Below are positions 1 through 64,000 of a DNA stretch of 64,000 nt, piece by piece. The DNA lies in NCBI RefSeq assembly GCF_016907275.1, contig NZ_JAFBBP010000001.1, forward strand, positions 3,896,001-3,960,000, read 5' to 3'. Numbering within the stretch: position 1 is the first letter of the stretch; every line of letters begins with the position of its first letter. The translations under genes were made by a program, and so were the position numbers. This stretch comes from Micromonospora luteifusca. Its GTDB lineage: Bacteria; Actinomycetota; Actinomycetes; Mycobacteriales; Micromonosporaceae. The notes beneath the pieces were generated by a model, which was not told where the DNA came from, searched no databases, and was given only the letters and a program-made list of their open reading frames with translations.

Positions 1-845
1 AGGTTCTCGTCCGTGCGGGGCAGCCACTCGAAGGTGCTGACCTCTGCGTTGTCGGTCACCTGCCCGCTCTTGTCGGCGACAGCCTTGTAGGGCAGGAACG
101 AGGCTGCGTCCACCCAGAGTTCCACGGTGTAGGTGGCCGTTGCCGCCTTCAACCGCAGGTGCACCGTGTCGTGTCCGCTCACCTGTTCGTGGCCCACGAT
201 CTCCAGGTCTCCCTTGTCGAGCCAGGCCCTGATGCTCGCCGGGTCGTTCGGAACGATGACCACGCCTGTCGCGTCCTCCGGCGAACCGGTGTCTTCGAAG
301 TACGTTCGCTCGAGGTGGTTGACCTGGATACCGCTCAGTTTTCCGTCGGCGAGGGTCGTCATCAGCGAGGAGTTCGGGCTGCCGTCGGCCTGATACATGT
401 CGACCCGGTAACGCCCGGTCTGCTTGTCCGTCCAGGTGTCGTACGAGCCGCCCTTGTAGGCGTCGTGCACCTTCACGACGTACTTGTCCGCGTCGTCCAG
501 TGCGGCCCGGGTCTGCGCGCTGACGTAGGCGACGTCGCGCATCTGCAACGGGCGAGACTTGTCGGTCGCGCTGGTGGAGGCCCCGAACGGTTGCCCGGTG
601 CCGTAGTCAACCGTGCTCAGCGCGACACCACCGGCGCCGAGACCGGCCAGAGCGAAGGCGGTCGCGGTCGCGATCGCCGGACGGCGCAGAAACCAGCGCT
701 TCGTGGCGGGGCGCCGGTACATGGACCCGTTGCGGAGCGCGTGCCGGATCCGCTCGGTCGCGTCCGTCGGAGCGCCGGTCAGGTCCTCGCGGAAGGCAAC
801 CAGCAGCTCGATGCCTGCGTTGTCGGGTTCGGAATTGTTGTTCAT
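1..845 (-). CDS. Sigma-factor partner protein, CU044_5270-like (C-terminus outside window)
   Basis: This is probably the membrane-anchored partner of the ECF sigma factor directly upstream; its job as an anti-sigma-like regulator is inferred from context. About 281 residues are visible and the C-terminus runs off the left edge. The N-terminal ~65 residues are cytoplasmic and charged. One membrane segment follows (about residues 68-88, PAIATATAFALAGLGAGG), then an extracytoplasmic domain. The late part (WLDKGDLEIVG, HLRLK, ELWVDAASFLPYK) resembles the C-terminal half of CU044_5270 / LolA-like domains found beside actinobacterial sigma factors. The ATG overlaps the sigma-factor stop (ATGA), so the two are translationally coupled. 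No zinc-finger anti-sigma motif is visible. Confidence 0.75.
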   Translation of the reverse strand, partial: MNNNSEPDNAGIELLVAFREDLTGAPTDATERIRHALRNGSMYRRPATKRWFLRRPAIATATAFALAGLGAGGVALSTVDYGTGQPFGASTSATDKSRPLQMRDVAYVSAQTRAALDDADKYVVKVHDAYKGGSYDTWTDKQTGRYRVDMYQADGSPNSSLMTTLADGKLSGIQVNHLERTYFEDTGSPEDATGVVIVPNDPASIRAWLDKGDLEIVGHEQVSGHDTVHLRLKAATATYTVELWVDAASFLPYKAVADKSGQVTDNAEVSTFEWLPRTDEN

Positions 846-1432
846 GCGCTTCCTTCATTCGAAGGGGTGGACGGTGCGTAGTGGGCGGGCAACGCACCCC
901 GTAGGCGTGCCTTGGCTCGATGGAGGCGGGACCGGACGGTTCCCGGTGCCAGGCCGAGCGCGGAGGCCAGCTCCGGATAGTCCAGGCCGGCCCAGACATG
1001 CAGCAGGAGCAGATTGCGCTGGTCGTGCGGCATCGCGGCGAGCACACCGGCCAGTGCCTGCGTGGCGGCCTTGGCATCGAGCCGTTCGTTGGCCCGATCA
1101 GCGAAGTTGTGCTGACCGGAACCACCGAGCGGGTCCGTACCTGACTTCTCCAATGCCCGCAGCCACCGCACCTCGGCACGGTGATGTTTCCGCAGCAGAT
1201 TGGTCAGGATGCCGAACAGCCATGGGCGTGCGTTGATCACCGATGTGTCGTACCGGTCACGTAGCGAGAACGCGACCAGGAAGGTCTCGGCGACCAGATC
1301 CTCGGCGAGTTGCCGTCCGACCCGGCGGGCGCTGAAGTCGTACAGCCAACCGCCGTACCGCTCGAACAGCTCCCCGAACAGTTCAGGGGCGCCGGTAATC
1401 AAGATCGCGTCGGAGCGCTCGGTCACAGTCAT
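842..1432 (-). CDS. ECF-type RNA polymerase sigma factor
   Basis: This 196-residue sigma-70 family protein has only regions 2 and 4, as ECF sigma factors do. Region 2 covers about residues 17-85 (GELFERYGGWLYDFSARRVG, AEDLVAETF, RPWLFGILTNLLR). Region 4 covers about 125-180 (LAAMPHDQRNLLLLHVWAG, then the helix-turn-helix YPELASALGLAPGTVRSRLH). It directs RNA polymerase to a small regulon, probably in response to an envelope or external signal sensed by the co-transcribed membrane protein downstream (ATGA overlap). The ATG at 1432 is preceded by a weak purine run. Its target promoters cannot be read from this window. Confidence 0.9.
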   Translation of the reverse strand: MTVTERSDAILITGAPELFGELFERYGGWLYDFSARRVGRQLAEDLVAETFLVAFSLRDRYDTSVINARPWLFGILTNLLRKHHRAEVRWLRALEKSGTDPLGGSGQHNFADRANERLDAKAATQALAGVLAAMPHDQRNLLLLHVWAGLDYPELASALGLAPGTVRSRLHRAKARLRGALPAHYAPSTPSNEGSA

Positions 1433-1560
1433 GTCCCGAAGGTCCCCTGGTTTGACGGTGTCTTCATGCCTCGTTCTTGTCTGCCGCCGCCGCCCAGGTT
1501 CCCGTCAGGAGGTGAGACCGATCAACGCTCAGGCAGATCGGGCTCCCTTCCCGGTATGGG

Positions 1561-3627
1561 CTAGAGCAGGGTCAGCTGCTCGGCTGCCGATGGTGGCGGC
1601 GGCTCGGGCAGGTTGCGGTTGTCGCCCCGTTCGCCGCGGTGCAGCCCGTGCCGGCGTGCCGCGATCCGCACCCGGGCGGTCAACTCCCGCTGGTACGCCT
1701 GCGGGGCGTACGCACCGGCCCGGTAGAGCTCGCGATAGCGGGGCACGAGGTGCGGGTGCTCCCGGGCCAGCCAGTGCGCGTACCACTCCCGGGCGCCGGG
1801 GCGTAGATGCAGGGGCAGGGCGGTCACGCTGGTGGCACCGGCTGCGGCGATCGCCGACACGGTGGCGTCGATCGACTCGTCGCTGTCGCTGAGGCCAGGC
1901 AGGATCGGGGCCATCAGCACCCCGACGGAGAGGCCGGCGTCGGTGAGCGCCCGGACCGCGTCCAGCCGGCGGCGTGGATGCGGCGTGCCCGGCTCGACGG
2001 AACGCCAGAGCTGTTCGTCGACGAACCCCACCGAGAAGGAGATGCCCACTGTGGTGACCTCGGCGGCCTGACGCAGCAGGGGCAGGTCGCGAAGGATCAG
2101 CGTGCCCTTGGTGAGGATCGAGAACGGGTTGGCGAAGTCCTGCAGGGCCGCGATGATCTGTGGCATCAGCCGGTAGCGCCCCTCGGCCCGCTGGTAGCAG
2201 TCGACGTTGGTGCCCATCGCCACGTGCGCGCCCCGCCACTTCGGCGCGGCCAACTCGCGCCGGACCAGCTCACCGGCGTTGACCTTGACGATCACCTTCC
2301 GGTCGAAGTCCGCACCGGCATCGAGATCGAGGTACGTGTGAGTGTTGCGGGCGAAGCAGTTGTGGCTCACCACCCCGTCGGCGATGAAGTCCCCGGTGCC
2401 AGTGGTGATGTCCCAGAGCGGCAGCTCCAGCCCGAGCGCCTGAATGTCGACAACCCTGAGGTCCGCCTTGCACTTCAGTGCGGCGCCCTCGATCGAGCGC
2501 TTCCTGGTGATGGCCGGGTCGGTCAGGTGGAAGAACCGAAGCCGGGCGGGAAGACCCCCGGTCAATCTGATCTCCCGCACACGGTTGGGTCGGCCGCGGT
2601 CTTCGAGCACGCAGGTGAACCCGAACCGGCGCAGCGCCTCCGTCGTCTGGTCGAGGATCGCGTCGTCGCTGTTGCTGATGCGCAGGATGCCCCTGCTGCA
2701 ACTGCCCTCGGCGTCGAAGATGCCTGCCAGGAAGCCGAGCCGCCATTCGTCGCTGGGACTGACCGGCCATTGGACCAGCTCGGTGATCCTCTCGATGTCC
2801 CGCTGTTTGGAGGTGCGGATGGCCGACAGGGCTTGGCGCGTGGCGCTGGCCGGAGTGAACGAGAAACGCTTCGTTTCGATGCCCTCCTGGGCAAGGTAAC
2901 GCTCACTCCTGCTCAACGCCTCGTCATCGACCAGCGCCAGACGGAACCGATGCACAACCCCGTAGGAGTACGAGAAGGTGCCGAGATGTGCGTCCCCCCG
3001 GACCATGCCGCAGAGGTAGCCCCGACGGTAGTCGGGTGACTCCTTCGGCCCGGGTGCGAAACGGCCCGTGCCGATCAGGCGATTGTTGGTGGTCAGGTAA
3101 GGGCGCTGACCGGCGCCCTGCATCGTCCCGGTGACGTACTTCCAGCCACGATCCGAGAGGAACCGGTGGTCACCGCTGGCGATGAGCGTGGTGCCGTCCG
3201 TCAAGGTGACTCGGTACGCAGGCTTCACGGTGGACCATTTGTCCAGCACTGTGGTGACGACGTATCGGCGGTATGCGCCGCGTCGCTCGGTCCCATAGAT
3301 GCGGTCGCCGGGCTCCAGCTCGCTGATCGGCTTCGTGCGGCCGTCCGCCATCAAAATCGGGGTGTCACCGCCCAGGCAGTAAACACAAGCATGGGAACAG
3401 CCCCGGTACGGGTTGATGGTCCATTCGAAGGGGACGCGGGACTGCCCGGGCACCCGGTTGAGGATGGACTTGGCCTGGACCTCGTAGAAGGTCATCCCGG
3501 CGAACTCGGGGGTGTCGAACGTGCGGGCGACGGCGCCGGGCAGCGCCAGCGGCAGGGGTGGCGTCGCTGGCGCTGCCCGCTCGGGGTCTCCCTCAACCGG
3601 GGGAGCGGTGAGGTTGTCCCAGCGCAT
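1561..3627 (-). CDS. Intein-containing Rv2578c-family radical SAM protein (SplB-like)
   Basis: The 688-residue precursor has an N-extein (1-83), an intein (84-423) and a C-extein (424-688). Splicing would give a 348-residue radical SAM protein, about the length of mycobacterial Rv2578c (COG1533, related to spore photoproduct lyase). The spliced cluster motif reads GCSHACVYCFARNTH. Its third cysteine is also the +1 splicing nucleophile, so the Fe-S site is complete only after splicing. The intein starts with Cys, ends in SHN and carries two LAGLIDADG-type motifs (GYLCGMVRGDAH at ~203, LAGIFDAEGS at ~300). The start MRWDNL was preferred over an upstream GTG-frame start because a LexA-like box at 3637-3652 would otherwise lie inside the coding region. 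The substrate is unknown; a role in DNA repair is inferred. Confidence 0.93.
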   Translation of the reverse strand: MRWDNLTAPPVEGDPERAAPATPPLPLALPGAVARTFDTPEFAGMTFYEVQAKSILNRVPGQSRVPFEWTINPYRGCSHACVYCLGGDTPILMADGRTKPISELEPGDRIYGTERRGAYRRYVVTTVLDKWSTVKPAYRVTLTDGTTLIASGDHRFLSDRGWKYVTGTMQGAGQRPYLTTNNRLIGTGRFAPGPKESPDYRRGYLCGMVRGDAHLGTFSYSYGVVHRFRLALVDDEALSRSERYLAQEGIETKRFSFTPASATRQALSAIRTSKQRDIERITELVQWPVSPSDEWRLGFLAGIFDAEGSCSRGILRISNSDDAILDQTTEALRRFGFTCVLEDRGRPNRVREIRLTGGLPARLRFFHLTDPAITRKRSIEGAALKCKADLRVVDIQALGLELPLWDITTGTGDFIADGVVSHNCFARNTHTYLDLDAGADFDRKVIVKVNAGELVRRELAAPKWRGAHVAMGTNVDCYQRAEGRYRLMPQIIAALQDFANPFSILTKGTLILRDLPLLRQAAEVTTVGISFSVGFVDEQLWRSVEPGTPHPRRRLDAVRALTDAGLSVGVLMAPILPGLSDSDESIDATVSAIAAAGATSVTALPLHLRPGAREWYAHWLAREHPHLVPRYRELYRAGAYAPQAYQRELTARVRIAARRHGLHRGERGDNRNLPEPPPPSAAEQLTLL
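2359..3378 (-). other. Intein with LAGLIDADG homing endonuclease
   Basis: This 340-residue protein intron is encoded in frame inside the radical SAM gene. Block A begins CLGGDTPILMADG, block B contains ASGDHRFL, block F reads LWDITTGTGDFIADG, and block G ends VVSHN followed by extein Cys. The last intein codon is 2361-2359 and the extein Cys codon is 2358-2356. The two dodecapeptide motifs indicate a DOD-type homing endonuclease, which would propagate the element into intein-free alleles. The second motif keeps an acidic residue (DAEG); the first is GMVRGDAH, with Asp preserved. Both halves therefore look intact and potentially active. Confidence 0.93.
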
Positions 3628-3636
3628 GGGCACTAT

Positions 3637-3652
3637 TCGAACACGCGTACGA
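3637..3652. promoter_or_regulatory. LexA-type SOS box
   Basis: The 16-bp sequence TCGAACACGCGTACGA matches the actinobacterial LexA operator TCGAAC-N4-GTTCGA with one mismatch in the right half. It ends 10 bases before the ATG of the radical SAM gene on the minus strand and lies about 70 bases upstream of the divergent DCC gene. From memory, Rv2578c of M. tuberculosis is a DNA-damage/LexA-regulon gene, so SOS control of this homolog is a consistent inference. Confidence 0.7.
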
Positions 3653-3720
3653 GTCGTGTGCAAGTGACCCGCCGTACACCGGTGGTCGTTCGGGTGGTCG
3701 GAGAGTGGAGGATGGACAGC

Positions 3721-4140
3721 ATGGAGACGTCGACCTTCGTCTACGACGGGGACTGCGCGTTCTGCACGCGCTGCGCCGAGTTCATCGAGAGCCGCATCCC
3801 CACCGCCGCGCGGGTGGTGCCCTGGCAGTTCACCGATCTGGACGCGCTCGGCCTCACGGCCGCCGAGTGCGAGGAGGCCGTGCAGTGGGTCGGCGCGGAC
3901 GGCTCACGCGCGGCGGGTCCGGACGCCATCGCGAAGCTGCTCGCCGCGAGCGGTCCGATCTGGCGCGTCGCCGGTGGCGGCCTGCGGTTTGCGCCGGTAC
4001 GCGCCGCGGCCTGGCCCGTGTACCGCTGGGTGGCGCGCAATCGGCACCGACTGCCGGGCGGCACGGCGGCCTGCGCTCTGCCGCAGGAGGCCCGGGAACG
4101 GCTCTACGGTCCGGCCGGTCGCCCGAGCGCCGGGGCCTGA
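3721..4140 (+). CDS. DCC-family thiol-disulfide oxidoreductase-like protein (DUF393)
   Basis: This 139-residue protein opens with STFVYDGDCAFCTRC, the DxDC-FC signature of the DCC (DUF393) family, which has a thioredoxin-like fold with a CxxC-type pair. The second conserved stretch (PWQFTDLDALGLT, VQWVGADG) is also typical, and the length is normal. The start at 3721 has GGAGG 9 bases upstream; the earlier in-frame ATG at 3712 has no room for a ribosome site. The gene converges with the HTTM gene and their 3' ends overlap by 37 bases. DCC and HTTM domains are often neighbours or fused, so a shared membrane redox process is possible but not shown here. Confidence 0.88.
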   Translation: METSTFVYDGDCAFCTRCAEFIESRIPTAARVVPWQFTDLDALGLTAAECEEAVQWVGADGSRAAGPDAIAKLLAASGPIWRVAGGGLRFAPVRAAAWPVYRWVARNRHRLPGGTAACALPQEARERLYGPAGRPSAGA

Positions 4141-5087
4141 TCGCCGAGCGGCTCCGCCGCCGCACCGGCACTGACCGGCTCCGGTGCCGCACCAGCCCCG
4201 ACCGGCTCCGCCGCACCGGCATCCGCCGGCTCCTGGCTCGTGCTGTCCGACGCATCGGGTGCCCGGCGGCCGACGAGCCGGCGGGCCCACACCAGCGGGC
4301 GGACCCGCTCCAGCGGCAGGAAGCTGGTCATCGCGGCCAGGTGCGGCGCGAACGAGATCGTGATGGTCGCGATGGTGATCGCGTGGAACGAGTAGAAGAA
4401 GCCGACCATGGCGAGCCGCCAGCGGGCGGGCAGCAGGAAGACCACGGGGCTGAGCAGCTCGAAGGCCACGATGCCGAACTGGGCGACGATCAGCAGGTAC
4501 GGCACGTGGGCGATCACGTCCGCCAGGTCGGTGCCGCGCCGGATGATCGCGCGGGCCAGGACCGAGCCGGTCAGCCAGTCCAGGCCACCGAACCGCAGCT
4601 TGGCCCAGGCGGCCAGGAAGTACGTGCAGACCACCGCGATCTGGGTGACGCGCAGGGCCCAGCCGCCCGCTTCGGTGCGGGTCGTGTCGCCGTGGCGGGC
4701 TCGACCGGCGGTGGGCAGGACGGCCAGTGCGACGAGCAGCCCGAACCGGTCGTGGTCGACCTTTCCGTAGCTCATCGCGATGATCATCCACTCCAGGTAC
4801 AGCGCGCAGACCGTCCAGCCGAGCAGTCGGGGTGCCCGTCCGGTCGCGGCGAGGAGGGCGAGCACCAGCAGCGACCAGAAGAGCACCGCCACCAGCGCCG
4901 AGGTCGGCGTCGGTAGTGGGAGCAGGCGACCGATCAGCAGCGGTTGGTACATGTCGCCGGGCACGCTGACCCGGGTGCGTACCCAGGGGGTGAAGATCAC
5001 CAGGTCCGCGGCGACGAAGAGGTAGATCAGGGTCCGGAACGCGGCCACCCGGCCCCGGGGCACGGCCTCGGTCAGCCAACGGCTCAT
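4104..5087 (-). CDS. HTTM-domain integral membrane protein
   Basis: This 327-residue multi-pass membrane protein has about six to eight hydrophobic segments (for example RTLIYLFVAADLVIFTPW near 18-35 and LIVAQFGIVAFELLSPVVFLL near 205-225). The pattern fits the HTTM family, the horizontally transferred transmembrane domain related to vitamin K-dependent gamma-carboxylase. The last ~60 residues are an Ala/Pro/Glu-rich low-complexity tail that overlaps the 3' end of the DCC gene on the other strand. The start codon overlaps the stop of the upstream membrane protein (ATGA, 5084-5087), so the two are translated as a unit. The substrate is unknown. Confidence 0.85.
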   Translation of the reverse strand: MSRWLTEAVPRGRVAAFRTLIYLFVAADLVIFTPWVRTRVSVPGDMYQPLLIGRLLPLPTPTSALVAVLFWSLLVLALLAATGRAPRLLGWTVCALYLEWMIIAMSYGKVDHDRFGLLVALAVLPTAGRARHGDTTRTEAGGWALRVTQIAVVCTYFLAAWAKLRFGGLDWLTGSVLARAIIRRGTDLADVIAHVPYLLIVAQFGIVAFELLSPVVFLLPARWRLAMVGFFYSFHAITIATITISFAPHLAAMTSFLPLERVRPLVWARRLVGRRAPDASDSTSQEPADAGAAEPVGAGAAPEPVSAGAAAEPLGDQAPALGRPAGP

Positions 5088-5524
5088 CGGGGCGCCTGCC
5101 AGCGGACGACCGTCTGATCGGTGTGTTGGCCGGTGGGTCGGCCGGCGCGGATGCCGTGCCAGCGGATGACGATGCGGACCTCGACCAGCGCGGCGGCATC
5201 GGGGTGGCGTTCGGCGTACGCGTCGGCGACCTCGGTGAGCAGCGTCGGGTCGGCGGCGTAGCGGGCCTGCTGACCCTCGATCTCGGCGCGGCGGATGCCG
5301 GTCGCGTCCTGGCCGAGGTCGATCACGGCCCCGGAGCTGTTCACTCCCTCGACGCGGGTGTCGGGGGCGGGTGCGTCCGGCGGATTGGAGGTGGCGTACA
5401 TCCGGAACGGGCCGAACGGGAAGTCGTCGTCGCTGCCCCAGAAGGTGCCGCCCACAAGCAGGACGAGACCGACTGCGGTCGCGCCCAGCCGGGTCGCGCG
5501 CCCGAGGGTGGTCAGGTTCTCCAT
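5084..5524 (-). CDS. Membrane-anchored partner of the HTTM protein, unknown function
   Basis: This 146-residue protein has one N-terminal hydrophobic segment (about 12-29, LGATAVGLVLLVGGTFWG) and an extracytoplasmic domain with a conserved-looking FPFGPFRMYATS stretch. I do not recognise a named domain. It is the first gene of a two-gene unit with the HTTM protein, joined by an ATGA overlap. This suggests that the two proteins act together at the membrane. Confidence 0.75.
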   Translation of the reverse strand: MENLTTLGRATRLGATAVGLVLLVGGTFWGSDDDFPFGPFRMYATSNPPDAPAPDTRVEGVNSSGAVIDLGQDATGIRRAEIEGQQARYAADPTLLTEVADAYAERHPDAAALVEVRIVIRWHGIRAGRPTGQHTDQTVVRWQAPR

Positions 5525-5625
5525 CAGGTCGTGACGATACGGGATGTACCGACTGCGTCGGGTCCCTCCGACGGTCAGTTCCGGCTGCCCGGGCAGGTGA
5601 TCATGCGAGCGTTCCCGGGGGACGA

Positions 5626-5658
5626 CGAAGGCCGGGCCCGATACGGGCCCGGCCTTCG
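5626..5658 (-). terminator. Hairpin terminator after trxA
   Basis: A perfect 15-bp stem (5626-5640 with 5644-5658) has a 3-base loop. It lies 20 bases beyond the thioredoxin stop on the minus strand and before the 5' end of the HTTM partner gene. There is no long T tract, as is common for actinobacterial terminators. Confidence 0.75.
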
Positions 5659-5678
5659 AGTGCCGTCGTGGAGACGGC

Positions 5679-6041
5679 TCAGTGGTTGTGCTCGGCCAGC
5701 TGCTTGCGGACGTCGTCCATGTCCAGCGCCTCGACCTGCTCGATCAGGTTCTCCAGCGCGGACTCGGGAAGGGCGCCCGGCTGGGCGAAGACGATGACGC
5801 CGTCGCGGATCGCCATGATCGTCGGGATCGACCGAATGTCGAACTTGGCGCCCAGCTCCTGCTGAGCCTCGGTGTCGACCTTGCCGAAGACGATGTTCTG
5901 GTGCTTCTCCGAGGAGCGCTCGTAGACCGGGGCGAACCGCTTGCACGGACCACACCAGTCGGCCCAGAAGTCGACCAGGACGATGCCGTCGTTGCCGGTC
6001 ACCTCGTCGAAGTTCGTCGAGGTCAGCTCAACGGTTGCCAT
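5679..6041 (-). CDS. trxA: Thioredoxin
   Basis: This 120-residue thioredoxin has the active site WADWCGPCK (residues ~28-36), the cis-proline region RSIPTIMAIRDG and the usual length. It reduces protein disulfides in the cytoplasm with thioredoxin reductase, which is not in this window. An SD-like GGAGAG lies just upstream of the ATG. A SigR-type promoter at 6081-6107 is placed to give a ~35-base leader, so induction by disulfide stress is expected. The gene is monocistronic and is followed by a strong hairpin. Confidence 0.96.
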   Translation of the reverse strand: MATVELTSTNFDEVTGNDGIVLVDFWADWCGPCKRFAPVYERSSEKHQNIVFGKVDTEAQQELGAKFDIRSIPTIMAIRDGVIVFAQPGALPESALENLIEQVEALDMDDVRKQLAEHNH

Positions 6042-6080
6042 TGCACTCTCCGATCACCGCGGTTTATCTACGTCCCGTAG

Positions 6081-6107
6081 AACCAGGGCTGACCGTATCG
6101 AATTCCC
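6081..6107 (-). promoter_or_regulatory. SigR/SigH-type disulfide-stress promoter of trxA
   Basis: Read on the minus strand, the sequence GGGAAT is followed by exactly 18 bases and then GTT. This matches the Streptomyces SigR consensus GGGAAT-N18-GTT (SigH in mycobacteria), which is known to drive thioredoxin genes. The predicted transcription start is about 33-36 bases before the trxA ATG. Confidence 0.8.
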
Positions 6108-6589
6108 GGGCGGTGCGGCACGAAACGTGCTCGGGGCTGCGCGGTGGTGTCGAGGGTCATCGATCCACGTCTGTTCATACCGACCTGCGGAACGCAAATG
6201 CACGCCGCACTTGCGTGACCTGCGGTGATGGGAGCGTTTCCAGGGAGATCCACGCGATCGAGCGCTACGAATCGGTAACTTGGGCCTTGACAAGGAGGTA
6301 TCCGGCCTGCAGAGATCGCTGATCAACCTTGGTTCCGTCACGGAGAGTAATGTTACAAAATGATAAATGTGACCTCGATCTCTGTCGAACCTACGCTGCC
6401 GTAGGGCAGAATTCTCGGCATCAGAGCGTGGGCGGCGGGTGCCGGGGAGGGCCCCGCCGCTCATTGCGTCTCCCCCCGTACGAGTGACCGGTGTGACATT
6501 TCCGCCGTCGTCGATCCCCGTCGGTTTCCTTAACCAGCGGTAAGGCATGCTGTGCCGAACTCCATCGCCCTCCGTCGAAGGGGACCAGG
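6108..6589. other. Long intergenic region between trxA and the MaoC gene
   Basis: No convincing coding region is visible. The segment 6285-6400 is AT-richer than its surroundings and holds an imperfect dyad at 6352-6373, where GTTACA is spaced 10 bases from TGTGAC, followed by a TACGCT hexamer near 6390. These could be an operator and promoter for the rightward MaoC gene, but a leader of about 190 bases would be needed. The SigR promoter of trxA lies at the left border. Confidence 0.4.
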
Positions 6590-7120
6590 ATGCAGTTCGG
6601 CCGCTACTACGAGGAGTTCGAGGTCGGCGCGGTCTACCGGCACTGGCCGGGCAAGACCGTCACCGAGTACGACGACCACCTCTTCTGCCTGCTCACCATG
6701 AACCACCACCCGCTGCACATGGACGCGCACTACGCCGCGACGGCCAGCCAGTTCAAGCGCAACGTCGTGGTCGGCAACTACATCTACTCACTGCTGCTCG
6801 GCATGTCGGTGCCCGATGTGAGTGGGAAGGCGATCGCCAACCTGGAGGTCGAGTCGCTGCGGCACGTCGCGCCAACCTTCCACGGCGACACCATCTACGG
6901 CGAGACCACAGTGCTGGACAAGCGTGAGTCCGGTTCCAAGCCCGACCGGGGCGTGGTGTCGGTGGAGACCCGCGGCTACAACCAGGACGGCACGATGGTC
7001 TGCGTCTTCCGGCGCAAGGTCATGGTCCCCAAGCGGGAGTACGCGGCCAGCGCCGTCCCGGACGGGGTGGATCCCGAGCGGCCCAGCTTTCCCGAGCCAC
7101 GCCGCCCCGCGCCGCACTGA
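6590..7120 (+). CDS. MaoC-family (R)-specific enoyl-CoA hydratase/dehydratase
   Basis: This 176-residue single hot-dog domain protein belongs to the MaoC family. Key features are the N-terminal FGRYYEEFEVGAVYRHWPGK, the hydratase segment NHHPLHMDAHYAA, and GNYIYSLLLGMSVPD. Relatives hydrate or dehydrate CoA thioesters in the cytosol; the closest-looking ones are mesaconyl/beta-methylmalyl-CoA-type hydratases such as mycobacterial Rv2499c. I cannot fix the substrate because the neighbours are not CoA-metabolism genes. The ATG at 6590 follows a GGGGA run. A hairpin with a T-rich tail lies downstream. Confidence 0.88.
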   Translation: MQFGRYYEEFEVGAVYRHWPGKTVTEYDDHLFCLLTMNHHPLHMDAHYAATASQFKRNVVVGNYIYSLLLGMSVPDVSGKAIANLEVESLRHVAPTFHGDTIYGETTVLDKRESGSKPDRGVVSVETRGYNQDGTMVCVFRRKVMVPKREYAASAVPDGVDPERPSFPEPRRPAPH

Positions 7121-7150
7121 GCACGGCGGCGGGTCGACCGCTGCCGGACT

Positions 7151-7193
7151 CAGGGCCTCATCCCGCAGCGGGTTCTGCTGGGAAGGGGCCCTG
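7151..7193 (+). terminator. Hairpin terminator after the MaoC gene
   Basis: Nine paired bases (7151-7159 with 7185-7193, one G-U) plus weaker inner pairing are followed by the T-rich run TTTCCGTTTTC. The hairpin lies 30 bases after the MaoC stop. Confidence 0.6.
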
Positions 7194-7232
7194 TTTCCGT
7201 TTTCGGCGCATATGCTGGCGCCGGAGGTTCCG

Positions 7233-7748
7233 ATGAGCCACTCCGTCGCCGGAGAGCCACCCTCTGCCGGCCGCCGAGCCGCACCCTTGACCACCGCTGT
7301 CTACTCCGCCGCCGAGTGGGACCTGCTCATCAGCCTGCCCGGTCGGGTCCTCGTGGCCGCCGCAGCTCCGGGCCCTGGCCGCCCGCAACGGGGTGTCATG
7401 GCCGGCCTGGCCGGCCTGGATGCCGTGGCCGCGGGCCGAGCCTTCGACAGCGATCTGGTCCGCGCGGTGGTCACCGCGATCTACGCCCGCCACGACGGCA
7501 CCCCGCAGCCCGTCGAGCGGCTCACCGATCTGGTGGACCTGCTGGCCGCCTGCCGGGCGGCGAGCCGGGTCCTGGGGCGACGCGCCGACCCCGCGGACTC
7601 GGCCGCGTACCGCCAGTGGGTGCAGTCGGTCGCGGCCCGGGTCTGTCGCGCGGTGCCCGGCCCCGGCGGACGCGGGGTGGACCAACCGGCCACCCCGGCG
7701 GACCGGCGCTTCCTGGACCGGCTCGGTGCCGCGCTCGGGCTGGGTTGA
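7233..7748 (+). CDS. Hypothetical helical protein
   Basis: I do not recognise this 171-residue protein. It is Ala/Arg-rich and mostly predicted helical, with a hydrophobic LISLPGRVLVAAAAPGPGRP stretch and a second helical half (ERLTDLVDLLAACRAASRVLG). There is no signal peptide, metal motif or clear catalytic signature. The ATG at 7233 has GGAGG 5 bases upstream. It precedes the TrmH gene by 46 bases and may share its transcript. Confidence 0.6.
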   Translation: MSHSVAGEPPSAGRRAAPLTTAVYSAAEWDLLISLPGRVLVAAAAPGPGRPQRGVMAGLAGLDAVAAGRAFDSDLVRAVVTAIYARHDGTPQPVERLTDLVDLLAACRAASRVLGRRADPADSAAYRQWVQSVAARVCRAVPGPGGRGVDQPATPADRRFLDRLGAALGLG

Positions 7749-7794
7749 CCCGGCAGGCCGCGGCGACGAGCGCGGGCACGGTCCGTACCCTCTG

Positions 7795-8424
7795 ATGACC
7801 GTGACCGACGACCAGCTTGAGGTGGGTGTGGGCCCCTGGCCGGGCGACCCACCGGACGACCCTCGTTACGACCCGCAGTTGCTGGCGGAGGGGGACCGGC
7901 GCAACGTCGTCGACCGCTACCGCTACTGGCGGCACGAGGCGATCGTCGCCGACCTGGATCGGCACCGGCACGGCTTCCACGTCGCGATCGAGAACTGGCA
8001 GCACGACTTCAACATCGGCACGGTGGTCCGCAACGCCAACGCGTTCAACGCCGCCGAGGTGCACATCGTCGGACGGCGCAGGTGGAACCGGCGCGGCGCC
8101 ATGGTGACCGATCGCTACCAGCACGTGCGGCACCACGAGACGATCGAGGAGTTCGTCGCCTGGGCGGCGGAGCACCGGCTGCCGGTGTTCGGCATCGACA
8201 ACCTGCCCGGGTCGCGGCCGCTGGAGACCGGCGCCCTGCCCCGGGACTGCGTGCTGCTGTTCGGCCAGGAGGGGCCCGGACTCTCCGCGCCGGCCCGCGC
8301 CGCGTGCGACCAGCTCTACTCCATCGCACAGTACGGCTCGACGAGGTCGATCAACGCGGGCGTGGCCAGCGGTATCGCGATGCACGCCTGGATCCGTACC
8401 CACGCCGGCACCCCGCCGGACTGA
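7795..8424 (+). CDS. TrmH-family (SpoU) RNA 2'-O-methyltransferase
   Basis: This 209-residue SPOUT-class enzyme should methylate a ribose 2'-OH of tRNA or rRNA using S-adenosylmethionine. The knotted-fold motifs are motif 1 NIGTVVRNANAFNAAEVHIV, motif 2 CVLLFGQEGPGLS and motif 3 STRSINAGVASGIAMHAW. The family length is normal. The start ATG at 7795 was chosen because similarity begins just after it and the reading frame upstream is merely open GC-rich sequence. The exact RNA target cannot be told from sequence alone. Confidence 0.92.
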   Translation: MTVTDDQLEVGVGPWPGDPPDDPRYDPQLLAEGDRRNVVDRYRYWRHEAIVADLDRHRHGFHVAIENWQHDFNIGTVVRNANAFNAAEVHIVGRRRWNRRGAMVTDRYQHVRHHETIEEFVAWAAEHRLPVFGIDNLPGSRPLETGALPRDCVLLFGQEGPGLSAPARAACDQLYSIAQYGSTRSINAGVASGIAMHAWIRTHAGTPPD

Positions 8425-8492
8425 GCTACGCCCAGGGGTCGAATCGGACGTTCCGGCTTGACGTACCGGCGGATGGGGGTGACGGTGGGGAT

Positions 8493-9182
8493 GTGAGTGT
8501 CGCGGTGAGTTGTCCGAGATGCGGGGGCCCGGTACGGGCGCCGGATCTGATGCACACCGACTCGAGGTGTCTGAGCTGTGGCCCGGTGCCGCCCCTGCAC
8601 GTACCGGAGCACATCGGAGCGGAAATCGTGGCGAGCGTGGTGGAGCAGATCATCGCGACCGGGGATCCGCCGGTGACCCCGTTGTGGTGCCCGTGGCCGC
8701 TGCCGCCCGGCTGGACCCTCACCGGCGTGGCGTACGCCGGGGACGAGCGGACCGGTGTGCGGGCGACCGCGGTGGCCTGCGCGGGCCCGGCGCCTCTGGG
8801 TGGTGGTCCGGCCGATCTGGTCTTCGTGGCCGAGGAGCCGGGCGTCGGGCTGGGCACCCGGCTCGCCGGACTGGCCGGCCCGGATCCGGGACCGGAGTTG
8901 GCCGACGCGCTGACCGACCCGGGGCCGGGCCACCCCGACCACGTCGGACAGGCCAGGATCCGGGTCGCCGGCCACCCCACTCCATTGTGGTTGGTGAATT
9001 CTCCGACGGATCGAAGCGCGTACGCTGGCGAAGCTCGGGGAATGTGGCTCCATGCGATAGCCTGGCCGGCGAGTGCGGGTCACCTGCTCGCGGAAGACGT
9101 CGTGTTACACGACCTTACCGAGTGGACTCCGCCCGAGCTCGTGTACGGCGCACCGTCCCCATATCTACCCGGGAGGGTTTGA
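8493..9182 (+). CDS. DUF6758-family protein
   Basis: This 229-residue actinobacterial protein of unknown role is recognised from the conserved WCPWPLPPGWTLTGVAYAGD, ATAVACAGPAPLGGGPADL and PTPLWLVNSP blocks. The N-terminus carries two Cys pairs (SCPRCGG, RCLSCGP), suggesting a small zinc ribbon. Homologs were once labelled phosphotransacetylase without support. The GTG at 8493 is the first plausible start; GTG 8505 is an alternative. In many actinobacteria this gene lies near the small membrane protein and PH-domain gene that follow here. Confidence 0.8.
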   Translation: MSVAVSCPRCGGPVRAPDLMHTDSRCLSCGPVPPLHVPEHIGAEIVASVVEQIIATGDPPVTPLWCPWPLPPGWTLTGVAYAGDERTGVRATAVACAGPAPLGGGPADLVFVAEEPGVGLGTRLAGLAGPDPGPELADALTDPGPGHPDHVGQARIRVAGHPTPLWLVNSPTDRSAYAGEARGMWLHAIAWPASAGHLLAEDVVLHDLTEWTPPELVYGAPSPYLPGRV

Positions 9183-9299
9183 CCACCTTCCAGGGATTGA
9201 CGGAGAACGGACGCAGATATTCACTGTACGACACCACACTGATACTCTGGGTGCCGCTGCGGTAATGGGACCCGGCGCCGCGCGAGAGGATGGCCCGCC

Positions 9300-9458
9300 A
9301 TGGTCAAGAAGGTCCTCACCTGGGCCGGAATCGCATTCTTGATCTTCTTCGTCGCCTACCGGCCAAACTCTGCGGCAGATGTGTTCAAGTCGCTCGGCGG
9401 CGGGATCATGGATATCGCCCAGGGGTTCGGCGACTTCTTCACCAGCCTCGTCGCTTAA
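9300..9458 (+). CDS. Small conserved membrane protein (52 aa)
   Basis: This 52-residue protein has a charged start (MVKK), one membrane helix (VLTWAGIAFLIFFVAYR) and a short amphipathic tail with DVFKSLGGGIMDIAQGFGDF. It ends 6 bases before the PH-domain gene and is almost certainly translated with it. The same small protein precedes PH-domain genes in other actinobacteria as I recall, so it is likely a real partner. The role is unknown. Confidence 0.75.
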   Translation: MVKKVLTWAGIAFLIFFVAYRPNSAADVFKSLGGGIMDIAQGFGDFFTSLVA

Positions 9459-9464
9459 CCGCCG

Positions 9465-10340
9465 ATGGGCAGCCCCTCCGGTCCACCCTTCGACCCGGAC
9501 GACCCCGACCGGGAGCGTCGCGAGCGTGACACCGAGCCGATCCCGCGGATCGGGCCTGATGACGGCCCCGACTACGGGGCCGGGCCCGGCCTTTCCGATG
9601 GTCCGTCCCTTTCGGACGACGTCGGCTACGGCGACGGGCCCGGCTATGCCGGCCAGGGCCGTTCGGGTCGGGCCTGGATCCGTGATCCGGACGCCGCCTA
9701 CCAGCAGCCGCAGATCTCCGAGGACGAGCTGGCCGGGTTGCGTGCTGACGCGACCGGCTCGGCTCCTCGGCGGGTGCTGCCACTGGAGGACGAGCCCAGC
9801 TCGCTGGTCGCTCGTTATCTCTTCCCCACCGAGCGCTACCGGGGTGAGTGGAAGCGGCACTGGATCCACCTCACCAACCCGCTTCTCATCGGCGTCGCGG
9901 CGACCTTCGTGCTCGGTTACCTCGCCGGCTTCCTCGCCGGACAGGCCGTGGGCGCGTTGACCACCATCGCCGTGCTGCTCTGGTTCGCGGTGATGGGTTG
10001 GGTGGCATGGAAGGTCGCCGACTGGTGGTATGACCGTTTCATCCTGACCAACAAGCGGGTCATGGTGGTCAACGGCATCGTCACCCGCAAGGTGGCGATG
10101 ATGCCGCTGGTCCGGGTCACCGACATGAAGTACGAGCAGACGCCGACCGGTCGAGCGCTCAACTACGGCACGTTCGTGCTGGAGTCCGCCGGCCAGGAGC
10201 AGGCACTCCGCGAGATCAAGAATCTGCCCAACCCGAACGAGCTCTACCTGCGTGTGGTCGAGGAGATGTACGAGCCGCAGGCCGTCGAGGCACGGCTCGG
10301 CAAGGAGGCCGACGAGGCCAAGGCCGACGACGGGGCGTGA
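9465..10340 (+). CDS. PH domain (bPH2)-containing membrane protein
   Basis: This 291-residue protein has a long acidic, disordered N-terminus (about 1-110). Two adjacent membrane helices follow near 140-185 (PLLIGVAATFVLGYLAGFLA and TTIAVLLWFAVMGWVAWKV), then a bacterial PH-like domain (bPH2/YdbT-type, about 186-260: DRFILTNKRVMVVNGIVTRK, ALNYGTFVLESAGQEQALREI). The C-terminus is acidic and lysine-rich. It probably acts at the inner face of the cell membrane, but its function is not known. It follows the 52-residue membrane protein with a 6-base gap. Confidence 0.88.
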   Translation: MGSPSGPPFDPDDPDRERRERDTEPIPRIGPDDGPDYGAGPGLSDGPSLSDDVGYGDGPGYAGQGRSGRAWIRDPDAAYQQPQISEDELAGLRADATGSAPRRVLPLEDEPSSLVARYLFPTERYRGEWKRHWIHLTNPLLIGVAATFVLGYLAGFLAGQAVGALTTIAVLLWFAVMGWVAWKVADWWYDRFILTNKRVMVVNGIVTRKVAMMPLVRVTDMKYEQTPTGRALNYGTFVLESAGQEQALREIKNLPNPNELYLRVVEEMYEPQAVEARLGKEADEAKADDGA

Positions 10341-10443
10341 AGGTTTTCGACCGAACATCGGAGCAAGTGCGCACCTTTCGTCATGGACCGGAACGCCTCT
10401 GACGTGGCACTCTGCCAGGACGACTGGGGCGTGGAGGTGGGCG

Positions 10444-11229
10444 GTGGCGAGCAGGGACACGCTCGAGGAGCAGTTCCGCGAGTTCGTCGCGGCCCGCTCC
10501 GCCGCGCTCCTACGCACCGCTTATCTGCTCACCGGGGACTGGGCCACGGCCGAGGATCTGCTCCAGACGGCGTTGACCAAGACCTACCTCGCGTGGAAGC
10601 GGCTCGGCGGAATCGAGGCCGTCGAGCCGTACGCCCGCCGTGTGATGGTCAACACGTCGACGAGTTGGTGGCGGCGACGCTGGCACGGTGAACGCCCCAC
10701 CGAGGTGCTGCCTGAGCGGGCCGGTGTCGATGAGATCGAGCAGCAACTTGACCGTGACCTGCTCTGGCGACACCTCAGGGAGTTGCCCCACCGGCAGCGG
10801 GCGGTGTTGGTGCTGCGCTACTACGAGGACATGTCCGAGGCGCAGACCGCCGCGATGCTGGACATTTCACCAGGCACGGTGAAGAGCCAGGCGTCCCGAG
10901 CGCTGGCCACGTTGCGTCGGCGGATGGGCGCCGACGCACCGGACCTGGCCGCCGCAGCAGGCGCCGCCGGTCAACCCGCCGCAGCCGGCGCCGCCGGTCG
11001 GTCGGTCGCAGCCGGCGCCGCCCGACCTGGCGGCTCGGGTGCCCCGGCCGGACAGGTCCCGACCACCGGTGTTGCGGCGACAGTCAGAACCCGGCAGGCG
11101 GCTGGCCGGCCCGTGCCGCGCCCTTCCACACCCCGTCCCGCCGCGCCGCGGCCGATCGGCCCGCAGGTCGTGCTGCCCACCGCCCCGGCGGCCGTGCCCG
11201 TCGGCACGGGCGCCGGGGAGCAACAGTGA
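10444..11229 (+). CDS. SigE-family ECF RNA polymerase sigma factor
   Basis: This 261-residue protein carries region 2 (about 12-75: EFVAARSAALLRTAYLLTGD, AEDLLQTALTKTYLAWKR) and region 4 (about 105-165: LPHRQRAVLVLRYYEDMSEA, with the helix TAAMLDISPGTVKSQASRAL). It then has an unusual ~95-residue Ala/Pro/Gly-rich tail with repeated AAGAAG units that is likely disordered. The SigE-family label refers to the Streptomyces-type SigE group. GTG 10444 has GGAGG 6 bases upstream. Its stop overlaps the next start (GTGA), so it is coupled to the membrane protein that probably controls it. Confidence 0.88.
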   Translation: MASRDTLEEQFREFVAARSAALLRTAYLLTGDWATAEDLLQTALTKTYLAWKRLGGIEAVEPYARRVMVNTSTSWWRRRWHGERPTEVLPERAGVDEIEQQLDRDLLWRHLRELPHRQRAVLVLRYYEDMSEAQTAAMLDISPGTVKSQASRALATLRRRMGADAPDLAAAAGAAGQPAAAGAAGRSVAAGAARPGGSGAPAGQVPTTGVAATVRTRQAAGRPVPRPSTPRPAAPRPIGPQVVLPTAPAAVPVGTGAGEQQ

Positions 11230-12485
11230 GCGGATTCCCAGGGCAGCCCGACAACCTGACGGACGGCCCTCAGCGTTCATATCAGGTGCGGCCTGACGAG
11301 CTCGAAGGTGCGGTGCGGGAGACCCTCTCGCGCCAGGTCGCCCTTGCCCGTCCACTGGGCGCCGACCCGGCGGGCCAGGCCATCCGCCGAGCGAGCCGGA
11401 TCCGGCGTCGACGCACCACTGCCGGCCTCGCCCTGGCGGCGGTCGCCACTGTGTTGCTCAGCGCCGGCATGGCCCAGCTCGGTGCCGAGACCGGGCGGGA
11501 CGGGACACCCATCGTGGTGATCGGCGACCCGGACCCGTCCATCGGGCCGATCCGGACGGCCAGCGTCCCCGGCCTCGACCCCTCGCCCGGAGCGTCCGCG
11601 GCCCAGCTCGCGAGCGAGACGCTGGTCAACGCCGACGGACGGCGGCTGGTGCTGCCCGACGTCGGGCCGGCCGAACGCGCCCAGCTCCTGCCCGGCGGCG
11701 GCGGCTGGTTGGTGGTCAGCACACCTACCAACGCCGGTCGCTCCCTCTGGGTGGTGCAGGACGACGGCCTGGTGCAGGTGCTGCTGGCCGGGGCGGGCCC
11801 GATCGTCCTGGCGCCGGACAGTCGCCAGGTCGCCTGGCGTGACGGCCCCGATCTGCTGGTCGCGGGGGTGGTCGGCACCCAGCTCATCGGGGCGGCACGC
11901 ACCCCGGCGCCCGCAGACGCCGAACCCGTCCGGTTCGTCGGCGACAGCGTCCTGGTCCGACTCGACCCGACCAACGCAGGTCACACGCTCTGGCGGCCCG
12001 CTGCCGGGCAGTTGCCCGTGGCAGTCGACCAGCAGAGCCTCAACGTCTACGGGACGCTGCCCGACGGCCGGCTCGTCGGCCAGATCGCCACGACCCGCCC
12101 GGGCAAGACCTGCCTGGCCGTGCTCGACCCGACCCACCTGCATCCGACACAGACCGGCTGCGGCCCGGACCTCAGCCAGGACGGCGTCGGTGGGGTCTCG
12201 ACCGACGGCCGGTGGCTGCTGGTGAACGGGCGGGTGGGCAAGGCCAGCGCGGCCCTGCTGGTCGACCTGTGGCGGCTCGGGCCGAGCACGACCGCCGTTG
12301 CGGCCGGACCGCCGATGACTGGCTCGATCGTCTGGAGCGACGGGTCCCGCGCCTCCTACCTCGACGGCACCGGCGACCTGGTCCGGGTCGACGTTGGCCG
12401 GGTGCGAGCAGGTAAGCCCGCCAGCCCCGCTCCGGTGCCCGGCGTGCCAGCCGGCGACCGGCCAGTGCTGGTGACCAACTTCTGA
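11226..12485 (+). CDS. Membrane-anchored sigma-factor partner with propeller-like domain
   Basis: The protein has 419 residues. It has a short cytoplasmic N-terminus with the basic stop RIRRRRT, one membrane helix (about 63-82, TAGLALAAVATVLLSAGMAQ) and a large extracytoplasmic region. In that region, repeated strands such as GGWLVVSTP, ADGRRLVLPD and DSRQVAWRDGPDLLVAG suggest a beta-propeller. The GTGA overlap with the sigma-factor gene and the topology suggest an anti-sigma or sensor role. No zinc anti-sigma motif is present, so this is inference from context. Confidence 0.75.
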   Translation: MSGFPGQPDNLTDGPQRSYQVRPDELEGAVRETLSRQVALARPLGADPAGQAIRRASRIRRRRTTAGLALAAVATVLLSAGMAQLGAETGRDGTPIVVIGDPDPSIGPIRTASVPGLDPSPGASAAQLASETLVNADGRRLVLPDVGPAERAQLLPGGGGWLVVSTPTNAGRSLWVVQDDGLVQVLLAGAGPIVLAPDSRQVAWRDGPDLLVAGVVGTQLIGAARTPAPADAEPVRFVGDSVLVRLDPTNAGHTLWRPAAGQLPVAVDQQSLNVYGTLPDGRLVGQIATTRPGKTCLAVLDPTHLHPTQTGCGPDLSQDGVGGVSTDGRWLLVNGRVGKASAALLVDLWRLGPSTTAVAAGPPMTGSIVWSDGSRASYLDGTGDLVRVDVGRVRAGKPASPAPVPGVPAGDRPVLVTNF

Positions 12486-12546
12486 TCCACGCGATCAAGG
12501 CGACCTCCGTGAGCCGGGCTCGGATGTCGCTCGGTAGCGTCGGACG

Positions 12547-13419
12547 GTGACCTCGCGTACCGGCTCCGCCCCGCGGATCGACCTGCACACCCACTCGACG
12601 GCCAGCGACGGCACGCTGAGCCCCACCGAGCTGGTTCGCGCTGCCTCCATGGCCGGGCTGGACGTGCTCGCGATCACCGACCACGACACCACCGCCGGCT
12701 GGCGGCCGGCCGTGGACGCGCTGCCGCCGGGGCTACGCCTGATCCGGGGCGCGGAGTTGTCCTGTCGCTGGTCCGGCACGCAGCCGGCGGTGCCGCTGCA
12801 CCTGCTGGCGTACCTGTTCGACCCGGACCATCAGGATCTGGTTGCCGAGCTGGCCCGGGTGCGGGCCGCCCGGGAAGAACGCGGCGAACGGATGGTCGCG
12901 CTGCTGCGCGCCGACGGCATCGACGTGAGCTGGCCGGACATCCTGGCCGGTGCCGGCGGCGGCACCGTGGGCCGCCCGCACATCGCGCAGGCGCTGATCC
13001 GGGCCGGTCTGGTCGGCAGCACCCGGGAGGCGTTCGGCCCGGACTGGCTGGGCGAGCGGTACCGGCTGCCCAAGGACGACATCGACGTGTTCCGGGCGAT
13101 CCAACTGGTCCGGGCGGCCGGCGGCGTGCCGGTCTTCGCCCATCCCCGGGCCACCCGGCGCGGCCGGGTGGTGCCCGACGAGCTGATCGCCGAACTGGCC
13201 GCCGCCGGGCTGGCCGGGCTTGAGGCCGACCACGAGGACCACAGCCCGGCTGAGCGGGAGCACGTACGGGGGCTCGCCGCCGAGTGCGGCCTGTTCGTCA
13301 CCGGCTCCTCGGATTTCCACGGCACCCACAAGACCGTCCAGCTCGGCGAATTCAGCACAAGCGTCGAGGCGTACGAGCGGATCGTCGCCGAAGGGGTGAC
13401 CGAGGTCGCTTCCGGCTGA
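12547..13419 (+). CDS. PHP-domain metal-dependent phosphoesterase
   Basis: This 290-residue PHP-family protein has the first metal motif [13 protein letters not shown] (residues ~10-22), AITDHDT (~42-48) and later His/Asp ligands in [11 protein letters not shown] and TGSSDFHG. Relatives of this size (TrpH/YciV-type) hydrolyse nucleotide or oligonucleotide phosphoesters such as pAp or short RNA ends; the exact substrate is not determined here. The GTG start has a TAGCGT hexamer 6 bases upstream, consistent with a leaderless transcript. Confidence 0.9.
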
Positions 13420-13459
13420 TCCCGGTTTCGCCGGATGGCGGCACGGCTAGGTTGATCAC

Positions 13460-14074
13460 GTGGATCTGAAGCTGTTCGGCGAGGTCTTCGTGACCCTACT
13501 GGTGATCACCGACCCGCCGGGCATGATGCCGATCTTTCTGGCGTTGACCGGCCCGCTGCCCGCCCGCGACCGCAATCGGGCGGCCTGGCAGGCGGTCACG
13601 CTGGCGTTGGGCGTGATCGTGGTCTTCGCGGTGGCGGGGCAGACCCTGCTGGACTACCTGCACGTGGACCTGCCGGCGTTGCAGGCGGCCGGTGGGCTGC
13701 TGCTCGTGCTCGTCGCCCTGGAGTTGCTCACCGGCAAGACCGACGGCCCCAGCTCGGACGCCACCTCGAACATCGCGCTGGTGCCGCTCGGCACGCCGCT
13801 GCTGGCCGGCCCGGGCGCCATCGTGGCGACCATGCTCTTCGTCCAGCAGGCCGACGGGCTGGGCGACTACACCGCCATCGCCGTGGCGATCCTCGCCGTG
13901 ATGCTCGCGGTCTGGATCGTTCTCCGCTTCTCCGGCGGCATCGTGAAGATCCTGCGCCCCGGTGGGATCGAGGTGCTGACCCGGATCGCCGGCCTGCTGT
14001 TGGCCGCGATCGCCGTGCAGCTCATCGCCGACGCGGTGTTCGCCTTCGTGACCCAGTACCTGAACATGACCTGA
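13460..14074 (+). CDS. MarC-family integral membrane protein
   Basis: This 204-residue protein has six hydrophobic segments and the family hallmark LLVITDPPGMMPIFLALT near the N-terminus, plus LGTPLLAGPGAI in the middle. MarC/UPF0056 proteins sit in the cytoplasmic membrane and their transport role is unresolved. The GTG start at 13460 has TAGGTT 6 bases upstream with no Shine-Dalgarno sequence, which fits a leaderless mRNA. Confidence 0.92.
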   Translation: MDLKLFGEVFVTLLVITDPPGMMPIFLALTGPLPARDRNRAAWQAVTLALGVIVVFAVAGQTLLDYLHVDLPALQAAGGLLLVLVALELLTGKTDGPSSDATSNIALVPLGTPLLAGPGAIVATMLFVQQADGLGDYTAIAVAILAVMLAVWIVLRFSGGIVKILRPGGIEVLTRIAGLLLAAIAVQLIADAVFAFVTQYLNMT

Positions 14075-14118
14075 CCGGCCCACCGACGATGTCGGGGGTG
14101 GGTGGCAGGATCGCAGGC

Positions 14119-15039
14119 GTGCGACGATCCTCCTCAGCGGGACGGCCGGCGGCCGGTGGCCGGGCTCCCCGACAGCGCGCCGGCGGTGCCGAGCAGCTTG
14201 GCTTCGAGGGCATGCCGGAGCGCCTGTTCGTCTGCACACCGAGCAGACTCGGCGCGTACGCGGACTGCCCACGCCGCTACCGCTACTCCTACGTCGACCG
14301 GCCGGCCCCGCCCAAGGGCCCGCCGTGGGCGCACAACTCCCTCGGTGCCAGCGTGCACACCGCCCTGAAAAACTGGTATGCGCTGCCCGCCGACCGGCGT
14401 CGCCCCGAAGCCCTGGCCACCCTGCTCAAGGGCACCTGGGTCCGCGAGGGTTACCGCGACGACGAGCAGGAGCGGGCCGCCTACCGGCGGGCGTTGGGCT
14501 GGTTGGAGGCGTACGTCGAAACGCTTGAGGCCGACTCCGACCCGCTCGGCGTGGAGCGGGTGGTGGCGGTCAAGACCGCCGTGCTGGCGTTCAACGGTCG
14601 CGCCGACCGGATCGATTCGCGTCCCGGGCCCGACGGGCCGGAGCTGGTGATCGTCGACTACAAGACCGGTCGCACCGGGCTGGACACCGACGACGCCCGG
14701 GGTTCACAGGCGTTGGCGCTCTACGCGTACGCGGCCGAGCGGGTGTTCCGCCGGCCGTGCCGTCGGGTGGAGCTGCACCACCTGCCGACCGGCACGGTCG
14801 CCGGCCATGACCACACAGTCGAGTCGCTGGCCCGGCAGTTGACCCGCGCGGAGGAGACGGCCCGCGACATCATGGCCGCCGAACGGGCGGTCGCGGACGG
14901 CGCGGACGCGGACGAGACGTTCCCGGTGGCACCCGGCCCGCGCTGTGGATGGTGCGACTTCCGGCGGCACTGCCCGACCGGAGCGCAGGTGCCGGGCAAG
15001 GAGCCGTGGGCGGCCATGGACCGGCACACCGACGGCTGA
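14119..15039 (+). CDS. RecB-like PD-(D/E)XK nuclease with probable Fe-S cysteines
   Basis: This 306-residue protein of the RecB/Cas4-like nuclease superfamily has the catalytic core FNGRADRID (Asp) followed by LVIVDYKTGR (D-x-K). A cysteine in AYADCPRRYRYSY near the N-terminus and the C-terminal cluster CGWCDFRRHCP together give four cysteines, as in AddB/Cas4 4Fe-4S nucleases. It likely acts on DNA ends. The GTG at 14119 was chosen because CAGGAT lies 7 bases before it; an in-frame ATG at 14089 is the alternative. No CRISPR or helicase partner is adjacent. Confidence 0.88.
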   Translation: MRRSSSAGRPAAGGRAPRQRAGGAEQLGFEGMPERLFVCTPSRLGAYADCPRRYRYSYVDRPAPPKGPPWAHNSLGASVHTALKNWYALPADRRRPEALATLLKGTWVREGYRDDEQERAAYRRALGWLEAYVETLEADSDPLGVERVVAVKTAVLAFNGRADRIDSRPGPDGPELVIVDYKTGRTGLDTDDARGSQALALYAYAAERVFRRPCRRVELHHLPTGTVAGHDHTVESLARQLTRAEETARDIMAAERAVADGADADETFPVAPGPRCGWCDFRRHCPTGAQVPGKEPWAAMDRHTDG

Positions 15040-15060
15040 CCTCCGGTGGCGGCGGCCGGG

Positions 15061-15924
15061 TCAGCCGGCCAGCGGGGTGGCAGCGTGACGCGCGGCCCGC
15101 TCCTTGGCGGCCTGGATCAACGGCCCCTCCAGATAGCGACGGGGGACGGCGGCGAACGCGAGCCGCAGTGCGCGCACGGTCAGGTCCGCCGACACCGCCG
15201 TGGTGGGTAGACCGAGCCCGCCGTACATGCGGCGTGCCCAGGCCGGCAGCAGCGCGAGCGCGGTGCCGGCGATTCCCAGGTACGCCCAGCGCGGAGGGCC
15301 GAGGGTGAGCCCCAACCGGGCCGGCAGGCTGAGCTTCCACGGCAGCGGCGGGGCAGTGAGGAAGAGCGCCGTCTCGGCGGCCTCCCGGGTCATCCGCAAC
15401 TGCGGCCGTACGGCGCGGTAGTAGTCGGCGACCTCGGCCGCGGTGCCCGGGACGGTGGCCGGGTCCAGGCCGACCAGGGCGGCGGAGCGCCGCTGCTCGG
15501 TGTAGTAGCCGTCCACCTCGTCGTCGGTGAGCGGCAGCCCGGCACGCCGAGCCGTGCTGAGGAACGACTCGACCTCGGTGACGTGCACCCACCGCAGCAG
15601 GTCCGGATCGTCGATCCGGAACTCGACGCCGGTCGCGGGGTCGGTGGCCCGCATCCGGGCGTGCAACCGGCGCAGCCGGGCCCCGGCGGCCTCCGCCTCG
15701 GCGGTCGTCCCGTAGACGGTGGTCGCCACGTAGTTGGCGGTGCGGACCAGGCGGCCCCAGGCGTCGGTGCGGTAGTTGCTGTTCTGCGCGACCCCGGCCA
15801 TCGCCTGTGGGTGCAACGCCTGAAGGTAGAGCGAGCGCAGGCCGGCGACGATCAGGATCGGCTCCTCGTGCACCTTCCACGTGACCGAACCCGGACCGAA
15901 GAGGCCGAGGTCATCGGAGTCCAC
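15061..15924 (-). CDS. MpaB-family oxygenase (DUF2236)
   Basis: This 287-residue protein belongs to the MpaB/latex-clearing-protein-like family of heme-dependent oxygenases. Recognisable blocks are GPGSVTWKVHEEPILIVAG, LQALHPQAMAGVAQNS, RTDAWGRLVRTANYV and the His-containing LLRWVHVTEVESFL; the His residues are candidate heme ligands. The physiological substrate is unknown. The start GTG at 15924 matches where family similarity begins; upstream sequence in the same frame is low-complexity and antisense to nothing known. It converges with the nuclease gene. Confidence 0.85.
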   Translation of the reverse strand: MDSDDLGLFGPGSVTWKVHEEPILIVAGLRSLYLQALHPQAMAGVAQNSNYRTDAWGRLVRTANYVATTVYGTTAEAEAAGARLRRLHARMRATDPATGVEFRIDDPDLLRWVHVTEVESFLSTARRAGLPLTDDEVDGYYTEQRRSAALVGLDPATVPGTAAEVADYYRAVRPQLRMTREAAETALFLTAPPLPWKLSLPARLGLTLGPPRWAYLGIAGTALALLPAWARRMYGGLGLPTTAVSADLTVRALRLAFAAVPRRYLEGPLIQAAKERAARHAATPLAG

Positions 15925-15974
15925 GGCCCAAGAGTGCCACGCCGGGGCCGCCCTCGTCGGCCACGTGCCGCCGG

Positions 15975-16403
15975 TCAGGCGTCGGCCAGGCGGCGGGCCC
16001 GGCAGCCTGGGCAGAGGCCCCAGAAGGTCACTTCCGCCTCGTCCACCTCGAACCCGTGCGCGACGTTCGGCTCCAGGCACGGCGCGCCGCCCACCGCGCA
16101 GTCGACGTCGGCGATCTCGCCGCAGCCCCGACAGACCACGTGGTGGTGGTTGTCGCCCACGCGTGCCTCGTAGCGGGCGGGACTGCCGGCGGGCTCGATC
16201 CGACGGGACAGCCCGGCCCGCGACAGCGCACCCAGCACGTCGTAGACCGCCTGGGTGGAGACCGAGTCGAGGCGTTCCCGGACGCGCCGGGTGATCTCGT
16301 CGACCTCCAGGTGGCCGCCGCCGGCCAGCACGTCGAGCACCGCGAGGCGTGGCCGCGTGACACGCAGGCCCTTTGATCGCAGCAGCTCCTCGGCAGCGGA
16401 CAT
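15975..16403 (-). CDS. Fur-family transcriptional regulator (FurA/CatR-like)
   Basis: This 142-residue repressor has an N-terminal winged helix (LRSKGLRVTRPRLAVLDVLA, STQAVYDVLGALSRAGL) and a C-terminal dimerization/metal domain with HHHVVCRGCGEIADVDC and LCPGC. The cysteine pairs match the structural zinc site. In actinobacteria this subgroup usually controls katG and senses peroxide or iron, but no catalase-peroxidase gene lies beside it here. The DNA target is therefore unknown; autoregulation and control of the divergent DUF2231 gene are possibilities. Confidence 0.9.
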   Translation of the reverse strand: MSAAEELLRSKGLRVTRPRLAVLDVLAGGGHLEVDEITRRVRERLDSVSTQAVYDVLGALSRAGLSRRIEPAGSPARYEARVGDNHHHVVCRGCGEIADVDCAVGGAPCLEPNVAHGFEVDEAEVTFWGLCPGCRARRLADA

Positions 16404-16606
16404 TGGCCAATGACAGCACGCGCGACCAGCATCGACAACCGTCGCCCGGCTCGGGTGGCCACCGACACAGCCGGGAAGGCCCGAGGCGCGGCCTCGCGAC
16501 GGTGAACCCGATCGAGGCGGCGCGCGTGTGTCCGGTCGAGAGCCAGGGGACGGTCGGAGGACCGTACGCTGACCATCCCCTGACCATGATCGACCTGGAG
16601 GGTTCG

Positions 16607-17089
16607 ATGTTCGAGGAGATCCTGGGTCTACCGGTACACGTCCTGGTGGTCCACGCGGTTGTCGTGTTCGTGCCGCTGCTGGCGGTGCTGGCCATCGCGT
16701 ACGTGGGGCTGCCGCGGTGGCGGCACCGGCTGGACTGGGCCCTGGGCCTCCTCGCCGTGGTCGCGCCGGTGACCGCCTACGTGGCCGTCAAGTCGGGTGA
16801 GGCATTCACCGACGCGCTGGTCGCCCGGGGCTTCCAAGGTCAGATCCTCGACCAGATCTTCGAGCACTCCCGCTACGGCGACATCCTGTTCCGCATCGTG
16901 GTGCCGCTCGGGATCGTGGCCATCCTGCTGCTGGTCGCCACCAGTGGGCACCCCCGGGTGCCGCGGCTGCCGGCGCTGGTCACCCCCGTGCTGGCGGTGG
17001 CGGTCGTGTCGCTGTCCATCGCGGCCCTGGTCTACGTCTATCTGACCGGCCACACCGGCGCCGAGGCCGTCTGGGGAACCACCCTCTGA
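16607..17089 (+). CDS. DUF2231-family membrane protein
   Basis: This 160-residue protein has four predicted membrane helices (VHVLVVHAVVVFVPLLAVLA, WALGLLAVVAPVTAYVAV, LFRIVVPLGIVAILLLVAT, PVLAVAVVSLSIAALVYVYL). The conserved GLPVHVLVVHAVVVFVPL and a TGHTGAEAVWG end are typical of DUF2231. Histidines in the first and last segments could bind heme or metal, but this is not established. The ATG at 16607 has GGAGGG just upstream and is better placed than the ATG at 16586. Confidence 0.85.
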   Translation: MFEEILGLPVHVLVVHAVVVFVPLLAVLAIAYVGLPRWRHRLDWALGLLAVVAPVTAYVAVKSGEAFTDALVARGFQGQILDQIFEHSRYGDILFRIVVPLGIVAILLLVATSGHPRVPRLPALVTPVLAVAVVSLSIAALVYVYLTGHTGAEAVWGTTL

Positions 17090-17108
17090 CCTGCGGGCCC
17101 GGCGCGGG

Positions 17109-17441
17109 TCAGAAGATGACCCGCGAGCAGAGCAGGCAGACCACGATCACCAGCACCACGCCGGCCGCCACGCCGAAGCCGTAGGTGACACGCTGCGAGC
17201 GCTGCTCAGCCACGTCCAGGTCGGCCATGTCCTGCGGCGGGAGCTGTCGCGGCGGCGCCGGCTGCAGGTGTACGGGTGGACGCCAACCGCTCGGCGGCGG
17301 CACGCTCGGCGGCGGACCGGCGTACCCGCCCGCGGGGGTGTTCGTGGGCGCGGCGGGCGCTTGGTGCGCCGCCGCCTCGTCACCGGTGCCGGGCCGTCGC
17401 CAGTAGTCGTCCGGGGTGCTGCCACCGCTGGGGGTCGTCAC
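17109..17441 (-). CDS. Proline-rich C-tail-anchored membrane protein
   Basis: This 110-residue protein has about 80 residues of Pro/Ala/Gly-rich, probably disordered sequence (PPPSVPPPSGWRPPVHLQP type) ending in one membrane helix (YGFGVAAGVVLVIVVCLLCS). I recognise no domain. The GTG at 17441 has TAGCGT 8 bases upstream on the minus strand, fitting a leaderless mRNA, so it was preferred over an ATG 57 bases further out. Confidence 0.65.
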   Translation of the reverse strand: MTTPSGGSTPDDYWRRPGTGDEAAAHQAPAAPTNTPAGGYAGPPPSVPPPSGWRPPVHLQPAPPRQLPPQDMADLDVAEQRSQRVTYGFGVAAGVVLVIVVCLLCSRVIF

Positions 17442-17545
17442 GCCGTCCGACGCTACCAACGCGGTCGGCGGCCCGTTCGTTTCTGGCCGGCGTGCCACCG
17501 TCGGCGACCGGTCTGCTGGTATCGGCTGCGCTAGTCTTGCCGCTC

Positions 17546-17728
17546 GTGAGCACCATGGACCCCGGCACGCAGGGCGCGCGCGGCGACGACGACCGCTCCG
17601 TCGACCTCAGCGAAGACTTCGTGGTGCTGCCCGAGCAGACCTCCGACGACACCGACCGTGGCTGGGGCGAGCGGGCGGGCGGCAACGACGACTGGCTGCT
17701 CGCCGAACGCCCTCCGCACTGGGACTGA
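17546..17728 (+). CDS. Small acidic protein (60 aa), conserved-looking
   Basis: This 60-residue, strongly acidic protein ends in RGWGERAGGNDDWLLAERPPHWD. The WGE and LLAERPPHW elements recur in small actinobacterial proteins as I recall, so it is probably a real gene of unknown function. GTG 17546 is preceded by TAGTCT with an 8-base gap, fitting a leaderless transcript. The gene lies between a leftward membrane-protein gene and a convergent CpaB-like gene. Confidence 0.65.
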   Translation: MSTMDPGTQGARGDDDRSVDLSEDFVVLPEQTSDDTDRGWGERAGGNDDWLLAERPPHWD

Positions 17729-17786
17729 CGCAGACGCTCCGGCCACTTCGCCGCGAACGGGTGCACCCGATGGTGGGGGCTCGCGC

Positions 17787-18437
17787 TCAGCCCCGGACGA
17801 CGATGGCGAACCGGGTGCCTTCCGGAAGCCCGACGGCGCGTTGCGCCTGGTCGGGGCGGAGCGCCAGGTAGAGCGCCGAGGACTCGTCGGTCGCCCCGGT
17901 GCCCAGCACGTCCAGCACCAGCGCCGCCGGAGCGAGCAACGTCGCCTCGGTGCCCACCCCGTCCGGCGCCGCCGAGAGCAGATCCACCCTGGCTCCGGGG
18001 CGGACCACCGCCAGCGTGGCCGGCTCGGCCAGCCGGACCGGCAACCCGACAGCGCCGCTCGGCAACGGCAGCGGGCTTCTCGTGCCACTTCCGGCGGTCG
18101 TGCCGCCGGTCGGCGAGGGCCCCGCCGTTCCGCTTCCGCCGGTGGAGCCTGGCCTGTCGGTGGAGCCTGCGCCGTCGGTGGAGCCTGGCCCGTTGGTAGA
18201 GCCTGCGCTGTCGGTGTTGGTCGGCCCGGCCCCGTCGACCTTCCTGGTCGTGCCGTCCGCTCCCGCCGACGCGTCGGAGGGCACGGTGGTCGGCGGGCAG
18301 GCGGTCGGAGTGTGCAGAACGGCGGCGGCCAGGCCGAGCAGCGCGGCGACCAGGCCGGCTCGGAGCAGGGTGCGCCCGCCGGGCAGGGTGAGCCGACGCA
18401 GCGGGCGCAACGCCCGCGCCGAGTCTGGATCGCCCAT
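17787..18437 (-). CDS. CpaB/RcpC-like SAF-domain membrane protein
   Basis: The protein has 216 residues. A basic N-terminus and one membrane helix (about 26-43, LLRAGLVAALLGLAAAVL) are followed by a long Gly/Ser/Thr-rich linker with repeated GSTDG/GPGSTD units. A C-terminal domain resembles the SAF/RcpC region of Flp-pilus assembly protein CpaB (GLPVRLAEPATLAVVRPGAR, ALYLALRPDQAQRAVG). No other pilus genes are in the window, so it may serve another envelope role. A 12-bp hairpin lies in its predicted leader. Confidence 0.7.
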   Translation of the reverse strand: MGDPDSARALRPLRRLTLPGGRTLLRAGLVAALLGLAAAVLHTPTACPPTTVPSDASAGADGTTRKVDGAGPTNTDSAGSTNGPGSTDGAGSTDRPGSTGGSGTAGPSPTGGTTAGSGTRSPLPLPSGAVGLPVRLAEPATLAVVRPGARVDLLSAAPDGVGTEATLLAPAALVLDVLGTGATDESSALYLALRPDQAQRAVGLPEGTRFAIVVRG

Positions 18438-18456
18438 CGTCTCTGCCGCCTCCCGT

Positions 18457-18483
18457 CCACGGGTGTCGCAGCGACACCCGTGG
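18457..18483 (-). promoter_or_regulatory. Perfect hairpin in the leader of the CpaB-like gene
   Basis: A perfect 12-bp inverted repeat (18457-18468 with 18472-18483, 3-base loop) lies 19 bases before the ATG. A TAACCT hexamer just outside it on the minus strand could be the -10 element, which would put the hairpin at the 5' end of the mRNA. It may act as an operator, a 5' stabilising stem or a terminator of read-through from fmdB. Confidence 0.5.
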
Positions 18484-18533
18484 CGGCAGGTTAGGCCGTT
18501 CCAGGCGGTGGCAGCCGGCCGTCGGTCGGTGCC

Positions 18534-18561
18534 TGTGGACAACCGGCTGGCCTGTGGACAA
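18534..18561 (-). promoter_or_regulatory. Two perfect DnaA boxes
   Basis: TTGTCCACA, the actinobacterial DnaA-box consensus, occurs twice on the minus strand (18534-18542 and 18553-18561), 19 bases apart. The site lies between fmdB and the CpaB-like gene, with no replication gene nearby. This spacing is close to two helical turns, so two DnaA molecules could bind the same face. Confidence 0.65.
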
Positions 18562-18705
18562 CGTCCGCCAGTCGGCTCAACCTGCTATGGCACGGCGGTG
18601 ATCGCCGGAAGGCCGAGGAGGGCGCGCGGTCAGGCCAGCCGGAACAGACCGACGTCCGTGAACCCGAGTGGATCAAGGCCCGACCCGGCGAGGTCGGGCG
18701 ACGAG

Positions 18706-19110
18706 TCAGGACGCGGAGCTGGCCGCCGGAGCCTTGCCGCCGCTCGACCCGCCCGACGAGGAGGACCCCGACGAGGACGACGAGCCGGAGGAGGACGAGC
18801 CTGAGGACGACGAGCCCGAAGATGAGGACGACGAGGACGAACCGGACGACGATGAGCCCGAACCCTCACCGGAGGACGACTCGGACTTCGCCGGCTTGCT
18901 GGTCGTGCCGCCGGCCGTCGCCTCGGAGCCGGACGCCCGCGAGTCGGTGCGGTAGAAGCCCGAGCCCTTGAAGACGATGCCGACCGAGTTGAAGACCTTG
19001 CGCAGCCGCCCCTGACACGCCGGGCACTCGGCCAGCGGCTCGTCAGTGAAGGACTGCACCGCCTCGAGCTGGTGACCGCACGTGGTGCAGGCGTACTGGT
19101 ACGTGGGCAC
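18706..19110 (-). CDS. FmdB-family zinc-ribbon protein with long Ser/Gly tail
   Basis: The protein has 134 residues. The N-terminal ~60 residues are a classic FmdB/CxxC zinc ribbon (PTYQYACTTCGHQLE, CPACQGRLRKVFNSVG, FKGSGFYRTDSR). A tail of about 65 residues composed almost wholly of Ser and Gly follows. Zinc-ribbon members are regulatory or chaperone-like with no firm function. The start GTG at 19110 follows GGAGGAGAAC; upstream in-frame ATGs lack this. The tail is a low-complexity expansion and may vary in length between strains. Confidence 0.85.
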   Translation of the reverse strand: MPTYQYACTTCGHQLEAVQSFTDEPLAECPACQGRLRKVFNSVGIVFKGSGFYRTDSRASGSEATAGGTTSKPAKSESSSGEGSGSSSSGSSSSSSSSGSSSSGSSSSGSSSSSGSSSSGGSSGGKAPAASSAS

Positions 19111-19172
19111 GTTCTCCTCCGGATCTGGGCTCAGCCAGTTGGCACTCGACGTATTCGAGTGCCAATGGTGCG

Positions 19173-19850
19173 TCATTCGCCCCGGGTTCGTCCAGCGGAC
19201 GTGTGGGGCGCGACATCATGCGCCGCACCCGGGCCGGCGTCAAGCGTACGCACCCCGTCGGCGGGGGTGACGACCGCGCGGACAAGACGGTCGTGCGGCT
19301 CCGCCGGCAGCGCCTCGACCAGCTCCCCGTCGTGCAGCGGCACCACCGTCAGCGTCGCCTCGGGCACCCGGGCGAGTGCCCGGTCGTACGAGCCGCCGCC
19401 GCGCCCGAGCCGCCGCCCGAGGCGGTCGACCGCGACAGCCGGTACGACCATCAGCTCCGCCTCCGCCACGGCGGCCACCCCGAGACGGGCACCGGTCGGC
19501 TCCCGGATACCCCGACCGGCGGCGATCAAGGCCCCTGGCCCGGTATACGTCGCCCAGTCCAGATCCAGATCGGCGAGGAGCACCGGCAGCAGCAACTCGG
19601 CATCGGTCGGCAAGGCCGCCCGCAGCACCTCCGGCAGATCAGCGCCGCCCGGTTCGGAGCCCACCGGTACGTACGCCGTCATGCGGCGCGGACGCAGCCG
19701 GCGTACCAGCGCGACCAGCTCGGCCTGCACGCGCCCGGCGGCGACGGCCCGGGCGGGGCCGCTCAGCGACCGGCGGCGGGCGAGCAGCTCGGCGCGGGCA
19801 TCCCGCTTCGCCGCACGGGTCACTTCTGCTTCATCAGAAAATTCCGCCAC
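19173..19850 (-). CDS. 5-formyltetrahydrofolate cyclo-ligase
   Basis: This 225-residue enzyme converts 5-formyl-THF to 5,10-methenyl-THF with ATP in cytosolic one-carbon metabolism. Hallmarks are the N-terminal KRDARAELLARRRSLS, the substrate loop AYVPVGSEPGGADLPEV, and the nucleotide-binding GRRLGRGGGSYDRAL. GTG 19850 has AGGAG 6 bases upstream and was preferred over more distal starts. In related genomes it lies next to galU; here a diguanylate cyclase gene has come between them on the opposite strand. Confidence 0.9.
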   Translation of the reverse strand: MAEFSDEAEVTRAAKRDARAELLARRRSLSGPARAVAAGRVQAELVALVRRLRPRRMTAYVPVGSEPGGADLPEVLRAALPTDAELLLPVLLADLDLDWATYTGPGALIAAGRGIREPTGARLGVAAVAEAELMVVPAVAVDRLGRRLGRGGGSYDRALARVPEATLTVVPLHDGELVEALPAEPHDRLVRAVVTPADGVRTLDAGPGAAHDVAPHTSAGRTRGE

Positions 19851-19935
19851 GCAACACTCCTGACGCAACGCCTCTCCCACGGTTGCACTGTGTCAGCATC
19901 GCAAGCAACGGAGGCGGAACTTCCGGGGGGACCGA

Positions 19936-22242
19936 GTGACGCTACGCGGGCGGTTGACGGCAGCCTTCCTCGTAGTGGTGCTCGGGCCGGTCCTGCTCGG
20001 CGCGCTGTTCGTCGCCTCCACCGTCACCGCCGTCGACCGCAGCCGCTCCACCGAGCGCCTGTCGGTGGCGGCGTCCACCGTGCGTACCTCGGTCGACGCG
20101 CTCTGCCAGCAGCTGCGCGCCACCGCCGACGCGGTGGCCCTCACCGCCGATCCGGCCGTCGCCGCCGCCCAACTTGTCGGCCGAGGCCTGGCCGCCGCAG
20201 TGCTGATCACCGACGTGAGCGGTCGGGTCACCTACGTCTCGCCCGGCGCGCCGCCGACGCCCTGGCGGGCCTGCTCCGGCTCGACGACCGATGCGGCCAG
20301 CCCGATTCGGGCGCTGGCCGCCCAGGTCGACCTGCGCGACCGCGCGGGCGCCCTGCTGGGCACGGTGACCGCCGCGCAGCTGGTCGACCCGGCCTTCGTG
20401 GCCCGGCTGGCGGCGGTGACCGGGGTGGCGGTCACCCTGCTCGACAGCGCAGCGAGCCCCGCCCGGGTCACCCACACGACCGAGTCCCGAGAGGTACGCG
20501 ACGCGGTGCTGGCCGCCGCCAGCGCCGTCGATGGCGAGCGGGTCATTGAGACGAGCGAGGGCCGGTACGTGCGGAGGATCGGGCCGTCCGACACGCAGCC
20601 GCTGCCACTTGTGGTCTCCGTGCCCAGCGAGCGACCGCAAGGGCTGCACGCCACGCTGGTCGGGGTGGTCGTGGTGGCCGGGTTGCTCGCCGTGCTGACC
20701 GCCTGGCGGCTGGCGCGGGTGACCACCCGACCGCTGGCCGAGTTGGCCGGCGCGGTCGACCGGGTGGCCCACGGCGACCTGACCGCCCGTGTGCCGGTGC
20801 GCAGCCGTGACGAGCTGGGGCGGTTGGCCGCCGCGTTCAACCGGATGACCCGGGAGACCGGGTCCTACGTCGCGGCGCTCACCAGCAACCGGGACCAGCT
20901 CCGCGGTCACCTCGCGGTGCTCGGTGACACCCTGGCCAGCACGCACGACCTGCAACGCATCCTGCGGGTGATCCTGCACAGCGCCATCGGAGCCACCGGC
21001 GCGCGCGCCGGCGCCGTACTGCTGGTCGAGACCGGCGGGGTGCTCGTCGCACAGTGCACCGAGGGGCTGGACGGACGCTGGCCGGAGGGGGACGCGGACG
21101 GGTCGCAGACGCTTCGGGTGCCGGTGGGCGTCGGCGTGGTCGGCGCCGTCGCCGCCACCGGGGAACCGCAGCGGGGAAGGGCCGAGCCGACCGAGGCCCC
21201 GTCGGGTGAGCCGCGCTGCCGCACGTACGTGGCGGTCCCGTTCGCCGCCCCGGCCACCCCCGGCGGATCCTCCGGGCCGGTCGACGAGGCCGGCGCGCCC
21301 GCGGCCCTCGGCGTGCTGGCCCTCTACGACCGGCTGGGCGCCGACGAGTTCGATGACGACGACCTGGTCACCCTGCGCACCTTCGCCGGCCATGCGGCGG
21401 TGGCGGTCGACAACGTCCGGGTGCACGAGGAGGCGCAACGGCTCTCCCTCACCGACCCGCTCACCGGGCTGTGGAACTACCGCTACCTGCGCGAGTCGAT
21501 CCGGCGGGAGGTGGAACGCGCCAGCCGCTTCGGGCGGATGCTCAGCGTCCTCGCCCTGGACCTCGACCGGTTCAAGGACGTCAACGACACGTACGGGCAC
21601 GCCGCGGGGGACACCGTGCTGGCCGAGTTCGCCCGGCGGGTGCGTGGGGAGATCCGGGAGGTCGACCTGGCCTTCCGGCAGGGCGGTGAGGAGTTCGTGC
21701 TGCTGCTGCCGGAGACCGACGCCCGGGGCGCGGCCATCGTGGCCGAGCGACTCGGCGCGGCGGTCCGCGAGACACCGATCGCCGTCGAGGCGTACGCCGG
21801 GCCGGTCGTGGTGACCGTGTCGGTGGGCATCGCCGTCTACCCGGACAACGGCAGCACCGGACGGGAGGTGCTGGAAGCCGCCGACGACGCGCTCTACGCG
21901 GCCAAGGCGGCCGGCCGCGACACGTACCGGGTCGCTGAGGTGCGCCCGGACGTGGTGACCCGGGAGATACCGGTGCTCGCGGGCGCCGTGAGCCCACCCG
22001 ACGGGCTGCCGCGCGCCGGCCAGCCGGTGCAGGCCATCCGGGAGCCGGGCGGGCCCGCCCGGTCGGACTTGGCTGTGGGCGTACCGGAAGGGTCGCCTGC
22101 GCACGCACGGCCCGACGCGACCGACGATCCGGCGGACATCGACGCGGAGGCGGCCCGAGCCGGCCCGGATGCCGCGCGGCCGGGGCCGGCTGGCGGCGCG
22201 TCTTCTGGGCCACACCCGCCGCGGCAGAGCCGTGGCCGATAG
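19936..22242 (+). CDS. Membrane diguanylate cyclase (HAMP-GAF-GGDEF)
   Basis: The 768-residue sensor has membrane helix 1 (~10-32), an extracytoplasmic sensing region (~33-235), helix 2 (~236-255) and HAMP (~255-310: DRVAHGDLTARVPVRSRDEL). A GAF-like domain (~330-510) and GGDEF (~520-680) follow, then a disordered Pro-rich tail. The active site is GGEEF at 583-587 and the inhibitory I-site RxxD (REVD, 574-577) is exactly five residues upstream. It should therefore make cyclic di-GMP with product feedback. GTG 19936 follows a GGGGGG run. It is divergent from the cyclo-ligase and 9 bases upstream of galU, so galU may partly share its transcript. Confidence 0.93.
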   Translation: MTLRGRLTAAFLVVVLGPVLLGALFVASTVTAVDRSRSTERLSVAASTVRTSVDALCQQLRATADAVALTADPAVAAAQLVGRGLAAAVLITDVSGRVTYVSPGAPPTPWRACSGSTTDAASPIRALAAQVDLRDRAGALLGTVTAAQLVDPAFVARLAAVTGVAVTLLDSAASPARVTHTTESREVRDAVLAAASAVDGERVIETSEGRYVRRIGPSDTQPLPLVVSVPSERPQGLHATLVGVVVVAGLLAVLTAWRLARVTTRPLAELAGAVDRVAHGDLTARVPVRSRDELGRLAAAFNRMTRETGSYVAALTSNRDQLRGHLAVLGDTLASTHDLQRILRVILHSAIGATGARAGAVLLVETGGVLVAQCTEGLDGRWPEGDADGSQTLRVPVGVGVVGAVAATGEPQRGRAEPTEAPSGEPRCRTYVAVPFAAPATPGGSSGPVDEAGAPAALGVLALYDRLGADEFDDDDLVTLRTFAGHAAVAVDNVRVHEEAQRLSLTDPLTGLWNYRYLRESIRREVERASRFGRMLSVLALDLDRFKDVNDTYGHAAGDTVLAEFARRVRGEIREVDLAFRQGGEEFVLLLPETDARGAAIVAERLGAAVRETPIAVEAYAGPVVVTVSVGIAVYPDNGSTGREVLEAADDALYAAKAAGRDTYRVAEVRPDVVTREIPVLAGAVSPPDGLPRAGQPVQAIREPGGPARSDLAVGVPEGSPAHARPDATDDPADIDAEAARAGPDAARPGPAGGASSGPHPPRQSRGR

Positions 22243-22251
22243 TCTCGCGGC

Positions 22252-23214
22252 ATGTCGGAGCACTCAGCGAACCCCTCATCGACGGTCGCCGCAACCGGCC
22301 GTCCCCTGGCGGTCAAGGCCGTCATCCCGGCCGCCGGACTGGCCACCCGGTTTCTGCCGGCCACCAAGGCGGTGCCCAAGGAGTTGCTGCCGGTGGTGGA
22401 CCGGCCGGTTCTGCAGTACATCGTCGAGGAGGCCACCCAGGCCGGCATCGGCGACGTGTTGCTGATCACCGGGCGGGGTAAGACCTCGATGGTGGACCAC
22501 TTCGATCGTCGCCCCGACCTGGAGACCAGGCTGGAGGAGAAGGGCGACGCCGAGCGGCTGGCCGCGGTGCGTCGGCCCAGCGAGCTGGCCGAGATCTACA
22601 CCGTGCGGCAGCCCGAGCAGCTCGGGCTCGGCCACGCGGTCGGGTACGCCGAGTCACACGTCGGCGACCAGCCCTTCGCGGTGCTGCTCGGCGACGAGTT
22701 CGTCAAGCCGTCGGAGCCGCTGCTGCCGGCGATGCTGGAGCTGCAGGCCCGCACCGGCGGTGTGGTGCTCGCCTTCTTCGAGGTCGACCCGGCCGAGACC
22801 AAGCGGTACGGCATCGCCTCCGTCGAGCCCGCCGAGTCGGAGCTCACCGACATCGGCGAGGTCGTCAGGGTGACCGGGATGGTGGAGAAGCCGCAGCCGG
22901 AGGACGCCCCGAGCAACCTCGCGGTGCTCGGCCGTTACGTGCTGCCGGGCAAGATCTTCGACGCGATCCGGCGGACGAAGCCGGGCAGCGGCGGCGAGAT
23001 CCAGCTGACCGATGCGATGGAGCTGCTGCGCACCGAGGGCACCCCGGTGCACGCGATCGTCTACCGGGGCACCCGCTACGACACCGGTATGCCGCTGGGT
23101 TACCTGCAGACGGTGGTGCAGATCGCCGCCGAGCGCGAAGACCTGGGCGCCGAGTTCCGGTCCTGGCTGGCCGACTTCGTCAAGGCCGACGCGGCAGGCG
23201 GATCTGGTACATGA
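22252..23214 (+). CDS. galU: UTP--glucose-1-phosphate uridylyltransferase
   Basis: This 320-residue enzyme makes UDP-glucose from UTP and glucose-1-phosphate for cell-wall glycans and exopolysaccharide. Signature motifs are AVIPAAGLATRFLPATKAVPKE at the nucleotide site, the LLPVVDRPVLQYIVEEA segment, GDEF at the metal site and EKPQP further on. The ATG has TAGTCT 6 bases upstream, so a leaderless start in addition to read-through is likely. Its stop overlaps the next start (ATGA). The product also supplies the galE/galK pathway at 59.5-61.7 kb. Confidence 0.96.
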   Translation: MSEHSANPSSTVAATGRPLAVKAVIPAAGLATRFLPATKAVPKELLPVVDRPVLQYIVEEATQAGIGDVLLITGRGKTSMVDHFDRRPDLETRLEEKGDAERLAAVRRPSELAEIYTVRQPEQLGLGHAVGYAESHVGDQPFAVLLGDEFVKPSEPLLPAMLELQARTGGVVLAFFEVDPAETKRYGIASVEPAESELTDIGEVVRVTGMVEKPQPEDAPSNLAVLGRYVLPGKIFDAIRRTKPGSGGEIQLTDAMELLRTEGTPVHAIVYRGTRYDTGMPLGYLQTVVQIAAEREDLGAEFRSWLADFVKADAAGGSGT

Positions 23215-24524
23215 CCGCGACGGCCGACGCCGAGGCGGCCGCGAACGAGTTGACGCCGCTCGCCGACTACCTGGGCAGCGTGCTGCGCAGGTTGCGCGCG
23301 CTGCCGCCACTCGACCTCGATCTCACCCAGGCGCACGGCAACGTCCTCGCCGAGGACGTCGTCGCGCCGCACGCCTTCCCGGCCTTCGACCAGGCGGCCG
23401 TGGACGGTTACGCCGCCCGCTGGGAGGACATTTCGGGAGGGGGCCGGGGCCCGAGCTACGTCCCGGCCCCCTCCGGCACGCCCGGCGGCCGGACCATCCG
23501 ACTCAACGTGGTCGGCGATCTCGGCGCCGCGAGCTGGCGGCCGGTCCGGCTCACCCCCGGTTCGTGCTTCTCGGTGGCCGCCGGGGCGCCGCTGCCAGTC
23601 GCCGCGGACGTGGTGGTTCCGGTGGAGTGGACCGACCAGGGCATGGCCGCGGTCGAGATCTTCCGCACCCCCAAGCGGGGCTACGGGGTACGCCGAGCCG
23701 GTGAGGAACTGCCCGCCGGCACCCTGCTCGCCCGGGCCGGCACGTACGTCTCCCCGGCCCTGGTGGCGGTCTTCGCCGCCACCGGTATCGGGCACGTGGT
23801 GGTCCGGCCCAGCCCACGGGTGGTCATCGTGGCCACCGGCGACGAACTGGTCGACGTGGGTCGGGGCAGTCAGCCGGGGCAGGTGGTGGACGCGAACTCG
23901 CACGCGCTGACCGCCGCCGCCGCCGAGGTGGGCGCACTGGCGTACCGGGTTGGCATCTGCGACGACGACCCGGAGGGGCTGCGCGGGTTGTTGGAGGACC
24001 AGACCCTGCGCGCCGACCTGATCATCACCACCGGGGGCACCGGCACCGGCCCCGGAGACATGGTGCGCCGGATCCTGTCCCGCCGCGAGGGGGGCCGCGC
24101 CGGGCCGGTCACGTTCACCGACGTGGCGCTCTATCCCGGCACCGCGCTCGGGTTCGGCACCGTCGGCGCCGAGGAGGTGCCGGTGGTCTGCCTGCCCGGC
24201 GACCCGGGCGCCGCGTTGATCGGCTTCGAGGTGCTGGCCCGCCCCGCCATCCAACTCCTCGCCGGCGCCGAGCCGGTGTTCCGACCCAGCGTGCGGGCGC
24301 ACCTGCTGGAGACCGTGTCGTCCCCGGCAGGGCTGCGCGAATTCCGACCCGCGCACGTCGCCGAGCGGCGCGGCGGCGGATACACGGTGCAGCCACTCAG
24401 TGGTGGGCCGTTCACCCTCTCCGGGCTGGCCGAGGCCAACGGGCTGCTGGTGCTCGGCGAGCGGGTCACCACCGCCGCCGCAGGCTCCACCGTGGACGTC
24501 CTGCTGATGGACCGCCGCCGATGA
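23211..24524 (+). CDS. glp: Gephyrin-like molybdotransferase (Glp/MoeA family)
   Basis: The protein has 437 residues with the full MoeA/gephyrin E-domain plan: PLADYLGSVLRRLRALPPLD, the AFDQAAVDGYAAR motif, the MoCF-binding core (VIVATGDELVDVG, TTGGTGTGPGDMVRRIL, GFGTVG, VVCLPGDPGAALIGFEVL) and a C-terminal domain IV. Classical MoeA inserts molybdate into molybdopterin. In C. glutamicum the member of this gene cluster is Glp, which joins the divisome with its membrane receptor GlpR. The surrounding order galU-glp-rimJ-glpR argues for that role here. It is coupled to galU by ATGA. Confidence 0.88.
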   Translation: MTATADAEAAANELTPLADYLGSVLRRLRALPPLDLDLTQAHGNVLAEDVVAPHAFPAFDQAAVDGYAARWEDISGGGRGPSYVPAPSGTPGGRTIRLNVVGDLGAASWRPVRLTPGSCFSVAAGAPLPVAADVVVPVEWTDQGMAAVEIFRTPKRGYGVRRAGEELPAGTLLARAGTYVSPALVAVFAATGIGHVVVRPSPRVVIVATGDELVDVGRGSQPGQVVDANSHALTAAAAEVGALAYRVGICDDDPEGLRGLLEDQTLRADLIITTGGTGTGPGDMVRRILSRREGGRAGPVTFTDVALYPGTALGFGTVGAEEVPVVCLPGDPGAALIGFEVLARPAIQLLAGAEPVFRPSVRAHLLETVSSPAGLREFRPAHVAERRGGGYTVQPLSGGPFTLSGLAEANGLLVLGERVTTAAAGSTVDVLLMDRRR

Positions 24525-24626
24525 CGGTGATCCGGTCGGCCCGGTCGCGGTCTGCGTCAGGTGCTCGTCGGTGCACGTGGTGAGTCCACTTGCGCGCGAC
24601 ACGGTCCCGCGCGGGAGACTGTGCGG

Positions 24627-25277
24627 GTGAGCCTTTTCGGACCCCCGCGGGCACCGGGCTGGCCGGTGGAGTTGGCGGACGGCCCGGTGCTGCTGCGGCC
24701 CTATCGGCGCTCCGACGCCACAGCGTGGTCGGAGGTGCGGCGCGCCAATCGGGCCTGGCTCGCACCCTGGGAGTCGTCGCTGCCCGGCGGTTGGGACGAG
24801 CTGAACTCGCCGGCCGCGTTCCGCTGGGTGCACCGTGACCAGCGCCGCTCGGCCCGTGAGGGTGAGGGCATGCCGTTCGCGGTCTGCCTGCGCGAGGCCA
24901 ACCGGGATCGGCTGGTCGGGCACATCAACGTGGGCAGCATCGTGCGGCGGGCCCTCTGCTCCGGCTATGTCGGCTACTGGGTGGACGCCCGGGTCGCCGG
25001 CCAGGGGGTGATCCCGACGGCGCTCGCCCTCGCCGTGGACCACGCGTTCGGCCCGGGTGGCCTGCACCGGGTGGAGGTCAACATCCGTCCGGAGAACCGG
25101 CCGTCCCGGCGAGTGGTGGAGAAGTTGGGCTTCCGCGAGGAGGCGTACCACGTGCGCTACATGCACATCGACGGTGCGTGGCGGGACCACATTGGATACG
25201 CGATGACGAGCGAGGAGATCGCTGCCGAGGGTGGCCTGCTGGCCCGCTGGCATCGGGTACGCGCCGCCACCCGGTGA
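24627..25277 (+). CDS. GNAT-family (RimJ-like) N-acetyltransferase
   Basis: This 216-residue acetyltransferase has ribosomal-protein N-alpha-acetyltransferase-like blocks: GPVLLRPYRRSDATAWSEVR, VGHINVGSI, the acetyl-CoA loop VDARVAGQGVIPTAL and VNIRPENRPSRRVVEKLGFR. It probably acetylates a protein N-terminus; the target is unknown. GTG 24627 is 9 bases after GGGAG; GTG 24621 is too close to it. It is the third gene of the galU-glp-rimJ-glpR cluster. Confidence 0.9.
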   Translation: MSLFGPPRAPGWPVELADGPVLLRPYRRSDATAWSEVRRANRAWLAPWESSLPGGWDELNSPAAFRWVHRDQRRSAREGEGMPFAVCLREANRDRLVGHINVGSIVRRALCSGYVGYWVDARVAGQGVIPTALALAVDHAFGPGGLHRVEVNIRPENRPSRRVVEKLGFREEAYHVRYMHIDGAWRDHIGYAMTSEEIAAEGGLLARWHRVRAATR

Positions 25278-25460
25278 GCCGTCCCACGGACGGGATCGGC
25301 GCGGCGCGGTGGCATCCCGGTCGGTGCGCCGTAACCTCAAGTAACTGCAAGCTACGGCAAGCGCTCCCCGGCCGGACGATCCACGCACCCAGGCGCGATC
25401 GGTGGAAGATCCTGCGGTCAGGTGACGGTTGCTTCGAATTCGGTGACGGGAGGGGTGAGG

Positions 25461-26237
25461 GTGCCGACCTCGGTGCTCCTCGCCGTCCTCGCCGCCGCCG
25501 GCCTGCTCGCCCTGGCCCCGGCACTGGTTCGCCGGTACGACGCCACCGAGCGGCTGGTGGCGGAGCGGGCGCAGTCGACGGCGCGGGTGCTCCAGCGCCG
25601 CCGGCGGCGCCGCACTGTGCCGGGACGGCAGCCCGTCCACCCTCCGCGCGCGCTGATCGTCACCCTCAGCGAGGACGCGACTACAGGAGCGTTGACCGCC
25701 CCGGTCTCCGCACCCCCGGCCGGCCGCCGCTCCGGTCGACTGCGCGCCGTGCCACCCGCACCAAAGCGGTCCCGCCGTCGCCCGCCGCCCCGCCGACAGC
25801 ACACGCCCGCCGTGTACCGACGTCGCCGGGTGCTCGCCGCTCTGCTCCTGCTCAACGTCGTCGAGTTGATCGGCGTGCTGTTCGTCAGCCCCGGCTTCTG
25901 GATCGGCTTCTCGGTCACCTTCCTGCTCCTGGCCGCGTACGTCGTCCACCTGCGCGGTCAGGCCCTCGCCGGGCAGCGCCGCCGCCGCGCTCGCGCCCGC
26001 GAGGCGGCCTGGCTGGCCGCGCGGCAGGCCGAGGTGCGCCGGGAGCAGGCCCGCCGGGCCGCGGCCCGCCGAGAAGCGCAGCGCCGCCTGGCCGCCCAGC
26101 GCGAGGGGGTACGCCGAGCCGCGATGGGCCTGGACCGATCCGGCGACCTGCCGGCAGCGGTCAACGGCGGATCGGTGTCCTACCGACGGTCGGGCGGGCT
26201 GCGCGGGCGCCCCTACGAGGCCGGCCGAGGCGCCTGA
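25461..26237 (+). CDS. glpR: Divisome membrane protein SepX/GlpR homolog
   Basis: This 258-residue membrane protein has an N-terminal helix (SVLLAVLAAAGLLALAPALV), a basic Arg/Pro-rich linker, a pair of helices near 130-170 (VLAALLLLNVVELIGVLFV, FWIGFSVTFLLLAAYVV) and a long Arg/Ala-rich coiled region. Low identity is usual in this family; the layout and position downstream of glp and rimJ identify it as SepX of Streptomyces or GlpR of Corynebacterium, the receptor that recruits the gephyrin-like Glp to the septum. GTG 25461 follows GGGAGGGG. Symbol assignment rests on context more than sequence. Confidence 0.75.
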   Translation: MPTSVLLAVLAAAGLLALAPALVRRYDATERLVAERAQSTARVLQRRRRRRTVPGRQPVHPPRALIVTLSEDATTGALTAPVSAPPAGRRSGRLRAVPPAPKRSRRRPPPRRQHTPAVYRRRRVLAALLLLNVVELIGVLFVSPGFWIGFSVTFLLLAAYVVHLRGQALAGQRRRRARAREAAWLAARQAEVRREQARRAAARREAQRRLAAQREGVRRAAMGLDRSGDLPAAVNGGSVSYRRSGGLRGRPYEAGRGA

Positions 26238-26280
26238 CCGCCCGACAATGCTGCGACCCGCTGACCAGCGCACCTCCGAG

Positions 26281-26344
26281 CCCGGCGGGTCGCAGGGTTG
26301 GCGTGCTCCGTGCCCGGCGGGTGGCGGGTTGGCGTGCTCCGTGC
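26281..26344. repeat. Tandem duplication of a ~32-base unit
   Basis: Two adjacent units begin CCCGGCGGGT and end GGCGTGCTCCGTGC, differing only by a short indel and substitutions in the middle. They lie just after the glpR gene. Confidence 0.75.
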
Positions 26345-26380
26345 GCGGCCGGTAGCGCGCCGTGCGTGTGTGCGCGGCGG

Positions 26381-26461
26381 GTTGATCGACTCCATGTCGC
26401 CGATGTGGGGGTTTCCCGATGGATGGATGCCGCCCATGTCGGCGTAATGGAGTCGATCAAC
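26381..26461. repeat. Imperfect 23-bp inverted repeat element
   Basis: The outer arms (26381-26403 and 26439-26461) pair at 21 of 23 positions around a 35-base spacer. Each arm carries TTGATCGACTCCAT. The size and structure resemble a small dispersed intergenic repeat rather than a terminator. Its copy number elsewhere in the genome cannot be seen here. Confidence 0.65.
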
Positions 26462-26681
26462 GCCAGGCGCGGGCGACGGGCAGGTTGATCAACTCGGGTT
26501 CGTGGAAGGTGGGGTCGCGTGGCGTCCGGGATGCCCTGATTTTCGGCAACCTGAGTGGATCTTTGGGCGGGCTTCGGTGGCGCGTCGGGGGCGGATTCGC
26601 GGTGGGGGCCAGCGACCTGTTAGCCTTGCTGCCGGCCCGCCCGGTGTAAGCCGGGTGGGACCGAAGCCGGTTCGCCGGCGG

Positions 26682-26755
26682 GGGGCTGTGGCGCAGACTG
26701 GTAGCGCACCTCGTTCGCATCGAGGGGGTCAGGGGTTCAAATCCCCTCAGCTCCA
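26682..26755 (+). tRNA. tRNA-Ala (anticodon CGC)
   Basis: The 74-nt cloverleaf has the acceptor GGGGCTG paired with CAGCTCC, including the G3-U70 wobble that identifies alanine tRNA. The anticodon stem is CCTCG/CGAGG with loop TTCGCAT (anticodon CGC, codon GCG). The T arm contains GGTTCAAATCC and the discriminator base is A. The 3' CCA is not encoded. A strong hairpin terminator follows 9 bases later. Confidence 0.95.
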
Positions 26756-26763
26756 CCCCAGAG

Positions 26764-26798
26764 AAAAGGCCGTTTCCGCGCGTCGGAAACGGCCTTTT
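26764..26798. terminator. Bidirectional terminator after tRNA-Ala
   Basis: A perfect 15-bp stem (26764-26778 with 26784-26798, 5-base loop) starts AAAAGG and ends CCTTTT, so both strands have a short U run. It separates the rightward tRNA from the leftward gene ending at 26842. Confidence 0.88.
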
Positions 26799-26841
26799 CG
26801 GTGTTGGTGGGCACCAAGCCGACCCACCCTGGGACGGGTCG

Positions 26842-27678
26842 TCAGCTCCACTTCAGGCTGGCGAGTTCCGTGCGGAACTGCGTCAGGCTGAATTTCTCGC
26901 CCTCGGAGGGCGTCAGCTGCAGCGAGTACGCCAGGTCCCCGACCTCCCACCGCACCTGCCAGGATGCTCCCGGGCTCCCCGTGATGGCGCCCCGGTGTGA
27001 GCCGATGGACATGGTGCCCGCAGGCGCGCGGCCATCGCCTCCCCCGACCGTGCGGCCCGCGACCGCGAGCAGCGTGGAGCCGTTCGGGCCGTTGTAGCCC
27101 TGGCAGAAGCCCTCATTGCAGTGACTCGAATACGGACTCCACCGCTTGTCGGAGGCCAGGTCTGGCAGCTCGCGTTCGGAGAAGGTCGGCGGTGACAGCG
27201 CACTGGCGGCATCGCGGAGCACCCGAGTGCCGAGGGGCTTCTGCAACGACACGACGAGGGGAACCCGCAGGCCGCTGGTCGAGCAGTCGGTGGCGGTCAC
27301 TACTCGACCGCTCACCGCGACGACCACCTGAGCGTCGGTCTGCTCGGTGATCGTGGCCTGCGGTTGCAGGAGTTCCTTGCAGGTCGTGTCGCCGGGGGTG
27401 GCGTACACGGTGATGGTCCTGTCGTCGCGGCCGACCATCGCGGCGTTCCAGCCCATGGCCGGCTCCGCGGGCGGCTCCGCGGGCGCGGCTGTGGTCGCGG
27501 CCGTGGTCGCGGTGACGCCTTGAGCCGTGGCCTGGTCGGGCTCCCGGCGGCTGACAACGATGCCGCCGACGAGCGCGAGGGCGATGGCGACCCCTACCGC
27601 CGTGGTACGAATCCGTCGGCGGCGGTCGGCGTGATCATCGCTGCCCAGGCCCGTGTCGAGCAGGTCGTCGGTCTGCAC
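26842..27678 (-). CDS. Membrane-anchored protein of unknown function
   Basis: This 278-residue protein has a short acidic cytoplasmic start, RRRRIR, one membrane helix (about 25-43, TAVGVAIALALVGGIVVS), an Ala/Thr/Pro-rich spacer and an extracytoplasmic domain. That domain has four cysteines (DTTCKELL, TDCSTSG, SHCNEGFCQGYNG), probably two disulfides. I do not recognise a domain. GTG 27678 follows GGGAGG with a 10-base gap. It sits in a row of leftward, probably lineage-specific genes. Confidence 0.65.
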   Translation of the reverse strand: MQTDDLLDTGLGSDDHADRRRRIRTTAVGVAIALALVGGIVVSRREPDQATAQGVTATTAATTAAPAEPPAEPAMGWNAAMVGRDDRTITVYATPGDTTCKELLQPQATITEQTDAQVVVAVSGRVVTATDCSTSGLRVPLVVSLQKPLGTRVLRDAASALSPPTFSERELPDLASDKRWSPYSSHCNEGFCQGYNGPNGSTLLAVAGRTVGGGDGRAPAGTMSIGSHRGAITGSPGASWQVRWEVGDLAYSLQLTPSEGEKFSLTQFRTELASLKWS

Positions 27679-27806
27679 AGCTGCCTTACCTCCCGGTGGA
27701 ACAGGCGGACACGGATCGTACGTGAGTGTCCGGTGCCCCCGAGGCCCCTCGAAGCCGACCTGTGTCGGTCACTCCCACAAGTTCAGCGGCCACTGCTGCG
27801 GAACAC

Positions 27807-28580
27807 CTAGGCGAATCGTTCGGTCGTCACGGGTATCAAGCCGTGCTGTCGCAGGACGGTCGTCAAATCGGACAGGATCGCGCCCACCGCGTCGGTGGTG
27901 GCAGTGCTCAACAGGACTGTCACGTCGAGACACCAGGCGAGTGTGTGGCCAACCCGTCGTAGATCCCAGGCGAACTCGTCGCCGTCCTTCTCGAGGTGCC
28001 CGCTCGCGGCTGATGCGCTCGTGCCGCCGGCCGGCGGCCGCCAGACCACCCGGAGGCTCGTCACCTGTTCCGCGCGGAGTTCCTTTGCGAAGAGGACGCG
28101 GTACACGCGCCGTTCGTGGAAGCCGGCCGGTGGTTGCTCGGGGCCGAGCCGCAGCGGCGGTGCGTTCGCGATCGATTGGTGGTCGAGGAAGTACGTCCGC
28201 AGCACCGTGTCGTCGGGCAGTTGCCCGCCTCCGAGCGTGCGGTAGACGCTCTCGGCCTCGCGGCGGGAGGTGGGCACCACCCTTGCCAGCATCTCCGGAT
28301 CGGTACGGATGGCGCGACTGAGCGAGGCAGAACTCCACCAGCCAGATTCCGACGTCCAGCCCGCGTTGTCCAAGCCCGTCGTGGAGTGGTCGTGCTGCCG
28401 GGTGAATTCTTCGACGAGAATCCCCTCCACCGCAGTGGTGGGGTCACGGTCGTCGTGCCGAGGCAGGACCAGGTAGTAGTCCAGGGAGGACGATCGCTGG
28501 ATCGTCTCGACGCCTGACGCGCCAGGCGCGACGCGCAGGGGGTTGGCAACCATCGGCGACATCCTCGGTCGTGCTCCCAT
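27807..28580 (-). CDS. Hypothetical protein
   Basis: This 257-residue soluble protein has no signal peptide or membrane helix and I recognise no domain. Notable stretches are SLDYYLVLPRHDDRDPTTA near the N-terminus, GGGQLPDDTVLRTYFLDHQS and ERRVYRVLFAKELRAEQVTS. The start is uncertain: ATGs at 28580, 28562 and 28553 are all in frame and a GAGG is best placed for the last. It sits in a row of leftward genes of unknown role. Confidence 0.55.
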   Translation of the reverse strand: MGARPRMSPMVANPLRVAPGASGVETIQRSSSLDYYLVLPRHDDRDPTTAVEGILVEEFTRQHDHSTTGLDNAGWTSESGWWSSASLSRAIRTDPEMLARVVPTSRREAESVYRTLGGGQLPDDTVLRTYFLDHQSIANAPPLRLGPEQPPAGFHERRVYRVLFAKELRAEQVTSLRVVWRPPAGGTSASAASGHLEKDGDEFAWDLRRVGHTLAWCLDVTVLLSTATTDAVGAILSDLTTVLRQHGLIPVTTERFA

Positions 28581-28609
28581 CGCGGACCCGGCAACCGTAG
28601 CGGTTCGCG

Positions 28610-28643
28610 GCCGGGCGGCCGAACGTGTGTCCGGCCGCCCGGC
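28610..28643 (-). terminator. Hairpin terminator after the secreted-protein gene
   Basis: A perfect 12-bp GC-rich stem (28610-28621 with 28632-28643) has a 10-base loop. It starts 10 bases beyond the stop of the leftward secreted-protein gene. Confidence 0.7.
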
Positions 28644-28652
28644 TTCAACGCC

Positions 28653-29540
28653 TCAGGACCTGGTCAGCGTCACGATCGAAGTGTCGCTGACGGTGACGTA
28701 CTCGCCGTACTCGGCGTCGTAGCCGCTGGCCCGAGTGATGGCCTCGGCCTTGCCCTTGCCGAACGGCGTCGTGCCGGTCGGGACGGCGGTTGCCGTCCAC
28801 TGCGTCGCGCTGCCCGGCGTGCAGTTCACCTGCGTCGCGAAGTTGCCGCGGACCAGCACCTTCCTGACGATCTGGGTGACCGCACCCTCCAGCGACACGG
28901 AGGTGGGCTGGTTGCAGGTCACCGTGCCGTGCAGGACCGCGTTGCCGTTGATCCGGTTGGCGATGCCGTCGGTCGCCACGGCGAGTTCGAGGTCCAGCGG
29001 CTCCGGCGGTGCCGGGTTGGAGATGTGCACCTCGCCGCGCGCGGCGGCCTCCCAGCCCTCACAGTGCTGCTCGAAGGTGGCGTCGAAGGTCTGTACGTAG
29101 CCGTTGGGGCCGAACACCGCGTTGATGACGGTGAAGGTGCCGGTCAGCTCGTTGCAGCCCCGCCCGTTGCCGGACAGGTCAAGCCCGGGACCAGCGCCGT
29201 TGAACGGGTACCGGGTCGCACCCTTGTAGGTGCCCGGAGCCAACGCCGCGCTGCCCGGGGCGTCGAAGTCCACCGACCACCAGTCGCCGTTGTAGCCGCT
29301 GATGCTGACCGACACGTAGCTGTTGTCGGCCGAGCCGTTCGTCGTGAGTTGGTCGCCGTTCTCGGTGGAGTAGGAGTATGAGTCTCCACCGGTGATGTAG
29401 TCGCCGGGGTCGCCGCTGAAGGAGACCGAACCGGACTCCACGGTCTGCGCCTGGGCGGGTGCGGCAACGGCCAACCCACCCAGCACTCCAGTGATCGACA
29501 GGGCGGCCGCGAGGGCCGCCTTACGCCAGGTTCCTTGCAT
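28653..29540 (-). CDS. Secreted protein of unknown function
   Basis: The protein has 295 residues. The first ~30 form a Sec signal peptide (MQGTWRKAALAAALSITGVL, then AVAAPAQAQT with AxA cleavage before QTVES). The mature part is Gly/Ser/Asn-rich and beta-like (SVSFSGDPGDYITGG, YSTENGDQLT), with cysteines in GRGCNELTG, EQHCEGWE, VTCNQPTS and NCTPGS that could form two disulfides. No catalytic motif is recognised. The start at 29540 has AGAGGAA upstream; a longer frame exists but would bury the signal peptide. Confidence 0.75.
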   Translation of the reverse strand: MQGTWRKAALAAALSITGVLGGLAVAAPAQAQTVESGSVSFSGDPGDYITGGDSYSYSTENGDQLTTNGSADNSYVSVSISGYNGDWWSVDFDAPGSAALAPGTYKGATRYPFNGAGPGLDLSGNGRGCNELTGTFTVINAVFGPNGYVQTFDATFEQHCEGWEAAARGEVHISNPAPPEPLDLELAVATDGIANRINGNAVLHGTVTCNQPTSVSLEGAVTQIVRKVLVRGNFATQVNCTPGSATQWTATAVPTGTTPFGKGKAEAITRASGYDAEYGEYVTVSDTSIVTLTRS

Positions 29541-29757
29541 CCCGTTCCTCTCTCGGAGACGAGACAGCCGCGGGCGTTCGCCCGATAGTTGCTGTCGGCC
29601 AATTACCGCACGGATCGAAAGCTCTGGCAGTCCGGAGCGACACAAAGTACAAAGTGGATAGACCGCCGGCAATGGCCGCTCTGGTCGTCAGAGGCGGGCG
29701 AGACGCGGGGAAACGCCTCGGGCGGCTAGCATCCGGATCCCGACCTGAGGAGCCCAG

Positions 29758-30843
29758 ATGACAACGACGGCCCAGACCCGGTTCGGCATCGTCGGCAGTG
29801 GCTGGCGGGGAGAGTTCTTCCTACGCCTGGCCCGGCTTCTGCCGGAGCGGTTCCGAGTGACGGGGGTGGTGACGCGTACCGAATCGCGGGGTGGCGCGGT
29901 GGCGGCCGAATGGGGCGTGCCGACCTTCCACACGACGGCCGAACTGCTCGCTCACGAGCGACCGGACTTCGTCATCGTGTCGGTGCCCTGGCCCGTGACC
30001 CCCGACGTGACCCGCGAGTTGGTCGCGGCTGGCGTACCGGTGCTCGCCGAGACGCCACCCGCCCCGGACCTGGCAGGGCTGCGCTCGCTCTGGGCCGACG
30101 TCGGGGGCAGCGGTCTGGTGCAGGTCGCCGAGCAGTACCTGCTGATGCCGGGGCACGCGGCCCGTCTGGCGCTGGTCCGCGCCGGGGTGCTCGGCGAGCC
30201 GACCTCGGTCCAGATCTCCTCGACGCACCTCTACCACGCGGTCTCGCTGATCCGTGGTCTGCTCGGCGTCGGGTTCGACGCCGCAGAGGTGAACGCGCGG
30301 GCCTTCGTCGCGCCGCTGGCCAACCCGCTGTCACCCGCCGGTTGGAGTGGCGACAGCACCCCGCAGCAGCTCACCACCACCCTCGCGACCATCGATTTCG
30401 GCGGGCGGATGGGGTTGTACGACTTCACCGACAACCAGTGGTGGAATCCGCTGCGCGCCCGCCGGTTGGTGGTGCGGGGTTCGCTCGGTGAGTTGGTCGA
30501 CGATCGGGTCGTCCGACTGGTCGACCCGACCACACCGGTGGAGTCGTCCCTGGCGCGACGGCAGACCGGTCACGACCTGAACCTGGAAGGGCTCGACCTG
30601 AAGCACATCAGCTTCGACGGCGACGTCGTCTATCGCAATCCCTTCATCGGCAGCGGAATGTCCGATGACGACATCGCGGTGGCCGACATCGTCGTCCGCA
30701 CGGGTGCGTGGGCGCGGGAGGAGGGCCCGGCGCCGTATCCCCTCGCCGAGGCCAGCCAGGACCACCTGATCAGCCTCGCCATCGAAGAGTCGGTACGCAC
30801 CGGTCGCCCGGTCGTCTCCGTCACGCCCCCGTGGGCACGGTAG
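29758..30843 (+). CDS. Gfo/Idh/MocA-family oxidoreductase
   Basis: This 361-residue NAD(P)-dependent dehydrogenase of sugar or inositol type has a Rossmann N-terminus RFGIVGSGWRGEFFLRLARL, then VIVSVPWPVTPDVTRELVAAG and the family E-K/P-like segment VLAETPPAPDL, where the usual Lys of EKP is replaced. The C-terminal half holds the substrate domain. The missing catalytic-type lysine is odd and may mean altered or lost activity. TAGCAT at 29727 and GAGGAG before the ATG give a good promoter and ribosome site. Substrate unknown. Confidence 0.82.
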   Translation: MTTTAQTRFGIVGSGWRGEFFLRLARLLPERFRVTGVVTRTESRGGAVAAEWGVPTFHTTAELLAHERPDFVIVSVPWPVTPDVTRELVAAGVPVLAETPPAPDLAGLRSLWADVGGSGLVQVAEQYLLMPGHAARLALVRAGVLGEPTSVQISSTHLYHAVSLIRGLLGVGFDAAEVNARAFVAPLANPLSPAGWSGDSTPQQLTTTLATIDFGGRMGLYDFTDNQWWNPLRARRLVVRGSLGELVDDRVVRLVDPTTPVESSLARRQTGHDLNLEGLDLKHISFDGDVVYRNPFIGSGMSDDDIAVADIVVRTGAWAREEGPAPYPLAEASQDHLISLAIEESVRTGRPVVSVTPPWAR

Positions 30844-30962
30844 CCCCACGGGATCCCGCTTCTGTCGCCTCCCCGACACACCGCAACCCCGCAGCCTCTT
30901 CAGGTGTGACACCGGTATCAACCAACACCCGGGAGCACCCGGGCGCACACGGGGAGAAGAAG

Positions 30963-31979
30963 ATGACGCACACCGCTCGACGCAGGATGCTCGCGGGCAC
31001 CGCCGCCGCCGGACTGCTGGCCACCTCTCTCGGCGTCGCCGTCGCCGCACCGGCGACCGCCGCGACCGGCAGGCCGGCCCTCGGGGCCTGCACGATCAGC
31101 ACCCTGCCGTACCCGACTGACACCTACCGCGCCGACGCGAACGCCATCGACCCGACGGGCCGCTTCGTCGCCGGCACCGCGCTGCGGATCGAGGAGACCG
31201 GCAACCAGTACCTGCTGCTGTTCTGGGACCGGGACCGGCTCACCGAGGTCGAGGCACCGAGCATGGCGACCCCGGCCGACATCAACGAAGACGGCGTCGT
31301 GATCGGCAACGGCTGGTCCGAGAGCGGCGACGGCCAGCCGTGGCGGTACCGCGACGGTCAGGTCGAGCTACTGCCGGTGGTGCCGTCCTCCACCGGTATC
31401 GACGTCACCGCCATCAACAAGGCCGGCGACATCGTCGGCTCCGGCACGGACGTGGACACCAACGAGTTCTTCGTGGTGCGCTGGCCGGCCGCCCGGCCGG
31501 GCACGGTCGAGGTGCTCGACGTCCCGGCCAACGCCACGCCGAGCGGGATCACGGATAACGGGACCATCGTCGGTATGGCCGGGGACTTCGGATCCTGGAC
31601 CGGCTGGATCCGTCGGCCGAATGGCCGGATCAAGCCACTCACCGTACCGGGCACTCAGTCGACCGTCGTCAACGCGGCGGCGGGGCACTGGGCGATCGGC
31701 AACGTCACCCCCGGCGATGGCAACGCGGTCAAGGTGCGGTGGGATCTTCGGAACGGGTCGTACACGCCGCTCGACCAGCGGTTGAGTGTGCTGGACGATG
31801 TCAACGCCAAGGGTGTCGTCGTGGGCGGCGACCGGGTCGCGCGCGGTGCCAACTCCCGGGAGTTGCCGGGCGGCGGCGACCGGGTGGGCCTCGGCGGCCG
31901 GAGCATCTCCGACACGGGCGCCATCGTCGGTTTCCGCAATGCCGACCGTCTCACCCCGGTGCGCTGGACGGGCTGCTGA
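30963..31979 (+). CDS. Secreted HAF-repeat-like propeller protein
   Basis: The protein has 338 residues with a signal peptide of about 34 residues (MTHTARRRMLAGTAAAGLLA, cleavage near ATAATG). The mature part is built of repeats of the type DINEDGVVIGNGW, AINKAGDIVGSGT, GITDNGTIVGMAG, DVNAKGVVVGGD and SISDTGAIVGF, which match the HAF-type extracellular repeat and predict a beta-propeller. The function is unknown. GGGGAG lies before the ATG. A 40-base perfect palindrome follows the gene. Confidence 0.8.
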   Translation: MTHTARRRMLAGTAAAGLLATSLGVAVAAPATAATGRPALGACTISTLPYPTDTYRADANAIDPTGRFVAGTALRIEETGNQYLLLFWDRDRLTEVEAPSMATPADINEDGVVIGNGWSESGDGQPWRYRDGQVELLPVVPSSTGIDVTAINKAGDIVGSGTDVDTNEFFVVRWPAARPGTVEVLDVPANATPSGITDNGTIVGMAGDFGSWTGWIRRPNGRIKPLTVPGTQSTVVNAAAGHWAIGNVTPGDGNAVKVRWDLRNGSYTPLDQRLSVLDDVNAKGVVVGGDRVARGANSRELPGGGDRVGLGGRSISDTGAIVGFRNADRLTPVRWTGC

Positions 31980-32011
31980 CCGTAGACCCGTGCGGGTGAG
32001 GACGGGCATCT

Positions 32012-32051
32012 GAGTAAAGGGCGAGCACCGTACGGTGCTCGCCCTTTACTC
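32012..32051. terminator. Perfect 40-base palindrome, probable bidirectional terminator
   Basis: Twenty bases on each side are exact inverted copies with no spacer (centre between 32031 and 32032). The ends GAGTAAAGGG / CCCTTTACTC provide a short U run on either strand. It lies 33 bases after the HAF-type gene and 46 bases from the stop of the convergent gene. Confidence 0.8.
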
Positions 32052-32097
32052 CCACTGACGGGGCCGGCTCGGGGGAGCCGGGCCCGTCATCCCGGTA

Positions 32098-32457
32098 TCA
32101 CGGCTTCCCGGTGCCGGTCGCGTTGGAATTGGTGCCGTCGACCCGGTTGGCGCCGATGACGAGCGCCACGATGCCGCCCGCGCAGCAGAGCAGGGTGAGC
32201 ACGGCCGCGGTGACCGCGACGACCACGGCGGTCTTCTTGGAGGCGTTCGTCCGCGCCGGTGGCGGTGCGATGAGCGGATAGCCGGGCACGCGAGCCACCT
32301 GGTATCCGCCGCCAGCGCCCGGGTGCCCACCGTCGGCAACCGGGTACGCGGCGCCCGAGAACGGCGGCTGCGGTGTCGCCGCGAATGGACGGGTCGACGG
32401 CTCCGGGTGGGACAGCTGGCGGTATTGCGGCCCGACGGGGGGCTGGGGGTGGGTCAC
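32098..32457 (-). CDS. Proline-rich single-pass membrane protein
   Basis: This 119-residue protein has about 75 Pro/Gly/Ala-rich residues and then KKTAVVVAVTAAVLTLLCCA as a membrane helix, ending in a short polar tail. The layout resembles many small actinobacterial membrane proteins of unknown role. GTG 32457 is the start. It converges with the HAF-type gene. Confidence 0.65.
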   Translation of the reverse strand: MTHPQPPVGPQYRQLSHPEPSTRPFAATPQPPFSGAAYPVADGGHPGAGGGYQVARVPGYPLIAPPPARTNASKKTAVVVAVTAAVLTLLCCAGGIVALVIGANRVDGTNSNATGTGKP

Positions 32458-32662
32458 CGTACTCCTTGACGCCTCGGTACGTGCGGTTCGGGAACCCGTC
32501 CGACGCTACCGTGCGTGGCCGATCGCCCGATCGCCGCGCCGGATCGCATCCCACCGATGGCGATGCTGCGCCGGTCCGGCCAGCCTGGACGCTGATCGGC
32601 CGGGCACCGGCTGCCACAGTGGATGGGGTGGCCTACCCATCGCTCTGGGTGATCGCGGAGGG

Positions 32663-33319
32663 CTAGCGCAGGGGAAGTACGGCGGCGGTGCGGACCAGCC
32701 CGTCGGCGACCACGAATCGGCCGCTTATCGATGCTGGTGGGTCGTCGACCCCCGCTGCGTCCACCCGGGCCGACGCGATCCGAGCGGTGAACGTGCCCGC
32801 GTCCGGATCAAGATCGAGTCGGGCGTCGTGGAAGTCCAACCAACTCCCGACGACCGGGTACCAGACCTTGTAGACGGTCTCCTTGGCACTGAACAGGACG
32901 ATCGGCCAGTGGGTGCCGCTGGGCAATCGCGCGCAGTAGGCGTCCTCCTCGGGCAGCAGCACGAGTCTGCGTACTCCTGGGTTGATTTCGCGGTGCAGCT
33001 CGGCGTCTATTCCGACGGACCGGATGTCGGTGGTGTGTGCGGCCGCGGCGGCGCAGTAGCCGGTGGTGTGGGTGATGGCACCGACCACCCCCGCGGGCCA
33101 GACTGGCGCACGGTCGGCGGCGGCCGGCACGGCGGTCGGTGGCAGGCCGAGCTCGACCAGAGCCCTGCGGGCGCACGCCCTGCCGGCAGTGAAATCCCTG
33201 CGGCGGGTCGGCACGGCCTGCTCGCCGAGGCACACCTGCTCGGCGGGGAGCAGCTCGCTGGCCCAGTCGGCCCGGCCGGCGACGGCCACCGCGACCGTCG
33301 ACGGCAGCAGGTCACGCAT
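32663..33319 (-). CDS. 4'-phosphopantetheinyl transferase (EntD/PptT-like)
   Basis: This 218-residue enzyme transfers the phosphopantetheine arm of CoA to acyl- or peptidyl-carrier proteins of polyketide, peptide or lipid synthases. Motifs are RDFTAGRACARRAL (P-loop-like CoA contact), GAITHTTGYCAAAAA, VGIDAELH with Mg-binding acidic residues, and LFSAKETVYKVWYP. The length is that of stand-alone Sfp/PptT enzymes. No synthase gene is nearby, so it probably serves clusters elsewhere. Confidence 0.93.
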   Translation of the reverse strand: MRDLLPSTVAVAVAGRADWASELLPAEQVCLGEQAVPTRRRDFTAGRACARRALVELGLPPTAVPAAADRAPVWPAGVVGAITHTTGYCAAAAAHTTDIRSVGIDAELHREINPGVRRLVLLPEEDAYCARLPSGTHWPIVLFSAKETVYKVWYPVVGSWLDFHDARLDLDPDAGTFTARIASARVDAAGVDDPPASISGRFVVADGLVRTAAVLPLR

Positions 33320-33520
33320 CGCTGCCGCCTACCCGTCGGTAGGAATGGAGCATCGGGCCAACCGTCAACTTTCCGACTCCCACAACCGGAGAAGGTACCG
33401 GAAGGATGTAACAACGGAGGGCTGCGCGCCGCCTTCACTGATGGCTCCGGGGGGACCACCATCGAACACTGGCCGGGCACGACAGCCGGCCAATCCCGTG
33501 GACATCTGGAAGGACGTGCG

Positions 33521-33790
33521 ATGACCGATGGTGCGGAACGGCCGGGGGTACGGGCTGACGATCACGCCCCGAAAACCCCCAGCTGGAGTTGCCGCTCCTG
33601 CGGTGACGAGTGGCCGTGCGCGACGAAACGCAGCCAGCTGCTGGCCGAGTACGGGGGTGATCGGGCGATGCTCAGCGTCTACCTGGGCTCGTGCCTCGCC
33701 GCCGCCACCGAGGATCTGCGCGCGGCCCCGGTGATGTCGCTCCAGGACCGGTTCATCGGCTGGTTGCCGCGCGGCCCCCGGCGCGGCTGA
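33521..33790 (+). CDS. Small cysteine-containing protein (89 aa)
   Basis: This 89-residue protein has the conserved-looking WSCRSCGDEWPCATKRSQLLAE segment (CxxC plus a third Cys, a possible zinc site) followed by a helical part (RAMLSVYLGSCLAAATEDL). Similar proteins occur in Micromonosporaceae and are sometimes labelled flavin reductase without basis. GGAAGGA precedes the ATG. The function is unknown. Confidence 0.65.
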   Translation: MTDGAERPGVRADDHAPKTPSWSCRSCGDEWPCATKRSQLLAEYGGDRAMLSVYLGSCLAAATEDLRAAPVMSLQDRFIGWLPRGPRRG

Positions 33791-33828
33791 CCGCTGGTGG
33801 CCCGACCGTCGGGCGGGGCCACCAGCGG
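33791..33828. terminator. Bidirectional hairpin terminator
   Basis: A perfect 13-bp stem (33791-33803 with 33816-33828) lies immediately after the small rightward gene and 12 bases before the stop of the leftward membrane-protein gene. Confidence 0.75.
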
Positions 33829-33840
33829 TGCCGGACGGGT

Positions 33841-34623
33841 TCAGCGGCGCCGGGGCCGCCGGGTCATCGCGAAACCGGCCACGCCGGCCACGGCGGCGAG
33901 CACGCCGCCGATGCCGGTCCAGACCCAGCGCGAGCCGAGATCAGGCAACCAGTCCGCGAGCGGGTCACCCTCCTCGTCGGCCTCCGGGTCCACCGGGGGT
34001 ACGGCGTTGAGCACCGTGCCCGCTTTGGTGTTCGGCACCAGCGGTGCGGCCAACTCGCCGTCGTCGGCCGAGGCGCCCCGGTCCGCGATGGTGCCGACCA
34101 GCAGGTCCACGTCGATCGGCGCGCCCAGATCCGGCTCCGGCAGGTCGATCACGGAGAGCCGGACGACGTACGTGCCGGGCAGCGGGTCGGCCGACCAGGG
34201 CTCTGCCCACGGCCGTACCTCGCGCAGCGTGCAGCCCAGCGCCACGCTCGTCGCCTTCGCGTCCACGGTGGGGGTCTGCGCTCCCGCCGTGCACGCCTGG
34301 CGTCGGCGCAACCCGTCGAAGACATCGACCGTCCAGGTGGAGGCGCCGCTGCGCCCCTTCGGGAAGGTGACGGTGGCATTGATCTCGTGCACCTGACCGG
34401 CCGTCGCCGGGAACGACCAGTAGAGGTGGTCGCCGATCGAGGCGTCAACCCGTACCGGTTGCCCGGCGGTGATCGGGGTGGCGTTGAGGAACGACGTGCC
34501 GGCCCGGTTCACCGGCGTGGCACCGGGGGAGGGCGTCGGGGCGGCGACGGCCGTGGCGGGAAGCAGCGCGACCCCGCCAGCGGCGAGCAGCGCCGCCAGC
34601 GGCCGGAACAGTGCGGTACGCAT
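33841..34623 (-). CDS. Secreted, C-terminally anchored partner of the VWA protein
   Basis: This 260-residue protein has a signal peptide (MRTALFRPLAALLAAGGVAL, cleavage near AVAAP), a beta-rich extracytoplasmic domain (GQPVRVDASIGDHLYWSFPA, PGTYVVRLSVIDLPEPDLG) and a C-terminal membrane helix (WVWTGIGGVLAAVAGVAGFA) with a basic RRPRRR end. The start overlaps the VWA stop by one base (TGATG), so the two are co-translated and probably form one surface complex. No enzyme motif is seen. Confidence 0.75.
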   Translation of the reverse strand: MRTALFRPLAALLAAGGVALLPATAVAAPTPSPGATPVNRAGTSFLNATPITAGQPVRVDASIGDHLYWSFPATAGQVHEINATVTFPKGRSGASTWTVDVFDGLRRRQACTAGAQTPTVDAKATSVALGCTLREVRPWAEPWSADPLPGTYVVRLSVIDLPEPDLGAPIDVDLLVGTIADRGASADDGELAAPLVPNTKAGTVLNAVPPVDPEADEEGDPLADWLPDLGSRWVWTGIGGVLAAVAGVAGFAMTRRPRRR

Positions 34624-35906
34624 CAGTTCTCCCTCCAGGTGGAGACCCACCAGCGGGTGAGCAGGCCGACGAGCAGGCCGGTGATCAGCCCGGCGACGGT
34701 GAGCAGGGCGAGCAGCACCCAGCCCCGGCCGAGGTCCGGTCCGTCCGGTGCGGGCGCGGCGGCGACCACGTCGATGGTCAGCTCCACCGGCATGCCCGGG
34801 GTCGCTGCCGTGCCGGGACGGGGAGCGAACGAGTTGCTGACCACCAGGCAGACGGTGGTGGGTTCGACGACCGCGGTGGCGGTCTCCTCGGCTTCAGCGG
34901 CGTCTTCATCGTCGGCGGTGGCCGACCAGCGCAGCCCGGCGGAGAGCACGTCGGCCCGCCCGCTGCCGGCGTCCGCGCCTCGGACCAGCTCTCGACCGTC
35001 CGCTGCGGTGGCCCGCAGCAGCACCCCGTAGTCCCGGTTGACGGCGCGGTCCAGCGCCATGCTGACCGACGCCCGAAGCTCCTGCCCGGGGCGTACCGGC
35101 ACTCGGTAGTAGCGGTGCTCGGAAAAAGCTTCCCGGTCGGCGTAGACGCCGGGGGCGAGCAGTGGTGCCGAAGGGCAGGCGTTCGCGCCGCCGACCACGG
35201 TCGGGGCCCGGGTGTGCGTGTCGCCGGCCCGCTCGACGAGTTGCTTGATCCGGCCGGTCAGCTCCTCCGCGCTCTGCGCGGCGGTGTAGGTACCGCCGGT
35301 CGCGCTGGCGATGCACAGCAGTTGCCGGCGCACCTTCTCGTCCGGGGCGAGGCCGAGGGTGTCGACGACCAGGCTGGTGCCCTGGGCGGCCAGTTCGCGA
35401 GCCACCTCGCACGGGTCCGGTGGGGCGCAGGTGTCCTCGCCGTCGGTGATCAGCACGATCCGCCGGGTGGTGGCCCCGGTGCCCAGGTCCTGCGCCGCAG
35501 AGCGCAGTGCGAGGCCGACCGGTGTGAACCCGGTCGGCCGCAGCGTCGCCACGGCAGCCTTGGCCGCGGACCGGTCCACCGGGCCGACCGGCACGATCTG
35601 CTGCGTGTCCTGGCAGCCCACCTTCTTGTCCTTGCCGCGGTAGGTCGCGCCGAGCACCCGGATGCCGAGCTGGGTCTCCTCCGGCAGGGCGTCCACCACC
35701 TCGTTGAAGGCCTGCTGAGCCACCGAGATCCGGCTGCGTCCGTCGATGTCGGCGGCGCCCATCGAGCCGCTGACGTCAAGCACCAGCTCGACCCGGGGAG
35801 GCTCCGACACCGGCTCCTCGTCGGCCTGCGCCGGGACCGGCCCGGCCAGCGCGGTGGTCGCCAACAGTCCGCAGAGGACAGCCGCCGATCGTCTGAAGTT
35901 GATCAC
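34623..35906 (-). CDS. VWA-domain membrane protein
   Basis: This 427-residue protein has a signal peptide (AVLCGLLATTALAGPVPAQA), then a von Willebrand factor A domain (about residues 40-220) with the metal-ion site DVSGSMG and a later ITDGEDTC. A second beta-rich region, a C-terminal membrane helix (WVLLALLTVAGLITGLLVGL) and a short basic tail follow. VWA domains bind protein ligands through a metal ion. GTG 35906 has TACACT 7 bases upstream on the minus strand, which suggests a leaderless mRNA and favours this start over GTG 35930. Confidence 0.88.
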   Translation of the reverse strand: MINFRRSAAVLCGLLATTALAGPVPAQADEEPVSEPPRVELVLDVSGSMGAADIDGRSRISVAQQAFNEVVDALPEETQLGIRVLGATYRGKDKKVGCQDTQQIVPVGPVDRSAAKAAVATLRPTGFTPVGLALRSAAQDLGTGATTRRIVLITDGEDTCAPPDPCEVARELAAQGTSLVVDTLGLAPDEKVRRQLLCIASATGGTYTAAQSAEELTGRIKQLVERAGDTHTRAPTVVGGANACPSAPLLAPGVYADREAFSEHRYYRVPVRPGQELRASVSMALDRAVNRDYGVLLRATAADGRELVRGADAGSGRADVLSAGLRWSATADDEDAAEAEETATAVVEPTTVCLVVSNSFAPRPGTAATPGMPVELTIDVVAAAPAPDGPDLGRGWVLLALLTVAGLITGLLVGLLTRWWVSTWREN

Positions 35907-36110
35907 GGCCCGCAGTGTAGTGAGATCCACTTTGGATGATCACTCGGGTCGGTGCGAACCTCCGCCCGGACGCCCCCGAACAGCTCGACAACCACCTCTG
36001 GCCGGCCGCTTTCGCGCTCTGGGTCCACGCCAGGTCACCCTCGGTCAACTGCTCGTTAGCAAATATCGGCCCGGCCGTCATCCGTCGGAAATCTGACTCA
36101 AGTCGACCCG

Positions 36111-36139
36111 TTGTGCCGGTGGTGCGCGGTGGTTAAGCT
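36111..36139 (+). promoter_or_regulatory. Sigma-70-type promoter of the candidate sRNA
   Basis: TTGTGC (36111-36116) and TAAGCT (36134-36139) are separated by exactly 17 bases. The expected start site is about 36146, which is the first base of the hairpin. Confidence 0.5.
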
Positions 36140-36145
36140 CTTCTT

Positions 36146-36240
36146 GCGCGCCCCAATCGCCCGCTTCCCCCGTGGCAGGCGATCGGGGCGCGCGTCTTTG
36201 TCAAAAGGGCCCGCACGCTTCAAGCGTGCGGGCCCTTTTG
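36146..36240 (+). ncRNA. Candidate ~95-nt small RNA with two stem-loops
   Basis: The predicted transcript opens with a 16-bp stem (36146-36161 with 36178-36193, one A-C mismatch) that carries a 16-base loop containing CTTCCCCCG. A short linker follows, then a perfect 16-bp stem (36203-36218 with 36224-36239, loop TTCAA) ending in TTTT. Promoter, start and terminator line up on the plus strand. The C-rich loop could pair with GGGGGAAG-type ribosome sites. It recalls the actinobacterial 6C RNA, but only one loop has a C run, so I do not assign it to that family. Confidence 0.5.
36203..36239. terminator. Strong bidirectional hairpin terminator
   Basis: A perfect 16-bp stem with a 5-base loop begins AAAAGGG and ends CCCTTTT. 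It can end the candidate sRNA on the plus strand and the leftward pmt transcript, whose stop codon is 35 bases away. Confidence 0.88.
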
Positions 36241-36273
36241 CGTCGCGCTGTGCGGCGCGTCGCCTGTCGGTGC

Positions 36274-37989
36274 TTATATCCACCGACCGTCGAGCCACAT
36301 CCGGGACAGCCACTCCGAGTATGGGAGCAGCTTGCCGACGAAGATCGGATAGAAGTACGCGAAGCAGAGCGCCACCAGCAGCACGTACGCCCCCGCCGCG
36401 ATGCTGCCCACCAGTCGGCGTTCGTAACTCGGGTCACCGGGCACCAGCGGCGCCACCTCACCCACGTCACCCCCGGCGGGTGCGATCAACGCGCCCAACA
36501 CGTACACCACGGCCAGCACGAGGAAGGGCACCGCCGGGGCGGCATAGAACGCGAACATCGTGCGGCCCTGGAGGGCGAAGGCGAACCAGGGCAGCAGCCC
36601 GGCGGCCACGCTCAACAGGATCGCGCCGGCCCGCCAGTCCCGACGGGCCACACCCAGCCAGGCCAGCGCCACCAGGGCGGGCAGGAACGACCACCAGAGC
36701 AGCGGGGTGCCCAGCAGCAGGATCTCGGAGGCACAGGTCGGCTCGCCGCAGACGCCGTCACCGGACCAGTGGAAGGCCACCGGCCGGCCGAGCAGCAACC
36801 ACTGCCACGGCCACGACTGGTACTTGTGTGCGTCGTCGAGCTGGGCGTGGAAGCCGTACGCCGCCCGGTGGTACTCGAAGAGGTTGATCAGCGGGCCGAT
36901 CACCGGGCGGTCACTGAGCGAAGCGCTCGCATAGTGGGGAGACGACGCGAGCCGGTAGTAGCCGTCGTCGGTGAGCAGCCAGCCCGACCAGGTGGCGAGG
37001 TAGGTGCCCAGCATCAGCACGCCGGCGAGCACCAGCCAGGGCAACTCGTCGAGCAGGGTGTCCCGCCAGGGCCGGCGGACCCCCGCCGAGCGGCGGACGC
37101 CGACCTCCCAGAGGAGCACCAGCAGTGCGAAGACCGGTACGAAATACAGTGCGCTCCACTTGACCGCGCAGGCGCAGCCGATCAGCACCCCGGCCGCCAA
37201 CCGCCACCACGGCCAGGTGCGCCAGCCGGTCGGCGGCCGGCCGGCACGGCCCGGCTGGCTCGGGTCGAGCCCGTCGTCCAACGCCCGCGCCCAGCGGCGG
37301 CGGCGGGCGTCCCGGTCGAGCACCAACGCGCCGAACGCGGCCAGCACGAAGAAGAGCAGGAAGATGTCGAGCAGCGCCGCGCGGGACAGCACCAGGTGGA
37401 AGCCGTCCAGGGCGAGCAGCAGGCCGGCGGCGCAGCCGAGCACCGTCGAGCGGAACATCCGCCGACCGATGCGGACCAGCAGCAGGACCGACAGAGTGCC
37501 GACCACGGCCGCCGAGAACCGCCAGCCGAACTCCGGTGCGGTGGTCATCAGGTGCCCGGGGACGGAGACCTTCGAGTCGGCGTCCTGATAGCCGAAGGCC
37601 CACTCGCCGAGGCCGATCAACCACTTGCCCAGCGGTGGATGCACCACGTACGACGGGACGTTGTCCTTGTAGTTCCACTCGACGCCCCGGCTGATCAGCC
37701 CGTAGCCGTCCTTGGCGTAGTACGTCTCGTCGAAGATCTTGCCCTTCGGGCTGGACAGCCCGACGAAGCGCAGAATCGCCGCGATGGCCACCACCACCGC
37801 CGTGGCCAACCAGGAGAGCCGGTCCAACTGGTTGTCGACGGTGGCGAACCGCCGCCGGACCATGGCGGGCACGCCGCCGCCACCGGCGCGCGGTGCCGTC
37901 GGCTCCTGGTCGGGGCTGGGCTCGCCCGTCACCTCGACCATCTTGGCAGGATCGGCGCTCGGGCTCTGCGCTGTCGACGCACTCGTCAC
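36274..37989 (-). CDS. pmt: Dolichyl-phosphate-mannose--protein mannosyltransferase
   Basis: This 571-residue polytopic GT39 enzyme transfers mannose from polyprenyl-phosphate-mannose to Ser/Thr of secreted proteins at the membrane. The first loop carries the catalytic acidic motif FDETYYAKD, then HPPLGKW. Further signatures are LGCAAGLLLALDGFHLVLSR and CAVKWSALYF, with about ten membrane helices. The GTG at 37989 has TACGAT 6 bases upstream, so it is probably leaderless. It is divergent from rsmI, the same pairing as Rv1002c/Rv1003 in mycobacteria. A cytoplasmic Pro/Ala-rich N-terminus of ~50 residues precedes helix 1. Confidence 0.95.
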   Translation of the reverse strand: MTSASTAQSPSADPAKMVEVTGEPSPDQEPTAPRAGGGGVPAMVRRRFATVDNQLDRLSWLATAVVVAIAAILRFVGLSSPKGKIFDETYYAKDGYGLISRGVEWNYKDNVPSYVVHPPLGKWLIGLGEWAFGYQDADSKVSVPGHLMTTAPEFGWRFSAAVVGTLSVLLLVRIGRRMFRSTVLGCAAGLLLALDGFHLVLSRAALLDIFLLFFVLAAFGALVLDRDARRRRWARALDDGLDPSQPGRAGRPPTGWRTWPWWRLAAGVLIGCACAVKWSALYFVPVFALLVLLWEVGVRRSAGVRRPWRDTLLDELPWLVLAGVLMLGTYLATWSGWLLTDDGYYRLASSPHYASASLSDRPVIGPLINLFEYHRAAYGFHAQLDDAHKYQSWPWQWLLLGRPVAFHWSGDGVCGEPTCASEILLLGTPLLWWSFLPALVALAWLGVARRDWRAGAILLSVAAGLLPWFAFALQGRTMFAFYAAPAVPFLVLAVVYVLGALIAPAGGDVGEVAPLVPGDPSYERRLVGSIAAGAYVLLVALCFAYFYPIFVGKLLPYSEWLSRMWLDGRWI

Positions 37990-38073
37990 CCGGCGATCGT
38001 AGGCTGCCAAGGTGCCCGGTGGCGTCCGTCGTCCCTGATACCGGTACCAACTGTCGATGAAGGAGACGAATTC

Positions 38074-38922
38074 GTGGGTGAAATGTCCGAAGTTGGGCGC
38101 CTGATCCTGCTCGGTGCCCCGCTCGGCAACCCCGCCGACGCCTCGGCCCGATTCCGAGAGGTGCTGATCAGTGCCGACGTGGTCGCGGCCGAGGACACTC
38201 GCCGGCTCACCCGGCTGGCCCGCGATCTCGACATCACCGTCGGCGGTCGGATCGTGTCCTACTTCGAGGGCAACGAGGAGCGGCGTACACCCGAGCTGGT
38301 CGAGGTCATCCTCGGCGGGTACGTGGTGGCGTTGGTCACCGACGGCGGGATGCCGAGCGTCTCCGACCCCGGTTACCGGCTGGTCCGGGCCGCGTTGGAG
38401 GTCGGGGCGCCGATCACCGTCGCGCCCGGGCCGAGTGCGGTCACCACCGCACTTGCCGTCTCCGGGCTGCCCTGCGACAGGTTCTGTTTCGAGGGCTTCC
38501 TGCCCCGTACCCCTGGCGGCCGCCGATCCCGGCTGCGCGCGCTCGCCGCCGAGGAACGAACCCTGGTCTTCTTCGAGGCCCCGCACCGGATCGGTGCGGC
38601 GCTCACCGACCTGGCCGACACGTTCGGCGCGGACCGGCCGGCCGCGCTCTGCCGCGAGCTCACCAAGACCTACGAGGAGGTACTCCGCCGCCCGCTCGGC
38701 GAGCTGGCCCGGTGGGCCGCCGAGGGAGACCCGCGCGGAGAGATCACCCTCGTCGTGGCCGGCGCACCGGTGACCGCCCCGGAACGCCCCGACGACGAGA
38801 CCCTCCGCGCGGCGGTCGCCGAGCGGGAGGCCGCCGGCCGGTCGCGCCGGGACGCCATCACCGACGTCGCCACCGAGTACGCGCTGCGCCGCCGGGACGT
38901 CTACACGATCGTGCACAGCTGA
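38074..38922 (+). CDS. rsmI: 16S rRNA (cytidine(1402)-2'-O)-methyltransferase
   Basis: This 282-residue tetrapyrrole-methylase-fold enzyme methylates the 2'-OH of C1402 in the decoding centre. Motifs are LILLGAPLGNPADAS (usually GTPIGN), DVVAAEDTRRLTRLA, LVTDGGMPSVSDPGYRLVRA, the CCxGPSA-like VAPGPSAVTTALAVSGLP and FFEAPHRIGAALTDLA. GTG 38074 has AAGGAG 8 bases upstream; ATG 38083 is less well placed. Confidence 0.95.
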   Translation: MGEMSEVGRLILLGAPLGNPADASARFREVLISADVVAAEDTRRLTRLARDLDITVGGRIVSYFEGNEERRTPELVEVILGGYVVALVTDGGMPSVSDPGYRLVRAALEVGAPITVAPGPSAVTTALAVSGLPCDRFCFEGFLPRTPGGRRSRLRALAAEERTLVFFEAPHRIGAALTDLADTFGADRPAALCRELTKTYEEVLRRPLGELARWAAEGDPRGEITLVVAGAPVTAPERPDDETLRAAVAEREAAGRSRRDAITDVATEYALRRRDVYTIVHS

Positions 38923-39024
38923 CCGGCGCTCCCAGACGAGTAATTCCTAACCCTGCTTGGGGTGGTGGGCGTAGCCGGCGGCCGGCGGTGACCGTCGGTC
39001 ACCTCCGTGAGGGCGGATGCGGTA

Positions 39025-39076
39025 GTGAGCGGTATACCTCAGAGTCATATTCATACCTCTGAGGTATACCGCTCAC
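39025..39076. repeat. Perfect 20-bp inverted repeat between convergent genes
   Basis: Arms 39025-39044 and 39057-39076 are exact inverted copies with a 12-base spacer. The arms include GGTATACCTC, unusually AT-rich for this genome, and the right side also forms the smaller palindrome ATACCTCTGAGGTAT. It lies between the rsmI stop and the stop of a leftward gene, so a bidirectional terminator is the simplest reading. The TATA-containing core would also suit a protein-binding site. Confidence 0.75.
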
Positions 39077-39128
39077 CAGCACATCGACATGGCGGGCAGC
39101 CAGGGCCCGCGCCCGTCGGCCGGCGGGT

Positions 39129-40091
39129 TCACCAGGCGGCGGCCAGGAAGCCGACGGTGATCAGCACCGGGCCGGCGATGGCGGCGGCTACCGCCCAACG
39201 GCGGTGCCGGCGGCCGGGCAGCCGGGCCGAACCGGTCCACCGGACGATGCCGGCGGCGCAGCCCAGCACCACCAGCAGGCCGGGCAACCAGCGCAGGTGC
39301 CGGCCCACCCCCGCGTCCGCGTACGCGGTACCGCTGTCCGGGCCGGTCATCCGGGCCGTCAGCGGTGTACCGGCCGCGTCCCGACCGGCGGGCACGCCGC
39401 TGACCTTCACACCGTGTGCGATGAACCGCCCGTCCTCCGCCGTGAAGATCCCCCGGCACCGCTGGGTGAGCCCGCCGCCGGTGCAGTCGTCGATCACCAC
39501 CGTGCCCACCCGGGCATGTCCGATCGCAAGCCAGAACGGGCCGGCGCTGACCCAGGCGAAGAAGGCCGCGACCAGACTCAGCAGCACCAGCGCGGCGAGC
39601 CCGGGCAGCGGATCCGGCGGTGGGGCCGTGCGGCTCGGCTTCCGGCGCCCCGGCCAACGGAAGCTGCGGTCCCGCTCCGGCGTCGGGTCCTCCCGGACCG
39701 GGGTGCCGTCCCAGTGCACCTGCTCGATCGGTGCCCAGAAGGCGCTGTCGTCGTCCGGCGTGTCACCGCCGGGCCGACGACCCCGGTGTCGGCGGCTCTG
39801 CTGTCGGACGGGCACCCGGCTCGGCACCGCGTCCACCGGCGCCCCGGTGGTCGGCTCCACCTCGACGGCCTCCCCGCTGGGCCGCGCGGCGGCGGGTGCG
39901 GAGCCGGCAGCCCGTCCCGATGCCGCGGCCGGCTCTTCCTCCGGCCGATCGGCGTCCGGTCCGGGGTTGTTGCTCGGCAGTGCGTCGGGGCTCGGCAGTG
40001 CGTCAGGGCTCGGCCGTGGGGTGGGGCTCGGCCGTGGGGTCGGACTCGGTCGCTGTGCCCGTGCCGCTCGTCTGCCAGTCACGAGGTTCAT
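39129..40091 (-). CDS. Membrane protein with Pro/Ser repeat region
   Basis: This 320-residue protein has a ~120-residue disordered N-terminal part containing tandem PSPTPR and PSPDAL units, then a membrane helix (LAALVLLSLVAAFFAWVSAG), an outer domain of ~90 residues (VVIDDCTGGGLTQRCRGIF) and two further helices (RWLPGLLVVLGCAAGIV, WAVAAAIAGPVLITVGFLAA). I recognise no family. The ATG at 40091 is the first after the divergent metG promoter region. Confidence 0.65.
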   Translation of the reverse strand: MNLVTGRRAARAQRPSPTPRPSPTPRPSPDALPSPDALPSNNPGPDADRPEEEPAAASGRAAGSAPAAARPSGEAVEVEPTTGAPVDAVPSRVPVRQQSRRHRGRRPGGDTPDDDSAFWAPIEQVHWDGTPVREDPTPERDRSFRWPGRRKPSRTAPPPDPLPGLAALVLLSLVAAFFAWVSAGPFWLAIGHARVGTVVIDDCTGGGLTQRCRGIFTAEDGRFIAHGVKVSGVPAGRDAAGTPLTARMTGPDSGTAYADAGVGRHLRWLPGLLVVLGCAAGIVRWTGSARLPGRRHRRWAVAAAIAGPVLITVGFLAAAW

Positions 40092-40240
40092 TGCACACCG
40101 GCCGGGGAGGCGGAACGGGCAGCTGAGCCGCGTGTCGACGACAAATCGGACCAATGGGCGGGGTGGTCGGACCGGTCCGCCTGCCCGGCACCCCCCATTG
40201 GTTCGCGGTCGCCCCGGACGGGTCACTAGGCTTGCTGCTC

Positions 40241-42043
40241 ATGAGTCACGTTCTCGCGGCGGTGGCCTGGCCGTACGCCAACGGCCCACGCCACATCGGC
40301 CACGTCTCCGGTTTCGGCGTTCCCTCCGACGTCTTCGCCCGGTACATGCGGATGGCCGGTCACGACGTGCTCATGGTCTCCGGCACCGACGAGCACGGCA
40401 CCCCGATCCAGGTGCAGGCCGACGCCGACGGGGTGACCCCGCGCGAGCTGGCCGACCGGTACAACAGGGTGATCGTCGAGGACCTGCACGGCCTCGGTCT
40501 CTCCTACGACCTGTTCACCCGCACCACCACCCGCAACCACTACGCGGTGGTGCAGGAACTCTTCGAGGGGATGTACCGCAACGGTTACATCGTGCCGAAG
40601 ACCACCATGGGCGCCATCTCCCCGTCCACCGGGCGCACCCTGCCCGACCGTTACATCGAGGGCACCTGCCCGATCTGTGGGTACGACAGTGCCCGCGGCG
40701 ACCAGTGCGACAACTGCGGCAACCAGCTCGACCCGATCGACCTGATCGACCCGAAGTCGCGGATCAACGGGGAGACCCCGAAGTTCGTCGAGACCGAGCA
40801 CTTCTTCCTGGACCTGCCCGCCCTGGCCGAGGTGCTGCGGCAATGGCTGGACACCCGGGACGGGTGGCGGCCCAACGTGCTGCGGTTCTCCCGCAACCTG
40901 CTCGACGACCTCCAGCCCCGGGCGATCACCCGTGACCTGGAGTGGGGCGTGCCGATCCCGCTGGACGGCTGGCGCGACCGACCGGACAAGCGGATCTACG
41001 TCTGGTTCGACGCGGTGATCGGCTACCTGTCCGCCTCGATCGAGTGGGCTCGCCGCTCCGGCGACCCGGAGGCCTGGCGGAAGTGGTGGTCCACGGACGG
41101 GGCCGGTAAGGACAGCCAGTCCTACTACTTCATGGGCAAGGACAACATCGTCTTCCACTCGGTGATCTGGCCGGCGTTGCTCTCCGGCTACTCCGGCGAG
41201 GGCTCCCGCGACGGTCAGCCGGGCGAGCTGGGTCGGCTCAACCTGCCCACCGAGGTGGTCTCCAGCGAATACCTGACCATGGAGGGACGCAAGTTCTCCT
41301 CCTCCCGCAAGGTGGTCATCTACGTTCGCGACTTCCTGGAGCGCTACGACGCCGACGCGCTGCGCTACTTCATCGCCGCCGCCGGTCCGGAGAGCAACGA
41401 CACCGACTTCACCTGGGCCGAGTTCCTCCGCCGCAACAACGACGAACTGGTCGCCGGCTGGGGCAACCTGGTCAACCGGTCCGTCTCGATGGCGGCGAAG
41501 AACTTCGGGGTGATCCCGCCGGTCGACCCGGCCGGGCTCACCGAGGCCGACGAGGCGCTGCTCGCGACCGCCCGCGCCGGCTTCGGCACGGTCGGCGACC
41601 TGATCGGCCGGCACCGGCAGAAGCAGGCCATCGGCGAGGCCATGAAGGTCGTCGCCGAGGCCAACAGGTACCTCTCCGAGCAGGCGCCGTGGAAGCTCAA
41701 GGACGAGGCGGACAAGCCTCGGATGGGCACCATCCTGCACGTCGCCCTCCAGGTGATCAGCGACGCCAACACGCTGCTCACCCCGTTCCTGCCGCACTCC
41801 GCGCAGCAGGTGCACGACCTGCTCGGTGGCACCGGCGTGCACGCGCCGATGCCGGTCATCGAGCAGGTCGACGACCTGGACGGCGGTCCGGCGTACCCGA
41901 TTCTCACCGGCGACTACACCGTCGGCGCGCGTTGGGAGTCGGTGGCGCTGGAGGCGGGCCGACCGTTGGCCGTGCCGAAGCCGGTGTTCCGCAAGCTCGA
42001 CCCGTCGATCGTCGACGAGGAGCTGGCCCGGCTGGCCGACTGA
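40241..42043 (+). CDS. metG: Methionine--tRNA ligase
   Basis: This 600-residue class I synthetase charges tRNA-Met. The HIGH motif is RHIGH (17-21), a zinc knuckle has two CxxC pairs ([16 protein letters not shown]), and the KMSKS loop is RKFSSSRK (~350-357), the usual actinobacterial variant. The anticodon-binding domain follows; the C-terminal EMAP-like domain is absent, as in other ~600-residue forms. TAGGCT lies 8 bases before the ATG, consistent with a leaderless mRNA. Confidence 0.97.
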
Positions 42044-42053
42044 ACGCACGACG

Positions 42054-42086
42054 CGCGCGGCGGCAGGGCTGCCCTGCCGCCGCGCG
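42054..42086. terminator. Bidirectional terminator between metG and a convergent gene
   Basis: A perfect 15-bp GC stem (42054-42068 with 42072-42086) has a 3-base loop. It starts 10 bases after the metG stop and ends 3 bases before the stop codon of the leftward gene. Confidence 0.85.
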
Positions 42087-42089
42087 ACG

Positions 42090-43337
42090 TCACATCGCGT
42101 ACCGGGTGTCCATCACCTGGTCGTCGGTCACCTCGGCGCCCGGCGCCCAGGCCTCGTAGACGCCACGTTCGTGGCACTGCGCCCCGGTCGTGACCACCGC
42201 GTCCGGGTTCGGGTAGCGCAGACGCATCCGCAGCCAACCGGCCTCCTCCCGCAGCACCAGGCACGGCACGCCCCGCCACTGGGCGAACCGGAGCCGGCGG
42301 GCCACCGCATCCACCGGATAACGGGCCGCCCGGGTCATCGCCAGCACCCGGAACCCGCCCGGCAGGTCGGCCACCGCCTCGTACTCGCTGTCGCCGTACA
42401 TGCCGACCAGTTGAGTGGAGCGGGCCGCGTCCGAGTTCGGCACGTACTCCTGGTCCGGGGAGATGTCCGGCACCGCGGCCAGCAGGTGCCGCCACTGCGG
42501 GCCCACCATCCGCAGCCACCCGCGCTGCTCGGCCTGGTAGGTGTAGAGCACCACCTCCACCCCCTCCGCCGGGTAGGCGATCAGGGCGGCGTTCGCGGGC
42601 ATCGGCAGATCGGCGAAGTCCCGGGTGATGAACTCCGGGATGAGCTGACCGTTGCTCGGCACGAAGCCCGTGCCCAGCACCGGCGCGCCGAGCCGGTCCC
42701 GGGATGCCAGCGCGGTCAGGCCGCGGTGTGCCTCGCCCACCGGCACGTCGTAGTCGCCCGGGTCGGACGCCCGCCAGCGCAACGCGTACGCCACATCCGA
42801 GTTGTCCCGGCCGACCTCACCGTCGGTGCGCAGCACCGTCGTCGTCGACGGCGTACGCAGATGCGCCACGTCATGCTCGCGGTAGCAGAATCCGTGCGGC
42901 AGCCAGCCCCGTACGTACCCGGCGAGCTGCCGGGCAGAGAGCACCTTCATCATCCGGGTGCCCCGCCGGACCACGGCCGACGCGCGTGCCGCCGTCAGCG
43001 TCGGATCCCCCGCCGCAGCCGGCTGTTGGCTGAGTTGGTGCAGGTACGCCCAACCCCGCTCGCGGTGCGCCGGCATCATCAGCGGCGTCTCCGGCTCGTC
43101 GGCCGGCTCCGGCGCCCCGTGCACCGCGGTCACCTCGGTGACGTGCACGAAGCGCCGCCACGGCAGGGCGGTGCCCGGTCGGGGTGCCCACTCGAATCCG
43201 GCCACCTCGTCGGCGCTGAACAGCTCGTACGCGGCGCCTCGGGCAATCTCCTCGGCCGGGTAGACGCCGCCTCCGAACGCCACGTGCAGCCCGGTCCGTT
43301 CGCCGGCGGCGTCGCCGACCTGGGGGGTGACGCTCAT
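42090..43337 (-). CDS. Unrecognised soluble protein (415 aa)
   Basis: I do not recognise this 415-residue protein. It is soluble, acidic and has no signal peptide. Distinct segments are GGGVYPAEEIARGAAYELFS at the start, HREHDVAHLRTPST-like text in the middle (GFCYREHDVAHLR), LIPEFITRDFADLPMPANAA, and GAQCHERGVYEAWAPGAE near the end. Two later parts share an EVVLYTYQAEQRGWLRM / CLVLREEAGWLRMRL resemblance, hinting at an internal repeat. AGGGAGG before the ATG gives a good start. It converges with metG and diverges from tatD. Confidence 0.65.
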   Translation of the reverse strand: MSVTPQVGDAAGERTGLHVAFGGGVYPAEEIARGAAYELFSADEVAGFEWAPRPGTALPWRRFVHVTEVTAVHGAPEPADEPETPLMMPAHRERGWAYLHQLSQQPAAAGDPTLTAARASAVVRRGTRMMKVLSARQLAGYVRGWLPHGFCYREHDVAHLRTPSTTTVLRTDGEVGRDNSDVAYALRWRASDPGDYDVPVGEAHRGLTALASRDRLGAPVLGTGFVPSNGQLIPEFITRDFADLPMPANAALIAYPAEGVEVVLYTYQAEQRGWLRMVGPQWRHLLAAVPDISPDQEYVPNSDAARSTQLVGMYGDSEYEAVADLPGGFRVLAMTRAARYPVDAVARRLRFAQWRGVPCLVLREEAGWLRMRLRYPNPDAVVTTGAQCHERGVYEAWAPGAEVTDDQVMDTRYAM

Positions 43338-43491
43338 GCCGTCACCTCCCTCTGCTCGGTGAGATGGGGACCGTCTCGCTGCTGCGTCGGCCCGGTGGCG
43401 CGCACTGGGGACGGTAGAGTCGCGCGACGTAGCCGGGGTGAACGTCGGGTGGCGGGCAGATGGACAGGCCCGGTGTGTGATGCTGTCGCTG

Positions 43492-44376
43492 ATGAGCGAG
43501 CCGACTGAATCCCGTCGAGAGCGTGCCGCCCGGCGGGCCGGAGAGTTTCCGCCCGCCCCCGAGCCGCTGCCCCGGCCGGTGCTGGACAGCCACACCCACC
43601 TGGACATCACGGTCAGCGAGGCCGGTGTGCCCGGCGGGCCGACCGATGACCCGGTTGCCGTGGCGATCACGTTGGCCACCAAGGTCGGCGTGGACCGCCT
43701 GGTCCAGGTGGGGGTGGACGTCGCCTCCTCCCAGTGGGGCGCGGACATCGCCGACCGGTACCCCGCGGTGCTGGCCACCGTGGCGCTGCACCCGAACGAG
43801 GCGCCCCGGCTGGACGACCTCGACGAGGCGCTGCGGGAGATCGAGTCACTCGCCGCCCGCGACCGGGTCCGGGGGATCGGCGAGACCGGGATGGACTTCT
43901 TCCGGACCGGCGACGAGGGGCGTGCCGCGCAGGAGGAGAGTTTCCGTTCCCACATCGCCATCGCGAAGCGGTACGGCAAGACGCTGGTCATCCACGACCG
44001 GGACGCGCACTCCGACGTGCTGCGGGTCCTCGACGACGAGGGCGCTCCCGAGCGGGTGGTGCTGCACTGCTTCTCCGGTGACGCGGACTTCGCCCGCGAG
44101 TGCGTCCGCCGTGGCTACCTGCTCAGCTTCGCCGGCACCGTCACCTTTGGCAGCGCCACCGCGTTGCGCGAGGCCGCCGCGCTCACCCCGATGGACCAGA
44201 TCCTGGTGGAGACCGACGCCCCGTACCTCACTCCGACGCCGCATCGTGGCCGGCCGAACGCCTCGTACCTGATTCCGGTCACCGTCCGCGCGCTGGCCGC
44301 GACCACCGGCAGCGACCTGGACGAGCTGTGCGCGGCCATCTCGGCCAACGGCGACCGGGCCTTCGGCCCGTGGTGA
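43492..44376 (+). CDS. TatD-family metal-dependent hydrolase/DNase
   Basis: This 294-residue TIM-barrel hydrolase has the metal motif [58 protein letters not shown] and [12 protein letters not shown]. TatD proteins are 3'-5' exonucleases or D-aminoacyl-tRNA/DNA-repair hydrolases in the cytosol. An N-terminal extension of ~35 residues is charged. ATG 43492 was taken; ATG 43480 four codons earlier is also possible. It runs into rsmA 46 bases later, the order tatD-rsmA-ispE common in actinobacteria. Confidence 0.93.
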
Positions 44377-44422
44377 GCCCGGCTCGACGGTCGGCCCCGA
44401 CGTCGCCGTTACGCTGCCAGGC

Positions 44423-45292
44423 ATGACCGGTCTCCTCGGCCCGGCGGAGATCCGGGAACTCGCCGCCCGGCTGGGCGTCGCGCCCACCAAGAAGCTGGGC
44501 CAGAACTTCGTGCACGACCCGAACACCGTGCGCCGGATCGTCAACGCCGCCGGCCTGACCCCCGACGACGTGGCCCTGGAGGTCGGGCCGGGGCTCGGCT
44601 CGCTGACCCTGGGGCTGCTGCCCGTCGCCGGGCACGTCCACGCCGTGGAGATCGACCCGGTGCTCGCCGGGGCACTGCCGGAGACCGCCGCGCGGCACGC
44701 CGGGGCCGACGCCGGTCGGCTCACCGTGCACCGCGCCGACGCGCTGCGCATCGACGCCGCCGAGCTGGCGGACCCGCCGCCGACCGCGCTGGTGGCGAAC
44801 CTGCCCTACAACGTGGCCGTGCCCGTGGTGCTGCACCTGCTCGCCGTGCTGCCCACCCTGCGGCACGGCCTGGTGATGGTGCAGAAGGAGGTCGCCGACC
44901 GGCTCGTCGCCGGTCCCGGCTCGAAGGTGTACGGCATCCCGTCGGTCAAGCTCGCCTGGTACGCCCAGGCCCGGGGCGCCGGTCGGGTGCCCCCGAACGT
45001 GTTCTGGCCGGTCCCCAACGTCGACTCCGGCCTGGTCGCCTTCACCTGTCGTGAACCACCCCGAGCCGACGTACCCCGGGAAGAGGTCTTCGCGGTGGTC
45101 GACGCGGCGTTCGCGCAGCGGCGCAAGACGTTGCGGGCCGCGTTGGCCGGCTGGGCCGGCGGCCCGGACCGGGCCGCCGCCGCCCTCACCGCGGCCGGCG
45201 TCGACCCCGGTGCCCGGGGGGAGGCACTGACCGTCGAGCAGTTCACCGCCATCGCCGCGTCGGCTCCGGTCGGTACGCGGGCCGCGAAGTAG
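44423..45292 (+). CDS. rsmA: 16S rRNA (adenine(1518/1519)-N6)-dimethyltransferase
   Basis: This 289-residue KsgA/RsmA enzyme dimethylates the two conserved adenines of helix 45. Seen are [14 protein letters not shown], the SAM motif [16 protein letters not shown], and the catalytic [16 protein letters not shown] (NLPY). The C-terminal domain ends normally. TACGCT lies 7 bases before the ATG, so a leaderless transcript is likely. It is followed closely by a small coupled ORF and ispE. Confidence 0.96.
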
Positions 45293-45301
45293 GCTGACGC
45301 C

Positions 45302-45370
45302 GTGCCTGAGGAGATGATCTTGACCGAGCCGTTCGACATTCGTCTGCGCGTACGGGAGATCACCCCGTGA
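45302..45370 (+). CDS. 22-codon leader ORF coupled to ispE
   Basis: GTG CCT GAG GAG opens a short frame encoding a peptide beginning VPEEMILTEPFDIRLR, ending in a TGA that overlaps the ispE GTG (GTGA, 45367-45370). A TAGGCT hexamer lies 6 bases before its GTG, the leaderless pattern seen for other genes here, so the mRNA may begin at this codon. Translation of the peptide would deliver ribosomes to ispE. Not a known gene to me. Confidence 0.5.
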   Translation: MPEEMILTEPFDIRLRVREITP

Positions 45371-46317
45371 CCGAGGCCTGGCGACCGGACGGCGAGGACG
45401 AGCGACGCGGGGCCATCGGTCCGGTGAAGGTCCGGGTGCCCGCGAAGGTCAATCTGCACCTCGGGGTGGGCCCGCTGCGCCGTGACGGCTACCACGAGCT
45501 GAACACGGTCTACCACGCCATCTCGATCTACGACGAGCTGACGGCCCGCCGGGGCGACACTCTCGCCCTGACCATGGAGGGCGAGGGCACTGGCGAGCTG
45601 GCGTTGGACGACACCAACCTGGTGATCCGTGCCGCGCACGCCCTCGCCGGGTACGCGGGCGTGCTGCCACACGCCCGACTGCACCTGCGAAAGCAGATCC
45701 CCCTCGCCGGTGGGCTGGCCGGCGGTAGCGCCGACGCGGCCGCCACGCTGGTGGCCTGCGACGCGCTCTGGGGCACCGGGCTGTCCCGCGACGAGTTGGC
45801 CGGGATCGCCGCGGACCTCGGCTCCGACGTGCCCTTCCTGATCTACGGCGGCACTGCGCTGGGCACCGGCCGGGGCGAGGCGATCAGTCCCGTGCTGGCC
45901 CGCCCCACCTCCTGGCACTGGGTGGTGGCGATCGCCGACGGCGGCCTCAGCACCCCGGCCGCGTACCGCGAGTTGGATCGGCTCCGCGACGCCGGGACCG
46001 CTGGTGCCCCGCTGGGCAGCACTGACGCCCTGCTGGGTGCGTTGCGCCAGCGTGACCCCCGGGTGCTCGCCCGGACGCTCGGCAACGACCTCCAGGACGC
46101 CGCGCTGGCCATGCGCCCGGCACTGGCCGACACGCTCAAGGCCGGGGAGGCGGCCGGCGCGCTTACCGGCATCGTCTCCGGCTCCGGGCCGACCTGCGTG
46201 TTCCTCGCCGCCGATGGGGCAGACGCGGAGCGGATCGCCGCCGAGTTGACGGCTGCGGGCGTGTGCCGGGAAGCCCGGATCGCTCATGGTCCGGTCGCCG
46301 GCGCTCGCGTCGGCTGA
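45367..46317 (+). CDS. ispE: 4-diphosphocytidyl-2-C-methyl-D-erythritol kinase
   Basis: This 316-residue GHMP kinase catalyses the ATP-dependent step of the MEP isoprenoid pathway. Motifs are RVPAKVNLHLGVGPLRRDGY, the ATP loop LAGGLAGGSADAAATLVA and the C-terminal GIVSGSGPTCVFLA. GTG 45367 has GGGAG 8 bases upstream and overlaps the stop of a 22-codon leader. Position after rsmA is the usual actinobacterial order. Confidence 0.95.
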   Translation: MTEAWRPDGEDERRGAIGPVKVRVPAKVNLHLGVGPLRRDGYHELNTVYHAISIYDELTARRGDTLALTMEGEGTGELALDDTNLVIRAAHALAGYAGVLPHARLHLRKQIPLAGGLAGGSADAAATLVACDALWGTGLSRDELAGIAADLGSDVPFLIYGGTALGTGRGEAISPVLARPTSWHWVVAIADGGLSTPAAYRELDRLRDAGTAGAPLGSTDALLGALRQRDPRVLARTLGNDLQDAALAMRPALADTLKAGEAAGALTGIVSGSGPTCVFLAADGADAERIAAELTAAGVCREARIAHGPVAGARVG

Positions 46318-46437
46318 CGGCGCGTCCCACCGGGCCCGCGGGCGCGCGGCGCGGGCATCCATGTCGTCCGCGTACCCTTGGGTCAGGCGTCCAGGTGCCC
46401 GCCGGCACCGGGACGCTTTGATCATGAAGGGTGGAAC

Positions 46438-48243
<1,806 letters not shown>

Positions 48244-48345
48244 CCGGGCCGGACGCGCCAGCCCGGGGGCCGTGTGCGGCGTCACACCGCCACATGCGGG
48301 ACAATCGTCGGCGACACCTCACCCCACGGCGTTGGAGACTCAGAC

Positions 48346-48801
48346 ATGGCCCACACCCCCGTCAACCACCCCGCGCGGCCGATCTACCGGGCGATCGGCG
48401 GGCTGACCGGTCTGTACCTGGTGGTCTTCGGTGTGCTCGGCATCATCACGAGCGCCGGCAACGAGATCTTCGCCCAGGACGACACCCAGGTCCTCGGTCA
48501 GGGCACCAACCTCGGCTTCTCGCTGCTCACCGTCCTGCTCGGGATCGTCGTGCTGATCGGCACCGCGCTCGGCCGCAACATCGACGTGGCGATCAACCAG
48601 TGGCTTGCGTACGCCCTGATGGTGGTCAGCCTGGCCGGTCTCGCGTTCATCCGGACCGACGCCAACTTCTTCAACTTCAGCATCACTACGGTGATCGGCG
48701 TGATGGCGGCCGCCCTGGTGCTGCTCATGGCCGGCATGTACGGCAAGGTCGGGTCGGACGAGGAGGCGGAGGCGTTCCAGAAGGCTCGTCTCGTTCTCTG
48801 A
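48346..48801 (+). CDS. DUF4383 membrane protein, first copy
   Basis: This 151-residue protein has four membrane helices and the conserved start TPVNHPARPIYRAIGGLTGL, with RTDANFFNFSITTVIGV before the last helix. The family is actinobacterial and of unknown function. It is followed after 201 bases by a paralog with the same architecture, the intervening space holding a large inverted repeat. GGAG precedes the ATG by 8 bases. Confidence 0.88.
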   Translation: MAHTPVNHPARPIYRAIGGLTGLYLVVFGVLGIITSAGNEIFAQDDTQVLGQGTNLGFSLLTVLLGIVVLIGTALGRNIDVAINQWLAYALMVVSLAGLAFIRTDANFFNFSITTVIGVMAAALVLLMAGMYGKVGSDEEAEAFQKARLVL

Positions 48802-48818
48802 TCCTTGGTTGCGGCGGT

Positions 48819-48892
48819 GGTTTTCGCCGGAGCCCGAGCTGCTCCGGGCGGTCAGGCTTGATCCCTGCGCAGCTCGGGCTCCGGCGAAAACC
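48819..48892. repeat. Perfect 24-bp inverted repeat between DUF4383 paralogs
   Basis: Arms 48819-48842 and 48869-48892 are exact inverted copies around a 26-base spacer. The outer ends are GGTTTTCGCC / GGCGAAAACC. It starts 18 bases after the first DUF4383 stop, where it could terminate transcription, but the long spacer and lack of any mismatch also fit a mobile hairpin repeat. No target duplication is evident. Confidence 0.75.
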
Positions 48893-49002
48893 TGACTCGG
48901 TCCAGCCTTCGGCGGACCCTTTCCGGCTTTGTGGTTCCTCGGACAGATGGTTCTGTATTGGGTGACAATCCTCCTGAAACGGTCACTTCAGGGGGTCTGG
49001 GT

Positions 49003-49479
49003 ATGCCGCACTTTCCGGTTAACCATCCGGCACGGCCGCTCTACCGGGTCCTCTCCGGCCTGATCGGCGTCTACATCCTGATCTTTGGCGTCTGGGGCAT
49101 CGCCGAGACGATCGGCAACCCGCTCTTCGACCGAAGCAGCACCTGGGCCCTCGGGCTCCGCACCAACCTGGCCTTCTCGCTGGCCTCGGTGGTCTTCGGA
49201 ATCGTCCTGATCATCGGAGCTTCGCGGCGCACCAACCTCGGCCACTACATGAACCTCACCGCCGGGGTGGTGTTCCTGGTTACCAGCATCCTGATGATGT
49301 CCGTGCTGCAGACCGACGCGAACTTCCTCAACTTCTCGATGTCGACCGTGATCGTGTCGATGCTGTTCGGCCTGATCCTGCTCGGCACCGGCCTCTACGA
49401 CAAGGTCGGCCCACCGGAACACGCCGAGGCGGAACGGGAGCACCGCAAACATCCGGTGGCCGAGGTGCACCGCCGCTGA
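49003..49479 (+). CDS. DUF4383 membrane protein, second copy
   Basis: This 158-residue paralog of the preceding gene has FPVNHPARPLYRVLSGLIGV at the start and LQTDANFLNFSMSTVIVSML before the last helix. It is clearly a tandem duplicate but diverged, with a longer charged C-terminus (EHAEAEREHRKHPVAEVHRR). Four membrane helices are predicted. The function is unknown. It converges with the TetR gene, whose stop is 7 bases away. Confidence 0.88.
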   Translation: MPHFPVNHPARPLYRVLSGLIGVYILIFGVWGIAETIGNPLFDRSSTWALGLRTNLAFSLASVVFGIVLIIGASRRTNLGHYMNLTAGVVFLVTSILMMSVLQTDANFLNFSMSTVIVSMLFGLILLGTGLYDKVGPPEHAEAEREHRKHPVAEVHRR

Positions 49480-49486
49480 CCCTCGG

Positions 49487-50182
49487 TCAGCGACGTCGGG
49501 CGGTGATCAAGGTCGGCTTCGCCTCCAGGTGCGACAACCCGTTCCACGCCAGGTTGACGAGGTGCGCCGCCACCGTCTCCTTGCGCGGCTTGCGCACCTC
49601 CAGCCACCAGCGACCGGTCAGTGCCACCATGCCGACCAGCGCCTGCGAGTACAGCTCGGCGAGCTTCGGGTCGTACCCCCGGCTCTTGAACTCGGCGCCC
49701 AGAATGTGCTCGACCTGGTGCGCCACGTCGTTCATCACGCTGCTGAAGGTGGCCGTGCCGGACATCAACGGCGACTCGCGGACCAGCACCCGGAAACCGC
49801 TGGTCTCCTCTTCGATGTAGCCCAGCAGGGCCAGGGCCGCCTGCTCCAGCAGCTCCCGTGGATGCCCGGCGGTCAACGCCGTGGTGATCCGGTCCAGCAG
49901 GGCGCGGACCTCCCGGTCCACCACCACCGCGTAGAGCCCTTCCTTGCCGCCGAAGTGCTCGTACACCACCGGCTTGGAGACCTTGGCGCGGGCCGCAACC
50001 TCCTCGATGGAGGTGGCGTCGAAACCGCGCTCGGCGAAGAGCTGCCGCCCGGTCGCGATCAACTGCTCGCGTCGCTGAGCCGCCGACATGCGGACCCGGG
50101 AGGTGGGTTTGGGTTTGGGCGCCGAGGCCGGCGACGTCGTCCGCCGGCCGCCGGCACCGTCACCGTCAGTGACCTCAGGCAT
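49487..50182 (-). CDS. TetR-family transcriptional regulator
   Basis: The 231-residue repressor has a Pro/Arg-rich N-terminal extension of ~35 residues, then the TetR helix-turn-helix (about 40-85: REQLIATGRQLFAERGFDAT, IEEVAARAKVSKPVVYEHFG) and a helical ligand domain. It lies downstream of, and on the same strand as, the acyl-CoA desaturase gene, whose promoter carries a TetR-size palindrome. Control of the desaturase by a fatty-acyl ligand is a reasonable inference. ATG 50182 follows GAGGCGG. Confidence 0.9.
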   Translation of the reverse strand: MPEVTDGDGAGGRRTTSPASAPKPKPTSRVRMSAAQRREQLIATGRQLFAERGFDATSIEEVAARAKVSKPVVYEHFGGKEGLYAVVVDREVRALLDRITTALTAGHPRELLEQAALALLGYIEEETSGFRVLVRESPLMSGTATFSSVMNDVAHQVEHILGAEFKSRGYDPKLAELYSQALVGMVALTGRWWLEVRKPRKETVAAHLVNLAWNGLSHLEAKPTLITARRR

Positions 50183-50405
50183 GTCGCCGCCTCGCTGGCG
50201 CTCGGTGACGCCCTGCCGTGGAATGGTGCCTCCGCTGTGCCCGTTCACGTCGTCGCCTCACTGGCGGGCGGTTCGACCGCCCTGCCACGCCGTCCGACCG
50301 TACCCGGATCGGGCCCGGCCCCCCGTGCGCCGAGCCGTCCGGTCCCCCCGCGTGGCTCGATCATCCGGCCATCCTGCCAGGCGACCTCCCGGTGCACCGC
50401 CCGGT

Positions 50406-51371
50406 TTACCGGGGTGCGACCGGCTTCACCAGCTTGGCGGCGAGTCGCTCGGGCTTCGGCCAGCGCACCTGCGTCGCCGCGCCGACCTTCTCGAACAACC
50501 AGATCACCCGGGCGGAGATGTCCACCTGGCCGCGCAGCACACCGTGCCGGGCGCTGGTGGGGTCGGCGTGGTGCAGGTTGTGCCAGCTCTCGCCGAACGA
50601 CAGGATCGCCAGCGGCCAGAAGTTCGATGCGCGGTCGCCCTGGCGCATCGCGAACGGACGCTCGCCGTAGACGTGGCAGACCGAGTTGATCGCCCAGGTG
50701 ACGTGGTGCAGCAGGCCGATCCGGACCAGGCCCGCCCAGAAGAACGCGGTCAGCGCGCCCTGCCAGGACCAGGACACCAGGCCGCCGATCAGTGCCGGGC
50801 CGAGCAGTGAGATGGCCACTATCGCTGGGAAGAGTCGATCGACCCGGCTGATGTCCCGGTCGGCGATGAGGTCGGGTGCGAAACGCTCCCGGTTGGACAG
50901 TTCCCGGCGGAACAGCCAGCCCACGTGGGCGTGGAACAGGCCCCTGGTCAAGGCCCAGAAGCTGGTGCCGAAGCGCCACGGCGAGTGCGGGTCACCCTCC
51001 AGGTCGGAGAAGGCGTGGTGCCGCCGGTGGTCGGCGACCCACTGGATGATCTCGCCCTGCACGGCCAGCGAACCCGCCACCGCCAGCGTCACCCGCAGCC
51101 ACCGCTTGGCCTTGAACGAGCCGTGCGTGAAGTAGCGGTGGAAGCCGACCGTGATGCCGAGTCCCGAGACGACGTACCAGACCAGGCCGATGACCACGTC
51201 GGTCCAGCCCAGCCAGCCGCCCCATGCCACCGGCACGGCGATCAGCAGAGCGACGAAGGGGATCACCACGAAACCCCAGAGGGCGGCCAGGATGCCGGGG
51301 GACTGGCTGCCGTCGGTGAGTGGTTTGGGGCCGGATCCAGCGGGGGTGGGATCGAGCAGAGCAGTGGACAT
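50406..51371 (-). CDS. Acyl-CoA desaturase (membrane fatty-acid desaturase)
   Basis: This 321-residue membrane di-iron desaturase has the three histidine boxes: HRYFTH (first), HRRHHAF (second) and NLHHADP (third), between four membrane helices. It introduces a double bond into long-chain acyl chains, probably delta-9, adjusting membrane fluidity; relatives include mycobacterial DesA3. ATG 51371 has GCGAGG upstream. A 13-bp palindrome overlaps the expected -35 region, and a TetR gene lies downstream, which points to repressor control. Confidence 0.94.
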   Translation of the reverse strand: MSTALLDPTPAGSGPKPLTDGSQSPGILAALWGFVVIPFVALLIAVPVAWGGWLGWTDVVIGLVWYVVSGLGITVGFHRYFTHGSFKAKRWLRVTLAVAGSLAVQGEIIQWVADHRRHHAFSDLEGDPHSPWRFGTSFWALTRGLFHAHVGWLFRRELSNRERFAPDLIADRDISRVDRLFPAIVAISLLGPALIGGLVSWSWQGALTAFFWAGLVRIGLLHHVTWAINSVCHVYGERPFAMRQGDRASNFWPLAILSFGESWHNLHHADPTSARHGVLRGQVDISARVIWLFEKVGAATQVRWPKPERLAAKLVKPVAPR

Positions 51372-51402
51372 GGGACCTCGCAGGGGGACGATTACGATCA
51401 CG

Positions 51403-51439
51403 AAGCTACGCCTACGTCACCGTAACTTACGGCACCGTA
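51403..51439 (-). promoter_or_regulatory. Desaturase promoter with palindromic operator
   Basis: On the minus strand TAGCTT (51408-51403) is a plausible -10. The palindrome CCGTAACTTACGG (51420-51432) covers the -35 position and sits 49 bases before the ATG. With flanks, 10 of 13 pairs match across 51413-51439. This size and position are typical for a TetR-family repressor site. Confidence 0.6.
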
Positions 51440-51687
51440 GATCGCACGGGGAAGTTTCGAATTACCCTCGCGTAACTGCTTAAATCCGCAGGTCAGGACA
51501 GTATTGTCGGTGGATGGGTTGGGGTGGCCCAGGGCGGCGTAGGCGCGGCTCAGGGCGGCGCGCGGGAGTACGCGGACTGCGGCCCGATCGGGGTGGGGCG
51601 GGACGAACGATGGCGTCCGGCGGCCGGGGCGCTAAGGTGTAGCGCGGGATGCCCATCCCCCCTGATGCGACGTGCTCGCATCGTTGA
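51440..51687. other. Intergenic region before tRNA-Gln
   Basis: Together with the operator segment this gives 316 gene-free bases. I see no coding region. A short hairpin (GATGCGA ... TCGCATC, 51664-51682) lies just before the tRNA and may belong to its precursor; TAAGGT near 51632 is a possible -10. Confidence 0.4.
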
Positions 51688-51759
51688 TCGGCCGTGGTGT
51701 AATTGGCAACACCCGGGTCTTTGGTACCCGTATTTCAGGTTCGAACCCTGGCGGCCGAG
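51688..51759 (+). tRNA. tRNA-Gln (anticodon TTG)
   Basis: The 72-nt cloverleaf has acceptor TCGGCCG paired with CGGCCGA, D stem GTGT/ACAC, anticodon stem CGGGT/ACCCG with loop CTTTGGT (anticodon TTG, codon CAA) and a T arm with GGTTCGAACC. The discriminator is G. CCA is not encoded. No integrase or att duplication is seen at its 3' end. Confidence 0.95.
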
Positions 51760-51869
51760 CTGCCCATCTACGTCCGTTTTAGGGTCGGGTGGGGGTAAGA
51801 GGGGATCGTGCCAGGCGCCGCGGCTAGCATGGCCGCGAGAGTGTCCGCCGTCCCGACGGGAGCCACGTC

Positions 51870-53405
51870 GTGCCCCAGCCCCACCTCCGTACCGTCGTCG
51901 TGCTCGCCGCCGGTGAGGGCAAGCGGATGAAGTCGACACTGCCCAAGGTGCTGCACCCGCTGCTCGGTCGGACGCTGCTCGGTCACGTGCTGAGCGCCGC
52001 CGCGCCGCTGGCCGCGGACCGCACCGTTGTCGTGGTGGGGCATGGTGCCGACCAGGTCCGGGGGCACCTGACCGAGGTCGCCCCGGACGCGACGCCCGTG
52101 CTCCAGGCCGAGCAGCTCGGCACCGGGCACGCCGTGCGGATCGCGCTGGAGGCCGTACCGGACGGCGCCGGCACGGTCGTGGTGATCAACGGGGACGTGC
52201 CACTGCTGCGACCCGAGACGGTGGGCGCGTTGGTGACCGCACACGAGGAGGCCGCCGCGGCGGCCACCGTGCTGGCTGCCGAGGTGCCCGACCCGACCGG
52301 GCTCGGGCGGATCGTCCGGGACGCCGACGGCCGGCTGGAGCAGATCGTCGAGGAGCGCGACGCCGACGCCACGCAGCGCGCGATCCGTGAGATCAACGCC
52401 GGCATCTACGCGTTCGACGCGGTGCGGTTGCGCGAGGCGCTGAGCAAGCTCTCCACCGACAACGACCAGGGCGAGGAGTACCTGACCGACGTCTTCGGGC
52501 TGCTCCGCTCCGCCGGCGAGCCGGTGGCGGTGCACGTCGCCGTCGACCACACCGAGACGTTGGGCTGCAACGACCGGGTGGAGCTGGCGACGCTGCGCCG
52601 GCTGTTGCGCGACCGGGTCAACGAGGCGTGGATGCGCACCGGGGTGAGCCTGCTGGACCCAATGACCACCTGGATCGACGTGACGGTGGCACTGGACCGC
52701 GACGCCGTGGTCGACCAGAACACCCAGCTGCGCGGCAGCACGGTGGTCGGTGCGGGCGCGCAGATCGGGCCGGACGTCACGCTGATCGACACGATCGTCG
52801 GCCCCGACGCGTCGGTGGTCCGCAGCCACGCCGTCGGCGCCGAGGTCGGCGCGGGAGCCAGCGTCGGGCCGTACGCGTACCTACGGCCGGCCGCGCGACT
52901 GGCCGACAAGTCCAAGGTCGGCACGTTCGTCGAGGTGAAGAACTCCGAGATCGGCCCGGGCGCGAAAGTGCCGCACCTGACGTACGTGGGTGACGCGACG
53001 ATCGGCGCGAAGGCCAACATCGGCGCGGCGACGATCTTCGTGAACTACGACGGGGTGAACAAGCACCGGACGGTCGTGGGCGAGGGTGCGTTCGTCGGCT
53101 GCGACACGAGCCTGATCGCGCCGGTCGAGGTGGGCGCCGGGGCGTACGTGGCGGCGGGCAGCGCGATCGCTCAGGACGTGCCGCCGGGCGCGCTCGGGGT
53201 GACTCGTGCGCCGCAGCGCAACATCGAGGGCTGGGTGGCGCGCAAGCGACCCGGGACGGTCTCCGCGGCGGCGGCCGAGCGTGCGCTGCGCGGTGCCGAG
53301 GGTGCGTCGGAAGTGACCGGCGCCGCAAGCGACAGTGAGGCAATGCACGGGGTTGCCGAGACGGTGGGCGGCGCATCCGGCGCGGGAGATACTGCAACCG
53401 AATAG
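51870..53405 (+). CDS. glmU: Bifunctional GlcNAc-1-P uridylyltransferase / GlcN-1-P acetyltransferase
   Basis: This 511-residue enzyme makes UDP-GlcNAc for peptidoglycan. The N-terminal pyrophosphorylase has VVLAAGEGKRMKSTLPKVLH and GTGHAVRIALE; the C-terminal left-handed beta-helix is built of hexapeptides (VGAGAQIGPDVTLIDTIVG, GTFVEVKNSEIGPGAKVPHL), ending with the acetyl-CoA region. A disordered Ala/Glu-rich tail of ~50 residues follows. GTG 51870 has GGGAG upstream. It is followed by prs, the usual order in actinobacteria. Confidence 0.96.
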   Translation: MPQPHLRTVVVLAAGEGKRMKSTLPKVLHPLLGRTLLGHVLSAAAPLAADRTVVVVGHGADQVRGHLTEVAPDATPVLQAEQLGTGHAVRIALEAVPDGAGTVVVINGDVPLLRPETVGALVTAHEEAAAAATVLAAEVPDPTGLGRIVRDADGRLEQIVEERDADATQRAIREINAGIYAFDAVRLREALSKLSTDNDQGEEYLTDVFGLLRSAGEPVAVHVAVDHTETLGCNDRVELATLRRLLRDRVNEAWMRTGVSLLDPMTTWIDVTVALDRDAVVDQNTQLRGSTVVGAGAQIGPDVTLIDTIVGPDASVVRSHAVGAEVGAGASVGPYAYLRPAARLADKSKVGTFVEVKNSEIGPGAKVPHLTYVGDATIGAKANIGAATIFVNYDGVNKHRTVVGEGAFVGCDTSLIAPVEVGAGAYVAAGSAIAQDVPPGALGVTRAPQRNIEGWVARKRPGTVSAAAAERALRGAEGASEVTGAASDSEAMHGVAETVGGASGAGDTATE

Positions 53406-53463
53406 TCCCTGACCCACCACCACCGGGTCGGGTACCGCCGACATAACGGGAGCAGACGGGCCC

Positions 53464-54444
53464 ATGGGCAGCATCGTCGCGGAGAACCGCAAAAGCCTGA
53501 TGCTCTTTTCCGGACGTGGCTTTCCGGAGTTGGCCAAGGAGATCGGCGAGGTGCTCGGCGTCGCGCCGACCCCGGCCGACGCGTACGAGTTCGCCAACGG
53601 CGAGCTCTTCGTGCGTTTCAAGGACTCGGTGCGTGGTTCGGACGCCTTCGTGGTGCAGTCCGTCACGCACGGGGTGAACACCTGGGTCATGGAGACCCTG
53701 ATCATGGTGGACGCGCTGAAGCGGGGGTCGGCCAAGCGGATCACCGTGGTGCTGCCGTTCTACCCGTACGCGCGCCAGGACAAGAAGCACCGGGGTCGGG
53801 AGCCGATCTCGGCCCGCCTGGTGGCGGACCTGTTGAAGACCGCCGGCGCGAACCGCATCCTCACCGTCGACCTGCACACCGCGCAGATCCAGGGCTTCTT
53901 CGACGGCCCGGTGGATCACCTCTTCGCGATGGACATCCTGGCCGAGTACGTGGAGCACAAGTACGCCGGCCGGCCGATGACCGTGGTGGCACCGGATTCG
54001 GGCCGGGTGCGGGTGGCCGAGCGGTGGACCGACCGGCTGGGCGGCTGCCCACTCGCGTTCATCCACAAGACCCGTGACCCGATGAAGCCGAACCAGGTCG
54101 TCGCGAACCGGGTTGTCGGCGAGGTGGAGGGCCGCGTCTGCCTGATCGTCGACGACATGATCGACACCGGCGGCACGATCGCCAAGGCCGCGGACATCCT
54201 CAAGGAGTCGGGGGCGGCCGAGATCGTGGTCGCGTCCACCCACGCCCTGCTGTCGGACCCGGCGACCGAGCGGTTGAAGAACAGCTCGATCAGCGAGATC
54301 GTGGTGACCAACACGTTGCCGCTGCCACCGGAGAAGCAGTTGGACAAGCTGACCGTGCTGTCGATCGCGCCGCTGCTGGCGCGAGCGATCCGGGAGGTCT
54401 TCGACGACGGCTCGGTGACCACCCTCTTCGGTGGCCTGAGCTGA
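53464..54444 (+). CDS. prs: Ribose-phosphate pyrophosphokinase
   Basis: This 326-residue PRPP synthetase makes the activated ribose used for nucleotides, His and Trp. Visible are LMLFSGRGFPELAKEIGEVL, the flexible loop PYARQDKKHRGREPISARLV, and the PRPP-binding LIVDDMIDTGGTIAKAAD. The length is normal. It lies 58 bases after glmU and is probably co-transcribed with it. Confidence 0.96.
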   Translation: MGSIVAENRKSLMLFSGRGFPELAKEIGEVLGVAPTPADAYEFANGELFVRFKDSVRGSDAFVVQSVTHGVNTWVMETLIMVDALKRGSAKRITVVLPFYPYARQDKKHRGREPISARLVADLLKTAGANRILTVDLHTAQIQGFFDGPVDHLFAMDILAEYVEHKYAGRPMTVVAPDSGRVRVAERWTDRLGGCPLAFIHKTRDPMKPNQVVANRVVGEVEGRVCLIVDDMIDTGGTIAKAADILKESGAAEIVVASTHALLSDPATERLKNSSISEIVVTNTLPLPPEKQLDKLTVLSIAPLLARAIREVFDDGSVTTLFGGLS

Positions 54445-54788
54445 GCCTCGCGCTGCGGTGAGCCCCGTTTTCGCCACTTGGCACGCCGATGGAGGCGGGG
54501 CTGTCACACTTGGGGAAACGGGGCCGGCGCGCTGGTGGGAGCACCACCGACGCACCGGTCTGGAGCCGTGATCGGGGACTGCCGGAAACCCTGGAAACAG
54601 CTCGGGTAGACTGGTGCGGTTGCCACGGCGAGGGTGCCCGGCGGGCCGCTGAATAGCGCCGCACGGAGGTGCCGTCATCGACGCGGTGCTCCGGGCAGTC
54701 GTTCATGACGCATGAGCCCCAGCGAGCCCCTCGCCCCAGCACCGCCAGACGACAAGCCGCCGCAGCGAAAAGCATCAGGAGTTTCCCC
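54445..54788 (+). other. Intergenic and leader region of rplY
   Basis: There is no protein gene in these 344 bases. The left part has nested inverted repeats (for example 54462-54470 with 54516-54524) that may end prs transcription. TAGACT at 54607-54612 is the best -10 for rplY and would leave a leader of ~170 bases. GTGCGG and CCGCAC near 54614 and 54659 could pair in that leader. A regulatory structure is possible but not demonstrated. Confidence 0.4.
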
Positions 54789-55478
54789 GTGTCCGAGGTA
54801 AAGATCAGCGCCGAGCCCCGCACCGAGTTCGGCAAGGGTGGTGCCCGCCGTACCCGCCGGGCCGGCAAGGTGCCCGCCGTGCTTTACGGTCACGGCGAGA
54901 AGCCCAAGCACATCGCGCTGCCGTCGCGGGAGTTCGCCGCGGCGATCCGTAAGGGCGGTGCCAACCAGCTCTTCGCGATCGACATCACCGACGGCACCCA
55001 GGTGCTGGCGCTGCCGAAGGCGATCCAGCGTGACCCGATCCGGGACAGCTTCGAGCACGTCGACCTGATCCTGGTTCGTCGGGGCGAGAAGGTCACCGTC
55101 GAGGTCCCGGTTCAGCTGACCGGCGAGGCCGCGAAGGACACGCTGATCGTGCACGACCACGACACCCTCTCGGTGACGGCCGATGCCACCAAGGTTCCGG
55201 ACCACCTCGAGGCGTCGATCGAGGGCCTGGAGGCGGGCACCCTGGTGACCGCCGGCGACGTCGAGCTGCCGTCTGGCGTCGAGCTGGCCGTCGACTCGGA
55301 GCTGACCGTCGCGTCGGTGACCGCCGCTCCGACCGCCGAGCAGCTCGAGGCGACGCTGCCCGAGGTCGAGGTGGCCACCGAGGAGGCCGAGGCCGAGGTT
55401 GGCGAGACCACCGAGGGCTCCGAGGGCGCGGACGCCACCGAGGGCGACGAGACCACCGAGGCGCGCACCGAGGCCTGA
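54789..55478 (+). CDS. rplY: 50S ribosomal protein L25/general stress protein Ctc
   Basis: This 229-residue long-form L25 (CTC type) binds 5S rRNA. The N-terminal L25 domain ([57 protein letters not shown]) is followed by the TL5 C-terminal beta domain and an acidic Glu/Thr tail of ~40 residues. GTG 54789 follows AGGAG by 8 bases. It precedes pth, a conserved pair. Confidence 0.95.
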
Positions 55479-55494
55479 TCGGTTCGTACTCTGC

Positions 55495-55528
55495 GACAGG
55501 CGCTCCCGGACGATCGGGGGCGCCTGTC
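55495..55528 (+). terminator. Hairpin terminator after rplY
   Basis: Nine perfect base pairs (55495-55503 with 55520-55528), extended inward by four more across a G-U pair, lie 17 bases after the rplY stop. A T-rich tail is lacking. Confidence 0.65.
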
Positions 55529-55572
55529 GGCGTATCGGGAGTCGGTGGGATGGGCGTCGGGAGGGACGGGTC

Positions 55573-56163
55573 GTGACGGACGAGGCGGGGCCGTGGCTGG
55601 TGGTCGGCCTGGGCAACCCGGGTCGGGAGTACGCCGGGAACCGGCACAACGTCGGGTTCATGGTGGCCGATCTGCTGGCCGGGCGGGTGAGTGCGCGTTT
55701 CGGGCGACACAAGCGGGCGGTGGCCGAGGTCGGCGAGGCGCGGCTGGGGTTTGGTGGGCCGAAGCTGGTGCTGGTCAAGCCACTGACCTACATGAACCTC
55801 TCCGGCGGGCCGGTGGCGGCGTTGGCGCAGTTCTACAAGGTGCCGACGACGCAGGTGATCGCGGTGCACGACGAGCTGGACATCGGCTTCGGCCAGGTAC
55901 GGGTCAAGTTCGGCGGCGGCGAGGGTGGGCACAACGGCCTGCGGTCGATGTCGAAATCGTTGGGCACGAAGGACTACGCGCGGGTCAGGTTCGGTGTCGG
56001 CCGACCGCCGGGGCGGCAGGACCCGGCGGATTACGTGCTGTCGGATTTCGGCGCGGCAGAGCGTAAGGAACTGGATTTCCTGGTGGACCGAGCGGCCGAT
56101 GTGGTGGAGTCGGTGATCGTCAAGGGTGTCGAGCCGACGCAGAACCTCTACCACGGAGGTTGA
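55573..56163 (+). CDS. pth: Peptidyl-tRNA hydrolase
   Basis: This 196-residue enzyme frees tRNA from prematurely released peptidyl-tRNA. Motifs are [20 protein letters not shown] with the catalytic His/Asn, [36 protein letters not shown] and [14 protein letters not shown]. The length is standard. GTG 55573 follows GGGAGGG. It is separated from rplY by a hairpin. Confidence 0.96.
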
Positions 56164-56328
56164 GGGGCTCACGGGGGTTCCCCAGCGTCGCTGACCGGGC
56201 GAGGCGTACCGGATCGGAAACGGTGGGCCGGTAGTCTGCGCCTTTCGGCGTGCCGCAACCGGCGACGCGGGTCGCGGCGAATCGGTCCGTGCGGTCACGG
56301 GTCGCGGCGAGGCGACGGGAGCGGGCAG

Positions 56329-57159
56329 ATGACCAGTCCTCCGATGATCGATGGCGCGTTCGCCCGATGGTTGGCATCCCGGGCCGGGCAGGTGCTGCTC
56401 GACCTGCGCACGGAGATGGGTTTCGCGGACACCGGCGCGCTGAAGTCGGCCGGGGACAAGGTGTCGCATGACCTGATCCGCACCGAGTTGGCGAAGTGGC
56501 GGCCGGGTGACGCGGTGCTCTCCGAGGAGGATGAGGGCTCGCGGTTGGCCTGGGCGGCCGAGGTGAACACCGGCGCGGTGTCCCGGTTGACCTCGGACCG
56601 CGTGTGGATCGTCGACCCGTTGGACGGCACCCGGGAGTTCTCCGAGGAGGGCCGCTCGGACTGGGCGGTGCACGTGGCGCTCTGGGCGCGTAACGCGCCG
56701 AGCCCGCACGGGCTGGTCGCCGGGGCGGTAGGGCTGCCGGCGCAGCATCGGGTGCTGGGCACGGACTACCCGCCGGCGTACCCGCCGATGACGGTGGAGG
56801 CGGCGGCGGCCGGCGAGCGGAAGATCCGCCTGGCGGCGAGCCGGAGCCGGCCGCCCGTCTTCCTGACCGACCTCGCCGAGGACGTCGGGGCGCATCTGGT
56901 GCCGATGGGCTCGGCCGGGGCGAAGATCGCAGCCGTGGTCACCGGCGAGGTGGACGCGTACATCCATGCCGGCGGGCAGTACGAGTGGGACTCGGCGGCC
57001 CCGGTGGCTGTGGCGACGGCCACCGGGCTGCACGCTTCCCGGATCGATGGTTCTGCGCTGAAATACAACGAGGCGGATCCACGCCTGCCGGACCTGTTGG
57101 TCTGTCGCAAGGATCTCGCCACCCGGTTGCTTGCAGCGCTGCAGAGACATTCCGGGTAG
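56329..57159 (+). CDS. cysQ: CysQ-like 3'(2'),5'-bisphosphate nucleotidase
   Basis: This 276-residue inositol-monophosphatase-fold enzyme removes the 3'-phosphate of PAP/PAPS. Metal motifs are LSEEDEGSR (a variant of the first GEE box), VWIVDPLDGTREFSE and, near the C-terminus, QYEWDSAAPVAVATATG. Its position directly before cysD-cysN places it in sulfate assimilation. GGGAG precedes the ATG. Short direct repeats of GGGTCGCGGCGA lie just upstream. Confidence 0.93.
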   Translation: MTSPPMIDGAFARWLASRAGQVLLDLRTEMGFADTGALKSAGDKVSHDLIRTELAKWRPGDAVLSEEDEGSRLAWAAEVNTGAVSRLTSDRVWIVDPLDGTREFSEEGRSDWAVHVALWARNAPSPHGLVAGAVGLPAQHRVLGTDYPPAYPPMTVEAAAAGERKIRLAASRSRPPVFLTDLAEDVGAHLVPMGSAGAKIAAVVTGEVDAYIHAGGQYEWDSAAPVAVATATGLHASRIDGSALKYNEADPRLPDLLVCRKDLATRLLAALQRHSG

Positions 57160-57180
57160 CCTGAGCGCACTTTTCTTGAC

Positions 57181-57239
57181 ATGCCCGACCGGAAAGGTCT
57201 GGAAATCGGATGAGCGAGCGAATCGAGCCGGTGTCATGA
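57181..57239 (+). promoter_or_regulatory. Two chained mini-ORFs leading into cysD
   Basis: A 10-codon frame (MPDRKGLEIG, 57181-57213) overlaps by ATGA a 9-codon frame (MSERIEPVS, 57210-57239), which itself overlaps the cysD start by ATGA (57236-57239). A GGAAAGG run precedes the second. The chain would funnel ribosomes to cysD, which lacks a clear ribosome site of its own. Neither peptide contains Cys or Met beyond the first residue, so classical cysteine attenuation is not supported. Confidence 0.4.
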
Positions 57240-58147
57240 CCACCCCGGCGGCATACCGGGTCTCCCACCTGGACGCCTTGGAGGCGGAGAGCATCTTCGT
57301 GATGCGCGAGGTGGTCGCCGAGATGGAACGCCCGGTGCTGCTCTTCTCCGGCGGCAAGGACTCGATCGTCATGCTGCGGCTGGCGCAGAAGGCGTTCGCT
57401 CCGGCCAACATCCCCTTCCCCGTCATGCACGTCGACACCGGGCACAACTTCCCCGAGGTCCTCGAATACCGCGACCAGCGGGTCGCCGAGCTGGGGTTGC
57501 AGCTCGTGGTGGCGAGTGTGCCGGAGGCGCTGGCCAACGGCCTGGTCCGGGAGTCCGGCGACGGCATGCGCAACCGGATCCAGACGCCGGTGCTGCTGGA
57601 CGCGGTCGAGAAGCACCGCTTCGACGCGCTGTTCGGCGGCGCCCGCCGCGACGAGGAGAAGGCCCGGGCGAAGGAGCGGATGTTCAGCTTCCGCGACGAG
57701 TTCGGCCAGTGGGACCCGAAGAACCAGCGGCCCGAGCTGTGGTCGCTGTACAACGGTCGGCACCACCCGGGCGAGTCGATCCGGATTTTCCCGCTGTCCA
57801 ACTGGACCGAGCTGGACGTCTGGCACTACATCGCACGGGAACGCATCCCGCTGCCCTCGATCTACTACGCGCACGAGCGCGAGGTGATCGAACGGGACGG
57901 CATGTTCTACGCGGTCAACGAGTTCTTCCGCCCCCGCGCGGGTGAGGAGCGGTTCAAGGCGCAGGTGCGCTATCGCACCGTGGGCGACGCCTCCTGCACC
58001 GCGGCCGTCCGTTCCGACGCGGACACCGTGGAGAAGGTCATCGAGGAGGTGGCGGCCACCCGGATCACCGAGCGCGGCGCCACCCGTGGTGACGACCGGG
58101 TCAGTGAGGCCGCCATGGAGGACCGCAAGCGGGAGGGCTACTTCTGA
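57236..58147 (+). CDS. cysD: Sulfate adenylyltransferase subunit 2
   Basis: This 303-residue PP-loop ATP sulfurylase subunit forms APS from ATP and sulfate with CysN. Motifs are LLFSGGKDSIVMLRLA (PP-loop), VMHVDTGHNFPEVLEYRD, FGGARRDEEKARAKER and FPLSNWTELDVWHYI. The start ATG 57236 lies at the end of two chained mini-ORFs. Its stop shares one base with the cysN start (TGATG). Confidence 0.96.
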   Translation: MTTPAAYRVSHLDALEAESIFVMREVVAEMERPVLLFSGGKDSIVMLRLAQKAFAPANIPFPVMHVDTGHNFPEVLEYRDQRVAELGLQLVVASVPEALANGLVRESGDGMRNRIQTPVLLDAVEKHRFDALFGGARRDEEKARAKERMFSFRDEFGQWDPKNQRPELWSLYNGRHHPGESIRIFPLSNWTELDVWHYIARERIPLPSIYYAHEREVIERDGMFYAVNEFFRPRAGEERFKAQVRYRTVGDASCTAAVRSDADTVEKVIEEVAATRITERGATRGDDRVSEAAMEDRKREGYF

Positions 58148-59475
58148 TGAGCACCGAGATCGTGGCGTCCGCGAATGCGCAGGCCCGGACTGTTACCGGG
58201 GCCGGGCCGGAGGCCCGGGCCATGGACCTGCTGCGTTTCGCCACCGCCGGCAGTGTGGACGACGGGAAGTCGACCCTGATCGGTCGGTTGCTCTACGACA
58301 CCAAGTCGCTCTTCACCGACCAGTTGGCCGCGGTGGAGGCGGTCAGCGCGGCCCGCGGTGACGAATACACCGACCTGGCGTTGCTCACCGACGGTCTGCG
58401 GGCCGAGCGGGAGCAGGGCATCACCATCGACGTGGCGTACCGGTACTTCGCCACCCCGCGGCGCAAGTTCATCATCGCCGACACCCCCGGGCACATCCAG
58501 TACACCCGCAACATGGTCACCGGGGCGTCCACCGCCGACCTGGCGTTGATCCTGGTGGATGCGCGCAAGGGCCTGGTCGAGCAGTCCCGTCGGCACGCGT
58601 TCCTCTGCTCCCTGCTGCGGGTGCCGCACCTGGTCCTCTGTGTCAACAAGATGGACCTGGTGGACTGGTCGCAGGAGGTCTACGAACGGATTGCCGACGA
58701 GTTCACCGCGTTTGCCGCGAAACTCGACGTCCCGGACCTGACCGTGGTGCCGATCTCCGCGTTGCGCGGCGACAACATCGTCACCCGATCGGAAAACATG
58801 CCCTGGTACGAGGGCCCGTCGCTGCTGCACCACCTGGAGCGGGTGCACATCGCGAGCGACCGCAACCTGGTCGACGTGCGGTTCCCGGTGCAGTACGTGA
58901 TCCGTCCGCAGTCGACCACGGTCACCGACTACCGCGGCTACGCCGGCCAGGTCGCCTCCGGCGTACTCAAGCCGGGTGACGAGGTGATGGTGCTGCCGTC
59001 CGGCTTCACCAGCCGGATCGCCGCCGTGGAGACCGCGGACGGGCCGGTTGCGGAGGCGTTCCCGCCGATGTCGGTGACGGTACGACTGGCCGACGAGATC
59101 GACATTTCGCGGGGTGACCTGATCTGCCGGCCGAACAACGCACCGGCGGTGGCCCAGGACATCGAGGCGATGGTCTGCTGGATGGACGAGACGGCCCCGC
59201 TCAGGGTCGGCGGCCGGTACGCGATCAAGCACACCACCCGGTCGGCGCGGGCGATCGTGCGTGGGCTGCACTATCGGTTGGACATCAACTCGCTGCACCG
59301 CGACGAGTCGGCCGACGAGCTGCGGCTCAACGAGATCGGCCGGGTTCGGCTACGTACCACCGTGCCGCTGCTCGCCGACGAGTATCGCCGCAACCGCACC
59401 ACGGGAGGCTTCGTCATCATCGACGAGACCACCAACCGTACGGTCGGCGCCGCCATGATCGTCGAAGCCGCCTAA
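58147..59475 (+). CDS. cysN: Sulfate adenylyltransferase subunit 1 (GTPase)
   Basis: This 442-residue EF-Tu-like GTPase drives APS synthesis by CysD. G motifs are GSVDDGKSTLIGRLLYD (P-loop), DTPGHIQYTRNM and NKMDLVDW; two beta-barrel domains follow. No APS-kinase (CysC) domain is fused, so PAPS, if made, needs a separate enzyme. It is the last gene of cysQ-cysD-cysN and is followed by a long stem-loop. Confidence 0.96.
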   Translation: MSTEIVASANAQARTVTGAGPEARAMDLLRFATAGSVDDGKSTLIGRLLYDTKSLFTDQLAAVEAVSAARGDEYTDLALLTDGLRAEREQGITIDVAYRYFATPRRKFIIADTPGHIQYTRNMVTGASTADLALILVDARKGLVEQSRRHAFLCSLLRVPHLVLCVNKMDLVDWSQEVYERIADEFTAFAAKLDVPDLTVVPISALRGDNIVTRSENMPWYEGPSLLHHLERVHIASDRNLVDVRFPVQYVIRPQSTTVTDYRGYAGQVASGVLKPGDEVMVLPSGFTSRIAAVETADGPVAEAFPPMSVTVRLADEIDISRGDLICRPNNAPAVAQDIEAMVCWMDETAPLRVGGRYAIKHTTRSARAIVRGLHYRLDINSLHRDESADELRLNEIGRVRLRTTVPLLADEYRRNRTTGGFVIIDETTNRTVGAAMIVEAA

Positions 59476-59484
59476 ACCCCCGGG

Positions 59485-59527
59485 CACCCCACCCACCCCC
59501 CGCCCCGCCGAGGGTGCGGGTGGGGTG
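59485..59527. terminator. Terminator between cysN and galK
   Basis: A 10-bp stem (59485-59494 with 59518-59527) has a C-rich 23-base loop. It lies between two convergent genes, 9 bases after the cysN stop and 5 bases before the galK stop. Confidence 0.6.
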
Positions 59528-59532
59528 GTTGG

Positions 59533-60702
59533 TTAGGGGAGGCGGGTTGCGCCTGGGGACGGGAGGACTGTCACGGTGCTGGGGGCGGTGAAACCGCGCT
59601 CGGCGTACGCGGCGGTGACGGCGGCGGCGACCGCGTCGGCACGGTCGGCCTCGACCAGGGCGAGGACGCAGCCGCCGAAGCCTCCACCGGTCATCCGGGC
59701 ACCGAGCGCGCCGGCCGCCAGCGCCGCCTCGACCGCGGTGTCGATCTCCGGCACGGTGATCTCGAAGTCGTCGCGCATCGAGACGTGCGACGCGGTGAGC
59801 AGCGGGCCGATGTCGCGGACCCGGGCGGCGCGGAGCAGCGCCACCGTGTCGAGCACGCGCTGGTCCTCGGTGACCACGTGCCGGACCCGTCGCCGGGTCT
59901 CCTCGTCGTCGAGCTGAGCGAGCGCGGCGTCGAGTTGGTCGACGCTCACGTCCCGCAGTGCGGCAACGCCGAGCGCGCTGGCGCCGGCTTCGCAGGAGCG
60001 GCGGCGGGCAGCGTACTCACCGTCGGCGTGGCGGTGCGGCGCCCGGCTGTCGATGACCAGCACAGCCAGCCCGGCGGCGGCCAGGTCGAACGGGATCTGC
60101 TCGACGGACTCGTCGCGGCAGTCCAGGAAGAGGGCGTGCCCGGCGCGGCAGCGGATCACCGCGGACTGGTCCATGATGCCGGTCGGCGCGCCCACATAGA
60201 CGTTCTCCGCCCGTTGTGCCAGGCGGGGCTGCAGTTCCGGGGACAGCTCCAGCCCACCCAGGTCGAGCAGGGCGGCCAGCACGGCCGACTCCAGCGCGGC
60301 CGAGGAGGAGAGCCCGGAGCCCAGCGGCACGTCGGAGGCGATCGCCATCCGGGCGCCCGGAACCGGATGACCGGCCTCGCGTAGCGCCCACACCACTCCG
60401 GCGACGTACGCGCCCCAGCCGGTCACCCGACCCGCCTCGGCGACGTCGTCCGCCCCGAAGGTGATCGTCTCGTCGGAGAGCTCGGACCAGACCGTCCACT
60501 GCTCTGCGTCCTGCCGGTCGGCGGCGACGACCGTACGCATCGGCAGGGCGAAGGGCAGCACGAACCCTTCGTTGTAGTCGGTGTGCTCGCCGATCAGGTT
60601 GACCCGGCCGGGAGCCGCCCATCGGCCGGCGGCCTGGCTGCCGAACTGCTCGACGAAGCCGGCGGCGGCCCGCTCGGCGACGTCACTTGTGGGACGGCTC
60701 AT
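59533..60702 (-). CDS. galK: Galactokinase
   Basis: This 389-residue GHMP kinase phosphorylates galactose. Motifs are the galactose signature GRVNLIGEHTDYNEGFVLPF, the ATP loop SDVPLGSGLSSSAALESAVL and MTGGGFGGCVLALV near the end. The start overlaps the galE stop by ATGA (60699-60702), so the two are one operon. galT, the uridylyltransferase of the Leloir pathway, is not in the window. Confidence 0.96.
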   Translation of the reverse strand: MSRPTSDVAERAAAGFVEQFGSQAAGRWAAPGRVNLIGEHTDYNEGFVLPFALPMRTVVAADRQDAEQWTVWSELSDETITFGADDVAEAGRVTGWGAYVAGVVWALREAGHPVPGARMAIASDVPLGSGLSSSAALESAVLAALLDLGGLELSPELQPRLAQRAENVYVGAPTGIMDQSAVIRCRAGHALFLDCRDESVEQIPFDLAAAGLAVLVIDSRAPHRHADGEYAARRRSCEAGASALGVAALRDVSVDQLDAALAQLDDEETRRRVRHVVTEDQRVLDTVALLRAARVRDIGPLLTASHVSMRDDFEITVPEIDTAVEAALAAGALGARMTGGGFGGCVLALVEADRADAVAAAVTAAYAERGFTAPSTVTVLPSPGATRLP

Positions 60703-61685
60703 GACTTCTTCCCCAGAATGTGCGTGCGGTAGAAGGCCCACGCGTCGCCGACCATGTCGTGCAGTGTCGGCTTCTGTGGCACCCAGCCCAGCTCGTCGCG
60801 GGCCAGCGCGGAGGAGGCCACCAGCTCGGCCGGGTCGCCCTCACGGCGCGGTGCCACCTCGACGGGCAGTTGGTGCCCGGTGACCTCGCGGACCACGTCG
60901 GCGACCTGGCGGTTGGTGAAGCCGTTGCCGTTGCCCAGGTTGTAGATCCGGTGTTGGCCGCTGCTGGCGGCGTCCAGTGCCAGCAGGTGCGCTCGGGCCA
61001 GGTCGGCGACGTGGATGTAGTCGCGGACGCAGGTGCCGTCCACCGTGGGGTAGTCGTCGCCGAAGAGCTGGAGCTTCTCCCGTCGGCCGGCGGCGACCTC
61101 CAGTGCGATCGGGATCAGGTGTGTCTCCGGGTCGTGTCGTTCGCCGAGGGCGACGTCGCCGTCGAGGTGGGCGCCCGCCACGTTGAAGTAGCGCAGCGAC
61201 ACGGCGGCCAGCCCGTGCGCGATCGTCTCGGAGGTGAGCGCCATGTCGACGGCGAGCTTGGTGGCGCCGTACGTGTTGGTGGGTGCCTTGACCGCGGTCT
61301 CCGTGATGGGCAGCTCGGTGGGGTTGCCGTAGACGGCGGCCGTGGATGAGAAGACCATTCGTGGCACCCCGGCGGCGCGGACCGCGTCGATCAGGGCGAG
61401 CGTGCCGATGGTGTTGTTCTGCCAGTACAGCTCCGGCTTGACCATCGACTCGCCGGCGGCGATGAGAGCGGCGAAGTGCAGCACCCCGTCGAAGCCGGCG
61501 TCCGGGGTGATGATGCGGGCGGCGTCGTGGATGGGCGCCTCGACGTGGGTCGCGTCCGGGGCGAGCGCCTCCCGGTGGCCGGTGCGCAGGTCGTCCAGGA
61601 CGACCACCTGGTGGCCCGCGTCGAGCAGCATTCGGGTCACCACGCTGCCGATGAAGCCAGCGCCCCCGGTGACGAGCAGTTTCAC
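60699..61685 (-). CDS. galE: UDP-glucose 4-epimerase
   Basis: This 328-residue SDR enzyme interconverts UDP-glucose and UDP-galactose. Rossmann motif KLLVTGGAGFIGSVVTRMLL, VVLDDLRTGHREAL, and the catalytic YGATK tetrad region (NTYGATKLAVD) with the Ser/Thr FSSTAAVYG. It is the first gene of galE-galK. An AT-rich promoter segment with TATGAT and 10-base-spaced repeats lies about 100 bases upstream (61778-61804). Confidence 0.96.
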   Translation of the reverse strand: MKLLVTGGAGFIGSVVTRMLLDAGHQVVVLDDLRTGHREALAPDATHVEAPIHDAARIITPDAGFDGVLHFAALIAAGESMVKPELYWQNNTIGTLALIDAVRAAGVPRMVFSSTAAVYGNPTELPITETAVKAPTNTYGATKLAVDMALTSETIAHGLAAVSLRYFNVAGAHLDGDVALGERHDPETHLIPIALEVAAGRREKLQLFGDDYPTVDGTCVRDYIHVADLARAHLLALDAASSGQHRIYNLGNGNGFTNRQVADVVREVTGHQLPVEVAPRREGDPAELVASSALARDELGWVPQKPTLHDMVGDAWAFYRTHILGKKS

Positions 61686-61777
61686 GTCGTTGCCTCCTGC
61701 CTGGCCCGCCCGGGACGTGGCCCTTCGGTGATCACCCTAAGGCGGTGGCCGGCACCCTCGCCGACGCCACCGCCATC

Positions 61778-61804
61778 CTCATTCCATCATAATCTCTCAC
61801 GATT
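61778..61804 (-). promoter_or_regulatory. Candidate galE promoter with direct repeats
   Basis: On the minus strand AATCGTGA (61804-61797) and GATTATGA (61794-61787) repeat at 10-base spacing and a third, weaker copy GGAATGAG follows. TATGAT (61791-61786) within them is a good -10 hexamer. Regularly spaced half-sites overlapping a -10 suit a repressor of the DeoR or GntR type. No regulator gene is adjacent. Confidence 0.45.
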
Positions 61805-61880
61805 AAACAGAGCCGAACATCTGTGGTCCGCTCCGTGCGATCCCCGGTGTGGTGAGCCAACGGTGTCTACCATCTCTGTC

Positions 61881-62954
61881 ATGCGGGAAGCGGCCCGTAC
61901 CGGGCTCCGGCGACGCGTGCGGGTGCGGCCCCGCCGCGACCCCGGCCCGCTCGCCCGGGCCGTCGCCCGGATGCTGGTTCGCGCCGCGGACGGTGCCACC
62001 CGACTCGTCACCGACCTGCTCGGGACCGGCCCGGCAGCCGGTCGGGAGCGCATCTCCGAGGCCGAGCTACGGGACCTGGTCGCGGCGAACACGGTGCTCG
62101 ACCCGGACGAGCGACGCATCATCGACGAGGTCCTGGTAGCCGGTGCCAGCCTGATCCGCGAGGTGATGATGCCGCGCACCGAGGTGGTCTTCCTCCCGGC
62201 GCGACTGACCATCGCCGAGGCCGCCCGGCTGGTACGTGCCGAAACGCACACCCGCTACCCGGTCACCGACGGCACCCATGACGACGTCGTCGGCTTCGTG
62301 CACCTACGTGACGTGCTGCTGCGTCCGGACGCCGATCCGTGCGTCAGCGTCGGTGAGCTGGCCCGGGAGGTGAAGCGGCTCCCCGGCAGCAAACGGGTGC
62401 TGCCCGCGCTGACCGAGATGCGCCGGGAGGGCCAGCACCTGGCGGTGGTGGTCGACGAGTACGGCGGGACCGCCGGCATCGTCACCCTGGAGGACCTCAT
62501 CGAGGAGTTGATCGGCGAGATCCACGACGAGTACGACGCCACCCCGGACCCGGTGCACGCCGGCCTGCCGGCCGTGGTGGACGGCCGCCTCAACCTCGCT
62601 GACTTCGCCGAACGGACCGGGGTGGTACTCCCCGCCGGGCCGTACGAGACGGTCGGCGGGTTCGTGATGGCCGCGCTGGGTCGGCTCCCGGTGACCGGCG
62701 ACGAGGTGCCGGTGCCCGGTGAACCCGCCGACGTCGGCGCGCCCGACACGGCCGACCCGCCGGGTGGCTGGCTGCTGCGAGTGCTCGCGTTGGACGGCCG
62801 CCGGGTGGCCCGGCTCGCGGTCTCCGCCGTCCGAGTGCCCGAGCAGCACCGCCGGCTCGCAGCCAACCCGACGCGCCGGGTCGGCGCGGGCGAAGCACCC
62901 GAGGTCAGCACCCCGACACCGGCGGGCCGGGGCCGACCCGCCGGCCCGTCATGA
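61881..62954 (+). CDS. CorC/HlyC-like protein with two CBS domains, no membrane domain
   Basis: This 357-residue protein has an N-terminal region of ~60 Arg-rich residues, the ERRIIDEVLVAGASLIREVM linker typical before CBS domains, two CBS domains (about 100-210: MMPRTEVVFLPARLTIAEAA, YPVTDGTHDDVVGFVHLRDV, VVDEYGGTAGIVTLEDLIEE) and a CorC_HlyC domain (about 230-330). The DUF21/CNNM membrane domain of CorC-type transporters is absent, so it is a soluble form that may regulate ion homeostasis. ATG 61881 has TACCAT 7 bases upstream, suggesting a leaderless mRNA. Confidence 0.88.
   Translation: MREAARTGLRRRVRVRPRRDPGPLARAVARMLVRAADGATRLVTDLLGTGPAAGRERISEAELRDLVAANTVLDPDERRIIDEVLVAGASLIREVMMPRTEVVFLPARLTIAEAARLVRAETHTRYPVTDGTHDDVVGFVHLRDVLLRPDADPCVSVGELAREVKRLPGSKRVLPALTEMRREGQHLAVVVDEYGGTAGIVTLEDLIEELIGEIHDEYDATPDPVHAGLPAVVDGRLNLADFAERTGVVLPAGPYETVGGFVMAALGRLPVTGDEVPVPGEPADVGAPDTADPPGGWLLRVLALDGRRVARLAVSAVRVPEQHRRLAANPTRRVGAGEAPEVSTPTPAGRGRPAGPS

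Positions 62955-64000
<1,046 letters not shown>

Follow-up and report, generated by a model that had tools for sequence, protein, structure and literature searches.

An intein in the third cluster-cysteine codon of a Micromonospora luteifusca radical SAM gene: probably a mobile element at a residue that the host cannot change

Why should an intein reside in the codon of an iron-sulfur ligand? The question is raised by a Micromonospora luteifusca gene in the 64-kb window studied here (the whole stretch of DNA analysed, 64,000 nucleotides), which encodes a radical SAM protein of the Rv2578c family interrupted at the third cysteine of its CX3CX2C motif (Table 1). We consider, with a probability of roughly 0.8, that the insert is a mobile class 1 intein with an I-DmoI-type homing endonuclease, lodged in a third-cluster-cysteine codon that the host cannot change. 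This reading draws on the complete splicing residues, the endonuclease motifs and the empty alleles of close relatives, and further on decayed endonucleases with intact splicing residues and on related inteins at the same residue in other families, all of it sequence evidence.

Table 1. Features of the interrupted radical SAM gene and its surroundings (window coordinates; a slash marks a splice junction).
Feature	Position	Strand	Details and basis
Rv2578c-family radical SAM gene with intein	1561..3627	(-)	stop codon included; precursor 688 aa; PF04055, NF038136, NF038135
N-extein, residues 1-83, C-terminal end GCSHACVY	3379..3627	(-)	junction reading and empty sites of congeners
Cys77 = Cys-7, first cluster Cys of CX3CX2C	3397..3399	(-)	invariant, 33-row alignment
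Cys81 = Cys-3, second cluster Cys; might pair with Cys1 in a disulfide	3385..3387	(-)	invariant, 33-row alignment
Intein, residues 84-423, 340 aa, Cys1...His-Asn	2359..3378	(-)	junctions; TIGR01445 29.5 bits
Intein Cys1, at the third-cluster-Cys place of intein-free homologues	3376..3378	(-)	junction reading, congeners
Block B SGDHRF	3160..3177	(-)	sequence reading
First LAGLIDADG motif GYLCGMVRGDA, Asp present	2989..3021	(-)	I-DmoI match over residues 199-365
Second LAGLIDADG motif FLAGIFDAEG (with preceding Gly GFLAGIFDAEG), Glu present	2704..2733	(-)	sequence reading
Intein C-terminal His-Asn	2359..2364	(-)	HN/C common to 120/120 homologues listed (best 120 of 7993)
Cys+1, which on splicing becomes the third cluster Cys, Cys84 in mature numbering	2356..2358	(-)	junction reading
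C-extein, remainder of the radical SAM domain, residues 424-688	1564..2358	(-)	PF04055 at precursor 460-584
Putative SOS (LexA) box TCGTACGCGTGTTCGA	3637..3652	(-), gene's strand	9 nt before ATG; 1 mismatch to consensus
Divergent neighbour, DCC1-like thiol-disulfide oxidoreductase	3721-4140	(+)	start inferred; 3712-4140 scanned

The precursor scored 914.5 bits (cut-off 700, residues 1-663) with NCBIfam NF038136, named 'intein-containing Rv2578c family radical SAM protein', and 533.9 bits with NF038135 (Rv2578c family radical SAM, curated cut-off 430). It is a member of an intein-bearing family that is already curated, in agreement with a preliminary description of this locus, which had stated that inteins are known in the family. 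The spliced protein is 348 aa long and has four cysteines: Cys77, Cys81 and Cys84, which form the CX3CX2C motif of the host family, and Cys137.

Both junctions could be read (GCSHACVY/C1LGGDT on the N-terminal side and VVSHN/C+1FARNTH on the C-terminal side); the preliminary description had placed the intein exactly, to the base, and its claim that the third cysteine is also the +1 splicing residue is borne out by the C-terminal junction. The TIGR01445 match at the intein is the only one in the genome at E ≤ 0.1. The residues of a class 1 intein are all present (Cys1, block B SGDH, C-terminal His-Asn, Cys+1). The homing endonuclease had been described as intact in appearance, and both LAGLIDADG motifs indeed carry their acids; profile and fold searches matched I-DmoI and PI-PfuI, so that the two motifs, the catalytic acids and the I-DmoI fold are found together. 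An alignment with intein-free homologues, proposed earlier as a check of the junctions, was provided by congeneric loci, 59 of the 110 read being empty and continuous across the junction, as expected of a removable insert. As far as sequence can, these features confirm that a class 1 intein, containing a LAGLIDADG endonuclease similar to I-DmoI, occupies the third cysteine of CX3CX2C. The closest named relative among the best 120 of 7993 proteins scored is from Micromonospora zamorensis, with an intein 97% identical.

The distribution of the intein was followed in 160 genomes of the genus, 150 of which had NF038135 matches, 142 above its cut-off. Reading was attempted at 111 loci and succeeded at 110, with a pattern that demanded Cys1, the last Asn and Cys+1. 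In the 59 empty loci the third cysteine runs straight into the C-extein (CxAR...), and the other 51 have an insert at this cysteine; the remaining 32 of the 142 genes, judged by match length only, comprise 27 empty genes and five with an insert. Block B (..DHRF) and the terminal His-Asn were kept in all 51 inserts. Both LAGLIDADG acids were kept in 23, including that of M. luteifusca, and 28 inserts lacked at least one endonuclease acid or motif, often through a DAEG to DAAG change. Decayed endonucleases beside intact splicing residues are the pattern of a homing cycle, as outlined in the accessible text of PMC1654191. Six mini-inteins of 150-154 aa from distant Actinomycetota also keep their junctions, and are too short for an endonuclease. 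One congeneric locus below the NF038135 cut-off (L335, G574:C505), left unread, has a frameshift near the intein start, which may be a sequencing error.

The coexistence of empty, apparently active and decayed states within one genus speaks for mobility. The persistence of decayed-endonuclease inteins in 28 of 51 loci counts against the mobile reading insofar as domestication predicts it as well; this persistence fits fixation after homing and domestication alike. By parsimony, the intein state changed 26 times among 110 tips, gain and loss being inseparable. Intein and extein distances were well correlated (Mantel r 0.72 for 50 rows, 0.75 for the 23 active and 0.82 for 27 decayed inteins); therefore, recent movement between species appears limited, and the patchy distribution may be due largely to loss.

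The codons around the empty site are unusual (examples are the Micromonospora loci L001-L006 and L008-L013). Elsewhere in the gene, third-position GC is 0.94-0.97, and the allele means, taken over rows related by descent, were 0.565 at codons -9 to -1 and 0.718 at codons 0 to 14 in the 59 empty alleles. The flanks were likewise low (0.686 and 0.788, respectively) in the 23 alleles whose endonuclease is apparently active; the 28 decayed-endonuclease alleles gave 0.825 and 0.962. Near the empty site, synonymous codon differences were about double those elsewhere (0.46-0.50 versus 0.21-0.25), and AGA and AGG made up 30% of arginine codons, versus 2% further along. Eight of nine control windows elsewhere were equal in empty and occupied alleles, and one differed slightly (p 0.04). 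Ten independent pairs on supported branches, an underpowered set, gave 4.9 versus 0.7 in the expected direction upstream (median p 0.125), and 1.8 versus 0.4 downstream (median p 1; one truncated row was scored as not low). The dip was also present in 25 more distant intein-bearing alleles (0.62-0.74 at codons -10 to +4), and was slight in 11 Streptomyces-like empty alleles (0.85-0.93).

Since the amino acids at the site are fixed, the anomaly matches the trace expected of synonymous evasion, and it is possibly the mark of evasion of a circulating endonuclease. Cautions against this reading are the low flanks of the active-endonuclease alleles, the dips outside the genus and the statement, in an excerpt of PMC3024317, that such endonucleases tolerate single synonymous changes. 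Among the papers listed from the open-licence literature, available partly as excerpts, none describes synonymous evasion at an intein site, an absence that carries little weight. Separately, in Streptomyces-like loci the likely attB repeat of phage Samy lies within the radical SAM gene, 139 nt upstream of the third-cysteine codon (PMC12924846, excerpt). A phage attB as the cause of the anomaly was rejected for Samy, since the match to its 12-base repeat is at this upstream position and not at the site; 11 of the 12 bases were found in each of six Streptomyces-like loci tested (L253-L258).

Is the third cysteine an intein site in this family only? A collection of 84,980 species (by its own description) was scanned for CX3CX[YF]C leading into an intein start; only the third cysteine was targeted, and a codon restriction was intended to exclude the CxHxC of most Rv2578c genes. 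The scan returned 41 stretches, of which 26 look real on reading and 15 were dropped as chance or intein-free (L032, L034, L040, L046, L047, L052, L054, L055, L056, L058, L064, L065, L067, L068 and L069). Twenty of the 26 carry the AmrS motif; the two tested exceed the TIGR04337 cut-off, and both junctions are readable in 11 of the 20. Four are Rv2578c/PA0069 genes (L049, L051 and L061 by test, L053 by motif), one encodes a CXXX-repeat maturase (TIGR04115, 362.8 bits, cut-off 350) and one a PapB-like protein (NF047865, 72.5 bits, below the cut-off of 340). The AmrS-type genes with third-cluster-cysteine inteins, all within L031-L071, are from Chloroflexota (13), Acidobacteriota (4) and Rokubacteria (3). 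The CXXX-repeat maturase gene, from Clostridium (L060:2167-5592, plus strand), has two inteins, one at the third cysteine of CX3CX2C. The second we take to lie at the first cysteine of a SPASM auxiliary-cluster motif.

A survey not directed at this site was made with TIGR01445 over 149 Actinomycetota genomes, 59 of which had matches, at 119 places; 118 were read and one fragment was left out. Eleven of the 118 inteins follow CX3CX2, ten in Rv2578c/PA0069 proteins (M. luteifusca included) and one in QueE. Pattern matching located both junctions in 95 inteins, of which 11 are at the third cysteine and none at the first or second. When the remaining hosts were sampled as 40 trimmed representatives, PF04055 was not one of the 25 most frequent Pfam families; at most one or two of the 40 can therefore be radical SAM hosts that escaped notice with an intein elsewhere. 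A search with the QueE intein gave 23 proteins, 14 of QueE type by motif (one named QueE); 13 of these had a readable N-junction, with Cys1 in nine and Ser1 in four. One QueE-type gene (L230:2713-4410, minus strand) has a Ser1 intein at the third cluster cysteine, most other QueE-type inteins found having Cys1. In conclusion, the third cysteine also carries predicted inteins in PA0069, QueE, AmrS, a CXXX-repeat maturase and a PapB-like enzyme. Among the papers listed from the open-licence literature, judged by title, opening of the abstract or excerpt, none describes recurrent insertion at this cysteine, although little can be made of that absence. A related intein was also observed in the alpha subunit of a pyruvate:ferredoxin oxidoreductase (P0137), at a cysteine outside any CX3CX2C motif, so the intein lineage is not confined to radical SAM hosts.

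Whether these inteins share an origin was addressed by a phmmer comparison of 129 intein rows, in which the M. luteifusca intein was entered twice. Inteins with doubtful C-ends (L145, L160, L170, L200, L222, L233 and one of L162) and the 23 of 118 survey inteins without a readable C-junction were left out of both the comparison and the tree; the tree also omitted background inteins more than 62% alike and eight Micromonospora rows. Outside Rv2578c/PA0069, the best matches of the M. luteifusca intein were those of QueE (2.7e-23) and the CXXX maturase (8.5e-18), and the best background intein scored 3.4e-10. The PapB-like intein scored 2.4e-06 (rank 50), and its own best matches were the CXXX-maturase intein (1.9e-18) and Rv2578c inteins. 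None of the 11 AmrS inteins was reported with the M. luteifusca intein at E ≤ 10. By sequence similarity, all third-cysteine inteins except those of AmrS form one group with the M. luteifusca intein. In the splicing-domain tree, AmrS inteins form one group (SH-aLRT 97), and Rv2578c and PA0069 inteins group with QueE (90, on a long branch). AU tests on 133 columns, which are weak, rejected none of three arrangements: all in one clade (p 0.41), Rv2578c with PA0069 and AmrS (0.58), and all minus AmrS (0.71). We read this as a single lineage that spread through several families of radical SAM enzymes, AmrS having probably acquired its inteins separately.

The preliminary description had also linked the intein to SOS control. 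The box itself stands: 7-9 nt ahead of the start, a match of at least 10/12 was found at every one of the 110 congeneric loci, the 59 empty as well as the 51 with an intein, compared with 13 of 2000 random stretches from the 64-kb window. The case for it rests on this conservation within the genus. Within the window, box matches with up to two mismatches occur at chance (four observed versus 2.4 expected), and outside the genus the box is weaker or elsewhere in most loci examined (11 Streptomyces-like loci have 9-10/12, 30-66 nt before the start). A conserved promoter LexA box, as in genes of the SOS regulon, is thus predicted independently of the intein; being as frequent at empty as at intein-bearing loci, it assigns SOS control to the host gene, and a coupling of SOS and intein is rejected. 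We take a radical SAM gene of Streptomyces venezuelae, vnz_31145, to be the likely orthologue of this gene. Membership of vnz_31145 in the LexA regulon, with 19.97-fold induction by mitomycin C, is reported in the accessible text of PMC9380542. The neighbouring DCC1-like gene was also considered as an intein partner and rejected as intein-linked, since it adjoins 54 of the 59 empty and 47 of the 51 intein-bearing loci.

If the intein is a mobile element, the third-cysteine codon would be a secure residence, in which neither imprecise loss nor an amino-acid change is tolerated. With Cys1 and Cys+1, splicing would follow the ordinary course of N-S shift, transthioesterification and Asn cyclisation in the reducing cytosol, and assembly of a working cluster by the enzyme would need prior splicing. 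Oxidation may stall the precursor through a Cys81-Cys1 disulfide, as reported for the MoaA intein of Pyrococcus abyssi (Pab MoaA); such stalling would then be a side effect of the chemistry rather than an evolved switch. SOS induction would act on host-gene transcription, whether the intein is present or absent.

The preliminary description held that no cluster can be bound until the intein has left. The sequence does not bear this out: because the first intein residue is a cysteine, CX3CX2C formally survives in the precursor, where Cys1, the splicing nucleophile, takes the place of the third ligand and Cys81 lies at -3. Such a precursor might bind metal, form a Cys81-Cys1 disulfide, or neither. 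Redox control of an intein in a radical SAM host has been described before: a Cys-3/Cys1 disulfide redox trap is reported for the P. abyssi MoaA intein in the available parts of PMC10663303 and PMC3922620. The M. luteifusca precursor has the same arrangement, a cysteine at -3 beside Cys1 (GCSHA-C-VY/C1), and by analogy with those papers Cys81 is a potential partner of Cys1.

A retained redox switch is the strongest competitor of the mobile reading, albeit an unlikely one: a Cys81-Cys1 disulfide would stall splicing in oxidised cells, enzyme would be made only when its cluster would survive, and the intein would be kept for that purpose. The Pab MoaA precedent, the reported redox sensitivity of the Mycobacterium tuberculosis SufB intein (as cited in PMC6195587, excerpt) and the persistence of inteins with decayed endonucleases agree with it. 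Cys-3 occurs in 16 of the 118 survey inteins, and 11 of these 16 are inserted at the radical SAM third cysteine, where the motif supplies it; as a cluster ligand, however, it is conserved in any case. The intein is missing from close relatives (59 of 110 loci read), and cysteine redox inhibition is no universal intein trait, according to the same excerpt of PMC6195587. Moreover, Ser1 is present in four of the 13 readable QueE inteins; these cannot form the Cys-3/Cys1 disulfide, and the trap is therefore unnecessary for residence at the third cysteine.

A broader proposal, which we judge improbable, is that the third cysteine is a recurrent docking site for at least two intein lineages, with Cys1 standing in for the ligand and a precursor cluster or Cys-3/Cys1 disulfide gating splicing by iron or redox state, a coupling that would be inherent in the motif whatever the host; wherever the endonuclease circulates in a population, empty alleles would evade it by recoding confined to the codons near the site. 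Slighter still is the chance that Cys77, Cys81 and Cys1 of the precursor bind a 4Fe-4S cluster or metal that shields the nucleophile and makes splicing depend on iron status. The spelling of CX3CX2C with Cys1 as third cysteine is in its favour, but Cys1 would have to remain accessible to the cluster within the intein fold, and the Ser1 forms of QueE count against it; the predicted precursor model (mean pLDDT 70.4) allows no conclusion on geometry at the junction, because residues 76-85 are below 50. Least credible is a degenerate passenger that splices slowly or defectively and leaves the gene poorly functional in this strain, for while congener L335 is frameshifted near its intein start, the M. 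luteifusca gene is free of any such lesion, with intact splicing and endonuclease motifs and a complete C-extein.

Three features raise this locus above the routine: the stand-in position of Cys1, the recurrence at the same ligand across radical SAM families, and the natural experiment offered by Micromonospora. That inteins recur at one iron-sulfur ligand suggests that they establish themselves in codons that the host cannot change, and the recurrence allows a comparative test of cluster- or redox-gated splicing. Micromonospora, a non-pathogenic genus, makes the question of whether inteins are regulators or parasites tractable, with alleles that have no intein, an active-looking endonuclease or a decayed one as natural controls.

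Among known systems, Pab MoaA shares with M. luteifusca a radical SAM host and a Cys-3 able to pair with Cys1, but belongs to another host family, and the disulfide reported there, in the accessible parts of its sources, is in M. luteifusca a possibility. The two-motif LAGLIDADG fold is common to I-DmoI, PI-PfuI and the M. luteifusca endonuclease (TM-score about 0.7-0.78 to I-DmoI, by target length), whereas identity is 14-17%. MoaA has a second cluster motif. Because of this motif, and because the sources on its intein, as far as available, name no cysteines, we do not equate the Pab MoaA insertion site with the third cysteine. The AmrS (TIGR04337) inteins are inserted at the third cysteine of CX3CX2C as in M. 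luteifusca, but differ in length (10 of the 11 that could be read at both ends have 444-445 aa) and mostly end in SN/C. The QueE, TIGR04115, PapB-like and PA0069 inteins have the residue in common with that of M. luteifusca and reside in other host enzymes, those of QueE being sometimes Ser1 and the PapB-like one a 155-aa mini-intein. The nearest counterpart is the NF038136 family itself: host family, intein and insertion are alike, and nothing essential sets the M. luteifusca protein apart.
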